Source: Panorpa germanica
Taxonomy: Eukaryota > Arthropoda > Insecta > Mecoptera > Panorpidae
Assembly (NCBI GenBank): GCA_963678705.1
Contig: OY783203.1
Location: 40,734,347 to 40,798,346 of the forward strand
Length of the DNA stretch: 64,000 bases
Direction of reading: 5' to 3'
Program-made: the position numbers and the translations under genes
The notes under the pieces: model-generated
Databases searched by the model: none
The model's input: only the letters and a program-made list of their open reading frames with translations
What the model was told of the DNA's origin: nothing
Shown here: piece after piece, positions 1 to 64,000 of the stretch
How positions within the stretch are numbered: position 1 is the stretch's first letter
Layout: each line of letters starts with the position of its first letter

Positions 1-362
1 GTTTTTATTGAACAGTGCGTAAAGGTAAATCAACAATTCTGCCGTGAAAAGATTTTAAATGATGTTTTTTTACTTTTGGACGCTTCAACAAGACTCGGTA
101 CCATCCCATAAATTTCTTCACAAGAATGGCTACCATATTCCCCGAACTACTAAAATTAAAAAATATGAGACGGTCGACATCTTAAAGATTACTTTTCGCC
201 GATAATGGGACAATACACCATCAGACCACATTCGTGTAGCGTGTGTAACTTTCTCGCACAGAAACGATGATATTTTCCGTACTTAGGGCCTTATTCTGTA
301 ACTTTTCAAAAAATCGACCATATTTTTTCAGCGGTAAAATATTTAATTTTATAAACAGAATA

Positions 363-722
363 TTATTTATTTATTTAATGTTGGCCTATTTCCGATTATG
401 TGTCTTATCATTGACGAGCTCCTACGACGACTATTGTTGGCAGTTTTTATGGTTTCGTATATGTGTAGAACACCACTGCCTAATAAGTTTATGATATTTA
501 TGAGCTCTCACATCATCAATTAAACTTTGACAATAATCAAATGCAGAATAAGATGCAATTACGTGATTTAATATTGAAAGAATGTAAAGTCGAGTGACAC
601 ACACATTAGATCAATAAATACAAATACCAAACTATAAGAAAATATAGCTCTGGTCCGGGGATCGAACCTGAAGACACAGTTATCAGTCATCAAACATCGA
701 CGCTCTCGACCACTGTGTCTTC
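363..722 (-). repeat. tRNA-derived SINE, near full length
   Basis: Read on the minus strand: an A-box-like CACAGTGGTCGAGAGC, a B box GGTTCGATCC (652-667 region), a body and a tail ending in GTTAAATAAATAAATA. About 130 bp between the tail half (363-494) and the head (627-722) is diverged or inserted. The family recurs throughout the window; parts are tRNA-like head, about 150-bp body, and tail ending in TTAAATAAATTAAATAAAA. Confidence 0.75.
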
Positions 723-3396
723 AGTGTAAATAATGACATCTGTTGAATAATAGGTAATCGATTTTGTTTATTATTAACAATATCAAAATTTTGTGCCGTT
801 TTACAGACCTTTCACTAAGTCCCCTACTGCTGATGTTACGGCACTAAGTATATGGTATAATTGTATTTTCCTTATTTTTAATTAGTGCTGTTAGATAATT
901 ACTTACTACAAATTTGTTTGCTCCTTTAATTGCCAATACCTGTTCTTATTTTATTCAAAGAGAATCATTCATTTTCAAGTGAAATTCATCATTTGTCATT
1001 TGTCTACATTTCGACATGTTTTTTCTGAGTATTTTATTTTAAAATGTTTATTAATAGAAACGAAAAATCGAAACAAGGATTTTTGTCGTAGGAGGCATTA
1101 TATAAATAATGTTTGGTTTGTGCCATGATTAATTTAAACAATTGGTATGCAGTATTAGAGTCACACAAATATTACATTTAAAAATAACATCACTTTGACT
1201 AAACTTGTCGTTATGAGTCATTGTACTTATTCAAAAATATATTTATCTTTATATGAATCTGGCCAATTCGTCTTAGTTCTTGGCAGTTCGCATAGATGGC
1301 ACTGATTGGCACACTTTTGTCTTCATCTCTACGCAACTGATATTCTATAACTTCTATAACTATAACGTAACTTTCTACGGGTTATCCGTTATCATTAATT
1401 GATTTTTAAGAGGCATACATTTTTTGAATCAGGCTACTTTTCCCGCTCCTAGATATATTTTGCCCAAGACTTATTTTTCAATTTATCAAGACTCGGCTAA
1501 TAGCATTTAAGTTACCTAATTTTTTTAGAACTAGTTCTTTCGACGTCCTTAAGGGACGTCCGCAAGGAGTTCAAAATAGGTGTCTTATGAACTATGTTCA
1601 ATTTCTATAAAATTGTACATTGCATCAGGATCACAAATGTGCAATTATTTTTTAACTAATCACAATATTATAGGAACCGTGCCTGAAACATAGAAGCAGC
1701 ACTGCTACAGAAGGTGGCGCGGTCACTGTTTTATTTTTAGAACTAAATAAATAAATTACATGATTGTAAAGGTGCGAAATTATTTAAATCTAGTCATGTC
1801 TATAATGTTGTGGAAAAAGATTTAAACGGGCAAGCGACGATACTTGTAAAGTTGTACCCCAAACATGTATATCCAATGTTTACAATATCAAAATATCGGT
1901 ATTAAATTAAATTTCAAAATATATAAACTAATAAATCAGATTAAGAATAATAATATAAATATTGTTTTCAGCTTGATGTAAATCGAAATTAAATTCTCCG
2001 ATTCCATTAATAAATAAAATTTACATAATATTCAAGGGTAACAATCCAGAATGACTTTGTCAAACATTCTAAAGAAATGTGTCACAAATTCCATTTTACT
2101 ATGTGTCAATATAACCTCAAAATAAGATTCTCGTTCGCCATTAAATTGCAAGTAGAATCTATTTAGAACTTTCATAATGACCCACAGATGTACTTCATCT
2201 AAGAAAACCGCGGTGACGTTGACTATTAGCAGAATAAACGAATAATTATTACTTGTGATCTAATTAAATTAAGTACGGTATGTTTCATTCAGTTTAACTT
2301 TGTCTTCAATTATTGTATTTTCTGAAAATTGAACGTTAAATATTTGGACCGCCTCCAAAATAGTTTCGTAAACACGTACAAGTTGACTTTTATTATATTT
2401 CTTAATAAATATAACTTGGACATAGTAACTTAATATTTGATCCAGTTTTATGTTGTATTTGGGATTTACTTTGAATGAAATAAAGAACTTTTCAATTATT
2501 TATTTAACATCATTAGTGCAACCGATTCACGCGCGAGATGTTTGCTAAGGTCTCACAATCGCGCGTTTTAAATCAGTGTATTGAAACTTACTTAAAAAGA
2601 CTAAAGACTAAAAAGACTTGTTTATTTATTTACAATCGGCCTATTAAGTCTATTATAGCCTACGTTAAATAAATTAAATAAAATTATTATTTCAATAATG
2701 GGCTTGTAAACTCATTTTTTAGGTGTGATCATTTTAATTTTTAATTCAATTATAGGTTTTTAAAATATTCAAAAGTTTGCTAAGAGAGGCGCTTCAGTTT
2801 TTGACGTCATGAAACATATAAACATATAAGTGATGAATTCTATTTTTCTATGTTTACAACTTTTATAATATCTAAATTTTATGTGTTATGTCAAATATTG
2901 TCTACTTTCAAAGCAGATGGCAATTTAGAAGAGAAAAGGGTAGGAATCGTATGTGATGTCACATAACAAACTATTTTTTATAACTTTAATTCCATTTAAT
3001 GATTAAAGAAAAAAAATGATTATTTTAATTGTTAAAATATTCATAATTATAGCGCATTATTATAAATAATTGGACATGTGAAGTCCTGAAAGCAGTTTTA
3101 TAGAAATGATATGTAAAATGTGTAGAATTTTTTTAATGAAATTGTTACATAATATTTACATGAAATTGTTACGTATAGAAATTCTTAATGACTCATGGAT
3201 AACTGAAATGGTTTTCATCACAATTTTAATTGTATTTATAATTTCATTTATAAAATAAACTGACACCTATTTCTTTGCTTCTCGCTGTTGCCGCCGCTGC
3301 TCATGATCTCTGTGCTGTAGATATTTCTGGGACTTCTAAACTATTTTTAGAATACATAATCACGTATTCTATTTATATGTTATATCATATAATAAT

Positions 3397-3402
<6 letters not shown>
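723..3402. other. AT-rich intronic/intergenic DNA, nothing supported
   Basis: No coding exon or complete repeat. A scrap of SINE tail (CCTACGTTAAATAAATTAAA) sits at about 2660-2690 and a short GACGTCC/GGACGTC palindrome at 1541-1560. Confidence 0.6.

Positions 3403-3468
<66 letters not shown>
3403..3468. repeat. (AT)n microsatellite
   Basis: About 33 uninterrupted AT units. Confidence 0.97.
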
Positions 3469-3472
<4 letters not shown>

Positions 3473-3916
3473 CGAGTATACTTATAAATATTATATCTAA
3501 TATTTTTATATTTTCTATTATTATATAATTTTAAAGTTATTTTCAAACATATCATTTTACACTAAAAATATTTAAACTAATGTACTTGTATATTTGTTGT
3601 TGACTGTTTTAATCTTTTAGCTCGAATTCCTAATGGCAAATTATTGCTTTTGTTTCTTTCGGTTTTGAAACGGCTGCAATAATTTCATTTTACATAACTT
3701 ATGTTATTGTTTGTGAAACTCTGTTGAATGATTTTTGCGAATAAGGCTGCTCTCACACTCGATTACTTGCGACGTCGACTTTTGTTTAGGGTGAGATGAA
3801 GCTTCCACATTAAGGTTTTTCAATTATATATCTCCGGTATTCATAGTCATCAAGAAACATATTATTATGTTCCCAGACGCAAATAATAAAAAATGTTGCT
3901 TTCTTTAATTTTGTTA

Positions 3917-4371
3917 TACAGGGTGTCCCAAAATTCAACGATAAGCGGGCACCAGAGGGTGGTCCTGCTCATGACTACACGAGAAAAAAGGAAAAAAAGA
4001 ATTTATCTCATTTTGTTTAGAAATTACAAAAAAAAAATAAAAATCTGTCGAAAATTGAATCACCTTAAGATGTTTTTAACTACCAAGACCACAATTTTTC
4101 AAATATTTCGGATTTTTTTTTGTATCGGCAACGTAAATAGCACTTCTATCTACCACAATCATTAAAAATCCCAGAATGCTAGTAGTTTTTTATCAAAAAT
4201 CAATCGAATTTATTTTTTTCCCTAAAATTTTTAAAGTCCACTTTAACTCATCGTGGTATAAAAAAAAAATATGAACACATTATGGCAAGTTTTTTTAAAA
4301 ATTGGCGCAACTCTTCAGGACTCCAAAATGGTATAATACTCCAGGAAAACTAGCAATAAAAAGAAATTATG
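3917..4371 (+). mobile_element. GGGTGTCCC repeat element, copy 1
   Basis: Starts ACAGGGTGTCCCAAAATTC and shares about 450 bp with 26844-27307 (ATAAGCGGGCACCAGAGGGT, CTGCTCATGACTACACGAG, CCTTAAGATGTTTTTAACTA, AAATCCCAGAATGCTAGTAG). No transposase is seen. It is non-autonomous and its class is unknown. Confidence 0.75.
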
Positions 4372-4597
4372 CATACTACTTCTAAACTCCATTTTTCATA
4401 AATTGTTGTTGTTGATAGTTATCACTTTTACAATACCCAAAAGAGGTTTTTTATTGTTGAATGAATTAAAACAGATAGTACAAACACTATAAAAAACCTG
4501 AAAATAATCTTACAGTAATTGAAAGATCTACCTTTTTAGTTATATTTAGTTTATTTAAATGTTTCTTCTCAAATGTCAGTCTCAAAGAAAAAAATTG

Positions 4598-4598
<1 letters not shown>

Positions 4599-4687
<89 letters not shown>

Positions 4688-4737
4688 CAATATATATATA
4701 TATATATAATTCAATATATCGAGTTATATATTTATAT
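4599..4737. repeat. (TA)n microsatellite with duplicated AATTCAA interruptions
   Basis: A pure TA run of about 85 bp is followed by two shorter TA runs separated by TATAATTCAATA. Reading frames through it (Tyr-Ile repeats) are meaningless. Confidence 0.95.
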
Positions 4738-5679
4738 ATTGGTTCCGTTTTCTAACGATCATTGCTAATTTAACGTGACCTTTAGCAGTAACCATTAACT
4801 TCACACGAATTTTAGTTAAATTGAAACGCTTCGTTGTAATTTATTGCTCAGATAACAAGCAATGGCTTTTACGTGTTATGTTTTCGTAATTACGATAAAA
4901 TTTATGACACTTCAAAAATACTTATATTAAATGATTTAGTCTTTTTTCATTGAATGATTCATTTAAGTAGTACATTCGCTTCTTTATTTCGATCTTCACC
5001 TTTGCCAGCATAACGAGTATACCAGTACCATCATGGGCTTCGTCTTTCAATTTGATAGAGAACGACATAGTTTCAGATTCCGCTCTATCTACCTAATGTA
5101 AATATGTAGAAGGCCGATGCTGAGTTTGCTCATGCTTTCGTTGTCCGTGAATTTAAGGAAGTACGTTTACAGGTATACAGGGCACGTATACAGGGCATTT
5201 TCCCTCTCCTAAATGTTGTGTTTTACACTAGATATAACTGCGCTAGAAATTTACAATAGATGTAATGCTATCTAAAGTTTTGTATTCCCACGTCAAACTT
5301 TCTGCGGACGCCCTTGGATATCAGTATACCAGTACCAGGCAGTAATTTATTTCCATGATTATTATTATTTCGTTATTTTTATTACTGTTTTAGAGTTACA
5401 TCAAGGCATTGATTTTACGCAGTTTTGATATTATGAAAATAAAATTTCAATTTTGTTTAGACTAAGTATTTAAGTTCTATATTTATAATTTTATGAAATA
5501 TTTTGTAATTTACGGACCTCTTCTGGTACATTTCCTTCTTTCGGTACCGGCCATACTAGCTAGCTTCTTCAATAAAACTTTAAGGTTCTCAAACGTTTTC
5601 TAATTTCCTAAAGCATTCTGATTAGGACCATCAGTGGTCTAGGTATTTGTGTCAGGGTGTATTAGTTTGATTGTTAGGC

Positions 5680-5868
5680 AGTGATACGACTAGTCTTTGA
5701 TTGACACTATACTGCTGTGTTTTCGAGTTCGATTCCGTAACTAGCGCTATGTTTTATCTGGGTTTGGTATTGTATTCCAATAATAAGCAAACATTTATTA
5801 GGCAGTGATGTTGAGCATACGAGTATATAATATATGAGGTCTTGTCATCATAAAAACTGCCAAAAATG
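5680..5868 (+). repeat. tRNA-derived SINE
   Basis: B box GAGTTCGATTCC at about 5725-5736, then the family's body (TCTGGGTTTGGT, TTATTAGGCAGTGATG, CATAAAAACTGCCAA). The copy stops before the TTAAATAAA tail. Confidence 0.7.
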
Positions 5869-6219
5869 TTTCAATTTTTCGGCGATACTTCTAAAAGGAT
5901 TGCGATTTTGAATTTGATCTCGAGCAAAAGGGTCGAGTACCTACTCAGTCTCCAGTATAATCTCGGGTGTGTTATCGATTTTTTTATTTGTGTTTAGTAA
6001 ATAAATAAAAATAATTTAAAATTGTGTTTAAATGGACAAATGAAATTTGTATAAGTTTAACCGCTGTACACGCTAATCAGTTCTCTGCTTACTCGAGCTG
6101 AACAATAGACCCTTGTCGACCCTTGTTTATTGTTAAAGAACTGAGTTTTATTACTATTTTTTGTAAACATATTTTTTTCTGAAGGAATTCGTTCGAAATA
6201 TGAAAGCTTCCGACGTATT

Positions 6220-6252
6220 AAGTTGTACAAGTGTGGACGTGTTGTACAACTT
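6220..6252. other. Perfect 11-bp inverted repeat
   Basis: AAGTTGTACAA, 11-bp spacer GTGTGGACGTG, TTGTACAACTT. No gene or known element is next to it. Confidence 0.7.
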
Positions 6253-7429
6253 TTCCCAACAAAGGTTGAATGTCCCATGTTTAAGGCACAGTGTGTACGA
6301 CGCCTAATATTGATAATAGACCGACTTTGACTAGTAAAGAACAAAACTATTTTTATTATGAGTATGAACTAGTAATTAAATATTTTATTTTTTCAAAAGA
6401 ATGAAGAAAATGTATTAAATAAATTGCGAAAATTTTTAATTTTTGACACATTATTTTACTTGGCAGAGATTTATAGTTAGAACAACAGGATAAAGTATAG
6501 TTAGAGACTCATATTTTCTATCTGTTTGTAGGAAACTGTAACACAACTATACCTACTCTTACAAATACCAGTAGAATATAAACAAGTTCTAATTATGTAC
6601 GAGAATTACGCACAAATGATTGCGTGTAATATTTTAATGTGCATTGTGCAAGTGTGCTAAATTTTTCGTAATCTATTTATAGTTTTTGACATAAAGTTTC
6701 TTTAATTATTAATAACATAAATATTTATACTTACTACCTTTTGCACATTACCTGCTCGTAAAACTATAAACAGTTCAACCTGTGTAAATAATTTATAATA
6801 ATATTTAACTTTACTCAAAATGTTTATTACAGCTGGATTTCGTATTATTTCTTGTATTTATTTTGAATTCGGTAAGGATATTGCATAAAATTAAAATAGC
6901 TTTTAAATTACATCAATTATAATTAATAGATTTAGATGACAGACATAACAATCTACTTCAAAAAGATTTTTGAAATAAAGTAATGGTTTGACTTTTTGAT
7001 GGGGATATTAGCATAGACCAGGAGCTCAGAACATACACCTCGTGCACCTCGTTTCTTAATGGGAAATGTGTTGTCATTGGTTACTTTATTGAAAATTCGG
7101 TAGTTGACATACGGGAGTTGCCATACGTCCTGTATGTACTCGTACTTAGTCCCTTATTACTATTTATCCCGTTTTCTCTCTAAACTCTTCCTGTGACTGT
7201 CGAATATGCCACGGATCTTAGGTATCCTTTAATTAAAGTAATTATTCCAATGTGAGTGAAGGAATGCTCGACAATTATGGCAATCATAAATATAAAGATG
7301 ATTTTTTTCTCTCATTTTAGATACTATGTATTTATGTAACGTTTCTTGCCATTAGTAATTATATTCTTTTGATCATATTTCCTATTTCTTTAGAAAAAAC
7401 ATTTTTCTCTAGTGGCGTCATTCTCCCAT

Positions 7430-7860
7430 GTTTTCCACCTCTATTCGCTAGTGTTTCTATTGCTCCTGCTTGCTGTGTTCTTCGCTATTAGCTTCCTCCG
7501 TCTCCTATTTGTTTCCGTCATCCATCTTATTCCCTCCTGTACGCATTTTCCACCTTCCTCTTACACTCATAATTTGGTCCAGCTTTTCTACTTCCTCTTG
7601 CTTCTTTTTCCAATACTTGCTTCCTCTCTTTTCATTTCTCAACCTGAACCTCGCGATCATCCTGATATCTCTACTTCACTCTATTTCCAGGTACTCCTCC
7701 TCGTTCACAATCGTTATACCTCTTACTGTATCTTGTCTCCTCTATATTCCGCATTCTTTCTTGCTGCTGCACTTCTATATCACTTCATCCCTACCTCACG
7801 TTTCTTTTCTATCTCCCCCATCATTCCCCTTCCTTTCCCTTTCCGTTCTTAGTATTATTT
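7430..7860 (-). mobile_element. Probable LINE fragment (3' end of ORF2), minus strand
   Basis: The + strand is almost pure pyrimidine. The minus strand encodes Arg/Lys/Glu-rich peptide including IARFRLRNE..GSKYW, like the 'ARfRlGNEm..YWeeee' motif near the C-terminus of many insect LINE ORF2 proteins. The zinc-knuckle Cys residues cannot be placed in one frame, so the copy is broken. The + strand hydrophobic frames here are shadows. Confidence 0.45.
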
Positions 7861-7864
7861 TATG

Positions 7865-8372
7865 TACGAGGATAGTTTGATAAGGCAGTGTCTTTCTAAA
7901 TTTCTCGCGCTGCTTTTGTCAACTGCCATCTATTAATAGACTACTGACAAATTTTGAGCAAGCTGCATGAATTAGTTTGCGTTTGACAGCCATTGAAATC
8001 ATTGGGTACCGCGATTGCATTGAGTGTGTAGTCACCTTGGCAAAAATTCATAAATTGGGATACGAACTGCTACCTCATCCAGCATATTCTTCAAATTTAG
8101 CCCCATGCGACTATTTCCTGTTTTCAAATTTGAAGAAATGGTTGTGCGGTAAGAGATTTGGGTATAACAAAGAGGTCGTCTCAAAGAGGACTAAAACAAA
8201 TTAGGAAGGAATGAAAAAATTGGAAAAGCGCTAGACTAAATATATCGAGTTTAAAGGAGACATAAATAAAGTTTTAGTGAAAAATATCTTCTATTGAGAA
8301 ATAAAGATATTTAGCGCATTTTCAAAATTGAAAAAAAAAATCACTGAATTATGAAACTACCCTCAGAGTGCC
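7865..8372 (+). mobile_element. Deleted mariner element with TIRs and C-terminal transposase remnant
   Basis: The left end GAGGATAGTTTGATAAGGCA (7869 on) pairs with the right end: the complement of 8341-8365 reads CTGAGGGTAGTTTCATAATT. Between them, 7977-8204 keeps AKIHKLGYELLPHPAY and LAPCDYFLFSNLKKWL, the third-Asp region of mariner transposases (HPPYSPDLAPSDY), with the catalytic Asp replaced by Asn (SSNLAP). The N-terminal half is gone. A dead, internally deleted copy. Confidence 0.82.
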
Positions 8373-8375
8373 ATA

Positions 8376-10389
8376 GTTCCGCAAAGCCATTTCATTTCAT
8401 TCAGAAACTATTAATATAACTTTTCTGTTTATTTATGACATCGTTAAATTTAAATTAAACAAAACGTTTTATTAGTTATATTAGCAATAGAAACAGAAGA
8501 TATTTTTATTTTTATATTTATTTAATAGAACATTGTTAAAAGAAACATTGTTTATATAAAATAGCTCCTCGTGCTCGTATTGTGGCCTCAGGTCTGTGAC
8601 CTTGACCTTCACCTTCACAAGTTTTCAATCATAGAGTCAAGGACGCATTGGCAAACTGTTTAGGTTTAGATTTAGACAATGAAACAAAATTTGATATGTA
8701 CAGGCAGTTCCCAGTAGTAACAACAACATTCAAATAAAGTTGATTAGGATGTATTAGTTTTGGTTAAGGTAGTTACCGTGCTATAATCCTCACCGGTAGA
8801 AAATATAAATTCGTGTGCAATTATAAGTTATATCATAATCTAATTATTCTGAAAATTTGAAGTCGATTGATCATTTCAAACTCTAGATAAAGTTAGGCCT
8901 CTAACACTTTAATTATACGCGGAAAAGAAATCTGTATATTTCTACAAAAATCACCGCGATTCGGACAGAATTTTTTCCTTATCTTTTTTGTTGTAGAACA
9001 TATAGCTGAATGTGGACACACGCAATACGGAATTAATTCTGCAAATGTCATATGCTGTTGTCGGCTTATTTCTTTGGAAGCAGTATGCCATCAGTCGCTG
9101 CATCTCTTTGAACATCCATCCATTCATACTTATCCGCAGTGTGTGCTAAGTAAGTTTTAATATGCGGAATTAAAACTCCGTGGAAAAAAATCCGCGCGGA
9201 ATTATTCGTTAATGGGTTCTCAATCAATGTTAGAATTGTTTGTAATGTGAGCAATGCGAGTAAATGAGAAACAAATACAGTTGACGTGCAGTGATTATCT
9301 CTACAAATCAATATATTTTCCATGAAATTAGAGAATAGAGGGATATATTTTGTGTATGTATAGAAAAATGAAATGATTGACCGTTTAGTTATAATTATTT
9401 ATTAGAAATGTACTTGTCTCGCATATTGTATAACAAACTTTGATAAAAAGAATTTTTACTTAACTATACATCGTTCGACTATAAATTGTGGTACGCAGAC
9501 GCTAAAGACCTTTTAAATCTTATTTTTCGCAGCATAATATTTAAAGATTTTTAAAATCAACATCACATAAATGTTAAATAACTACGTCATGTTTAGTACC
9601 TTACCTTTATCTTACCTTACCTTTAGTACCATATCGTAACTATTTTTTTAAGGGCTTCAAAGCGGTTGGAGGAAGGTAGTGCACACGTAAGGGGTTTGGC
9701 AATAGTGAATGTTTGTAACAATACTGTAAAACATTTATAAATACGAACCATCAGACTTTCACGCAGGTTTGTGTAGTTTTTCTCCGGCTACCTCTAAAAG
9801 AGACCCGCTTTCAAGCTCGCAAGTACGTTCTTAACTACATATTACATTATTTATTCTCAAAATTTCAGCTTTGCTAAAATGACGTAGATCTGGGGGCTCT
9901 GTGATCTTACTCTATAAAATATTGTTCCTCGCTTCTGTATATTCACATTTTGTAAATGGGACGTTGAAATATAAAAAGTATTTTTACTTGTGGAATGTCG
10001 CACAGTCGACACTAGCACAGAGCAGCCAGCATCGCTTTGCTATATTTTTTCAAGTTTTGTTTTTATCATCACAGACAGGTGGCGTTCAATATTTTGTTTT
10101 TGCGTAAATATTAAAATATATTTAATTCAAATAAATTATTGTAAAGTAAACTTTGATTGAAATCTTGTGAATCTTAAAGAAATGTTATTTTAGACGGATA
10201 TTAATAAATCTATTTCTAATTTGTTGATTCTCCATCTTTATTGATATTTAATTATTTTATTTAACATCGGTCCAGGTCTTCGATCTATTATGTTATTTTT
10301 TTTCGCGGCGGAAATATTATTTTTTTTTTCACGCCGGAAATTTAAGTTATTTATTATTTAATTTAATTTTAAGTTAAATTATTTATATA
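8376..10389. other. Non-coding DNA, nothing firm
   Basis: Short reading frames only. 8920-9200 has scattered GCGGAA/TTCCGC words that may be an old TIR element. CGCGGCGGAAATATTAT and CACGCCGGAAATTTAAG sit as a near-duplicate at 10302-10345. Confidence 0.5.
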
Positions 10390-10543
10390 CATCCATAACC
10401 ATAAACTTATCAGGAAGCGTTGTAGTTCATATATGAAGCTACCACACCTCAAAAACTGCCAACATAGTAGCAGGTCGCCAGTGATAGAACTCAGCATACG
10501 AAAGAGATCGACGTTAAATAAATTAAAATAAAAAAAAAAAAAT
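10390..10543 (+). repeat. SINE 3' half (5' truncated)
   Basis: Starts in the body (ATAAACTTATCAGG) and runs through AAAACTGCCAACATAGTAG and GACGTTAAATAAATT to an A-rich tail. It forms a tail-to-tail pair with the copy at 10651. Confidence 0.7.
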
Positions 10544-10650
10544 TATGGCTGCTTCACTTTTATTAAAAAATATATATTTCTAGACTCAATTCATTATGAA
10601 ACATCTAACAATCTTATCAGTTTGTTTGAATTCTGTCATTTTTTTTAAAT

Positions 10651-10821
10651 TAAATTTATTTAACATCGATGCTGAGATTCATATATTATGTGAACCACGT
10701 AGTTATTTTATAAGTATATATATATGATAATCAATTTTACTTTAATAAATATCAAAAGCAGAAAATATAGCTCCATGCTAGGATCGAATCCAAGCATAAT
10801 TGCCTCGGCAACTGTACCGTC
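10651..10821 (-). repeat. SINE, internally deleted
   Basis: On the minus strand it has the B box (GGATTCGATCC), the body and a tail starting AATTTATTTAACATCGATGC when read on the + strand. The central GCCAACATAG segment is missing. Confidence 0.65.
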
Positions 10822-12309
10822 AAAAAGAATTTGACTTGATGATAATTAGACTTGATTTTTCACTATAAGAAAAAACAAAGCGTTAAACTGAAACACTCGT
10901 GTATTTATTTTCTTAAAGTATATACAATTTTTACTCTTGTTTCGATGTTATTTATAATCAGTTTTCACAGTTGGGATCATTTGACATCAAATTTAAATCT
11001 TCAAGAATGTCTTTGAACGTTCTTCGGTCATTGTATATTTAACTGGTCGCCTACAAACGTGTGGGATCTGTTTAAACAAATTTAATTTAAGAAAATTTCT
11101 CTTCACTAAGTTTTATTTTATAACATTTTTTTTTTAAAGTTTTTAAAAACATACGAGTATATTCGTTTAAAAGCTTCTACTTTATAATTAATTGAAAAAT
11201 TTAATTTAATTTATTTTACAAGCGTTGTATTATTTATAAGTCACACATTTATGCTTATCGGTAGATTGCTGTCGGGTTCGATTTGTGGACCAATATTATA
11301 TTGTTTGGTTTTGCTGGGATGCACTTATTAACGTAGTTTGATCGTAGGATCTAATACTCAGCTATTCTTGGGTGGAATATGGAATAGATTATTTATTCCA
11401 TGACTGGTATTTGAAAAAAAACTCACGAAATAATACATAATATATATAGACTTTAGGAATATTCACACCGGTATAACACACATATTTGAGGTCACAATAT
11501 GGCGACATAACAAATTGGCGACATAATAGAATGTTGAGCGGTACAGCACTTCGACATGTTGAGACTGGATCAAAATCATTATTAAAAGCAAAAACAAAAA
11601 AATATTTTTATTTATTAATGTGGCAATTATTTAGAATAATTTGAAAAGAAAATCATTTATAAAACATACGTTTCCGATATTTATTTGTAATAATATTCAT
11701 ATATTATTTATGAAATTAGAGTGTTACAGAATCTAGAACGTGACATATGTATCTCTAATAAACGTGGCATGTTTCTAATCTCACAGTAAATTAATTTATT
11801 GATCCTTTTTTTATATAAAAATATTTTAATAAAAAATTATCATTTTTTCGTGTCGTTGCCAAACAGGTCCGCATTTTATGAACTAACTATAATAAAACTA
11901 ATAAATTTTAATAAAAAGGTTATAATTTTTGTTTTATTTTGATTATATATTTTTGTGACATAAAATCAAATTATATACATTTGTTCAGAGAAAAAGCAGA
12001 TTTTCTGGTTCTTTTTGTACTTCATTTATAAATAAGACATTTCTATTGTCATGTATATAATGTAAAATATTTATTACAATACTAAAATAATATAATGTAA
12101 AATACAATATTGAATATTGATTTAACAATAATTAGAAATTGTTTTCCTAGAAAAATATTATTAATAATTTTGTGAGTTTCTTAAATATATTAATGGAAAA
12201 TATACTTCGATTTATTTCTGCTCAAAGGTACACTCGTAGTTCATGATACAAAATTTCTACTGGAAAAAAATACCAGGTTCAATTTTTATATACCAGTTTT
12301 AGGTTTAAC

Positions 12310-12377
12310 TGTTAGTAGTCGGTGATGACACTTAGCATCGGAAATAACCCTACGTTAAATAAATTAAACTAAAAAAA
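12310..12377 (+). repeat. SINE tail fragment
   Basis: Only the 3' end remains: AGTCGGTGATGAC, TTAGCATCGGAAATA and CGTTAAATAAATTAAAC plus an A-run. Confidence 0.65.
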
Positions 12378-12784
12378 AATAATAAAAAATAATTCAAAAT
12401 TACTAACCCATATTATGATTATTTAGAAATTGTTTATTTAGAATCTAAATTTAAACAATAATAAAAAACACTGTCATAAATAAAGGGATTTAGATCAGTA
12501 ATTTTTCTGGCAGTCATACTAAAATATTTCTTGTTCATTATACACGAAAATAAAACCGCAAACCAAACTCCTGTAATATAAACAAATTACAAAAATACAT
12601 TGGTTAGATTTACCAAGGTCAATTTAGCATTCATCAAAAAATACACAAACGAGCAAGCACAATGGGCTATCAGATCTTGTCAAGTAGCTATGGATACAGA
12701 AATACAGGAATTTATATCTTACGAATTCATTTAATAATGCTATTTATTATAAAAGAGTTTCAAGGTTAAATAAAATATTTTTTA

Positions 12785-13145
12785 TTATGTCGGTTTTACA
12801 CCAGAGAGACAAAACAACAAAACACGAACAAAAACTGTTTTTCTGAACAAAAACACCAATGTTTTGTAAAAACTGAACAGTTCTGAAAACATTTTTGTCT
12901 TAAAAAACTGTTTTAGTAAACAAAACACATTCCCATATGGAGTAGGTAAGATCAATTCAAATCAATTCTTGTAAAGTTGCGTAAGGAGGATCGCAGTTCC
13001 AAATTTAACCCAATGTCGTCAGTACTTATTATGAAACACACAGAAAAGCACTAGAAACAAAACCAGTCTGTTCAATGTGAACAGTATGTTTTCGAAAAAC
13101 AGAACTGTTTTAAAATAAAACAAAACATGTTTTCGTTGAAATCGC
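12785..13145. repeat. Region dense in ACTGTT/AACAGT and AAAACAT words, possible MITE
   Basis: Both halves carry CTGTTTTxxxxAAACA and AACAGT/ACTGTT in opposite orientations (for example GAACAGTTCTGAAAACAT on the left and GAACAGTATGTTTTCG on the right), so the segment can fold strongly. Clear terminal repeats were not defined. Confidence 0.35.
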
Positions 13146-13304
13146 AGTAATATAAAAAATATATATATTTTTAGAAAATTAATTTTTTTTTTATATAATA
13201 TTTACCAATATCTGAACTGTGTATATTTTTCGTTTATGCTACAGTCAGCATGACTAGAATTTAAGCGATTTAATCATTGCATCGATTCTTTTCATCGATA
13301 CATG

Positions 13305-13385
13305 TTTTTTTAATATTTATTTGAGTGCATTAACTTTCAAAAGTTATTAGTACTTAATACAATATTTAAAATCATTTGTAACTTA
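13305..13385 (-). mobile_element. LINE 3' end fragment, minus strand
   Basis: TTTTTTTAATATTTATTTGA and GTGCATTAACTTTCAAAAG match, in reverse, the A-tailed 3' end at 28633 (AATGCACTCAAATAAATATT then A-run). Confidence 0.5.
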
Positions 13386-13776
13386 CAGATACGAGTATGG
13401 GTACTTAAAATAAAGAGATTAAATCAGTTTTATTGATATATTCAATAAGGTTTTTCAGACATCGATACATTTTCTTACAGTATCACATTTGATATCACTA
13501 GCTGCAGTTAAGACGGCGACACGGACTTGTATCAGGTACGGATCTGATCGAATAATATATCAACGATCTAATAAATATGTTTGCTAATAAATTCAGAATA
13601 AAAATCTGTCATGTTTTTATTACCACATTTATTTTAGAGTCTATTTTTGAACACAACAAGGTGTCGCCCGATGTTGCCGTCGTTAAGCGTCTTCGTCGTC
13701 TTCGACATCGTCACTGTCGCCAGACGTACATCCGCGTCTTACTTGCTCAACGGGTTTCTTATGTTGATCTCATTTT

Positions 13777-14180
13777 TTTTTTTTTTTTTTTTTAATATTT
13801 ATTTTTTTTGAGTGCATCAACTATTAGTAGTTATTAGCACTTTTTAAATCAATATTACATTTTCATACATTTTTCTTATAACACATACAACTTATACAAT
13901 ATATAATAATTCTTTTTTCCTAGCTTCTTTCATAATTTCATTTCAGATTCCTTCATCGGTGCTTCTCCAATCCTCTTCATTCGTCGTTCACTATTCGCAT
14001 CTTTTTTCCTATTTGAGCATCTCGATATGACACAGGAATCGCCTCAACTATGATGTTCCCAATTCCTTCCAATCTCTTCTAAAACTGTTCTTTTTTTTCC
14101 TTTTTCTATTTTCATTGTCGAATTTTTCTCAATATTCAATATCATTTTTTTCAATTTCATTTCTAGGTTGCACACAACCT
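13777..14180 (-). mobile_element. LINE 3' end with decayed coding tail, minus strand
   Basis: A T-run (A-tail on the minus strand) and TTGAGTGCATCAACTATTAG are followed by pyrimidine-rich DNA whose complement encodes charged fragments (for example EEDWRSTDEGI). A SINE head abuts its far end. Confidence 0.5.
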
Positions 14181-14183
14181 GAT

Positions 14184-14285
14184 TTTACCAAACCCAGAAA
14201 ATATATCTCTGGCCCGGGGATCGAACCCGGGGACACAGTAGTCAGAGTCAAGCATCATTGCTCTCGCCTAACTGTGTCGTCTGAT
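14184..14285 (-). repeat. SINE head with the best preserved tRNA-like promoter
   Basis: Minus strand: GACACAGTTAGGCGAGAGC (A-box like), about 30 bp, then CCCGGGTTCGATCCCCGGG (perfect B box with a complete T-arm stem). It is not a tRNA gene: there is no acceptor or anticodon arm. The body is missing; LINE-like DNA lies on its left side. Confidence 0.75.
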
Positions 14286-14337
14286 CTCATTTTATTGTCA
14301 CACTTAAAAACTGAAAAATATATTTTAAAGAAATAGT

Positions 14338-14796
14338 AAAGTATCATTCACACTCAGTTTTTTAATTTTGTTTTTAATTTTGTATTTATTTTAAATTAGC
14401 GTTTTTTTTTGTTTTATTATAACCTTACAAGATCAAATGTTTCTAAATTTAAAACGCTAAATTAAACGTTTAAAATCAAATCTAAATCAAAATGTGACCA
14501 TCTGTCAAAATGCAGTAGGATTTCTTTTTAAAAGAAATTCAATGTCAGTTTGATAAAAATAACGAAGTAAAAACAATTTCTATTACTAATTGTAATTAAA
14601 AACAGCAATGTTAACTATTCCACATTCAATTTTGTCCAACTGTCGAACTGTCAAAATTTATATTACTAACGACGCATAACTAAATTAAATAAACTCAAAT
14701 TAAAAAATTAGATTAAATCTAAAGTCAAATTTAGATTATAATATTACATAAAAACCTAAATTAAATATCAAAACAGTGAGTGGGAATGAGGCTTAA
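14338..14796. mobile_element. MITE, TTAA-flanked CATTCCCACTCACTG family, copy 1
   Basis: Ends CATTCACACTCAGTTTTTTA (14345 on) and, as complement of the right end, TTAAGCCTCATTCCCACTC. The interior shares CAAAATGCAGTAGGATT and AATGTCAGTTTGATAAAAA with the copy at 31368. No transposase. Confidence 0.75.
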
Positions 14797-15227
14797 AGAT
14801 AATAAAATTTTGGTAGAAACAAATAATTATAAAATTTAAAATAAAAATCCTTAGAGTTTTTGGTATGTTGATTTTGCATAAACTCAAAATAAAAATAATG
14901 AATGCAATTTGTCGTTTTATTGCAACTGTATTTTATTACTGTAATAAAATATTTTAGCTTTAACTTAAGACATATTAAGAATTTTGTGTGGGGATTTGTG
15001 GGAGAGAGGGGAATGGGAGATGATGGCATAGAACTAAGTGCGTTTCATTTTTGGCATGTAATTGGGAAGACGGGATGCATGCGTTTAATTTTTTTTCTTT
15101 ATAGTCCATTTCTAAATATTTATATAAACATTATTTTCTACCTATTTTAATACCGGAAAATGATTAATTAAAACTAAAATAGAGTATGCAGATCACATAA
15201 TTTAACTTCATTCTTCTTCTATATTAT

Positions 15228-15432
15228 AATGTTCCAAGTGTATGTTTATTTTCTTATATGTTTGGTACGAATTTTTTATGGTAGTTTGAAAACTGCTCCG
15301 CGCATTTTTTTAAAAATTGCCTATTTCATAGAGGAAAATATTCTAAAACTTTTGGCGTTCTCGGATTTTCCCTGAATTTCCTGGAAACCTATAATTTTGG
15401 AAAAACAGAAAAAAATGAGCGTTCTTTACTGT
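15228..15432 (+). repeat. Dispersed repeat, copy 1 of a pair
   Basis: TGTTCCAAGTGTATGTTTAT, TTTCATAGAGGAAAATATTC, TTTTGGCGTTCTCGGATTTT and CTGGAAACC..TTGGAAAAAC recur, diverged, at 16094 on. Nature unknown. Confidence 0.5.
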
Positions 15433-16093
15433 ATATCTATGTCTTGCTAGTGATAGCATCTAACACACGTGACAGGCTACAAAGTCTAAAGTTTTGGTTT
15501 GATCTAATAAATGAAATGAAAACACAGAAGTCATGACATTTATGGTAGAGTAAGTGGAATGGAGATTCTATGGTTATTCAAAATATTTAAAGAAATACAT
15601 ACTTCTACGGTGATATAATAAATCTTAATTTACCTAAATTGGTCGATGTTCTCATCGCTTTTGTGATAAATACATTCTATTCGTATTCAAATATCTACAC
15701 TATCTACTATATAGCATACTCGTACCAAATGTTAGGTCAGTCTATTATTTACTTGATGATGAACTGTTCAATTATGTTGATTCTCTTACAAACATTTGTA
15801 ATGTGTATAGAACTATTTTATTTTGATGCAAATCCAATCTCATGACGTAGATCTCTTTGTTTCTTCTATTTACAGCTTCAAACATTCAAACATTCGATAG
15901 AAACATTTCGTCATTCAATTCTATTTTTTGTCCGACTTCTTTTTTCAAAATTCTATTTATAAATTAATAGAATTTATTTTTAATGAATCACAAGTAGAAA
16001 AAAATTTATATCTATAATTATATATATTTATTTCGCTAAACAAATATCACGTGTATTTAACATTTATTAAAAAAATTGTCTTATTTAATCCTA

Positions 16094-16485
16094 TATTATA
16101 GCGTTCCAAGTGCATGTTTATATGTTTGTTTTCTATTTCATAGAGAAAAAATTCTAAGAATTTTGGTGTCCTCGAATTTGTCCTGTAAATTGGAAAAACT
16201 GGAAAAAAAACTCACTTTTTCCCGTATAACTTGTAATTCGTAAAAGATAGAAAGCTAAAATTATGCATGTGTATTAAGGTATTCAATACTAATATATTTC
16301 GCTGAGAAATTTAGTGGGCCCGGTAGAAACCTTAAATTTTGAATTGAGTATTTAATTAATAAAAAAAAAATTCAAAATTTTATGTGGAGGCGGTTTTTTC
16401 CGATGGTAAAAATTGGGCTAGAGAGTTGAAATTTTGGCACGAAAAGAAATCCGAAATTTTGAAAAAAAAGTTGGTCAAGTAAGGA
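16094..16485 (+). repeat. Dispersed repeat, copy 2, longer
   Basis: Repeats the 15228 segment, then adds TTTTTCCCGTATAACTTG, AAGGTATTCAATACTAATAT, GTGGGCCCGGTAGAAACC and GGCTAGAGAGTTGAAATTTT. No coding capacity. The extended, less AT-biased words look like a conserved part of a mobile element I cannot name. Confidence 0.5.
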
Positions 16486-16620
16486 ATAAATTAAAAATAT
16501 TTTATATTTCGTTGAAAAAAATATATTCTTTTAGTCAGTTCATATAAAAAATTATTGTTGTTATATGTAAAATATATATAGAACGAATTAAATATTGCAA
16601 TTAAAATTTCAAATGAAATT

Positions 16621-16753
16621 GCATCGCTGCCTAATAATATTTTAAAATTTGATAACAATTAAACCCAACACATATAAGTCTGGTCCGTAGATCGAACCTG
16701 AAGAGACAGAAGTTAACATGAAGCATCAATACTCTCGCCCACTTTGTCGTTCT
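16621..16753 (-). repeat. SINE head and partial body
   Basis: Minus strand A-box-like ACAAAGTGGGCGAGAG, B box AGGTTCGATC and the adjoining body up to the GCAGCGATGCA segment. The tail is missing. Confidence 0.65.
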
Positions 16754-17231
16754 AATGTGTTAACCATCGTGAAGTTATTAATTCTAAATTATTATTTTAA
16801 TAGCACTATTGGTTAACATGTTACAACTTTTCTATTTCTGTCCACTATATTTTTCCGACAATCAAAACAAACCCGACCTCTTGTCGTAGTTTCTAGACTA
16901 GCTAAGTAGTTCATAGCATTGAAGAAGTGTTTCTAGCGCTAGCAGCATCTTCAATACTTGCAAGTTGTTAATAACAACCGGCCATATCTTTACACAGATG
17001 AAAATAGTTTTCTAATGTTTGGGTTAATAAGTTTCACCATCTTATCGATGTAGAAAAACAATTACAATTTTGGAAACGCTGAACAAGATTTTGTCTGTGA
17101 ATTAGTATTCATAAAGTTTTCTAACCTCTACATAAAATTTAATTTTAAATGTATACGTTACATAATAGTTACATGTATGTTACTTTTCTGAACTTCTATT
17201 AAATACAAAGCTTATGAACAAAAATGTCATT

Positions 17232-17470
17232 AGGGATCATCGTCATACGCAAAGGGGGTAGGAGGATAAGACGTGACAAGTCTGAGGAGTGGTGAGGGAA
17301 GAAGTTTGATATATAATCTAAACTAAAGTAAAATGAATTAAAGATTTTTTTTCTAAATGAGTGACGTCACTGCAGAGGTCGAGGTTTGCATAATGTATGG
17401 CAAGGCGAGACAAGGGGAAGAGAGTGGTAAATATACCATGAAATTTGTGGTGCGTATTTTATGAATGATC
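17232..17470. mobile_element. MITE of the TACGTCACACA family, decayed copy
   Basis: Begins AGGGATCATCGTCATACGCA, has GAGTGACGTCACTGCAGAGG in the middle and ends TTTTATGAATGATC. It parallels the copy at 38223 along its length. Confidence 0.65.
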
Positions 17471-17904
17471 TCTTAACCCTATTTCACGACATATAGTTGT
17501 CAATGAATAGTTAATTGGAACAATTACCTCTTGGTTTAGGTTGTAAATATTTATTTTTTTGACGTAAATATAACTTTATGCAAAATTTTCATTGGGATGC
17601 AGGCAAATTTTAATTTGAGACTACTATTAATTCTAATTTCTATATTACTATAACAGTAGTCTAATAAACCATTAATTAGGGCTCCTTATTTAAAGGGCTC
17701 CCAAGCTGATTTCATAGATTTTGTTATACCCAATAGACATTTCTACAATTTTCAAATTATGATCCTTTTGCAATAGCTCAGATTAAATATTATCTAGTGT
17801 CAATTTGTTAAAACTTGTCTTGGATGTCTGTTGGTAATCGGAGACATCGTGTTTCAAATTTAGGTTTACAAAGTTATTCCGGTGAATCAGATATATATTT
17901 GTTA

Positions 17905-18094
17905 CTAGACATCTAGCATTGATGCTTGACGTTAGACTGTTGTGTCTTAGGGTTCTATCCCACTGTATCGTCTAGAACTATATTTTTTGGATTTGGTTGT
18001 TATTAGAATTAATTTTATGAGTTTGTAGTCTTAAAACTTATGAATCAGCGATGTAACCGACATAAATGAGGCCACAACACCATAAATTATCACC
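17905..18094 (+). repeat. SINE, tail truncated, 180 bp upstream of an MDR-like exon
   Basis: TGATGCTTGACGTTAGACTG, a degenerate B box (GGGTTCTATCC), TTTGGTTGTTATTAG and GAGGCCACAACACCATAAA. It ends before the conserved tail. Confidence 0.65.
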
Positions 18095-18275
18095 ATAATT
18101 ATTTAAATTTAAAAACAGATATATATTTTGACTTTCCTGTTAATAAAAAATTATTTTCCATACTGTTCTTGCGATATATAATTTATTAATTGAAATATTT
18201 AAGTTCATTAAAACGTAGTTTTATGTTATGGTAATAAATAAACACTTAAAACTAATCAATTTTTTTATCTTACAG

Positions 18276-18428
18276 GGTGGAGTGGTTCTAATAAGTGAAG
18301 AAACAGCTGAGAAACTTCTTCGTAAATTTTCACGAAAAGCAGAAGAGAGAGAACAACGTATTGAGGCTGTAGCCAATGGCACCGTTGAACAACTTGGCGA
18401 ATTAGTTGGACTCGTTGCTTCTAAAGAG
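18276..18428 (+). CDS. Penultimate exon of the MDR-like gene
   Basis: A 153-nt phase 0-0 exon encoding 51 residues (GGVVLISEETAEKLL... to ...VASKE). The acceptor is a pyrimidine tract ending TTACAG; the donor is GAG/GTCAGT. The frame stays open upstream into the intron, but the acceptor and the change to amphipathic, charged helical sequence set the start. The coding stretch is clearly less AT-rich than its flanks. Confidence 0.75.
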
Positions 18429-21400
18429 GTCAGTCATGTCAAATATTACATTCCGTTCTATTTATAATATTCATTAGCTGCTCAGACATTGAATTTTATG
18501 TAATTTCATTTTTTATTTTATTTTTAAAATTATTATACGAGTATCTATTGAGATTAATTCAATATATTTAATTTTCCAAAGATTTTCAAATTGCATTATA
18601 ATTATAGATTTTTGAATATAAATAAAACCTCTTTAAACAGCGCTATTTATATATTAAATCCTTTACGGGGTCACACAAATTTCATGATTTTTTAACCCTT
18701 CAGTCTCTCCTGTTGTGACGTCAAACATTTGAAGAAAAAAATTCTTTTTAATTTTCTTTTGCTTTTTGGTCTTAATATTTTTTTAAAAGTTTAATTTTAG
18801 ATTAGATGTGACCTCACAAATCCAATGATTCCTTCTCCTTCCATGTCACATATTATCATACTTTTTGAAAAAATGTGAAATTGCTTTATTTAATTAACAG
18901 AAAAACCACTTTTTTACAGAATTTGATAAAATTTAAATATAATGTTAATATAAGTGTCCTAAATTTAATTACAAAATTTCAAATGTTTTGACCAGCTTAT
19001 GAAGTAAGATATTAATAATTTAACAACACATATTTAACATACAGGAGACTTACAAGGTATACAAAAGATATCGTTTTAACGTATACCTCGAGAATAGTTC
19101 TACAGATTTTAACAAAACTGATGCATTGTAGAGGAATATATTAGAAAAGTTTTGACTGATTTTTAGATTGTTTAAAGTTGGGAATTAGCTCTCACAATTT
19201 GGCAACAGTTTGTCGCAGTAGCATGTAATGTGGCTATTATTAAAGGTGATTGTTTTTGTAAAACTTTTTATTTTTAATTAATACATATGTAATTACTGTT
19301 ACCTTCAATATACATCCCACCTCTTTTTCTACATTGCTCCATGTGCATTTTCCTCGGTTAAAAACTGTGAAGTCTTCTTCTGTGAGCTTTACAACTGCAA
19401 TGATCTCTATTAATATAACTCTATCTCTTTTTAATGCAGATTAAAGTCACATGGTGTCAGCTCAAGCGAATAAGGCGGATGGTCTAACACTGGGAAGTTT
19501 TACTTTATACTTTTCGGAACCATTTTCGCAAACACTTTTTGAATGTTGAAATTCTTATGTAAATGTTTATCTCTGATTGGCAATATGTAATAGTAAAACT
19601 ACCTTAATATCACGATTTTTAGACGGCACAGTGACCTTCACCATTTACATCTGTGTGTTTGGAATCGATCCCTGGACCAGTGCTCCATTTCCTGGGTTTT
19701 GTTGCTATCAGAATTAATTTGATTATAAGCTTGTGTCATATTCTTAAGAGTCAGCGGTGTTGTCACCATAATATATATAATACACCATAAATACTATTTT
19801 GAAGTGGACAATAAAAATAACTGCAGTTTACCGGAAGTACAAATAAAATGCAAAAGAACTGCAGTATTTTTTATTATTAGAAAACGCTATAAAACAAAAT
19901 TCAGAGACTGTTAGTCTACAATAATAATCACGATTTTCCATAATTTGTTATTTTATTTTTCATTTAATGACCGTTTATTTTTCGAGTTTGAGGAACACAT
20001 TATTCACTAGTGTTGACAGCAGCTGAAGATCATCTCAGACTCAGCTGATATTTACCAGAAGTCTATAAGTATTTTCAGAGCTCTTCATTTAATTTGTACA
20101 ACATCGTTAAATACGAGAATGCTAAAATTGCATTTTGAACATTTATAAATAAGTATCATTACAGTTTATGGATCATAAATCTCTCAATATTTCTATTTTT
20201 TATGACTATTATTAAATATGTATATTCGAGTATATTCGAAAAATGTTACCATGTCTTTCTTTTGCATTTTATTTATCAAAATGCAGTGGTTTCCTATTTT
20301 GTATTACATTGTTATGTTGGGATTCAATATTCTCGTTATTAGTTCATATTTTTTTATTAAATGAGTAATAAAATATCTATTCGGAATTCGGATTCGAACC
20401 CATATCTTTTATTTAGCACATAGCTGCTTTATCAGTTAAGTTTTTCGCTTCGACAATTTATACTCACTATTAATCGAAAACAGAACTCATTGTTTAAGTA
20501 ATCGGAACAAAGGAGGTGTTTTCTATAACATTCATAGCCCAATTCATTCGAACACACAAGATTTAGGCATAACATAAGGAACATATTTTTCTATTTCTTC
20601 CCGGTTTTGTTTCTACTTTAGCGCTTCACGCATATCACGCGCTTTTGTACATAAACTTGGGTGGAATAAAATTTGACGTAGTGTTTGAAGAAATTTAACT
20701 AGAAAAGATTTTAGATTAAGAGCGCTCTCATAACTTAAAGCGGCACTGTCAGTGTATTTATATTTTGCTTATTTAGCTTTCTTAAATATTTATTAAGATT
20801 TATTGTGGTTAAATATTGATGAGGTTTTACTTCAAAAGTTTTAAACTAATTATTTTCACATGAAATTTATTTTAAAAATAAAGTTAAAAAACATTTGTCA
20901 GTACTGAGAAGATCTGTAGCATGGTTTTGCTTACGTGTACGTGATGATGAGATAAGTACTTGGACCAAGTCTGTTTCATAGGAATACGAGTATGTGGATT
21001 CAGTGAAGGAGAATGTGATTCAGTGAAATGTTGAATACGAAACGTTATTATCGCTCATTATAAGTGAGCACAGGACCAACCTGATTTAGAAAGCATATAT
21101 GGTATACTAGTACACAGAAGATTGCCAATATGAAAACTGCGTACAAGAAACTTGTAAGAAATGCAAACGCAGAAAATTGCGTACATTAACATAATCCACA
21201 GATATGCACATTGCTAACTGCGCACATTATAGAAGAACAAATAAAATATGCTTTAATCTTCTAAAATATGTAAAGTTATGATAAATAAATATACCAGTTT
21301 TTATTATTGTTTTGTAATGTCGGTCTCTTGGCGAGACATTTGTCGATGGCGAGGCGAGGCGAGAGCACTTGCTAGCGAGGGCGCGTCTGACTCGGTGAGA

Positions 21401-24400
21401 GTGAACTGCTGACATAACAGTTTTCATTTTGAGATTGCAGTCGCTGCAGAAGTTTTCTATGGTTATAGATAATATGGTATAGATAATATTGAACCCAAAG
21501 CATGGAGCTACTGTTCCAAATAATTGAATCTGAGAAAAGTCATAATTAGGACATTACTCGTATATAAATTTACATGTGATGTACAAATACACCTTCACAT
21601 TATAAAATGGAATTTCATATTTTGGAAAAACATCATGTCTTACAGATAATAGACATGTACATAAGGTAGTACCTCGTTTATCTTTTTAGAATCATATAAA
21701 AATGCACTTGTTGCATATGCATGCTATACTATATATCTTTATTTAAGTCAATTGTTTGCGATATTATTACTATGTGATCCGTGAGGCTGGGGCCTAAGGG
21801 CGCCACAATTTGAGAAGCGACAAAATTTTAAAGGCATTCAAAATCGAATGAGTTTCTCGTTGACTGTGGGAACAAATTATAGGGTTTAGGATCTAAGTGC
21901 GCCACAATTTGAGGAGCGAGAAAATTCATAAAATATATACATATATCACAATTTAAGAAGGGCACCTTATAGAATGATACGTATAACAAGTAATTTATTG
22001 TCACACATAAATCGTTCAAAATACATACATTAAGGAATTTTCAGAAAGTAAATTATGTTGAATTTGTTGTACTCATACTCTCGAATCCACTCCTATTCCG
22101 ATTGACCCGACTTAACTAGGTTCTACTGCCCTAGTAAGTTCTGTATATACAGTCTTAAAAAATACTTTATAAATTTTAGAACATTACTAAAGCATATTTT
22201 AGAACGATGTATTAAAAAAATTAAGATTTATGTATAATAATTTTCATAACAGTGCATTTTCTTATAATTGTTTAACAAATTTAGACAAAAGTTTATCTTT
22301 AAAAAAATTAATAACCAGTTCTTAATTTTAATACGCATTTGTCTATTAAAATTAAGAACATATTTGTTAGTATAATATGTATGACAAATACGTGTGGCTA
22401 TAGAAAAGCGTAACGACATATACGAATTGGTCCCGTGTCTGCTTACGAACAGTTGAAATATTTCTGTGGAATATCCGAATATACTAATAATACACTTTAT
22501 TCCTGAGTGCGTTAAAATAGCTTAATTCAGTGTACATACTGAAACTTACTTTATTTTTATCGTTGGCTCATGGTTTCACGTATCTTTTAGTCTATTTTTT
22601 CTCTACTGTTATTTAGGTTCTTAATAAATGTTATATCTATTGTAAATGTTTCATAGGTCCTACAATGAGACAAGATCTTTATTTTACGAAGACATGTGTA
22701 ATTTACTGGCTTCAGGCCGTAGCTAATGTCTTCAGTTTATATTTATTTCAAATTTTATTATTGTGGCATAAAATAATGATATATACTTTTACATGTACGA
22801 CATACGAGTGTTATAAACATATACATTTATACATATTTTGAAATTTCTTTTTAATTTTAGAGGTTCTACTATGAAATTTATCAAGTTAATCAATTAAACC
22901 GTATTAAGAAGGTTTTATTTGTCGTATAAATAATTCAAATATGTATGGCGTTTACTTAGATATCGCATTTAGAATGATTGTAATTGCGGGCACTTTGAAT
23001 CTCTTATAGTGTAGGGATGGAGGACGCGAAGTTTAAGTGACTCAACATCTAAACATTATCTACTCAGAAATCATTCTAAATTCATTCATCATTCACTTGG
23101 ATACCATCTCTACAATATTAAAAATTTATTTTGTGTTAGTCAATTCATTTTTTATGGCTTAAGATGTAGGTAATTAACTTACCATAGATTTGATGGTATT
23201 GAAATAGAAACTGTATGTAAAAAAATGTTCAACCGAGTTTTCTTTAATGAAATTTTTACTCTTCTCTAGGAGCGCGCCTCGAATACTTTTCAATCTAAAA
23301 AATTACTCATTAAACTAATACTATTGATTTATGGTAATAAGTAAAGGGCACATTTTAGAACACTGAACACATTGAGTTGTACCAGTTGGATACTCAACAT
23401 CGCAATCTTTATGTGTATGCGTATGTGACAGCGAAAATGAAACAATAACATCTGCCATCTTAGAAATGGATGTTTTCATTTGAAAGGTCAGAGATAGAAC
23501 GTTCGAAAATAGAATCTTAAACTTATAATGGAAGCATGTCCACTTTCGCTAAAGGAAACAGTGTTTTAGGTTGAAGAGAACCAACAAGTGTCATAATTAT
23601 CCAATCTTTTTTTTTATATTTTTAATTAATGCCATTGTGGTAAGCGTCTTAAGGTCGGAAAGGAGGGTGGGGAATGAGATGCATATACAGGGGCATTTAG
23701 ACTTTCTGAGATATCAACTGAGATTGTTTTTCGATGGGTGACATACGGACGATGCTCCCAGTAACACATGTATACGAGTTAACTTACAAATACCACTAGT
23801 CCTCGCTTCATACAGTTACTCTTTTGCTTTCTTCCCCTTCCTTCGTTTGAATTTTAAACACGATGAGCTTATGCCGACCTGTGGACGCTTCTCTTGATAT
23901 AATGCTCTATTAAAATATATTTGTCTTTCAACATCTAATATCGCAATAACATAGTGAAGCGATAAGCACGATGTTGTGGACTCTGGGTGTTCACAGCTAT
24001 TAAATTAACCACAACTAATGTGCACGTAGAGTAATACTGAATTATATCACCAATACAGCGAACATCTAGTATAAATAATTGTCTTTCTTATTGCCAAATA
24101 ATTACACTTTTTCAAACCATATTTAAATTTAATTGTTAGTGGCAAACAAATTGATGAAAATGGTTTTGGCACAACTCGATTCCATGTTTTACATGTTGAC
24201 AAGGAGACAGAAAAAAAGGATTTTGTGCTAATCTGGCAATAAGTTTAATAGCCAGAGCCAAAAATTTGTGTTTATTTCTTATTGTATAAGTTATTATAAA
24301 TCCATCATCAACAACAAACCCCCTCCTTTCTCTCCTTTAATTTTATATTCGTTTACTAGATATTAAAGACATATGATTAAAGACATATTCATTTAAAACT

Positions 24401-27400
24401 TTTTATATACCAATAGCAAATTATTCGTTTAATAAATATTAAAAAATACAACTTAAGGATATCCTCGTGAACTAGTAAATTTGAAAATTTGTAAATTTCT
24501 TCTATGATAGTCAATTAATAAAAAAATTAAATAAGGGTAGGTTTCCGAAACTTTTAAGAAAATAATTAGTTTTAAGAAATGGAAATTTCACGTACAAATA
24601 TATTCATTAACTTGTGTATTTTATTGAAAATTTAATGTAACCATATAATGGAGAAAATTATTATTTCAGAAAGCATCAAGCTTTCGATTAAAATAATAAA
24701 GTCAGTCGCCGCATGAGTAACCGCGAATATTCGAAAGGTATTAGGTCAGTTTTCAGGTTATGCACTCTATCAGTGTTATCAAATGTGCCCAGGTGATTTG
24801 CTGGCCCAAACATTTCTTGCGTTGCGAGTCATTGTGTTCTCTATTCGAGATAAATAGTGCTTATGATTAAATTTAACCTTTTTTAAATTCAACATATATA
24901 ATTTATCAGTCAATAATAATATTTAAGAAACATATTTCAAATATGAAAGAAGCTGCCTTTATTGTTAACGATGTCAATTTACCTGTATTATTAGCATCAT
25001 CGCTCATTTCATAAATATTTAAGCACTACGCTTCTTTTACTACGCTACATGTTATGGTCTGTCCAGATCGGAGCAATATTCAACATACAACATATTTTAT
25101 GTTTCGTTCACACTTACTTTATTACAGCGCGTGTGAGTGCAACACAAAACATATCACATGTTCACTTTTTGCACTGATCTGGACGGACCATTAGGTTATA
25201 CTTAGCGAATGTTTTAATTTGAGACTGACTAAGTACTGGAGATATTTACCAGAACTTGCTCGTTTTCGTACCTAGTGGACTGTGATGTAAACGCAACAGC
25301 CTTGACTCCGTGGTACACATACTGTAGTGCTGATGAGCTGATGAGCTGATGAGCTGATGATGTCACAATATTCTCTGAGCCTTACATACAGGTGACAAAA
25401 ACAAGTGGGTTATGAAGAACACATGTGACAAACTGTTCCAATTATGTACATCAACAATCACATAGGAATGCTTTGTGAATTATTATCATTTATTTTAATT
25501 TATTTAATAATGGGCAAGCTTATGAGCAAGTATCAGAAATAGTGCTCTAAGGAAGATATATTAAATTTAGGGTTAGTTCTATGACGTAGTTTAGGAGCCA
25601 TCTATAAATTACGTCACACAAATTTCCTGCTATTCTGGTTCAAGGAAATTGCTTCAGAGAGCGACTCGATCGGAAGTTCTCAGTTGTTGAAGTAGATTTG
25701 TAGCAGTCATGCGTACGCTTTATGTTTAATACGATAAATGCAATGCGTTTGATGCGAGCCATGCGAGAAGATGTACGTATTGGAGATCGTCTACTGACTA
25801 TCTGAGGTCGACTTGATTTTAATAGTATCATTCAAATGCATACACGTTTATGTGAATAAACATACAGATGTAGTTGAAATTCGATCGTCGAAGATAGCAT
25901 AAGTATTGGAAATAGGCAGATTTTGAAGAAAAAGGTAAAAAAATAAACGAATAGAATACTTTATTCGATGTATGAGGGAAATAGTTATGTAGTTTAAAAT
26001 GTTTGGCGGCAACTCGTTAACGAAGCAAGGCGGGAATTATCATATCTCTCTCATACTCGTAGTCTCATTGTTCCATCGAACTTTGGACGGAGATAATTTA
26101 ATGTTTTGCTATTCGTGGTTTTATTTAAATACATATTCTGAACCGTGAATCGTGATTCGTAAGCCGTGCCAATATTTCTGAGTTTCACATCAACAATATG
26201 TTTGGGGAGCATGGCGTTACGGAAATAGGATCTCCTTTATCTAATAATAGAAATAATGACACACAATTTGGTAATAAAGTAACTCATCTGTTGTGTTGTT
26301 TATATATTTTTTGGATACTTAGATTTCATCAGTTCATATTATTCAATAATTAGATATGTTTACTAGTCTATTAAGGTGGTTCACTGATTTGACAAACATA
26401 GGAAAAAGTATAGTCGGATATTCAGTATTCACTTGAGACTGTACTCAATACCAATATGTTTTATATACATATCACATCACTCAGTAAGTTCGAAGGATGA
26501 CATATACCAGCCTCCACTATTGAGAAACCTATATGATTTTTAGATAGTACCAATCTTCAAACGATATGTGTCTAAATTTCATGAAATTACGACAATTAGT
26601 TTACGAATTACAGTGGTTTTAGAGGCACTACTTTTGTAATTTTCAAAACAAAGCTTATGATGTAGTTGTGTAGTCCGCATATATTAGGCCTCAACCATAA
26701 ACAAACTGCCAACACAAAAGGAGGTCGTCAATAAAAATAGACTGACGTTAAATAAATAAAATAACCAAAATTATTCTGATGTAATATCTGCCCGTAATTC
26801 CGTTGCTATTTGATTTGAAACTTTTTAGGTTTAGGGTTTCATATACAGGGTGTCCCAAAATTCAACGATAAGCGGGCACCAGAGGGTGGTCCTGCTCATG
26901 ACTACACGAGAAAAAAAGAAAAAAAAAAATTTATCTCATTTTATTTTGAGATTACAAAAAAATATAAAAATCTTTCGAAAACTGAAACACCTTAAGATGT
27001 TTTTAACTACCATGACCACAATTTTTCAAATATTTCTGATTTTTTTTTGTATCGGCAACGTAAATAGTACTGCTATCCACCGCAACAATTAAAAATCCCA
27101 GAATGCTAGTAGTTTTTACACAAAAATCAATCCAAATTATTTTTTTCTCTAAAATTTTTAAAGATTTTTACTTTTAGTTCACTTTAACTCATCGTGGTGT
27201 AAAGAAATGTATGAACACTACTATGGCAAGTTTTTTTAACATCGCAACTCTTCAGGATTCCAAAATGGTTTATACTCTAGGAAAACTAGCAATAAAAAAA
27301 AATTATGTTTCAATAAAAAAAAGGTGTTTCAATTTTCGAAAGATTTTTATTTTTATTTTTATTAAGATTATTATTGTTTGTGTTTTGTTTATTATATGAA

Positions 27401-30400
27401 TTATGTTAATTACTTTGAAGTAAACTTGAACTTAATTATATTTCTAGTTATTTAAGAAAATTCTTTCTCTTAAAATAATGTCATGTTTACTTGTTCAGTT
27501 TTTAGTGTTTACCTTTAAATAAATGGTTTATTTCATACTTCTGAGTGGTGAAGATAAATTTAGAATTTGCGAACATCATTAACGGTTGCCGTGCCGTTGC
27601 CGTCGCCGTCGTCGTCGTCGTCGTCGTCGCTCTTACCAACACGCCGCGACGGTCAATAGGGAATTATTATGTATGGGATATGTCATTTTACTGCTGTGAT
27701 TTTATTCACTCGATAGAGATGTGCAGTTGACATTAATAGTTATTAATTTTACGAGTGAGTTGAGAACATTTTTAAATTTGATTTCATTTTTGGTTTTATG
27801 GGTTACATAGACGACCAACTTGGTGGTGCTGTTACAAACGAAGCAACATGTTTACCAACCAAGTTGCCAACATCACTGTTAAGGCATTATTTGCAGGGTG
27901 ATTTACTCTCACTGCTGTTTCTTATATTCCTTAAATTTTATTTTATTAAATACTGTTCAATATCAAAAGTTTTAGATCTTGCTACAACTGTTATTACAAC
28001 ATGAAACTCATGCACCAACCTGCCCACTACACAATAGCAAAACTGCAAACCTTGTTGTCAACGAAGTTGGTCCTCTATGTAGCCCATAAGGGAATGTACT
28101 GAAAATGTAATTATGTTTTGTATAGACTCATTCCTCAAGAATACCTTATGCAATTATGATGGAATTGTCAGAATTAACAAAGTAAGAATTCGACGACATA
28201 GTGGGTGAAAGCATTGGTTATGTAATAATATAATCATAAGTATGAATATTATATAGAAAACAGAAAGAATTACAAGAGCAACGGAAAAGAATATTAAAAC
28301 AGCTTTATATCGATATGGTTGAAGGAATGGAAGGAGATGGATGAAATACAAAAAGTCCTGGGAATGTAATGCAATCAGATCATAACGAGGTTGTTGATAA
28401 AGTGAAAATAATGAACTCATAAAGATACAAGGGAAGGGATGTTGGAAGATGGATTGTTAAGGAAGTAACGATGGAAGAGTTTCGAATAGAATGAAAAAAA
28501 CTAAGAAATAGAAAGTTTATAAATTGTAAAATATTTATGCATTATGAAATGTTTGTAAATGTATTATATTGATTTAAGTCCTAGTAACAATCAAATTTAA
28601 TGCACTCAAATAAATATTTAAAAAAAAAAAAAGAATTTGACGTGGCAGTGCTATAATAGAAGCTGTATGAAACAGACACTCATGATACTCTTCTCAAATA
28701 TCTGCCTATAGTCTTCAGACATATTACAGTTTTGTCTGTGGAATGAATACTTGGAGCATTGAAGAATAATATGCTTTACAGATTAAATTGTTTTTGTGCG
28801 CCCCCAATAAAATTAATATATTAAGTTCTAATATATTTTCAATATCGTTTTTAATTTAAAACAAAAGAGAGGTCTTTAAATAAATATTTTTTGGAGAAAA
28901 ACTTCTTTTATAAATATATAAACAGATAAAACAGAATTTCAAATTATAAATAGCTATATCTCAATCAACTTCTGGTTATTAGAAATATAAATTCAAAATA
29001 TAGAAAGAACCAAAACCATCAATTTCGTAAATTCGTGGATTTACTCCGTGGACTAATGTATTGTATACTTGTAACTTGTCTATACATGAAAAAATCAACT
29101 CCAAATAATTTAGATAAAGTTATATTATTTAATTTTTGAATTTTGAATATTTGTGAATAACATATCAGCAGCAGTGGTTCTGATTTTCAATACTGAGATA
29201 GTCAGTGGCTAACGCGGCATTGCGGCCTGTTTAATTTTGAAATAAATTTAATAGTTTTATTTATAGATAATTGAGTTATAAATACATAGATTCGTTATTC
29301 GTATTCAGTTCATCTGTTACGGAACGGTATGTGCCCGTTACACTGTATTACTCTCATCTAGTTTCTCTCTCTCTCTCTATTAGAGAGAGTCTCGCGATCC
29401 AAATTGCTTTTGTTAAATCATATCATTTTAATTACTTCTGTGAATAGTACATTATATTCAATATTTGTTTATTTACAATGTAGAAATTAATTAATGCTTA
29501 TAACTAAAAAGAGAAGAGTAATTTGTAGTAGCGTATTATTAGTAAGAAATTTAGTTTAACAATAAAAACGTGGGGCGTCTAGTTATCTTTATATTATTAT
29601 TAATATTTTACTTTAAGGTTTTTGTCATAAATTACCTATCAATGTGCTTAATTACATTTTATCTCCTCCTTACAAAAAAAATAAAAATAAAAATAAAAAC
29701 AAAACAAATAATTTTTATCCGGTTTCTACTCTGTATTTCCTTGTTTTTCCTCGCTCCTTTTCTCTATATCCGCCATCGACCTCTTCCTTCACTGCCTCCC
29801 TTTAATAACTGCACAAGCTTCTTTGAAAAAAGATCTTTGAGAAAAGATATATTGTATATAGATATTATTATGTGTACTACACTGATTATTACTGTTGTAT
29901 ATATTTTGTGTGTGATTGATACTTGACGAAGACTGCAGTTTCTTCGGGTTCGATCCCCGGGCCAGATTTATATTTGTTGGGTTTGGTTGTTATTAAGTTA
30001 AATTGATGTTATACATACACAATTATACATTTATTAGGCAGCTGTGTGGTCCACATATATGAGAACACAACGTCATAAAAACTGCCAATATGGTAGGATG
30101 TCGTCGGTGATAGGACTCAGCTTTGGTAATAGGCCGACGTTAAATAAATTAGTTTAAAACAATAAATAACATATTCAATAATTCAAAGAATAATAAATTT
30201 CTCTAATCTAAATCAAGATATCATTGAAGATTCATTAATATAGCGTGGTCTATTGTATATTCGAAATGGAAAGGATCGTATAAAATATATTTCATTAAAT
30301 TGTAATTAATGAATATTTCAATCTATCAAGGAATTTAATAAATAAATTTCATATGATAAAGTATTTTGGCAATATCTAAGCCATTATCTAAGAATAAAGT

Positions 30401-30745
30401 TCAACCGATATTAACTAGCTAATTTCAGAGTCCATTACAGTCAATTTATTTATTAGTAAGTATTTATAAAATCAGTGATAGAATTATCTTCACCGGACAG
30501 TGCAGTGGTGTATTTCTTTATATTATAATATTGAATTATTTTATTCAGTTCAAAAAAAAAACTATTTTATTTAAACTGTTCACAAACAATCTCTAAAATA
30601 AATATTTTTCTGTGGACTACAAATGCCGCTGCGACTTGTGACATGTTTAAATTTATCCTTCTCGTGTTATTTTCGTCTTATAGATAAAGCTCTATAGCAT
30701 TCTGAAAGTGCAAGATTATTTAAGTGGTACTGGCTACGAGCCATT

Positions 30746-30825
<80 letters not shown>

Positions 30826-33800
30826 AACTGTATATATATGTTGCGTATAAGTCGTGTCAATCTCGTCCGGACGATCCGAGATATTGAAAATTCGGGTTAA
30901 CCAGAGAATACAGGAATACCATAAAATATATCATATGTACTTACATAAAATTGCTTTTATATGTTTGTTGAACGTGTATATCAAACACCTATATAAATAA
31001 AAATTAAACGATGTTCCTTGGTAAGCGAATCACTTAAAGAAGGCTGGACCGATTCGGTTATAAGGTGTTTAGGGAAAGAAAAATTTAAAAATTTGCACGG
31101 AAAATAGGTAAATTCTGTAATAACGGAAAGACTATTATGTTCGTAAATGTCATTTGACAGCTGCTTGTAGTCAAATTGTGGATTATGCTAATAGTGACGA
31201 AAAATTGATTCAGTTGTTCATTATTATTTTTATTGTAATAAAATTATTGAAATTTGGACAGGACAACGTCTGTCGAGTCAGCTAGTAATTAAATAAAAAT
31301 AATAAAGGCTCTACGTACCTCTTATCTAATATCCGCTCGTTATAGCATTAATGCAAAACATACATATTTAAAGTATCATTCCCACTCACTGCTTTAATTT
31401 TATTTTGTATTTTACATTCACAGTAAATGTTTTAATTTAATTAATTTTTTTAGTTTTTTTAGAACCTTACAAGGTCCAATGTCTTATATTAAAAATATTA
31501 AATTAAAAAAGACTATATTGTATTATATCCTCCAAAATGGAACAATCTGTCACAATGCAGTAGGATTTAATTTTAAAAGAAGTTTAATGTCAGTTTTTGA
31601 AAAATTTAACGTGAAAACAATTTCTATCACTAATTGTTAATAACAATAGCAATTTTAATTATTTCACATACAATTTTGTCAAACTGTCTCCCAAAATTAA
31701 TATTAATAACGATGCATACGCACCAACTAAATTAACTTAACTTCAATTAAAACACAAATGTGAAAAGGAATGCTTAAACGAAAAACTGAAATTTAGATTA
31801 CAATATTAAATAAAAACAGTTAATTAAATATCAAAACAGTGAGTGGGAATGACGATTTATATGTAGTAAATGAATTTTTATACGATTTTAAAGCGGATCA
31901 GAGATGAATCTTCACCGCACCGCGTTGTCTTTTTACCATATGTTACTAATTTCACTCTTTCCAGTTTAAATATTATGGTATTTTATTAGAAGAGAGATAC
32001 ATTCTATATCGAACCAATTTTTTAAATTAATAGATCATGTTTTTAGATCATAATTGCTTTCGGTTTAAAATAACCGAAAAAGATTATTTTACTCCCCTTT
32101 CAGTTACGTCCATGTTAAAGTTCGGAACATTACGATATTTTGAAAGCACAGCACCACGTTGGCCACCACTGCTAAACTCAGCACATTCATAATAATTACC
32201 TTTTCGTAGTTTAATCATTCGTTGGCTACCTAACCAATGATAAAATAAGCAATAAATTTCAAATTAATATGTCACAGTAATAAAACCCTTAGATATATGT
32301 TTTATTTTTTAATATTTGAACGTAATGTCTACCCAGTAACGACGGTTACCATTTCTGTAACGGTAACGTAACGGTGTTACAACATAATAAAAGCAAGTTT
32401 GTATTTTAATTTTCAAATAACTTTTTTGATGTACACATATAGTACAGAAGGTCACACTTGACGTGACACTAATGAGTCATTAGTCTGTGAAGTTGTTAAA
32501 GCCACTAAATGTTACATAATTAATAACCGTAAAGCATACCAATAGCATACACATGCTGGTCATGCTGATCATGCTCATGCTCTCATTTTATTTATAGAAA
32601 ACTTAAAACTGAACGAAATATGTAATACAAATATTTTTTGTTTGTTTGTTAAAATATTAGAATTTTAGATGTTTCAGAGTACTATTTTACAATATCAAAT
32701 GGTGGTCCAGAACGTTCATACAATGCTGCTATTTCTTCAGGTTCGATTCCTGGACCAGCGCTATATTTTTTGTGTTTTGTGTTAGTTTCATTTAATTAAC
32801 TATATGCAGCGTATAATCATAAACTTATTAGGTACGTTGTAAACTATTTATAAGGCTGCGGTATCATTTTTTAAAATTTAATTTCTATAGTGTCGGCCTA
32901 TTTCTTACACTAAGTCCTATCACCTCCTAATGATGTTGGTATTATTTATGGTTTCGTGGTCTCATATGTGGGTCCTATTCAGTGTACTATTAGTAGCGCG
33001 TATATGCTTCTAAATTCGCTTAAATATGCTTGCTGTGTGCGACAGGTCTGTAGTTCGTAAAATTTTAACTTATTTGTTCGGTTTTCTTTAATTATTATAC
33101 CATTATTTACTAATGAGATACTAGTATTTTAGTTGTGACTTGCCAAACCAATTGACTATTAAATTTATAACAGGACATATGCACAAATTTACATTTTATT
33201 TTATTTCCGCAATATTAATAATGTTATCAATAAATATAATGAGAACAGGTTGATTCTATGGCATTATATGTGATCATTTTAATTACACAAATACATGTTA
33301 GTATCTAGAGAGAAAGAGATAGCATAGATTCGGTGTTAAAACAGTCGCTTTAAGTTATAACAATTAATAGGGAACTTAAAAAAAAGTAATTGAGAATGAA
33401 TTGATCTTTTTCAATTTCAGAACAATATTTACAGATTTTTAATAATAAAATAATTAATTTGAACGTCGTTAAATGTGGCGTCACAACGCTTTAGCTAAAA
33501 TACAACCAGGAGGTCGGACATTGAAAATGGTCACTTAGTACTAAAGTGGCCAATGTCAAAATTCTAAATTTTAAACCTCCATGTACGTTTCCAAAAACCG
33601 CAACCGGAAGTTTTTATCCTTTTTTTTGTTTTAATTTTGTTTTAAGTTTTAATAAATTCATAGGATGATGTATAAATGGCGCCACTATTGACAAATTCAT
33701 ATGATTTTTAGTTAGTACCAACCTTTAATTAGTTACGAGTTACAGTCGTTATAGTGACGCTACTTTTGTCATTTTAAAAATGTCAAAGCAATGGAAAAAT

Positions 33801-35574
33801 CTGAATTTAGTGTAATGATTTAGTGCATTAAAAATTATCAAGCATTGGTTTGCTTGACAAGTGTTATAGCGGTGATAATTGACATAAAGTAGATTTTTGT
33901 TCTAACTTTTGAGTAAAACATTTATATATTTGTATAAAGTTTGGTGTTAAAATATTTCTTGTTTTAAAAAAAATATATTTTGAAGAGAGGAGATGACATT
34001 GGCCATTTTAGCACAAAACCACTCAAGTTTTTCTTATTAGAAAAAACGTAATTTCATAGCAAACATACTTCGTTTAACGAGCAAGAATCATTACTGCGAA
34101 AAGTCTGACATATTTACTTAATTATTTTCATTTTGCGATATTAACAATACTCAGGACAAGACAATTTGTAATTTGATTTAAATAAAAATTAACCATCGAT
34201 TGATAATTATTTACAAGAGTATAAATCAATTAACGTGTGGATGACCTATACTCATTTACTTAACTAGGACAATTACAATTGCATTGTCAAAGTGTGTGAA
34301 TGGTGTTCGCAATAGAGTCCAAGGTAGTAATGCATTAGAATGAGGGTATTTTTTAGCCGTGAACTATTTAATTCTGGCGCTTGTTGATATAAATTTAATG
34401 CGGTCTAATTAAATTATATATTTAAATCGTCATCTGCAAAAACTGTCTTTCACAATGTTGAAACTTTACTCATTTTTCTGTTATATCATATGCAAGTTCG
34501 TCGTTTATGGATAAAAGGAATCCTAACTAAATATACGAAATATATTATATACACATTATATTTAATTTATTTAACGAAGGGTTATTTCTGTTGCTGAGTT
34601 CTATCACCGACGATCCCCTATTAGGATGGCAATATTTATGGTGTCGTGGCCTCATATATGTGATTTACACCGCTACCTAATAAATATACGATTATGTACG
34701 TACATAATCAATATAGCTTAATAACAACCAAACCCAAGAAATATAACTTTATTTTTGGATCGAATCCGAAGACACAGCAGTCAATTATCTAATAGGAACT
34801 AATTTTCTAATAGGAATTTTTAACTAATGTAAATATTTTTTATAAAATATATTTTTAAAAATACTTCTCGTTTGCTTATAGTTATATTTTAAATGAAAGA
34901 CGACAAAACCTTTTATACATGGTAGGAAAATCAAAATATACATTTTTTTTTTGAAAATTTTTGAAAATTTTGACGATTTTTTAACATCCAATTATTTTGT
35001 GATTGTGAATATTCCGTAGTTTTTACGTATAATTCAAATTACGAGAGTTCGGCGGCGACTCATACTTAAAACAAGTTGTGGGGTATAAATTGCCGATATA
35101 ACTAAAAAGCACTGGCTCACTTATTTTTCTATAATGTATATAGAAACCAATAAGATCAAATTCATTATCGTATTATAGAGATTTATACCGCTCTTATAAC
35201 CTCTTTTAAGTATAAGTCGCCGTCGAACTATCATGATTTGGACTATAGTAAAGTATTCTATGCAAATTACATAATGTTAAAAAGTATCGATATATGTAGA
35301 TTTTATGAATTTAAAATATACCTACTAGCGAATCTAATTATATTCTAAATTATTCAAATATTCAAAAGTAGATATTAAAGTTTAAATATTTCAGTAAATG
35401 TTTTATTATTTGTTGTTTTAATTGCCAATAATAACGCCTGTTGTTTTCTGTTTTCAGATTGAACCCCCACCACACTCAGTCTTCCCAGCCGAACAAGCCA
35501 GCGAAGTTATCCGAAAACTTTGCCAGTCGGAGATTCCTGGAAGAGCAATTCTTCGTTTTCATGATATTGAATAA
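18276..35574 (+). CDS. C-terminal exons of a medium-chain dehydrogenase/reductase-like gene (5' part outside window)
   Basis: Two exons (18276-18428 and 35458-35574) join in phase 0 and give 89 residues plus TAA. The last 45 or so residues (ELVGLVAS..., then VFPAEQASEVIRKL and IPGRAILRF) follow the C-terminal pattern of zinc-alcohol-dehydrogenase/quinone-oxidoreductase proteins: a helix ending in 'elv..g.i.p', a 'vFp..qa.ea...l' helix and a final 'G+aiL' strand. Known MDR enzymes are NAD(P)H-dependent oxidoreductases; cofactor-binding and catalytic parts would lie in upstream exons not seen here. The intron is about 17 kb and full of transposon relics, and the upstream 18 kb is presumably also intron. 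The family call rests on pattern memory, not a search; another Rossmann-type enzyme is possible. That these are real host exons is much surer than the family. Confidence 0.55.
18660..18860 (-). mobile_element. MITE of the TACGTCACACA family, inverted partial copy
   Basis: GGGTCACACAAATTTCATG, TGTTGTGACGTCAAACATTT and TTAGATTAGATGTGACCTCA are reverse matches to the interior of the 38223 copy. The right terminus is missing. It lies 230 bp after an MDR-like exon. Confidence 0.55.
19622..19795 (+). repeat. SINE, degenerate, tail truncated
   Basis: GGAATCGATCCCTGGACCAG replaces the B-box region. The body CTGGGTTTTGTTGCTATCAG, GTCAGCGGTG and ACACCATAAATAC is recognisable. Confidence 0.6.
19796..25586. 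other. 5.8 kb of AT-rich intron without recognised elements
   Basis: Part of the 17-kb MDR-like intron. Only the GATGAGCT tandem repeat (25329) and chance frames were seen. Confidence 0.5.
25329..25361. repeat. Short tandem repeat of GATGAGCT
   Basis: Four near-perfect 8-bp units (CTGATGAG phase) end in CTGATGATG. Confidence 0.85.
25587..25632. mobile_element. Solo end of the TACGTCACACA MITE
   Basis: GGAGCCATCTATAAATTACG followed by TCACACAAATTTCC is one terminus only; unrelated sequence follows. Confidence 0.5.
26505..26655 (+). mobile_element. Mariner 5' region relic
   Basis: Shares CTATATGATTTTTAGATAGT, ACCAATCTTCAAACGATATG, TTAGTTTACGAATTACAG and ACTTTTGTAATTTTCAAAAC with the copies at 33541 and 59695. 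It stops where the transposase start codon would be, and a SINE follows. Confidence 0.6.
26660..26765 (+). repeat. SINE 3' part
   Basis: TAGTCCGCATATATTAGGCC, AAACTGCCAACA, GGAGGTCGTCA and GACTGACGTTAAATAAATAA. It is inserted next to, or into, a mariner relic that ends just upstream. Confidence 0.65.
26844..27365 (+). mobile_element. GGGTGTCCC repeat element, copy 2, with inverted arms
   Basis: Same family as 3917-4371 and longer. Near its right end 27321-27350 is the reverse complement of 26965-26994 (core CTTTCGAAAA..GAAACACCTT), so the transcript or single strand can fold back. Such arms suggest a foldback or Helitron-like non-autonomous element; the class is undecided. Confidence 0.7.
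27587..27631. repeat. (GTC)n trinucleotide tract
   Basis: TTGCCGTCGCCGTC followed by about six pure GTC units in otherwise AT-rich DNA. A related GCC/GTC-rich patch lies at about 13665-13735. There is no supported coding exon at either site. Confidence 0.85.
27796..28089. mobile_element. MITE with 26-bp terminal inverted repeats
   Basis: Left TTATGGGTTACATAGACGAC (27796 on), right 28064-28089, whose complement reads TTATGGGCTACATAGAGGAC. The repeats differ at two positions over 26 bp, so the copy is fairly young. A 68-codon + strand frame inside is not supported as a gene. No other copy was noticed in the window. Confidence 0.78.
28150..28633 (+). mobile_element. LINE 3' end with A-tail, + strand
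   Basis: A purine-rich stretch with broken coding sequence is followed by a 3' UTR ending TTAATGCACTCAAATAAATA and a run of 12 A. The same 3' terminus occurs at 13305 and 13777 in reverse. The ORF is broken beyond reading. Confidence 0.5.
29917..30160 (+). repeat. SINE, best nearly complete + strand copy
   Basis: TGATTGATACTTGACGAAGA, B box GGGTTCGATCCCCGGGCCAG, TTGGGTTTGGTTGTTATTAA, GTGGTCCACATATATGAG, GTCGTCGGTGATAGGACTC and GGCCGACGTTAAATAAATTA. The A-box side is diverged. A good seed for building a consensus. Confidence 0.8.
30747..30822. repeat. (TA)n microsatellite
   Basis: About 37 TA units in the MDR-like gene's long intron. Confidence 0.97.
30999..31286 (+). mobile_element. Non-autonomous Helitron
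   Basis: The start ACACCTATATAAATAAAAAT, then CGATGTTCCTTGGTAAGCG and GGCTGGACCGATTCGG, match the common insect Helitron layout. The 3' end GGACAACGTCTGTCGAGTCA ends in GCTAGT: a small hairpin (GACA..TGTC) just before the CTAG terminus. It was placed immediately downstream of a (TA)n tract. Confidence 0.7.
31368..31853. mobile_element. MITE, same family, copy 2
   Basis: Begins TTAAAGTATCATTCCCACTC and ends CAAAACAGTGAGTGGGAATG. The terminal inverted repeats are at least 16 bp, with long internal similarity to copy 1, including TGTCACAATGCAGTAGGATT. Confidence 0.78.
32696..32865 (+). repeat. SINE head and body
   Basis: A-box side AAATGGTGGTCCAGAACG, B box AGGTTCGATTCC, and body up to ATAAGGCTGCGGT. 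Immediately followed, in opposite orientation, by another copy's tail. Confidence 0.7.
32878..32983 (-). repeat. SINE tail, inverted against the copy at 32696
   Basis: On the + strand it reads GTCGGCCTATTTCTTACAC, AGTCCTATCACCTCC and ATTTATGGTTTCGTGGTCTC, i.e. the reverse of the family body and tail. Confidence 0.65.
33541..34011 (+). mobile_element. Short mariner-type element with matching TIRs
   Basis: The left end CTAAAGTGGCCAATGTCA and the right end (complement CTAAAATGGCCAATGTCA) match at 17 of 18 positions; TA flanks the left. Inside are the mariner 5' UTR and a transposase start (ATGGAAAAATCTGAATTTAG, and later GACAAGTGTTATAGCG), heavily decayed. A deletion derivative of about 470 bp. 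Confidence 0.75.
34558..34790 (-). repeat. SINE, nearly complete
   Basis: On the + strand it begins TTAATTTATTTAACG, passes GCTGAGTTCTATCACCGACG, ATTTATGGTGTCGTGGCCTC and ACAACCAAACCCAAGAAATA, and ends with the B-box complement GGATCGAATCC and GAAGACACAGCAGTCAA. Confidence 0.75.
35458..35574 (+). CDS. Terminal coding exon of the MDR-like gene
   Basis: Acceptor TTGTTTTCTGTTTTCAG, then 38 codons (IEPPPHSVFPAEQ... to ...ILRFHDIE) and TAA at 35572-35574. It continues the previous exon in phase 0. The C-terminal PGRAILRF segment is the part most like the closing beta strand of MDR oxidoreductases. Confidence 0.75.
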   Translation: MEPPPHSVFPAEQASEVIRKLCQSEIPGRAILRFHDIE

Positions 35575-36074
35575 ATTAACAAATCCATATCAAAATTCAT
35601 AGGCCCTTAAAATTAAGAAAACGATAAATCTATTTAAAAATCATATTTACAGTAATATACGAAAGTAGCATTTACATAGAAACTACATTATAAATCGTAA
35701 ATACTACCTGCGTGTAACTGGATCTAAATGAATGTCTAATTAATTGAGTACCATCCATTATAACATTTTGAAATTGACAGGTTTTTCTTCGTGTGATCGA
35801 CCATAGAAGAAATACGATTGACAGAAAATATTTTATTTATAAGAAAAATGTAATATTCTCGAATTAAATATATATTATATTATACGAGTAAAAAGATTTT
35901 GAATGTGTGGAGAGAAATATTTAGTTCTGAGTGATTATTTTTGTACAATAATATTAATGATACCTTTGCTTCCCTTTTCGACTCTTTAATCTTTACGTAT
36001 TATCCATAGCTGTTAAGAGTATATTTGGAACGTTCAGAAAGTTGTTGCATTATTATGCAAAAGCATTAAATAAA
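35575..36074 (+). other. Probable 3' UTR of the MDR-like gene
   Basis: AT-rich non-coding sequence after the stop. A clear AATAAA lies at 36069-36074; the AATAAA overlapping the stop codon is too close to be the main signal. The extent is inferred, because no transcript is available. Confidence 0.35.
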
Positions 36075-36369
36075 TACGAGTATCTAGTTAACATGAAAGT
36101 AACATTTATGTAGTGGATATGTTTAAACGTATTCGCTATATGAATACTAGCGAAAGTTACATTGGTGTTAGCTAACTTATATTTGCCTAATAAACTTATT
36201 CAGTATTATATGTACCTATCAAATTGGAATTCTTAGAAAACGTTTTAACATTTATAAGAAGAATTAAAAATACTATATAATAGAACAAATATACGAATAT
36301 ACATGAACATCTATTGGTCCGAGTAGCGGATTTAACAACAGGCGTGTTTTCTTATGGCTAGAACAATTT

Positions 36370-36655
36370 ATTTTCCGAAATGAAATTGTGACTAGATACA
36401 ATTGATTTTCCGAAATGAAATTGTAATTAGATACAATTGATTTTCCGAAATGAAATTGTGACTAAATACTATTGATTTCGGTGGAAGGTAATTGTGACGG
36501 GATACAATTATTTTGCAGAAAAACAATTGTGTCCAGATACAATTTATTTCACTGAATGCAGTTGTGACTAAATACAAGTGATTTCGCTGTAAGACAATTG
36601 TGACTAGATACACTTGATTTTTCCGAAAGTCAATTGTGATTAGAAACAATTGATT
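36370..36655. repeat. Minisatellite, about 36-bp unit, 7-8 copies
   Basis: Units contain TGATTTTCCGAAATGAAATT and GTGACTAGATACAAT with increasing divergence rightward. It lies in the intergenic space 300 bp after the likely poly(A) site of the MDR-like gene. The units abut without spacers, so it is not a CRISPR array. Confidence 0.85.
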
Positions 36656-37816
36656 TCTGAATTGAAAAAGAAAATGGTTAAAGTATGATTATGGCCTATT
36701 TTCCCTGTTACGCTTGAGGCTTCCACCGGCTTAAATCCGCCACTGACTGGCCTTTTGTTATAATTCTATTAGTTTTTATGTTTACATTATGTCATTCAGG
36801 TCTGTCTTTCAATTGATTTATTGAGGTTGTATACGATTTCTTAATCTCTAAATCTCTAATTAATTTAACTGCCAATTATTGAGACTTAACTTACATAAAA
36901 TTTCATTGAGTAAATTTTAATTAAAGTAATACTTTTAGTATAAGTTATTTTACTAAAACACATTAAAATTTATTCAGAATATATAAAAACAATAATTATG
37001 TCCGCAGCTATGTACGACTACAATTTGACTCACTTTGACTATCTTATAGTAAGAAAAGTTTCAGAAAAGTCTTAAAATTAAGTTGAAATATTGTAACTGT
37101 AATCATTTTAAGTTAAATATATATATTATGTAAAAGATTTACTTTTATTAAAAATTTGTCAAAATTTATAAATATTATTATATGTACAGCTTAAAATTTT
37201 TATTAAACTGAAATGTAAGTGGGTTGTGAAATGATTTGTTTAGGTCGCGATTCCTTAATTTTTTATTGACAATTTATTGACATTTTATTGAATATCAAAA
37301 AATTGATAGAGATATATCTAATTGAAGTTTGATTTTCGCTTTACCGCTCAAGGTAAGTTGTTCACTGGACTGATTTAAGATTTATTAAGATTTGTAGCCT
37401 AATTATTTTAAAATTGAATACGCGGTTTTTCATAAAAAACGAAATCAAAATTTTGTAATTTTAACACGTGCTCTTATGGAGAATACAAATTGATGTGAGA
37501 TTTTTTTTGTTTAAATTCCAAACGTAATGCTGGATAGCAATGATAGTGGGGAAGAGGATAAGGATCGGGAGAGAGAGCGTTTTAAGGAATGTGCTATCGT
37601 CGACATTGCACAGCGAGGTTGATTAGAAGAGGAACCGAAATGTATGCCAATCTCAGTTGTTGTCACAGTAGATTGGCAAAGGGAAAAAATTGTCTTACTA
37701 TGCAGTGTCAAGCTTCTTACCTTGATCTCTCATAAAAAAATATAACGCAGAGTAAGTTTTAACTTGGTACAAGTTAATTCCAAGATTCAATAAGGATAAT
37801 TTTATAGAAATTAAAG

Positions 37817-38027
37817 ATATGGTGGTCGACGATACATTGGTACAGAACATCTATGCCTTATGCTGGACCACTGTATCTTCGGGTTCGATCCTTGCACAGC
37901 GCTAATTTTCTGAGTCTGGTTGTTATCAAAAGTAATTTGATTATGTGCTCGTAATCATAACACTTAGGCAATGGCGACAGGACTCAACATCGCAACCATA
38001 TAGACGTTAAATTAATTAATATTTAAA
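37817..38027 (+). repeat. SINE with head, B box and tail
   Basis: Head GATATGGTGGTCGACGATAC, B box GGGTTCGATCC, body GTCTGGTTGTTATCAAAAG, tail TAGACGTTAAATTAATTAAT. The central GCCAACATAG block is deleted. Confidence 0.7.
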
Positions 38028-38222
38028 AAAGTAAAGATAAGACCCAATCCAACCCAATATCACAACCCAATTTGGAAACTTAAATATTCAAGAATTCTTA
38101 ACTGACCTAATGACCTAATTACAAGTATTTACAGAAGTTTACCTGCAGAAATGCAAACACTTTCTGGACTACCTAAAACTGAGCTCAATAACTTTATATC
38201 AAACGATAGTTTAGTAATAAGC

Positions 38223-38499
38223 GGCCCTCCATTAATTACGTCACACGCAAAGGGAGGGGGAGTGTGTCTACAAAGTGTACCAAGTGGTAGGGGTCATACA
38301 TTTCGTGACGTCACATCTAATCTCAAATTCGACTACAAAGAAAAGAAATAAATCGAAAAAAATATGTTTTTTTCAAATGTGTGACGTAACAGCAGAGGGG
38401 TGGGGTTAGTAATGTGTAACAAGACGTAACATGTCTTGTTTGAGTGGGGGTAGGTACAATAAACCTTGAAAATTGTGTGACGTAATTTATGAATGACCC
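38223..38499. mobile_element. MITE of the TACGTCACACA family, best copy
   Basis: Left end GGCCCTCCATTAATTACGTC; right end reads, as complement, GGGTCATTCATAAATTACGTC. Both continue ACACA-like. Unusual G-rich stretches (GGGAGGGGGAGTG, GGGGTGGGG) and three TGACGT(C/A) motifs lie inside. About 277 bp, no coding capacity. Confidence 0.78.
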
Positions 38500-41400
38500 A
38501 TAATACACTTCTTAGTGATATATAACAGAACAATTTTAACAATTTACAAATTGAATAAAATTGCAAATAAAATAAAATTTTATAATGTAGTTGCATATAA
38601 TGTTTATTACGTACGAGTATATAGACATTAAATATCACATGGCATGTAATCATATTCAGTTACCAAAATATCTTCTTAACGATCAACAGAATACAACTTA
38701 TGGTTGTTGCAGAACTGTAAACAAAACCAACAGTCGGAATACCAAATATTTGAAAGAAACGTCAGCAAAAAGCTGACTCCGTTTGGGAGCCGCCCCAACG
38801 ATTTGCTCAGTTTACAAGTTCCTTTTCAACCAACTGTTAAATTCTTATGATCTAATTTGTCTGTACCTAATTAACAGACCATAAAATGGCCAATTAATTA
38901 AATGTCAAGTTACAGTCTGCTAATTTATACGAAATAATTACGTACATTTAATAATGACTTTATTGTATTTTTGGTATTTTGTGAAGAAATAATATTCTTT
39001 ATTTATATATCTTGTTGACAAATGACTCAATAATTTAACATTTATTAATATATTCTATTATACTCAATATATTTATAAATAAACGATACTTGTTAGATAT
39101 AAAAATGAAATGGTGCCTTTTTTCTACCTTCCAATTTTAATTTCAGGATACTTTAATTAGGATTATAAATTATTGGTTCCTTATTTACAAATCAAATAGA
39201 AATAGCGCCAATGAATATATAACGTCAATAAATTAAATATAGTTCAAACTACGAGAGTTCAACGGCGACTTATTTTAATTTTAAAATTTAATTAAAATTA
39301 CAAATTATACTGACTTATGTAAGGTAAATTTTTATATGCACCACTGAACGCGCAAAATATACATAAACAGTTCTTTAATAAAGTCGACCTTTGACTGTCA
39401 CAATTTTTTAATACAATTTTTCAGAAGCAATCTATCTTGTGTGTAACCAGTTACCGTATAATTGATATCATCTCCGTATCTACTCTCTGTCCAACCAACT
39501 ATTGCCATTTCTTTTCTATAACAGAGATGGTATTACTATGAACATTATAGATACTGTTCTCAATTGGAGTCGGGTTAATTTATTATTTAAAAAACTTCTT
39601 GGTTCGGACCAATTCGTTGGGATTACCAAAGGCATTACATAATATATATTTATCTTCTTACATCTGTGATGTATCTTTCAATTGCAGTATTTTTTAGACA
39701 TTTGGAATAAAACAATAAATACTACAAGTGACCAATTGTAATTTACAAAAGAAAGTTTAATGAAATAAATCAGTGACTTCTTGTTGCATCATTAATTTTT
39801 CGAAAAAATAAATACTATTATATATATTTTAGACGTTCGGATTATCCAGGTACTACTGTATTTTTTAATACTTAAGGCACGAACTCGTAACATATGCATT
39901 CTGTTGCCAATCGAATTTGTGCAAATTATGTCAGCGTGACAATAGTTTTCCGATGAATGAGTTAATTGACAATTCGATGCGGAATGCTGCCGTCAGACTT
40001 TTATGCAATAGCCATTAAATATGTAATGTGTTTCAATGAGATCGTAATCCACATAAACAAAAGGTTGTGTGCTCCGTTGCACATTGTACAGTGCACAGTG
40101 CAATAGTGCAATAGTGCATGCTGCACCATGACCACCTAATACACTTCAATGTAATCTCTTGCAACGTTAGGTGCAGACGCATACGTCATAACACTATGCG
40201 TAATGTGTGAAGAGCTTGCAGGATTAACATCAGCAGCAGGAGCAACAGCATCAGCAGCGGTTGGTGCTGCCACCATTCGCTCAGATATCTTAGCGTTCAA
40301 AGCAACGTGCGCTCGCGCGAAGCTCTGAATAGGCGAGGTGGCGAGTTCTTATATGGCTTGGTTTAGCAAATGAAATGTATAGGATTACCACGATGCTGCT
40401 GGGCTTATGCTTGCACGATGTTCTTCTCTGTGTTTGTGTCTACGAAATACAGTGTACGAGTAAATCTCAATCTCCGCGCGACTGTTTTCAACGACAGCCA
40501 AAAATACTAAGACCTGAAAAGTTATTTTAAGAAGTAAGTTTAGTTGGTCATCTTTTAGGTGACTAGGTTACAACTGAGGGTCTCTACGATTTCACTTAAG
40601 ATTTTGTGGGACTACTGCTTTTTGTTGGCCTCTGTACACCCTGTCCCCACCCTCTTCACAGGTAAGATATTAAACTATGTCCCCGATCTTTCTTTAACCA
40701 CGTGTCTATCAGCAGTTTGTTGCCTGCGCGCTTGCACTCCTGCACGGCTGCACACGTGTGGTAGATCTGTGGTATTCGATTGACCCGGACCTGTCGCTTC
40801 CTGCATTTGTTTACATCAAGGCTTTCATGTTTTTATCATTGTTCATGCTATATTCTTGAACTCTGACGTTGAAAGAAATTATTTATTTCAATTGAGTTCG
40901 ATACTTGTGCATCATGCAACGATGAGTCGATGAGTCGATCTGTCGATCTGTTGATCTGTTGATCTATTGTCACATGCTGCAAATATGACAAAAACGATTG
41001 GCGTCGCTCCGGATTTAAAAACGTATTCTTCCTAAAATGGAATTACTTTTTTGTGAAAGATTAATTGCGTCTATTGCATGAACAATGTAAAACTCAGTTC
41101 ACAGACACTGTAGCGATTCACTTGCAGAAAATGGTGTATTTATACTATTATAATTATTGAATAAAAATAGCAGAGTAAACAACCGATAGATTAGGCTAAA
41201 AGACAATTAATGAATAAGTTATTAAGCTACTAGTATAGTACCAAGAGAGTGTAACTCCCCACTTCTTTAAAACATTGGCCACTGGCTTCTAAATACACAT
41301 GTTAAGAGTTAAGAGTTACGAGTAACAGCGGCTTAGAAAATCTTTTCAACAGGCTTCGAAGTAAAAGCAAAGCTTGGTGGCCAGACTCACGAATACGTTA

Positions 41401-42239
41401 TGTGCTTATGACGATGCGTTGCCAAGTTATTTTTGCTAGTAGCAAAATACGAGATCAAAATAATAATCGTATTACAGCATATGAATATTCAAGTTTTTTT
41501 TATGAATATTGCATAAAGTGTTTTCTTTAAAAGTACATTTACTTAATGAAATGCATGTTTTTCCCAAATGTGACTGCAGGCCATACTGGGTTGAGGCCAT
41601 TAAACTTGGTCCAAGGTAGCAGTCGGTTAATGGAATCAGTTTAATGAGTCGGTAAATTATTATGTGTGTATGTACACGTAGTTTAATTATTGAATGCATT
41701 ACTCGTTTCTCGAACAAGCAGTGAACTTAGTATGGGGACCGCTAAGTCAAGGACACCAGGTGTCATTGATATTATGCAGCTAGAGTCGTAAAATCGCAGC
41801 TAGGTGCTAGGGCTCTACAAATAGTGTCACGGTAAGCATGTTCAACAACTGCGATTCATGTTAGACATTATTCTGGTTCAAATTCAAATGATGACACCGA
41901 TCTAGTAGCGAATTCGTAGGCCAGAATGTTATGATTTGCCAGTGTTAAATTCCTTATCACAAAACTGTACTAGAACGAGTATCTTCAACAAATTATTAGA
42001 ACATATGTGTGATTCTTGTGGCATCTATGGTGGCGGGGGTGGAATTTAACTAAGCGCGGGCGTGTGAGTGGGCGGCTCCTTCTGTTCTTCGAGCGTCGCG
42101 ACGCCAAAAGTCTGCTTACATGAAGAAGGAGAAGGGAAAATGTTAGAGTGGGAGGGAGGCATAGCCCACATTATGTAGAGTCCTGCTTTTGAATTTACTT
42201 TTTAATCGAATAGTTAGCCAGTGCTTCAGTCGGCTACGG
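38500..42239. other. Intergenic region upstream of projectin
   Basis: No gene supported. A less AT-rich patch at 40080-40560 contains repeated TGCAC/GTGCA words and CAGCAG runs. Short simple repeats (GATGAGTC/GATCTGTC) occur at 40920-40970. Upstream enhancers or another promoter could lie here, but none is shown. Confidence 0.45.
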
Positions 42240-42532
42240 AGGAATCGGGCAGGATAGGACGAACGAATCGAAAGTGAACCGCAGTAACACATCGTAACGG
42301 AATAAGTTGTACGTTGTACATTGTACATTAACGCATACGAATACGTATAATCAGTCTATAATAGTGCACCGGAAGGTCATATTCAAAGAAGAAGTGAGAA
42401 AGAAGTGACAGTGTTTCGTGAAGGTGACGGTGACGGTGTCTGTGCTACGTGCTACGTGCTACTGTGAAGTGATTTAGGCAAACCAGGGATCGCGGATTAT
42501 TTTACCCGCGGGGTGTCTTCTTTTGACCCCTT
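42240..42532 (+). promoter_or_regulatory. bt: Probable projectin promoter and non-coding first exon
   Basis: From about 41.99 to 42.54 kb the DNA is distinctly less AT-rich than the surroundings. TCAGTC at 42351-42356 fits an insect initiator, and a strong donor (TT/GTAAGT) at 42533 could end a 5' UTR exon. The next acceptor in this orientation with coding behind it is at 45305, giving a 2.8-kb first intron. No convincing TATA box at the right spacing and no MEF2 site was seen. The transcription start is a guess. Confidence 0.4.
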
Positions 42533-45305
42533 GTAAGTTCTATTGTGTTTGCTAAATATTTATTCAGTGCTCTCAGTGGATGTATTTGATGAGTGCTGTG
42601 AGCACCGACTTCTGTTTGCTTGTGTGCTGGTGCTTTAGCTAACAACAGTGAAACAATTTCAGTATTAGTCAGTCAGTATTGTAACACTGTTGGGCTTTTA
42701 TTTAAACTTAAAAACCATTTGCTTCAAATCTTAAATTTAAATCTAAATCTGCAGACTGTGAACTGCAGTTCTGGTGTACTCTGCAGTACACGGTACATGC
42801 TCGCGAGTGTTGAGTGTTGTTAGTTGTTACTTGTTAGATAATCGCTTGTGCTGATACATGGATTAATATAACGATCAAGCAATCTTCGTAGCAGCTGCCC
42901 AGATCACGTATATGTATTACTATAGTTACACCTTATAATTCATTCCTATATCTTTCTTTCCAATAATTAGTCAAAACCCAAAGTGCATGCATTTTGTATT
43001 GTGATCAGTTAGGGTCAGTACCTAGAGTATTGTCACTAATGCACCATTTGTTATTTACAACGATTCAAAGTTTAAAATTTTCAGCAATGTTAAGTTTTCT
43101 AATCTATTTCTAAATCATAATGTAAAGTTTTCATTTTCTGTACAATTACTCATGAGTGTCATGCTCCCTATAAATTACAAATGATCTCATTCGTCTAAAT
43201 AACGTTGCTTATAGAAGATCTATTTAAAATGGAAGACATAAATGTCTAATAATGCACATGACACAAACAAATGCTAAATGCTTTTCAATTGGACCGCGTC
43301 AACAGTTTCGCACCTGAAACAATTAGGAAATTTGACTTGTTGTGACATATCTTCAGGTTACGATATTGAAATTGTTCAAGTATTTGAAATGGGTTTGGTA
43401 TTTTACAAAAAAATACTTCAACACCTGCAAATTTGTATGTTGCGCGAGACTACTCCACTTTCCCACCTTCGCAATCTATTTCGGCAACATAACCGAAGTG
43501 TTTTACCTCTAAACCTATTAATAACTTGCATGTGGGTTGAGAACAACTGAGCACTTTATCTCACAGGGTTCTCTTGAAATGAAGCACGAAGTTATGCAAA
43601 CGTCGTCGATTATACCATCGATAATTATCGCTACTTAATTAATTAATAAAAAGATTTAACATTGTTATTGACATTTGGATTTATTTATTACATTCATCTG
43701 AAACTTGTTGGAAATTACGAAAGTAAAGAAAATATTTGATGGATAATAGTATCTGGAATCCAGTTTAAGTAAATATACCATTGTGAAATAAAAACACTAG
43801 TATTTTTATTATAATTTTATTCGATTTGTGTAAAATCCGGTTAAAACTTCATAACACCACCTTCACACTCTATTTCGGGAGCATCCTCGCTGTATATCTC
43901 CTCTATAAATAGTGCGAAGTAAGATGAGACGCGGATGTTCGGCTAAGTTCGGTCTATTAAGCGAACAGGCGCTAAAGAATGAATAAAAAATATTAAGAAC
44001 TAAAATATTACAATTCTGCGTGTATTTAAATGTTTGGCTGTGAGTGTCTTTGTTTATTAGAAAATTCCTGACCCATTAATGAACGTTGGTTGCAACGCAG
44101 GTGCAGGTGTTCGAATACGAGTATATTATTATTTAACGGTTCATTGCGAGTACTTTATACTGGTATTGTAATTGTTTTGATAATTTGTTTGCAATTACAA
44201 TGTTTTGGTGTTGATTTGACGGATTTAACTACAAATTTTCATCATGCGTTCTAAATTGTATTTATTATTCATTACTTGCTGCATTAAACTGCATAAGCAC
44301 TCAGTAATCCTATGTCACCGTCTAACAGAAATAGAACTCCATCCTAATGAAGCGTCCCCACTTGCAGAACTTTTCGTTACAATCCATTTTCTGTTTCATT
44401 CACACATAATGAAACAATATAAGTGTGAATGAAACCCAAAATAAGCAGATAAATGTTGCACCAGTGAATACTTTCCAATACACATACAAATATTCTATTA
44501 TTATCACACCAGTGCAGTGCAAATAAATATCTCATTAGTGTTAAAGAGGCTTTTAACATATGTATCATATATTCAAGTATTACACATTTCATGCAGCTAA
44601 TAATCCGGTTAGTTCTGCAGTCTGATTTGCATCCTACCTGACGTAATAGCAGTGCCAAGTGTAAAGATTTTATGAGTCATTAAGATTATACGTTTTCCCA
44701 AACCCGAAGCACCCCTCTCCACCCGCCCGTGTGGAATGGTGATGAGTGTTTATGTAAACGGTTTAAAGCAAGACAACTATTCGAGAATTTGTTTTTCTTA
44801 TGAAAATCAATTTATTTATACCTTACATATTATTTATTTACTTAAGATCTATTTTATTGAAAGTAATAATTTACCTTGTCCGGCGTTATTTTGCTTGCAC
44901 CGCTTTATTTCGCTATGCAACCGAATAAATAAATACCGCGGTTTAATGTGTGCATGACTATACTACTCGAAGCAGACGTCAAAAGTTTCATACATCATGG
45001 ATCAGGAAACTTTCGGCGCCTGCCCTACGAATATTGTCGTAACCTTCTTTATTTTGTATGCTGTTTTAGATTTACTTAGATACTTTGCAACACTGCTTGC
45101 AAACTATTTGCTTTTATTATTGTTGCAGTTAAATACATATTTTCTACAACTCATTTTCAATCAATTTCTTATTGTTTTATCATTCATTAAATGCTAACCC
45201 AATTGTTGTGACGCTTGTGAGAATGTTGAAGATCGGTATCTGTCATTTACATTGCAACAATTTCCAGCAAGTCAAGTAGAGCCTTATCAAGTTTACTTGT
45301 TTCAG
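42533..45305 (+). other. bt: Projectin intron 1
   Basis: Inferred from the donor at 42533 and the acceptor TTGTTTCAG at 45297-45305. It has only short chance reading frames and AT-rich sequence. I see no repeat family of the window and no RNA gene here. An alternative first exon cannot be excluded. Confidence 0.35.
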
Positions 45306-45664
45306 ACTGAAGTGAATGTCTCGTTTGTCGGGTTAGTTTCGAGTTAGAAGCATGGGAGTGGCTGACGATTTTGCTCCCAGCTTCACGCAGAAGCCACAGC
45401 TTCGACAGGAAGATGATGGAAATCGCCTCATCTTCGAATGTCAGCTGCTATCAAAACCCAAACCCGATATTGAATGGTTCCGGAGTGAAACTCTATTGAA
45501 AGATGATACTCGAACGAAGTTTAAGATACAGCCCGTTGGTGAAGACAAATTCTTTGTTGTTCTTGAATTAGATGATGTGGTCGAATCTGATGCAGGCCTT
45601 TACAAGGTCAAAGCAAAAAATAAAATGGGTGAAGTTGCGGCGTCTATCAATCTGAACTTCAGCC
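45306..45664 (+). CDS. bt: Projectin exon 2: 5' UTR end, start codon, Ig1
   Basis: 46 nt of 5' UTR follow the acceptor, then ATG at 45352 (context AAGCATGG). It codes residues 1-104 and ends in phase 1 at CC/GTAAGT. Ig1 shows the B-strand Cys30 (LIFEC), the C-strand Trp42 (IEWF) and the F-strand DAGLYKVKAKN, with Val/Lys where the second disulfide Cys would be. I-set Ig domains of muscle proteins often lack that Cys. Confidence 0.93.
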
Positions 45665-48600
45665 GTAAGTGTCATTTATTTATATTAAGTAGAAATTAAA
45701 TAATATTGCATTTTCTAAATTTCAAAATTTCAACATATTTATGATATTGATTGAACAAATTGATTAGTTAAAAATATAATTTTCAGCGGCTGATGACCCT
45801 AAGGATAGGTAAGCAGATGGCACACTACCTGGACTGGACATTTATATTTGCCATAATTTATACTTACATAAAACACTAATCAAACCACGCATAACCACTG
45901 CTTCTTATTCTTTCTACAATTATTCTTGTCATGGCACAAGGATTTTATTTTGCTTTAATAGCTATGAACATTTAAATGTTGATTTAATTTTTCAAACCTG
46001 TTGTAACAGTTTACGAGTATAATTATGTCAACATTTTTGGCAAGGCAATAATCAGTTGTTGTTTCAAGAATATCTCATACGTCAGTTTATGTAAATTATT
46101 CTCTGTAAAATATCGAAGGCATATGCCACATGCAGTTATTAGAATAAAATGTGACGCAATTTTGATTAATTATAAAGTTTTATTATATGTCACGGACTGC
46201 ATTTTTAAGATTTGTGCCCTTTACTAAAAAATATTATTGGCAAAGTTACTATAAGTTATAAACATAGAGTAATATGTTATTGCTCTAGACAAGCAGTAAT
46301 AAATTCCTGGCCTACATACAAACATCTACAATGTTTATTTTAATTACACTTACACTATAACGCCATCTGCTTCTGCTCTTTTAATATTTTGGCTGCTTTT
46401 AAAAATTCTTATTTTATATTTAACAGTTTGACTCACAAAGCTTTTCGTTTTTTTTTCTTTAGCTGCCGATCAAGCGAAAAAGAGGTGGGTATCCTGCAGT
46501 TTTGCTTTTGTTTTGTTATTAACATAACTGATAAATTTAGCTAACCAATTAGTAAAAACTTACTTTTTGTTAATTATATAGTTTTCCATTTGTTTTAAAA
46601 GTGCGTTAAATAATAGCTTATGTACTATAGACAAATCGACGGTATCGCACCGACTTTCGCGAAGAAACCAGCAATCCGACAAGAGGATGATGGAAAGCGC
46701 TTGCTTTTCGAATGTCGAATCCAGGCAGATCCACGACCTACTGTTGCGTGGTGGCACAACGCCACCCCTGTTACCGATTCACCTCGACACAGGGTAAGTT
46801 CTTTCCTATCCACCCCTATCTTACTTCCAAGAAAACTGTAAACTGGAAACATAGCCGTATGAATAACACGATTACTATGAGGATATCATGGCAGTGATCA
46901 AAAGTTATTTCATATTCATTAATGAAATTCTTCACCAAATACTGTTCATTTATTCTTGATTATTAATGGCCGTGTAAAATATTACTTGATGTTATTGCAG
47001 CTAACGGTCGACAAAGATGGCCACTCGTACTTTGCGTCACTTGAGATTAAAAATGTCACTGTTGAGGATGCTGGCAAATACCGAGTGACGGCAAAGAATG
47101 AGCTGGGAGAGAGCAATGCTACCATCAGCCTGAACTTCGATAGTAAGTGTTTCTATTTCTATTTCTATGTCTATAAATCATATTTGAGCTGACTTATTGT
47201 TTGAGCTAAAATAATTGCAAAAACTAATTTGGCAACCATTATCAAATCAAACTATCAGATCATTAACAGCTCATCAAAATTTATGTAGTAGCTTAAAAGA
47301 AAATGGTTACTCAATGTATAAAAGTAATCAACTAATAACATGATTGCTGCGTAATTATTTATATTTTGTACGCGCCAATTCATATCGTAACCCGCTAAAC
47401 ACAAAATTTACTTTTTAAATACATTTATATAAATTTATTTTTATTTGATTAATAGAATATTAAGCGTCTTTTTTTGATAATTAAAATCATAACAAATCTT
47501 TTCAAAATTGATACCTTTTTAGATTAAATATTACTAGGTTTCGTTTAAGTAAAATGTACCAGTATTTAAGGTATTGTTTATGTGTTGTGCTTAGCGGGAT
47601 CATAGTATTATTATCTTATATATAATATATATATAAAAATATATATTATATATTTCTATTTCAAAATTATCTTTTGGGCATTTTCTTCTAAGCTTCTGTG
47701 TCTTCACCTTACTTCAAGTTTATACATTAACACCTACAAAGTGTCCTTAAAAATTGTACATACTTCTACAACTTTTCTTTCACAATGACAGTTGCTTAAT
47801 ATCAAGAAAGTAAATTAATATTTAGTATGTACATCTTTTTAGCACACCTTGTATTTGTATATTCTTCATTTCACTTTATGTCAGACTCTCTAAATTTCTA
47901 TTTTAATATTATACGAGTATTGTCTTAGGCTTTATGTAAGATAGACTCCCAATACTTAGATTGTTCATTAGCTCTGTTTTTGTACCAAGTCCTTGACCTC
48001 CAGTTGTGGAATCCCCGTCATTGATTCTTAAATTAGTGAAGTTTCAATTAATGATCTGCTCTTCGGATAATTTGGAAAACATTGCAAATGATTTCGTTAA
48101 CTCATTATCAGTGCGTAATTAATTTTATTTTAGAGAAATAATTGCTGAAATATTCAGTACAAGAAATTGGTTGCAAAATATTGTTAGACGCCTTGCTCTT
48201 GGGTTAGTGCTGGTCTACAAAAAAGAATTCTGGTGGAAATAAATCCGCACCGTAAGTTTGTATCAAACTACAGATTTTTCTGTGCGAATTTTAATCCACC
48301 TGCTACAGAATTGTGGTTTTATTTTCGGATATCTTTTTTCGCAGTGCGACCGCAGCCTAAGAAAGAGGCGTCTAAAGGTTCCTTTAACCAATTTTTTTTA
48401 TAGTTAAATAATCTACATACGCTTCATACTATAAACTTTGAAGGCCTGTAACGAAATTTAGGAATTTCGGGGATAAATTTTGTTTTATTAAAATGTAACC
48501 CAAGTAACCTGTTAATGACCTTAATTAAATTGTTTTGCGCCAGATATCTTGAAGGTGTATAACCTAATTAAACAAAATTTAATGAATTTCTAATAAAACA

Positions 48601-51600
48601 GAGTTCAATATAAAATTTCGAAGAACAATGATTTGTTTATATTGTTTATATATGTCACGGTTGTTTATCAATGAAACATTTAAAGATAATTTATGTTTAT
48701 GTTCTCAATAACTGATAGAAGCCTATTAATTAATGTCTCAGATTTTATTAAGCATAAAGTAATGCTCTGAAGAATATTGTTCAGTTGAACTTTTCATAAA
48801 CTATTCTTTGATTAGCAAACAGAATATACCATTAAAACAACTAAATAATATAACAAGTAGTTTATACTATTTCGAATAATATGTTAAAGTATTAAATTAT
48901 TTATACACATATATATTAATTCTTCACTTCTTTGACCAGCGTATAATTTCTAATTTAAGTTTTATGGATTTTGTTTTGATTCATTTATAAGAGCTCTGTT
49001 AAATTACCAACGTCAAAATAATTTTTTTTAATTGCGCAGTTATATGAGGAATTCGTAAATGTTTGAAAATGGCAAAGTTGTAAAAATAAATTTTGTTTTT
49101 CTGTTAAGCCCCATTCACCCTCATTGATTTTTAGTGTTAATTTAAGGTTTTAACCTAAATTGAAAATTTAGCTAGTGAAATGTAAAGAAATAAAATTAAT
49201 TATATTAAATACAATAATTTATTTAAAATAAAGATAGTAATTATTGCAAAATAGTGTGTATTACTGACACATGACACATGATTTCACAAATTCAAAATTA
49301 CATTTAAAGTTTAATTCCTAAATTAAAACTAAAAACAGTGAGTGGGAATTTAATTTCTAATTTAAATTAATTTTGGTTCACATTTTCACGATCAATAGAT
49401 ATATTGATATTTCTTCTGTCGGGCGATCGACTTTAGATCGCATAGCATCAAAATAATCCCCCTAATTGCATCATTAGTATTATACAATTAAGAAACATAG
49501 AATGTATTTAACATCTAATATTTACACTGGTAAATGATGGTACTGTAAAAAAATTAATTGAAAAGAATCTCAATGCAGCATTTTTAAAACGGTGTCTACT
49601 ATACTCTATCATTTTGAATCAGATAAACTTAAAATTGACTTAAAAATATAATTTTAAGTCGATTTGAATAAATAGGAAATAATTAGAGTATGTATATGGT
49701 TTAAATGAATATGGTTTTATGAAAATGTTGTGTAAAGAAAGAATCTTGTAAAGTTTCTTTTCAACTAATCTTTTACAGAGTAGGACCTTAGTTCGAATTA
49801 CATTTAACAACTGTAAATATTAGTAGACGGTAAATGATATTTATTGATGAACTATGTTAGAGCACTGAATTAAAGTGGTAGAAAATTAAACTTCATTGAT
49901 TTGACCGAAAACATTTTATAAACTTCCGAAACTTCAGAAAAAAATTTAATTTAGAATACTCAAATTCTAAAATTATTATACAATATATAGATTTAGAGCC
50001 AAGACCTAGATGTAGACCTTATTGACATCGCTCTTCAACTTAACTTCCCGTCAAGGTAGCAAACTTATTTTGCAATTTATTTTACGTTTGTTGGTAAATT
50101 TAAGTAGCCTAATTTTTTCTATAACAGTCATTTAAGAAATTTCTCATCTTGAAAGACGTCAGAAATAAATTATAATGTAGACGGAAATAAATTATAGTAA
50201 CCAATGTGTTTTACCTTTTCCTCCCTTTAGACCCGTCCCTAATTTTAGGAGGATAATCCCAGTGAACACAAAACTTTGACCTTGTCAGTTAAAAGTCAGA
50301 AAACTTTTGTGTTTGCTGGGCAACTCATATCATCTGTCATATCATATTACATGTACATGTATGTATCAACATTGTTTTTAATTTTTAATGTTTTGTATGT
50401 TCTTTATTATTTTGATTCATTATATTTCACTTTTGCTTTGCAGCGGTGTGGCTTGGTCTTAGAGTAAAATCATACTTTTCTAAGAACCATAAATTATTGT
50501 GTTGTTTAAGCGTGAATGTTTTGTGTTCTTTCCAGTGCAAAAACCTCAAGTACCCTAAGACAATATGATACAAATTCATAAAGTAGTAATTTTGATAAAA
50601 ACGTGTTAAGTAATATGTACTTTATCTTTGCCAGAGTGAGATAGAAATACCGTTCTAGATAGTTCGGTCGACTCTGACCCTGTGGTATGCTTGGTAAGGG
50701 AATGAGTAACGGAGACGGTATATATTTATTCCATGACTGATATGAAATAATGCTGCATACATTAATAAACTAAGTGTAAAAATAACAAAATATTACTATA
50801 AAAGATAATTGCAAAATTTAACCTTAGTATTTGAAATCGTCGTAATGCAATAAAAATTTCAAGTTAATTACAGTGTTACATTGATTATCAAGAAAGTAAC
50901 TTGGACATTAACAGCCCTGCAATTATGCATCTTAAGAGTTTTTTAATATGACTTTGTCTTTCATAATTATATATCAATAATTCTGAATAATTGCTCTTTG
51001 TATGTTCATTGCTAAAGTAATTCTTTAGACAAGAATTTATGTTATTAAATTATGCTCAATGATTACTAAGAGAAATAACAGGTTTTATGTAAAAGAAATC
51101 ATTTTAAAGCTGTACTAAAAACTAAATTTCGTGTAATTGGCAGTACAATGTACAGTCACATTTACCTTGGTTTGGTTAGAAGCATACCCGTATCTATCAC
51201 ACAAAATGGAAGACTGCCAGTGCCAATGTAAATAAATATTTAAGACTTGTTGAAAAATGAATATTTATAATGAGTAACTAAACGTGGAAGTGGGAATACC
51301 GGAAGGGGGCATTGAGTAATATATTATTACGTAATTTATTTTGAACTGATATATGATTTTATTTAGTTTATTTGTAAAAAACATTATTGTTCTTTTTCTT
51401 AACAGAATGTAGTATTTAAAACAGCAGAATTAGGGGGAACTTGACAACGAAAAAAATGCCAACTATAGAAGGAGATCGTCCGTGATAGGACTCAGCAACT
51501 AAAATAGGCTGACTTTAAAAATTGTTAAAAAATCTTAAGTTAATTTTTTAAATTTTTTTTTTTGGATACTAGCCTACTACGGATAATAGTCCTATCATCA

Positions 51601-54600
51601 AAGACTCTTATTATGTTGGCAGTAATTATGATGTCTAGGCGGATCATATCGATCTCCCAGTTTATTAGCAAGACATATATGAAATTTGAGTTGAATACGC
51701 ATTGAGTTGTATGTAAAAAATTGTACCCTCTATCTGATTTAATACTCAGATAATTCATAAATGCAAACAAACAAAATTATAATGCAGATAAGTTGAATAT
51801 TGTTTTCGTCGTTATTTCAAAACTCAATATTTGAAGATGTGTCATTAATAAACTGGATGATCGATATAAGTTAACTACCTAATAAGTTGATGGTTTAATA
51901 CTATATATTTAATCAGTTAAACAAAACGAATCTAAAGACACAATCTGGCGTTATTTAATAAGATAATTCAAGATATAGTCCTATCACCGACGACCTCTGA
52001 TTATGTTGGCAGAATTTAATAAAATATTTTAATAAAACTATTTAATAAAATGAGAAAAAAGTAGTGTTTATTTTGTTATTGAAATTTATATGCCAGTATA
52101 TAATATATAAAATAATAGTGAATATATAGAAACTTACTGGTATCTTATGTGTTATTTACATAACATTTTTACAAATTGTTAATTAAATTTGAATAGTGAA
52201 ATGTTACTCAAATGTTATTGTTCAAATACGGAGATAACTTATGCTTAAAAGAGGTTATCATAGTCGTATAAATCTACGATAGGATTGTTCATGGTATCTT
52301 ATTCGATGTCTATAATGTATTTATTCAGGATACATACATTAACAAATTAGTTACATTTGCACGGTACAACTAGTTTTAAGCCTAATTACTTTGTATATAT
52401 GCATTTTGTGGGTAATGTACATACATATATACTCGGTTTTATATAACTACTATCCAAAATACAGAATGCCGTATCATATTGTCTATCCAATTCCCCTCCA
52501 GATGTTCTTATAAATATTGTTTATAAATTTAGTAGACCTGAGTGGAACATTGATTTGATTTAGTGTATATTTATTGAACTGGTGGCTTTCTTGCAATACA
52601 GCTTTTCACTGAATACACAATACCCATACAGTTTACGCAAAAAAGAGCGTCTGTGATGTTCTTGTTGTCGTTTTGCGTAAACCGTGAAACACGTAAATAC
52701 TAGAATGTGAATACCTAACGTAAATGTTTCGTATTTAACTACACCACACAACACCGACACGGTTAGACAAATGGCGCACACCAAGTAATTAAACAGCGTG
52801 TACATACATTTATCGTGGACTTACCAGTAACAAGCATTTGTCATTTTGCCATTATGCCATTATGCTATTACGCACTGCCGGCTTTTTGCTTACATCTGCA
52901 CATTTTTGTTTTATCTTTTTTTGAGTTTGTAAACCAAAAGTTTGGTTATAAAATTTTTCTATATAAAATAAATACATAACTAGAAAGGGTAGTTCATGAG
53001 ATTAGGTTTTTATTTGTTTGCAAATTTTTCGTAGAATAATAAGCGTGACGTATCAGCCCATTATTTAGATATTTTTTGTCTTTAGTTTCTTAGGTTATTT
53101 ATCTCTCCACAGGCGTTAGGTGTGTGTTTGATTTCTACTTTTCTTTCTGCTTTAAACTTTTAATTTATTTTTAAAATATCATGTTTTTTGTAATGCAATT
53201 CTACTGATAACTGTATTTCAAACTCTGTGCGACTACTTATTGTGCGCACATGGTGTTTCCTTTAAATATACCATAATATTAAAGAAAATCAGTGATAAGT
53301 ATGTATTGCATTGTGAAGACCCGTTCGGAATAGTCGGTTTAGGTTAGTTTCTTAAATATAGGCGATGAAGCACCAGTGCCTGAGGATGGAATCAAGCCCA
53401 CGTTTACCGAACGGCCCGTTATACGACAAACGGATGATGGCGGGAAAATCACGTTCGAATGCAGATGTGTTGGCGACCCGAAGCCCAGTATCACGTGGTA
53501 AGTATCACTGATAATAATATTACTGTTAACGCAGCTTAAACAAATGGATACATGACTCTTGTATGATGGAGCTTTAGTAAATACATATGAAAATAAAGAA
53601 ATTTCACGATTATCAATGAATTCAGGTATCATGGTACTGAAGTGGTTAAAGAAGGAGGCCGTTTTACAATATCTTTGGAACAAGATCAAAAACTATACCA
53701 CATGGCTAAGTTAGAAATCAGCGCCGTAGAAACTTCTGATAAAGGAGAATATAGAGCCGTTGCCAAAAATAAGCATGGAGAAGGCACGGCCACAATTAAT
53801 CTCAACTTTGAAGGAGGTGGCAAACCAAAGTAAGTTGAAAATCTCAAAATCAATACGTACATTGTTATTCAAAATACAACTCCAAAATAATATCTTTCGT
53901 TCAGAATTCCTGACGGAAAACCACCTCGCTTCCCAAAGAAACCTACCATTCGCCAAGAAGGTGATATTTTAATTATGGAATGCTTATTAGAAGCCCATCC
54001 TGTACCAGACATAACATGGTACCAGGGCACAAAAGTAATTTCGGATAGTGCACGAGTGAAGATGTCCAGAAAGGCCACTGGAAAAGATACATATCTTCTA
54101 ACTCTTGAAATTTCTAACCCAACAAGAGAAGATGGAGGCAACTATAGATGTAATGCTTTCAATAATTACGGGGAGAGTAATGCAAATATCGCTCTCAACT
54201 TCCAAGGTACTTTAGTGATACAAATTAAATATTTCTCATGAGTTTAATAATAAGTTGAGTTTCAGTAAGTTCTCCGGAAGCAGATTCGGCAATGTTTTAC
54301 GTGTATATCGCTAAATTAAGTATTTGGTGAAAGGTAACATATTATAGCAGTCAGGAAAGATTCAGTTTATTGTAGGGTATTTAGATATGAGTTTAGGTAT
54401 TAAGGGACAAATAACATATTTTGCGTTGGATACGAAAGATTGTTTTTGCAGGTGGAGATGATGCAGCTGGTTATGCACCAACATTTATCGAGAAACCACG
54501 CATTATTCCTAATGAGAGCGGAACGTTGATTACAATGAAATGCAAGTGCAAGGCCAAACCTAAACCCACTGTCACCTGGTATCGCGGCACAACGGTCGTT

Positions 54601-57600
54601 AAGGAATCCGCGAAGATTAAGATCAGGACTGTTGACATTGAAGAAGAAATATTTGAACTAACACTTGAAATTAAAGTAAGTGCTCATGTAATAAATATTG
54701 CGAGTATCGAAGGTCTCTCTTATTTATTCTAATTCTCCTTTTATTCTAATATGAATTCTAATATTATTGTTGAATGCAATTAGGATCCTACCGGCCCCGA
54801 TGGAGGCACTTACAGATGTAATGTTAAAAACGAGTTTGGGGAAAGTAACGCAAACCTTAATCTGAACATTGAGGCTGAACCAGAACCAGAAGGTGATGGT
54901 CCTACCTTCATTGAAAAACCAAGAATTGTCTCTCAACAAGGAGGCAAACTTGTTATCATGGACTGCAAAGTTCGTGCAGATCCCAGCCCAACAATTGTTT
55001 GGACTCGGGACGGTGTTGTTGTTAAAGAGTCTAGCAAGATAAGCATGAGCATGGACCAAAAAGGAGATGAGTACTACATCAAACTTGAACTTAAAGATCC
55101 TGAGATGGAAGATTCTGGCCTCTATAAGTGCAACATTAAAAATGCACTTGGAGAGCTTAATGCTAATCTCACACTAAACATCGAAAGTATGTCGTTACTT
55201 TTCAATCTTAAAATTATAATATTGTATTCATATTCCTTTCTATGCCTTCATAATAATAATTGTTCCAAATTTCAGTCGTTCCTGTCATTAAGGAAAAACC
55301 AAAGGTTATTAAGATCGTGAAGAAACGTACCGTCATTGTTGAATGCCACGTTCTTAGTAAGTTTGCTCCTGATTGTACCTGGTTCAAAGAAAATACCGCC
55401 GTTAAGGAAGATTCTCGAAGAACAGTTTCTGTAGAACAAGTCCGGGATGTAAGGAATATTTTGTTAGTTTTGTTGTATATCATTTTCACTAGATATTGAT
55501 TTATTTATTGTTTGTTAACAGGGAGAATTCGCCATTAAATTGGAAATATCTCAAGTTACTAAAACAGATAGAGGTTCATACAAATTAGTTGCTCGCAACG
55601 AGAAAGGTGAAGCTACTTCTCAAGTTGTAGAGGTCACAGAAATACCAGAAGCTGAAGAGAAGAAAGGAGAAAAACCAAAGATTGCCAAGGGATTATCTGA
55701 TATTGTAAGCATCTTCACTTACTTAAATTGTTCATTGTTATTTATTTGGGACAATATTTAAAATTTTGATTAATATTCTTTAGAGCGTTGAGGAGAGCAA
55801 CTTAGCAGAGTTTGTCTGCTCCCTTAAGACTGTTGATAAGAAAATTAAAGTTACTTGGTACAAAAATACTACAATTATCAAGGAATCTACTGTCATTAAA
55901 ACAACATTCGATGGTAGTGTTGCTCGTCTTAGCATTTCCAACACAAAGACTGAGCATGTCGCAAGTTACCGTGTTGTCTTTGCCAATGAGTTCGGTGAAG
56001 ATGAATCTTCTGCCAAATTAACAGTCATTGAGAAGAAGAAGGATGAGAAGGTAACTTGTGCAATTATTTATTTGCTTTACTGTAAGATTACTTACCTTGT
56101 AAGATGTTCTTAATTTAATGGTTTCTTTTTGCAGAAGAAGAAGGAAGAAGAGGAAGAAAAGAAGAAGGTTGAAGAGAAAAAGAAGATCGAAGAGGAAAAG
56201 AAGAAGGTAGAAGAAGAAAAGAAGAAGGTAGAGGAAAAAAAGAAGATAGAAGAAAAGAAGGTAGAAGAGAAAAAGATCGAGGAGAAAAAGGCAGAGGAAA
56301 AGAAGGTGGAAGAAAAGAAACTAGCAGAAAAGAAGGTTGAAGAAAAGAAAATTGAAGAGAAAAAGGCAGAAGAAAAGAAAAAGATAGAAGAGAAGAAGGT
56401 TGAAGAAAAGAAACCAGAAGAAAAGAAACCTCTTACAAAGAAACCTGTAGAAAAACCAGAGGAAGCTAAGCCAGAAGAAAGAAAGCTGAAACCTGGAGTA
56501 AGAAAACCACCACCTGAGGTAATGTTTCATAACAATAATAGCAATAATTATATGTTTTTCATTTCAATGTTTCAATATTTTCTAAACTACTCGTATTTAA
56601 AATATTAATCAGAATTTTATGTTATCTTTTATAAAAAAAAGTTTCAATTTTTTTTTAGAAGTGAATTTATTTATACTTAACATTTTTTTCTTCACTAATA
56701 TTTGTTAATTTTTTATATTTTCTCTTTATGTTTTCATTAAGTCAAAGAAAAGGCACAAGATTGTGCATTTCCCAGATGTTAATAAATTAACTTAATATTC
56801 ATTATATTTGTTTTACAAATTGTATTGTTAATAATAATAATGTGGCTAACATATAAACATCAACAGTCCGTTGAACCCAGCTTCGTAGAGGAAGCAGTCA
56901 GTGAACCAGAGGAAGAAAGTGAATCAGAAGAGTCAGAGGAGGTACTTTTGTATTTAATGATCACTAAACTATTTTGTTACTAAAATAATTACCTAACATG
57001 CCTCTTGCAAATAGAAGGCTTTATTGATAAAATGCTTTACATCAGCTTTATTTAAGATAAAAGCACATTGAACATCAAAATCACTTTCATGGCTACTTTC
57101 TTTTAGGCGAGAAATGAAATAGCTAATATATTTTATACTCATTCAGGATAGATAGATTTTAGAATGAAGTAATACAACTTATGTTAAAAATAATGTTGGT
57201 AAATTAGAGATTATATTCATAAACTTATAAATAGCGAAGGAGAAATATGTATATAGAGTATATAACTTTATAGTATTTTATAATTTGTTATACAAGTTTG
57301 AACTTGATTGCATAATTGAACATAAATAATGTGTGATCTCAGCAGCTCACATTGGAACCGTATACGCGCGTATCTTTGTCGCACGACTATGTCTGTTGTT
57401 TTCTGACGTTATAAATCCGAAAAGGACCAACATAGGCGGCAAAGATTCATGAGATTTGCAAGATGTTTTTTCTCGTTTTACATTAAGTCTTTCAAATTAC
57501 AAATATATTTTAAAACTCTCTGCTATTTATATATTTTGCACGTAAATGTAGTATTTATGTAAAGATTACATATTACTGCATAATACTGTTCAGTGGGATG

Positions 57601-60600
57601 TGATGTTATAAAGAAAAGAAATGGATAGAATTTCAACTAAATATTTTGTTAAATATCTTTGTATTGACGAATACGTGTAAGAGTTAAAAAACGATTTGGT
57701 CGAAATTATAAACATTTCTTAATAGAGTGCAGGATAGATACGGGTTTGTAAGCAACGGAACAAAACAAGAATCAAAAGAAATCACATTTGATTGATTATT
57801 TACTTGCGTTCCACGAACCCTGCTTACTTTCATTTTTGCTATGAATGCAGTAGTTTTGCATGTCAATTATTAGAACACTTAGTAATGCCTAAATAGCCAT
57901 TTACAAAGATATTTTACAGTAAATTACACAACTCAAACAATATTTATTATTATAATAGGAAATTACTGAGAAGAGCGTTACCATTGAAATTGATAAGCGC
58001 GAAATTATACCCGACAAAACAAAGGTACACTGAAACACACACACACACTTATGCTAAACAAAGTTACACATATTACACATACACTACAAATGTATATTAT
58101 AAATAAATGTTAATATAAATATTTCGATTTACAGAAACAAGAAATGGAGAAGGTTACACTCAAACCAGTTGAGCACAAAGCTAAGGTAAGAAACATTCAA
58201 ACTTCTTTTAAATTAAAAATATATTTATATTCCATTTTAGAAGATTCCATATTAGTAAATGTTTTTATATTTGTTGAATTGAGAACATTGTCACTAATTT
58301 GTAATGTTAGATATTTTATAAACTTTATCTTCCTTTCTCTTTGATATCTTAATATATTTCTTGAATTCTATGTCACATATGAAGGTGGTTCCAGAAGTGG
58401 CAAGCCTACCACTTTTGTGACTGTTATCCCACACATCTATCACTTCTGAAACCACCCTCGTAATTCTTCATTGAGGTAATCCTTACAGGATTACTAATTC
58501 TTTCATTTGTTATTGTTAAAATTGTTATTGTCCCCCCATTTTATGTATCAATATTCTTCTGATCAACTTTGTGAATAATTTTTCCAATATTTATTGTAAA
58601 AGTGCTAACTATTCGTTGCATGCAGGAAACCGAAGAAGCTGCCCCTAAGGCCAATGATGTGGACATCAAACCCGCTGAGGTAATCATCTGTCTTCATTTG
58701 TGTTTTTTGTTAACTATTACGCAGAAAGTAATGATCAAGAAATTATCCGTTTGGTCTAAGAATGTAATGAATGTCTCATGAAAAGAAATCGTATTACGTT
58801 CGGAGGCGACTAATGTCTAAAAGAGTTTACGAAAGCTGTATTTTATCTTATTCGTTCCTGTATAAATTATAAGATAAATAGTGAAACAGTACTTTTTTAT
58901 TGTATAGTAAGACACAATTTATTTTAAGCACCCGGCGAACACTCGTCATTTGAATCATACACAGTACAAAGTTTTTTTTTTTTTGCTTGAAATGAGAGGA
59001 GCCCCTTAAATTAAATTGTCCTTATTATCAAACGATGGCAAACCGCTTGTCACCGCTTACCTTTAGAACAAAAATAAAAAATGTTTTTACAAGAAATGTT
59101 CTAAAAGATGAAAAATGATATCATTACGCTCTCTTAATAGTTAAGAAAATATGTTGTACATATTGTAGTTGTAATTTATATATTTTATGATTATACTTTT
59201 TATTTCTTATTCAGTGCTGAAAAGATTTAGTTAGTAATTCACTTTTATGCAGGACTGAAAACTGAGAAATCATTTAAAAATCGTTAGCAGCTTTAACAAG
59301 TTTCCAGGATAATGTACAAAAATGTTTGTACGTTCTTTTCTTGAACAAAACCAGAAAAAACACAAATTCTGTTTTTGATCTTAACAAAAACACTATCATA
59401 CTATAAAAAATATTTACACGCACTTGTCCTATTCGACATTTTTTGGCACCATTCAAGAAATTAAAGTATTAGCACCTGTTTTATGAGTGTAAAATTGGCA
59501 TGTGTTCCAAGTTTAAAGTTGCAATCAAAATAGTGCTATTGCTTATTATGCAAATCAAAATACATAAATCATTTAAATGACTTTTAAGTTTAATAACAGT
59601 TCAATTTAAATTAACTTTTAATATAGCTGTTACATCGAACGAAATAATATGCGACTTTGTTTGACACAGTATAAAATCACTTAATAAATTGGTATTATGA
59701 CAAATAAATGGCGCTGCTATCAACAAATCCATATAATTTTTAGATAGTACCAATCGTCAAACGATATCTGTCAAAATTTTATGACATTCCGACCATCAGT
59801 TTACGAGTCACAGCGATTTTAGTGACGCTTCTTTTGTAATTTTCAAAACAATGAAAAAATTTGAATATGGTGTATTGATAAAGCATTGCTGTTTAATGAG
59901 AAAAGTACCGTTGTCGCAGAGCAATATCATGACTATATGCACGAACTTATTATAATAATAATTATTGCACAATATGTAATGAACTGTGCACATGTAATTT
60001 ATAAATATGTTTTAATTATTTAATACAAATTTAGGTTGCTGCACCTAAACCTGGTGAACGCAAATTGTCTTCAGCTAAAATTGAAGAGAAATCTGAAGTT
60101 CGTAAGCGATCTGTTGTTAAACACGCCGAAAAGGTAAACCAAATTCATTATTTTTACGTAAATATAAATATGTACTCAGTGGGCACGTTATAGATTGACG
60201 AGGTACCAGAAAATCAAATTTTGTCCATTTCTAATTTTGATATTTTATATAGTAATGATTTTTTTAAATTTTGAATTTATGTATTGAACAACCTGTTTAC
60301 TTATTACCTTTGAATTTGCTAGAAACAATATAATTCATACATATTTACTATAAATTTATTTTAGGTCGTAGAAATGTCCTTGGATGACAAGGTTGAAAGC
60401 CGCAGATCATCAATTCAGGTATTTAAAAGTGTTCAACATGCAAAGAAAATATTTATTTCAAAATTCGTACGATTTGTTTTTTTTCCAATTAAGTGTTACC
60501 TTTTATGTTAAATGTTACCTTAAATATAATAATACACCTGCTAAATATAATATACGTATACAAAACCAAACAAAAACAAAATTTTCGTATTAATTTCGCA

Positions 60601-63600
60601 AAATATTTTAGTTAGGAAATTGATGTTATAATTTAAAATATTGATAAACATTTTTTATGTAATGTTTACGTCTTATGTTTAGCGGGTCTATATTATAATA
60701 TATGTCTTAGAATAGATTTGTTTTATATCAATATATTACAGATTGAGGAAACTCGCAGTGAATCCAGAAGGTCCTCAATCATTGAAACTTCAAAAACAAC
60801 AACAAAGGTAAAACTAACTTTATATAACTTTTATAGTTTAGTATTAGTAGCGGTAAACATTCAAGTAGTTTGATCTTTATCAGCTTATCAGGTATTAAGC
60901 ATTTAATAAACACGTGTGATATCCCAGTTTGAATTACATATAAAATAATAATCGTTATGTAATAGACCTGTCTTATTTCTTCAGTAGAATCTATCAACCA
61001 GATTCACAATCAGGAAAAGTTTAGTTTATCAATCAGTTTACTTTTTGGAAAATAGTATCATCTTGTGTTACTGCATTGCCAAATATTCAAGTCTCAGTAA
61101 AATTTATACGAACCAATGATGGATAGGACATACACAAAATTTAAAAATGAGGCAGGTCAAAATTGCTGTAGATATTTTTTCCCTTTGAAATTAGTACCTA
61201 ATTTTGAAATATCCTGTTTAGTAGACTTAGAGTAACGCACACGTTACACAAGCAAATGTTTACTACACACAAATATTTAGAGTTCACCAAACTAAATGTA
61301 TTATATTATTTAGTCCAAACTCGAAACAAATCACACGGAAGCTGAAGAAATTCCAAAACTTAAACCTACAGCACGTGGTCAAGCCGCACAGGTATATTAT
61401 CATTCGGACATCTTGAATATTCACTATAAAGTGATACTACACTAACTGTGTCATACTGAAAACACAAAACTACTTTTTTTCGTTACATTTTACAAAACAC
61501 CACTTTAATTACTGACGTTTTCTTATGGGAATGATCAGACGTTCGAAACATGTATATTAAAGCCTGCACGTTTATAATAATGACTCTCTGCCAAACACTT
61601 GCGTCTATATTATAAGTACGCTATTGTAAGATATGTTATAAATAAAACAGTTTATGCAAAATTTAAATAATATTCCTATAAGAAAGTGTCAAAATACACA
61701 AAACATAAGTGTTAATTTACAATAATTCTAATTTGTTTCTAAATTGTTGCATGCACAGGTTGATGATCCTAAACCAAAAACACTTAACGAAGTTCATGAT
61801 AAAAAGGATATTAGACCTCCTGAACCTAAAGATGATCGTGTAAAAACACCAGAACGTAAACGTGATTCAGTTAAAGCTCCGGAACCTAAAGTTGATTCAG
61901 TTAAGGTTCCTGAACCTAAATCAGATTCCGTTAAAGTACCGGAAGCTAAAGTTGATTCAGTAAAGGTTCCGGATCGTAAACCAGATTCTGTTAAAGTACC
62001 CGAACCTAAAATTGATTCAGTTAAGGTTCCTGAACCTAAACCAGATTCCGTTAAAGTACCGGAACCTAAAGTTGATTCAGTTAAGGTTCCAGAACGTAAG
62101 CCGGATTCTGTTAAAGTACCCGAACCTAAAACTGATAAAATTAGCGTTCCTGAACGAAAGGTTTCTGAACCAAAAGTTGAACCTGCCAAGGTTCCTGAGC
62201 CTAAAGCTGAAAAGGCTGTACCTGAACGTAAAATTGGTTCCGTTAAAGCTCCAGAACCTCTGGATAATTCAATTAAGGTTCCTGAGCGAAAAATTGATTC
62301 TATAAAAGCTCCGGAGCCTAAAGGTGATTCAATAAAGGTTCCCGAACGTAAAGTTGAATCTATTAAGATTAATGAACGTAAAGATGAGTTTATTAAAGTT
62401 CCGGATCGCAAAGATTCATTAAAGGTTACAGAAAATAAAAAAGACTCTGTAAACGAGATTTCTAAGCCTTTAATAATCACACCAGACACACAAAATGATA
62501 CACTCACACCAACACCTAAGACACCTAATCAACTCACACCAGAACCCAAGGTAACTAACAAAAATAACAATTACATATTTATTCATTGTTGTTAATTTAA
62601 ATATGTTTAAATGTTTTTTAATTGAACCATTATCGTAACATGTAATTATACATTTGTAACTAACAAATTGAACAGTTTCCAAAATCTGTTCTTTTATGTT
62701 GTATTATAATGTGATGTTTTCTTTTTCATAAACCCCTTGCCCCATTCGGCATGTTCGTCCATTTTGCCCACATGATAATGTTCCTGTTTTACCATCTGAA
62801 TGATTCCCCATATAGAAAGAAGAAGAGAAGCTGACGAACAACAAAGTGGCAAAGGTATGTTACTTTAAAATACTCTTAACCTATCATATACTTACGAATT
62901 GATTACGCTTTAAGAAAATATATGCCTATCTAAATCTCCCGTGAAATTTAGTGGACTAGTGATTTACTAGTAGCATTGAATATAATATTAAATTAACCCC
63001 TGTAACGTATAAAAATAGCCTGGACAACCTGAAACTTTCCCCAAATTGAAAAAATCAAGTCTGCAACGGCAAGAGGTTAAATCTGACTCTTTCTCCAATA
63101 TTCAATTGAAGCCAGTTGTACGCGATAAGGTTGAACCAAGTAAAGCAGAAAATGGTGAAGTGGCACCGAAGGTAACCGTGACTTTCAACCGTGTATTGGA
63201 AAGCTATTTCTTTGTCTCTGTTTCTATTTGTAATCTATGATCTAATCTCTTGTATATCTTCGTACATATCTACCTATTTCTATAATCTCTTCATTCATGT
63301 AGTTCCAGGAAGCCCAGATGACGTGTATCTTTCTCTCTCTTGTGAACTACATTTCTCTAGCTTTTAAATAATAATTGTTTATTCTACAATATCTCTTATT
63401 AATTATTTTATATCTCTGTTATCTACTTTATCTTTCTCTTTGATTCTACATCTGTTTCTAGTCTTGTGTAAATAATCTCTTTCAATGGACCATTCTATAT
63501 ATCAAACATTTTGAGTATGCTCGGACTATCTTCTGATTTTCTCACCGATCATATTCATTATTGGTTACTCAGAACTAATACCAAACTGTTTATGGGATGG

Positions 63601-63958
63601 CCTATTTTATATCATATTTGTTTTATTCTTGAAATTGGTAATATACTATGGATGTCAACAAATTTATGACAGAGTTCATCTTGTATATAACATAATAATA
63701 ATCTTCTCGAGTGCTCTAATGGTTATAATGAGGCAGTTAGTTCATGCCTTCATTTATTATTATTATGGAAAAACTAATTCACAAACAAAATAATATATAC
63801 AGAAAGTCACCGGCGAGAGGCTTGAAATTAAGAAAGGAAAAGTTAACGCGAAGTTAACCAAACCAAAATACGAAGAGTTGCCAGAAATAGAAGACTATGA
63901 ACGACCACAACTGGAAGTTTATGAAAAGTATACACCTACACCATCCAAAAAGGAATCG
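45352..63958 (+). CDS. bt: Projectin (bent; twitchin-family giant muscle protein), 5' part: eight Ig domains and PEVK-like region
   Basis: Projectin is the insect counterpart of nematode twitchin. It runs along thick filaments and, in flight muscle, reaches the Z-band as part of the connecting filament that gives stiffness. The start MGVADDFAPSF..KPQLRQEDDG is the family's N-terminus. Joining exons 45352-45664, one 22-nt microexon, 46631-46793, 47001-47142, 53362-53497, 53626-53829, 53905-54206, 54452-54675, 54784-55186, 55276-55448, 55522-55704, 55784-56050 and then the PEVK exons to 63958 gives 4599 nt with every phase matching, i.e. 1533 residues. Eight I-set Ig domains occupy residues 1-844, the known N-terminal count for projectin. 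A K/E/P/V-rich region follows. The gene runs past the window; the remaining PEVK exons, the Ig/Fn3 core and the kinase are not seen. Confidence 0.93.
45787..45808 (+). CDS. bt: Projectin microexon 3a (22 nt)
   Basis: Acceptor TATAATTTTCAG and strong donor AG/GTAAGC flank 22 nt. After the phase-1 end of exon 2 it reads P-A-D-D-P-K-D and leaves AG, which makes Arg with the next exon (46631). It links Ig1 and Ig2. See the twin exon at 46463-46484, which fills exactly the same slot. Confidence 0.8.
46463..46484 (+). CDS. bt: Projectin microexon 3b (22 nt), apparent alternative to 3a
   Basis: A long pyrimidine tract ending CTTTAG and donor AG/GTGGGT flank 22 nt. Entered from exon 2 it reads P-A-D-Q-A-K-K plus AG, again completing Arg with exon 46631. 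It has the same length, phase and first three residues as 3a. Splicing both in shifts the frame and gives an early TGA in the next exon, so the two must be used one at a time. Confidence 0.72.
46631..47142 (+). CDS. bt: Projectin exons 4-5: Ig2
   Basis: Exons 46631-46793 (163 nt, ends phase 0 at AGG/GTAAGT) and 47001-47142 (142 nt, ends phase 1) code residues 111-213. Ig2 runs from IAPTFAKKPA to ATISLNF. It has LLFEC (B-strand Cys), VAWW (C-strand Trp) and DAGKYRVTAKN, without the F-strand Cys. The 207-bp intron splits the domain after the C-strand region. Confidence 0.92.
48201..48361. mobile_element. Small TIR-like element in projectin intron
   Basis: Left GTGCTGGTCTACAAAAAAGA, right complement GCTGCGGTCGCACTGCGAAA then AAAGATATCCG. 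The ends match imperfectly with gaps. Related TTCCGC/GCGGAA patches occur at 8920-9200. Confidence 0.4.
49104..49351. mobile_element. MITE, same family, short copy in projectin intron
   Basis: Left end TTAAGCCCCATTCACCCTC, right end AAAAACAGTGAGTGGGAATT. Half the length of the other copies, so it is internally deleted. Confidence 0.7.
51445..51523 (+). repeat. SINE tail in projectin intron
   Basis: AAAATGCCAACTATAGAAGG, GATCGTCCGTGATAGGACTC and ATAGGCTGACTTTAAA. It faces an inverted copy 40 bp downstream. Confidence 0.6.
51565..51650 (-). repeat. SINE tail, inverted, in projectin intron
   Basis: + strand reading: GGATAATAGTCCTATCATCA, TTATTATGTTGGCAGTAATT and ATGATGTCTAGGCGGATC, the reverse of the family's distal body. 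Confidence 0.6.
51876..52015 (-). repeat. Rearranged SINE pieces in projectin intron
   Basis: CTACCTAATAAGTTGATGGT and a head remnant (CTAAAGACACAATCTGG) are followed by AGTCCTATCACCGACGACCT and TTATGTTGGCAG. The order of body parts is scrambled relative to the consensus, so two fragments or a rearrangement are present. Confidence 0.5.
53362..53829 (+). CDS. bt: Projectin exons 6-7: Ig3
   Basis: Exons 53362-53497 and 53626-53829 code residues 214-326; the split falls inside the conserved Trp codon (TG/G). Ig3 starts at IKPTFTERPVIRQTDDG, has ITFEC and SITW, and ends DKGEYRAVAKNKHGEG..INLNFE. The F-strand Cys is absent. A short Gly/Lys linker (GGGKPK) follows. The intron is 128 bp. Confidence 0.92.
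53905..54206 (+). CDS. bt: Projectin exon 8: Ig4
   Basis: A 302-nt exon covering about residues 327-427 and holding a whole Ig domain: PPRFPKKPTIRQEGD, LIMEC (Cys), ITWYQG (Trp), and DGGNYRCNAFNNYGES with the second Cys present. It is the first domain in the series that can form the canonical disulfide. It ends phase 1 at CAAG/GTACTT. Confidence 0.93.
54452..55186 (+). CDS. bt: Projectin exons 9-10: Ig5 and Ig6
   Basis: Exons 54452-54675 and 54784-55186 (residues about 428-636). Ig5 (YAPTFIEKPRI..., TMKCKCKAKPKPTVTWY, GGTYRCNVKNEFGES) is split by a 108-bp intron. Ig6 (GPTFIEKPRIVSQQGG, MDCKVRADPSPTIVW, DSGLYKCNIKNALGE) lies entirely in the second exon after an acidic linker (EAEPEPEGD). Both have the paired Cys residues. 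They resemble each other more than the other domains, which suggests a local duplication. Confidence 0.93.
55276..55704 (+). CDS. bt: Projectin exons 11-12: Ig7
   Basis: Exons 55276-55448 and 55522-55704, residues about 637-755. Ig7 contains VIVECHV (Cys), DCTWFKEN (Trp) and DRGSYKLVARNEKGEA, without the F-strand Cys. The acidic/basic tail after VVEVTEIPEAEEKKGEKPK is the linker to Ig8. The 73-bp intron ends TTGTTAACAG. Confidence 0.92.
55784..56050 (+). CDS. bt: Projectin exon 13: Ig8
   Basis: A 267-nt phase 0-0 exon, residues 756-844. Ig8 has EFVCSLK (Cys), VTWYKN (Trp) and HVASYRVVFANEFGED, with no F-strand Cys. The tail TVIEKKKDEK leads into the charged elastic region. This is the last Ig before the PEVK region. 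Confidence 0.92.
56135..56518 (+). CDS. bt: Projectin exon 14: K/E-rich helical block of the PEVK region
   Basis: A 384-nt phase 0-0 exon, residues 845-972. About 100 residues are runs of EEKKK, VEEKK, IEEKK and AEEKK with almost no Pro, and then a Pro-rich end (KPEEKKPLTKKPVEKPEEAKPEERK). The alternating E and K blocks at i/i+4 spacing predict a stable single alpha helix or coiled coil rather than a random spring. The exon is almost pure purine on this strand. Confidence 0.9.
56742..56777 (+). CDS. bt: Candidate projectin exon (36 nt), or alternative 3' end
   Basis: After a pyrimidine tract ending ATTAAG, the phase-0 frame reads SKKRHKIVHFPD followed by GTTAAT, a weak but possible donor. 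If the donor is ignored, the frame runs on to TAA at 56793-56795, with AATAAA at 56781-56786. It could be a small internal exon, a terminal exon of a short Ig-only isoform, or chance. The codon choice and peptide look coding, but the splice sites are weak. Confidence 0.4.
56867..56941 (+). CDS. bt: Projectin PEVK exon: acidic 25-residue segment
   Basis: 75 nt, phase 0-0, acceptor CATCAACAG, donor GAG/GTACTT. It encodes SVEPSFVEEAVSEPEEES... ending in an E/S run. This is the most acidic piece of the PEVK region and contrasts with the Lys-rich exons around it. Confidence 0.82.
57959..58185 (+). CDS. bt: Projectin PEVK exons 57959-58024 and 58135-58185
   Basis: Two short phase 0-0 exons of 66 and 51 nt encode EITEKSVTIEIDKREIIPDKTK and KQEMEKVTLKPVEHKAK. 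Acceptors are ATAATAG and GATTTACAG; donors are GTACAC and GTAAGA. A (CA)n run follows the first donor. The mix of K, E, V and P and the short length are typical of PEVK exons in titin-like genes. Confidence 0.82.
58381..58493. other. bt: Two adjacent hairpins in a projectin PEVK intron
   Basis: 58381-58399 (GAAGGTGGTTCCAGAAGTG) pairs with 58441-58459 (CACTTCTGAAACCACCCTC), 17 of 19 positions, 41-nt loop. Next, GTAATCC TTACA GGATTAC forms a perfect 7-bp stem. The first hairpin is less AT-rich than the intron. It could be a transposon remnant, a structured RNA or a splicing-related fold. Confidence 0.5.
58626..58679 (+). CDS. bt: Projectin PEVK exon, 18 residues
   Basis: 54 nt, phase 0-0, acceptor GTTGCATGCAG, donor GAG/GTAATC. 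It encodes ETEEAAPKANDVDIKPAE. It continues the open phase-0 frame of its neighbours. Confidence 0.82.
59695..59945 (+). mobile_element. Mariner 5' relic in projectin intron
   Basis: Same 5' UTR as the two copies above, then ATGAAAAAATTTGAATATGG encoding MKKFEYGVLIKHCCLM, close to a mariner transposase N-terminus. No right end is recognisable. It lies in the intron before the exon at 60035. Confidence 0.7.
60035..60133 (+). CDS. bt: Projectin PEVK exon, 33 residues
   Basis: 99 nt, phase 0-0, acceptor CAAATTTAG, donor AAG/GTAAAC. It starts VAAPKPGERKLSSAK and ends RSVVKHAEK. It follows a 1.36-kb intron that holds a mariner relic. Confidence 0.83.
60365..60807 (+). CDS. bt: Projectin PEVK exons 60365-60418 and 60742-60807
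   Basis: Two phase 0-0 exons of 54 and 66 nt. They encode VVEMSLDDKVESRRSSIQ and IEETRSESRRSSIIETSK plus TTTK. Both contain an ESRRSSI motif, so they look like duplicated exons. RRSS fits a basophilic-kinase (PKA-like) site, a possible phosphorylation point in the spring region; that role is inferred. Confidence 0.83.
61314..61391 (+). CDS. bt: Projectin PEVK exon, 26 residues
   Basis: 78 nt, phase 0-0, acceptor TTATTTAG, donor CAG/GTATAT. It encodes SKLETNHTEAEEIPKLKPTA followed by RGQAAQ. It leads into the long repeat exon. Confidence 0.82.
61759..62550 (+). CDS. bt: Projectin long PEVK exon with decapeptide repeats
   Basis: 792 nt, phase 0-0, 264 residues (1154-1417). About twenty repeats of a 10-residue unit like VPEPKxDSVK cover roughly 61800-62430, with the form alternating between PEPK and PERK. 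The last part turns Thr/Pro-rich (TPDTQNDTLTPTPKTPNQLT). The regular Pro every ten residues predicts an extended, disordered, elastic chain. The 30-bp repeat is visible in the DNA, so its length may vary by unequal exchange. The opposite strand is open by chance because of the repeat. Confidence 0.93.
62816..63171 (+). CDS. bt: Projectin PEVK exons 62816-62854 and 63019-63171
   Basis: Phase 0-0 exons of 39 and 153 nt. They encode KEEEKLTNNKVAK and a 51-residue segment starting PGQPETFPKLKKSS and ending ENGEVAPK. Acceptors are CATATAG and AAAAATAG, both with weak pyrimidine tracts; donors are GTATGT and GTAACC. The small first exon is a good candidate for optional use. Confidence 0.8.
63803..63958 (+). 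CDS. bt: Projectin PEVK exon, last in window
   Basis: 156 nt, phase 0-0, acceptor ATATATACAG, donor TCG/GTAATT. It encodes KVTGERLEIKKGKVNAKL..., then PEIEDYERPQLEVYEKYTP. The YE-rich YERP/VYEKY motif is a style known from the later part of insect projectin PEVK regions. The gene continues beyond the window. Confidence 0.87.
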
Positions 63959-64000
63959 GTAATTCAATAATACGAGATTTATTAATTCGCTTCTTATTTA

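Follow-up and report, generated by a model that had tools for sequence, protein, structure and literature searches.

Homologous mutually exclusive exons are described as neighbours of similar length and sequence that share a reading frame, and the cited passages of the same work give three mechanisms that make such exons exclusive: a frame shift with NMD, incompatibility of U2- and U12-type sites, and branch-point proximity (PMC5740500). In insect muscle, the Drosophila troponin T gene (upheld) uses exon 10A in IFM and TDT and exon 10B in other striated muscles (PMC13322953). For projectin itself, the splicing described in the cited passages on Lepidoptera concerns the PEVK region, with small exons of 24 and 33 nt in Manduca (PMC3835035). 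In LAR-type receptor phosphatases the mini-exons meA and meB retune an Ig-domain region (PMC12598525), and exons of at most 30 nt are termed microexons (PMC7821500).

Here we describe two predicted exons of 22 nt each, A and B, which fall within this size definition and lie between the exons for the first two Ig domains of projectin in Panorpa germanica. Like the frame-shift pairs of PMC5740500, A and B are neighbours of equal length in the same frame whose joint inclusion shifts that frame; unlike those pairs, for which the criterion was junction reads that lead from each exon past its partner, with joining reads absent or frame-shifted, they are predicted from DNA, and at 22 nt their similarity scores are weak. 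They share with upheld 10A/10B the either-or arrangement in an insect muscle gene, but the muscle-type use of the upheld exons is established while that of A and B is a guess, and the proteins and presumably the exon sizes differ (PMC13322953). PEVK splicing involves the same gene, its N-terminal half and small exons, yet there exons are included or skipped to adjust the length of the spring that separates Ig8 from Ig9, whereas A and B would alter charge at constant length between Ig1 and Ig2 (PMC3835035). The mini-exons meA and meB are likewise very short and sit at an Ig-domain region, but they are either included or not, in an extracellular neuronal receptor, whereas one of A and B is required (PMC12598525).

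Organization of the projectin locus

The stretch of DNA analysed (C21:40734347-40798346, 64,000 nt; the window) was searched in the context of a genome of 464 Mb in 249 contigs. Its N-terminal projectin exons are arranged as follows, in window coordinates.

45352 to 45664, forward strand: exon E1, the projectin start codon and Ig1, leaving 1 base of a split codon (translation; I-set domain match)
45665 to 45786, forward strand: intron 1, 122 nt (GT-AG ends from sequence)
45787 to 45808, forward strand: predicted microexon A, 22 nt, PADDPKD(R) (translation, splice scoring, frame joining)
45809 to 46462, forward strand: A-B intron, 654 nt (length by subtraction)
46463 to 46484, forward strand: predicted microexon B, 22 nt, PADQAKK(R), its acceptor with a long T tract (translation, splice scoring, frame joining)
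46485 to 46630, forward strand: intron 3, 146 nt (GT-AG ends from sequence)
46631 to 46793, forward strand: exon E3, the end of the hinge and the first half of Ig2 (translation, splice scoring)
47001 to 47142, forward strand: exon E4, the second half of Ig2 (splice scoring, exon joining)

E1, the first coding exon, is 313 nt long with its ATG at 45352, and intron 1 runs into a stop if it is retained. The interval between E1 and E3 spans 966 nt and holds both A and B, each with AG before and GT after it. The host gene is projectin: the spliced Ig1-A-Ig2 protein contains two I-set stretches, PEVK-like frames lie 3' of the N-terminal Ig exons inside the window, and farther downstream on the same contig there are I-set matches and, by motif search, frames resembling Fn3 and one kinase frame that contains HLDIKPEN, giving the N-terminal Ig tract, PEVK region, Ig/Fn3 repeats and kinase of that protein. 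A DNA search of the E1-E3 region against its own genome returned one full-length match, the window locus itself, so that the region is single-copy; the sole other match, at 77%, covers 74 bases of intron 1 and lies on contig C7. Rfam gave no matches within the window.

Several repeats accompany the gene. Upstream of projectin, 36358-36667 is a tandem repeat with periods of 35 nt and 106 nt (2.6 to 8.8 copies), and a K/E-rich coding repeat of the EEKK type, with periods of 15 to 75 nt, occupies 56133-56428 on the forward strand, in a frame after the N-terminal Ig domains. The PEVK-type open frame at 61732-62595 (forward strand) carries a tandem repeat of 30 nt, or 10 aa, around DSVKVPEPK in the region 61849-62363, with 9.5 copies at 73% matches in 61852-62136. 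This repeat may be unusual, since the cited passages report insect projectin PEVK regions to be without repeats except for a short one in honeybee (PMC3835035).

Consequences of A and B for the reading frame

The initial annotation had placed the two 22-nt microexons at 45787-45808 and 46463-46484 and assigned both the phase of one base in and two out, with a common PAD start followed by DPKD in one and QAKK in the other. The coordinates proved exact on re-reading, and translation returned the same residues. Each exon divides into 2+18+2 bases, completing the codon begun in E1 and leaving two bases for E3, in keeping with the assigned phase. The predicted effects on the frame were borne out in the exons joined through Ig4, the extent of the frame test. 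When a single one of them is included, be it A or B, the frame stays open through Ig4, for 427 codons in each case. Inclusion of both, expected to reach a TGA about 20 codons on, meets TGA at 46688-46690, 19 codons into E3, so that the product stops at residue 139; counted from the first base of this TGA, the rest of E3 is 106 nt long. Skipping both, expected to break the Ig2 frame, leads to a stop at 47002-47004 in E4, at residue 160. As A and B are each 1 mod 3 long, exactly one of them is needed for an in-frame Ig2 and the rest of projectin, and projectin is encoded only by transcripts with exactly one of the two.

Equal length, the same phase and consecutive positions between E1 and E3 are among the features of a homologous mutually exclusive pair, and A and B show these three. 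Their interpretation as a predicted pair of this kind is partly supported, with strong backing from the reading frame. From the sequence, phase, frame consequences and rarity of the two exons we infer that A and B are probably alternative versions of one short exon, probably duplicated, that would be spliced in a mutually exclusive manner. Inclusion of one would give in-frame projectin, and double inclusion or double skipping an early stop; RNAs of the latter two kinds would encode no more than a fragment about the size of Ig1, and they are expected to be degraded by NMD.

Rarity of the exon pair

A simple splice matrix built on generic frequencies served to score candidates of the form AG-N22-GT, the score floor being the weaker of A and B at each site. 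On both strands of the window this floor left two 22-nt candidates, A and B themselves; at a looser floor there were three on the forward strand and none on the reverse, the third lying outside the E1-E3 interval. Among 3000 Markov-simulated introns of 950 nt there were seven candidates, one of them stop-free. In the 464 Mb genome a loose pattern (PAD start, 22 nt, AG and GT at the borders) had 13 matches on both strands, the same number as its reversed control; A and B account for two of these, 676 nt apart. Two others, at C20:3710902-3710927 and 3719526-3719551 on the reverse strand, are identical to each other and 8.6 kb apart, possibly a local duplication. A narrower pattern, tailored to A and B together, had three genome matches, and its control had none.

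The idea that A or B merely resembles its partner by chance, as part of an intron, would be helped by the post hoc nature of these comparisons, in which floors and patterns were chosen after the pair had been seen. The counts nevertheless make this explanation extremely improbable: judged by the 11 remaining loose-pattern matches, ~1e-5 matches would be expected by chance within the 966 nt between E1 and E3, no simulated candidate had more than two of seven residues in common with A (0 of 3000 introns with at least three), and two matches to the joint pattern with up to two mismatches occurred in 0 of 100 window shuffles. The A/B pair is a real sequence feature, far beyond chance.

Splice sites and possible routes to exclusivity

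The two exons differ in the strength of their splice sites. A scored 0.67 at its acceptor and 4.95 at its donor, B 6.28 and 6.22; the acceptor of E3 is weak as well, at 0.33. Because its sites are the stronger, B may be the default exon and A the regulated choice, in which case an activator of A or a repressor of B might be required. The weak acceptor of A could also fit a vestigial duplicate, with B (or A) no longer spliced and its partner constitutive. We regard this as unlikely, as GT-AG sites and open frames are intact in both exons, and the acceptor of A is not weaker than that of E3, an exon required anyway. The strong sites of B, together with a TGA that in A+B RNAs precedes the following exon junction by 106 nt, would suit an arrangement in which A is constitutive and B a regulated poison exon, so that A+B RNAs are degraded and the level of projectin is tuned, not its sequence. 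A poison exon needs no coding match, however, and B has the length, the phase and the PAD..K.R residues of a good stand-alone linker, which makes this reading quite unlikely. Use of an acceptor farther upstream would extend B to 58 nt (46427-46484), but this longer form would, by eye, read into a TGA at once and was rejected.

Returning to mutually exclusive splicing of A and B, a frame shift with NMD is the best reading of how exclusivity would arise, being the sole fitting mechanism among the three in the cited passages (PMC5740500). It remains because the sites are GT-AG without a U12 branch point and the A-B intron, at 654 nt, is too long for branch-point proximity. The branch-point-like motifs CCTTAA, CTTAAC and CTTGAC are absent from the E1-E3 interval. 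U12-type incompatibility was rejected; RTATCC occurs once, at 46489, the fifth base of intron 3, and was taken as a coincidence.

Competing RNA structure is a possible controller of the A/B choice. Pairing between the introns does not go beyond shuffles and lends no support to exclusive splicing: of 100 shuffles, 79 attained the duplex energy of introns 1 and 2, 10 that of introns 2 and 3, and 83 that of introns 1 and 3. As for regulator motifs, YGCTTY, a Muscleblind-like motif, is mildly enriched, with five copies where 1.6 are expected (P 0.0135), and as many copies occur in 3 of 211 window pieces of equal size; this enrichment is not significant across the six motif classes scanned, and neither TGCTT (P 0.089) nor YGCY (P 0.21) is enriched. 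Putative control of the choice by muscle type is plausible.

Origin of the exons and related sequences

A and B are identical at 13 of 22 bases and at four of seven residues, plus the split R, although at 22 nt similarity scores are weak. They are likely to share a common origin in an old tandem duplication. Alignments of their flanks do not rise above shuffles, and the same holds for an alignment through both exons (score 33); any homology of the DNA outside the exons is putative, a point against the reading as a duplicated pair. The fly linker, which we assume to read PAD-E-P-K-E, resembles A; if this is right, A would be the older or commoner form.

Among the genome-contig and viral-contig collections scanned, the Ig1 exon had no matches. 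The Ig2 exon had none in viral contigs and a single one in genome contigs, in a Victivallis MAG, which is not projectin: positions 10001-10120 of that contig show 40% identity to part of projectin Ig2 and represent a bacterial Ig-like domain or contamination. A degenerate microexon pattern matched 32 viral-contig stretches, which we take as chance, because tblastn of Ig1-Ig2 against 43 loci had its matches confined to ten other loci and matched none of them.

The hinge between Ig1 and Ig2

The alternative linkers are PADDPKDR with A and PADQAKKR with B, so that the choice would exchange D-P-K-D for Q-A-K-K in the Ig1-Ig2 hinge. The initial annotation had described a swap from acidic to basic. 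The charge reversal stands, with net charge going from -1 to +2 over residues 105-112, but it comes down to three substitutions in eight residues (D108Q, P109A and D111K), which shift net charge by +3 and remove one proline. As the Pfam Ig2 match starts at residue 119 and the last strand of Ig1 ends, by eye, near residue 103, the hinge that holds the swap is about 15 residues long. Among solved relatives, a titin Ig tandem scored best (3b43, E 1.1e-30). Since Ig1-2 is not an epitope in the cited passages, it is a guess that the swap would affect contacts with the Z-disc or with Sallimus.

Discussion

The literature examined on projectin and on mutually exclusive exons holds no description of the A/B pair in the passages concerned, and it is quite possible that the pair is annotated in insects yet unremarked. 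The cited passages of PMC12063666, PMC8534295, PMC9886281 and PMC11081514 do not describe it. Linkers of 5 to 46 residues are mentioned in the study of PEVK splicing in Lepidoptera, in which Manduca N-terminal cDNAs were sequenced and whose cited passages mention no variant of the Ig1-Ig2 linker (PMC3835035). This counts against a second linker form, as does the statement that alternative splicing of projectin is 'only minor' (PMC12063666). Elsewhere, projectin is listed among genes with fibre-type-specific isoforms (PMC8534295). Standard aligners often overlook microexons (PMC7821500), and A and B products, being equal in length, would be indistinguishable on gels and in gel-based RT-PCR.

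A more far-reaching reading is that the pair forms a charge switch, regulated according to muscle type and common to many insects, in the hinge between the first two Ig domains, where the molecule comes near the Z-disc and overlaps with Sallimus. It would have been overlooked because the isoforms are equal in length and read aligners tend to lose exons of 22 nt. We hold this reading as tentative and rather doubtful.

Projectin splicing, in the passages of the literature examined, is splicing of the PEVK spring, and the A/B pair would add a further switch, close to the Z-disc end, that leaves length unchanged. If true, this switch would tune projectin in a different manner, through charge and the stiffness of the hinge, and the pair, if real, would be a compact example of exclusivity enforced by the reading frame.
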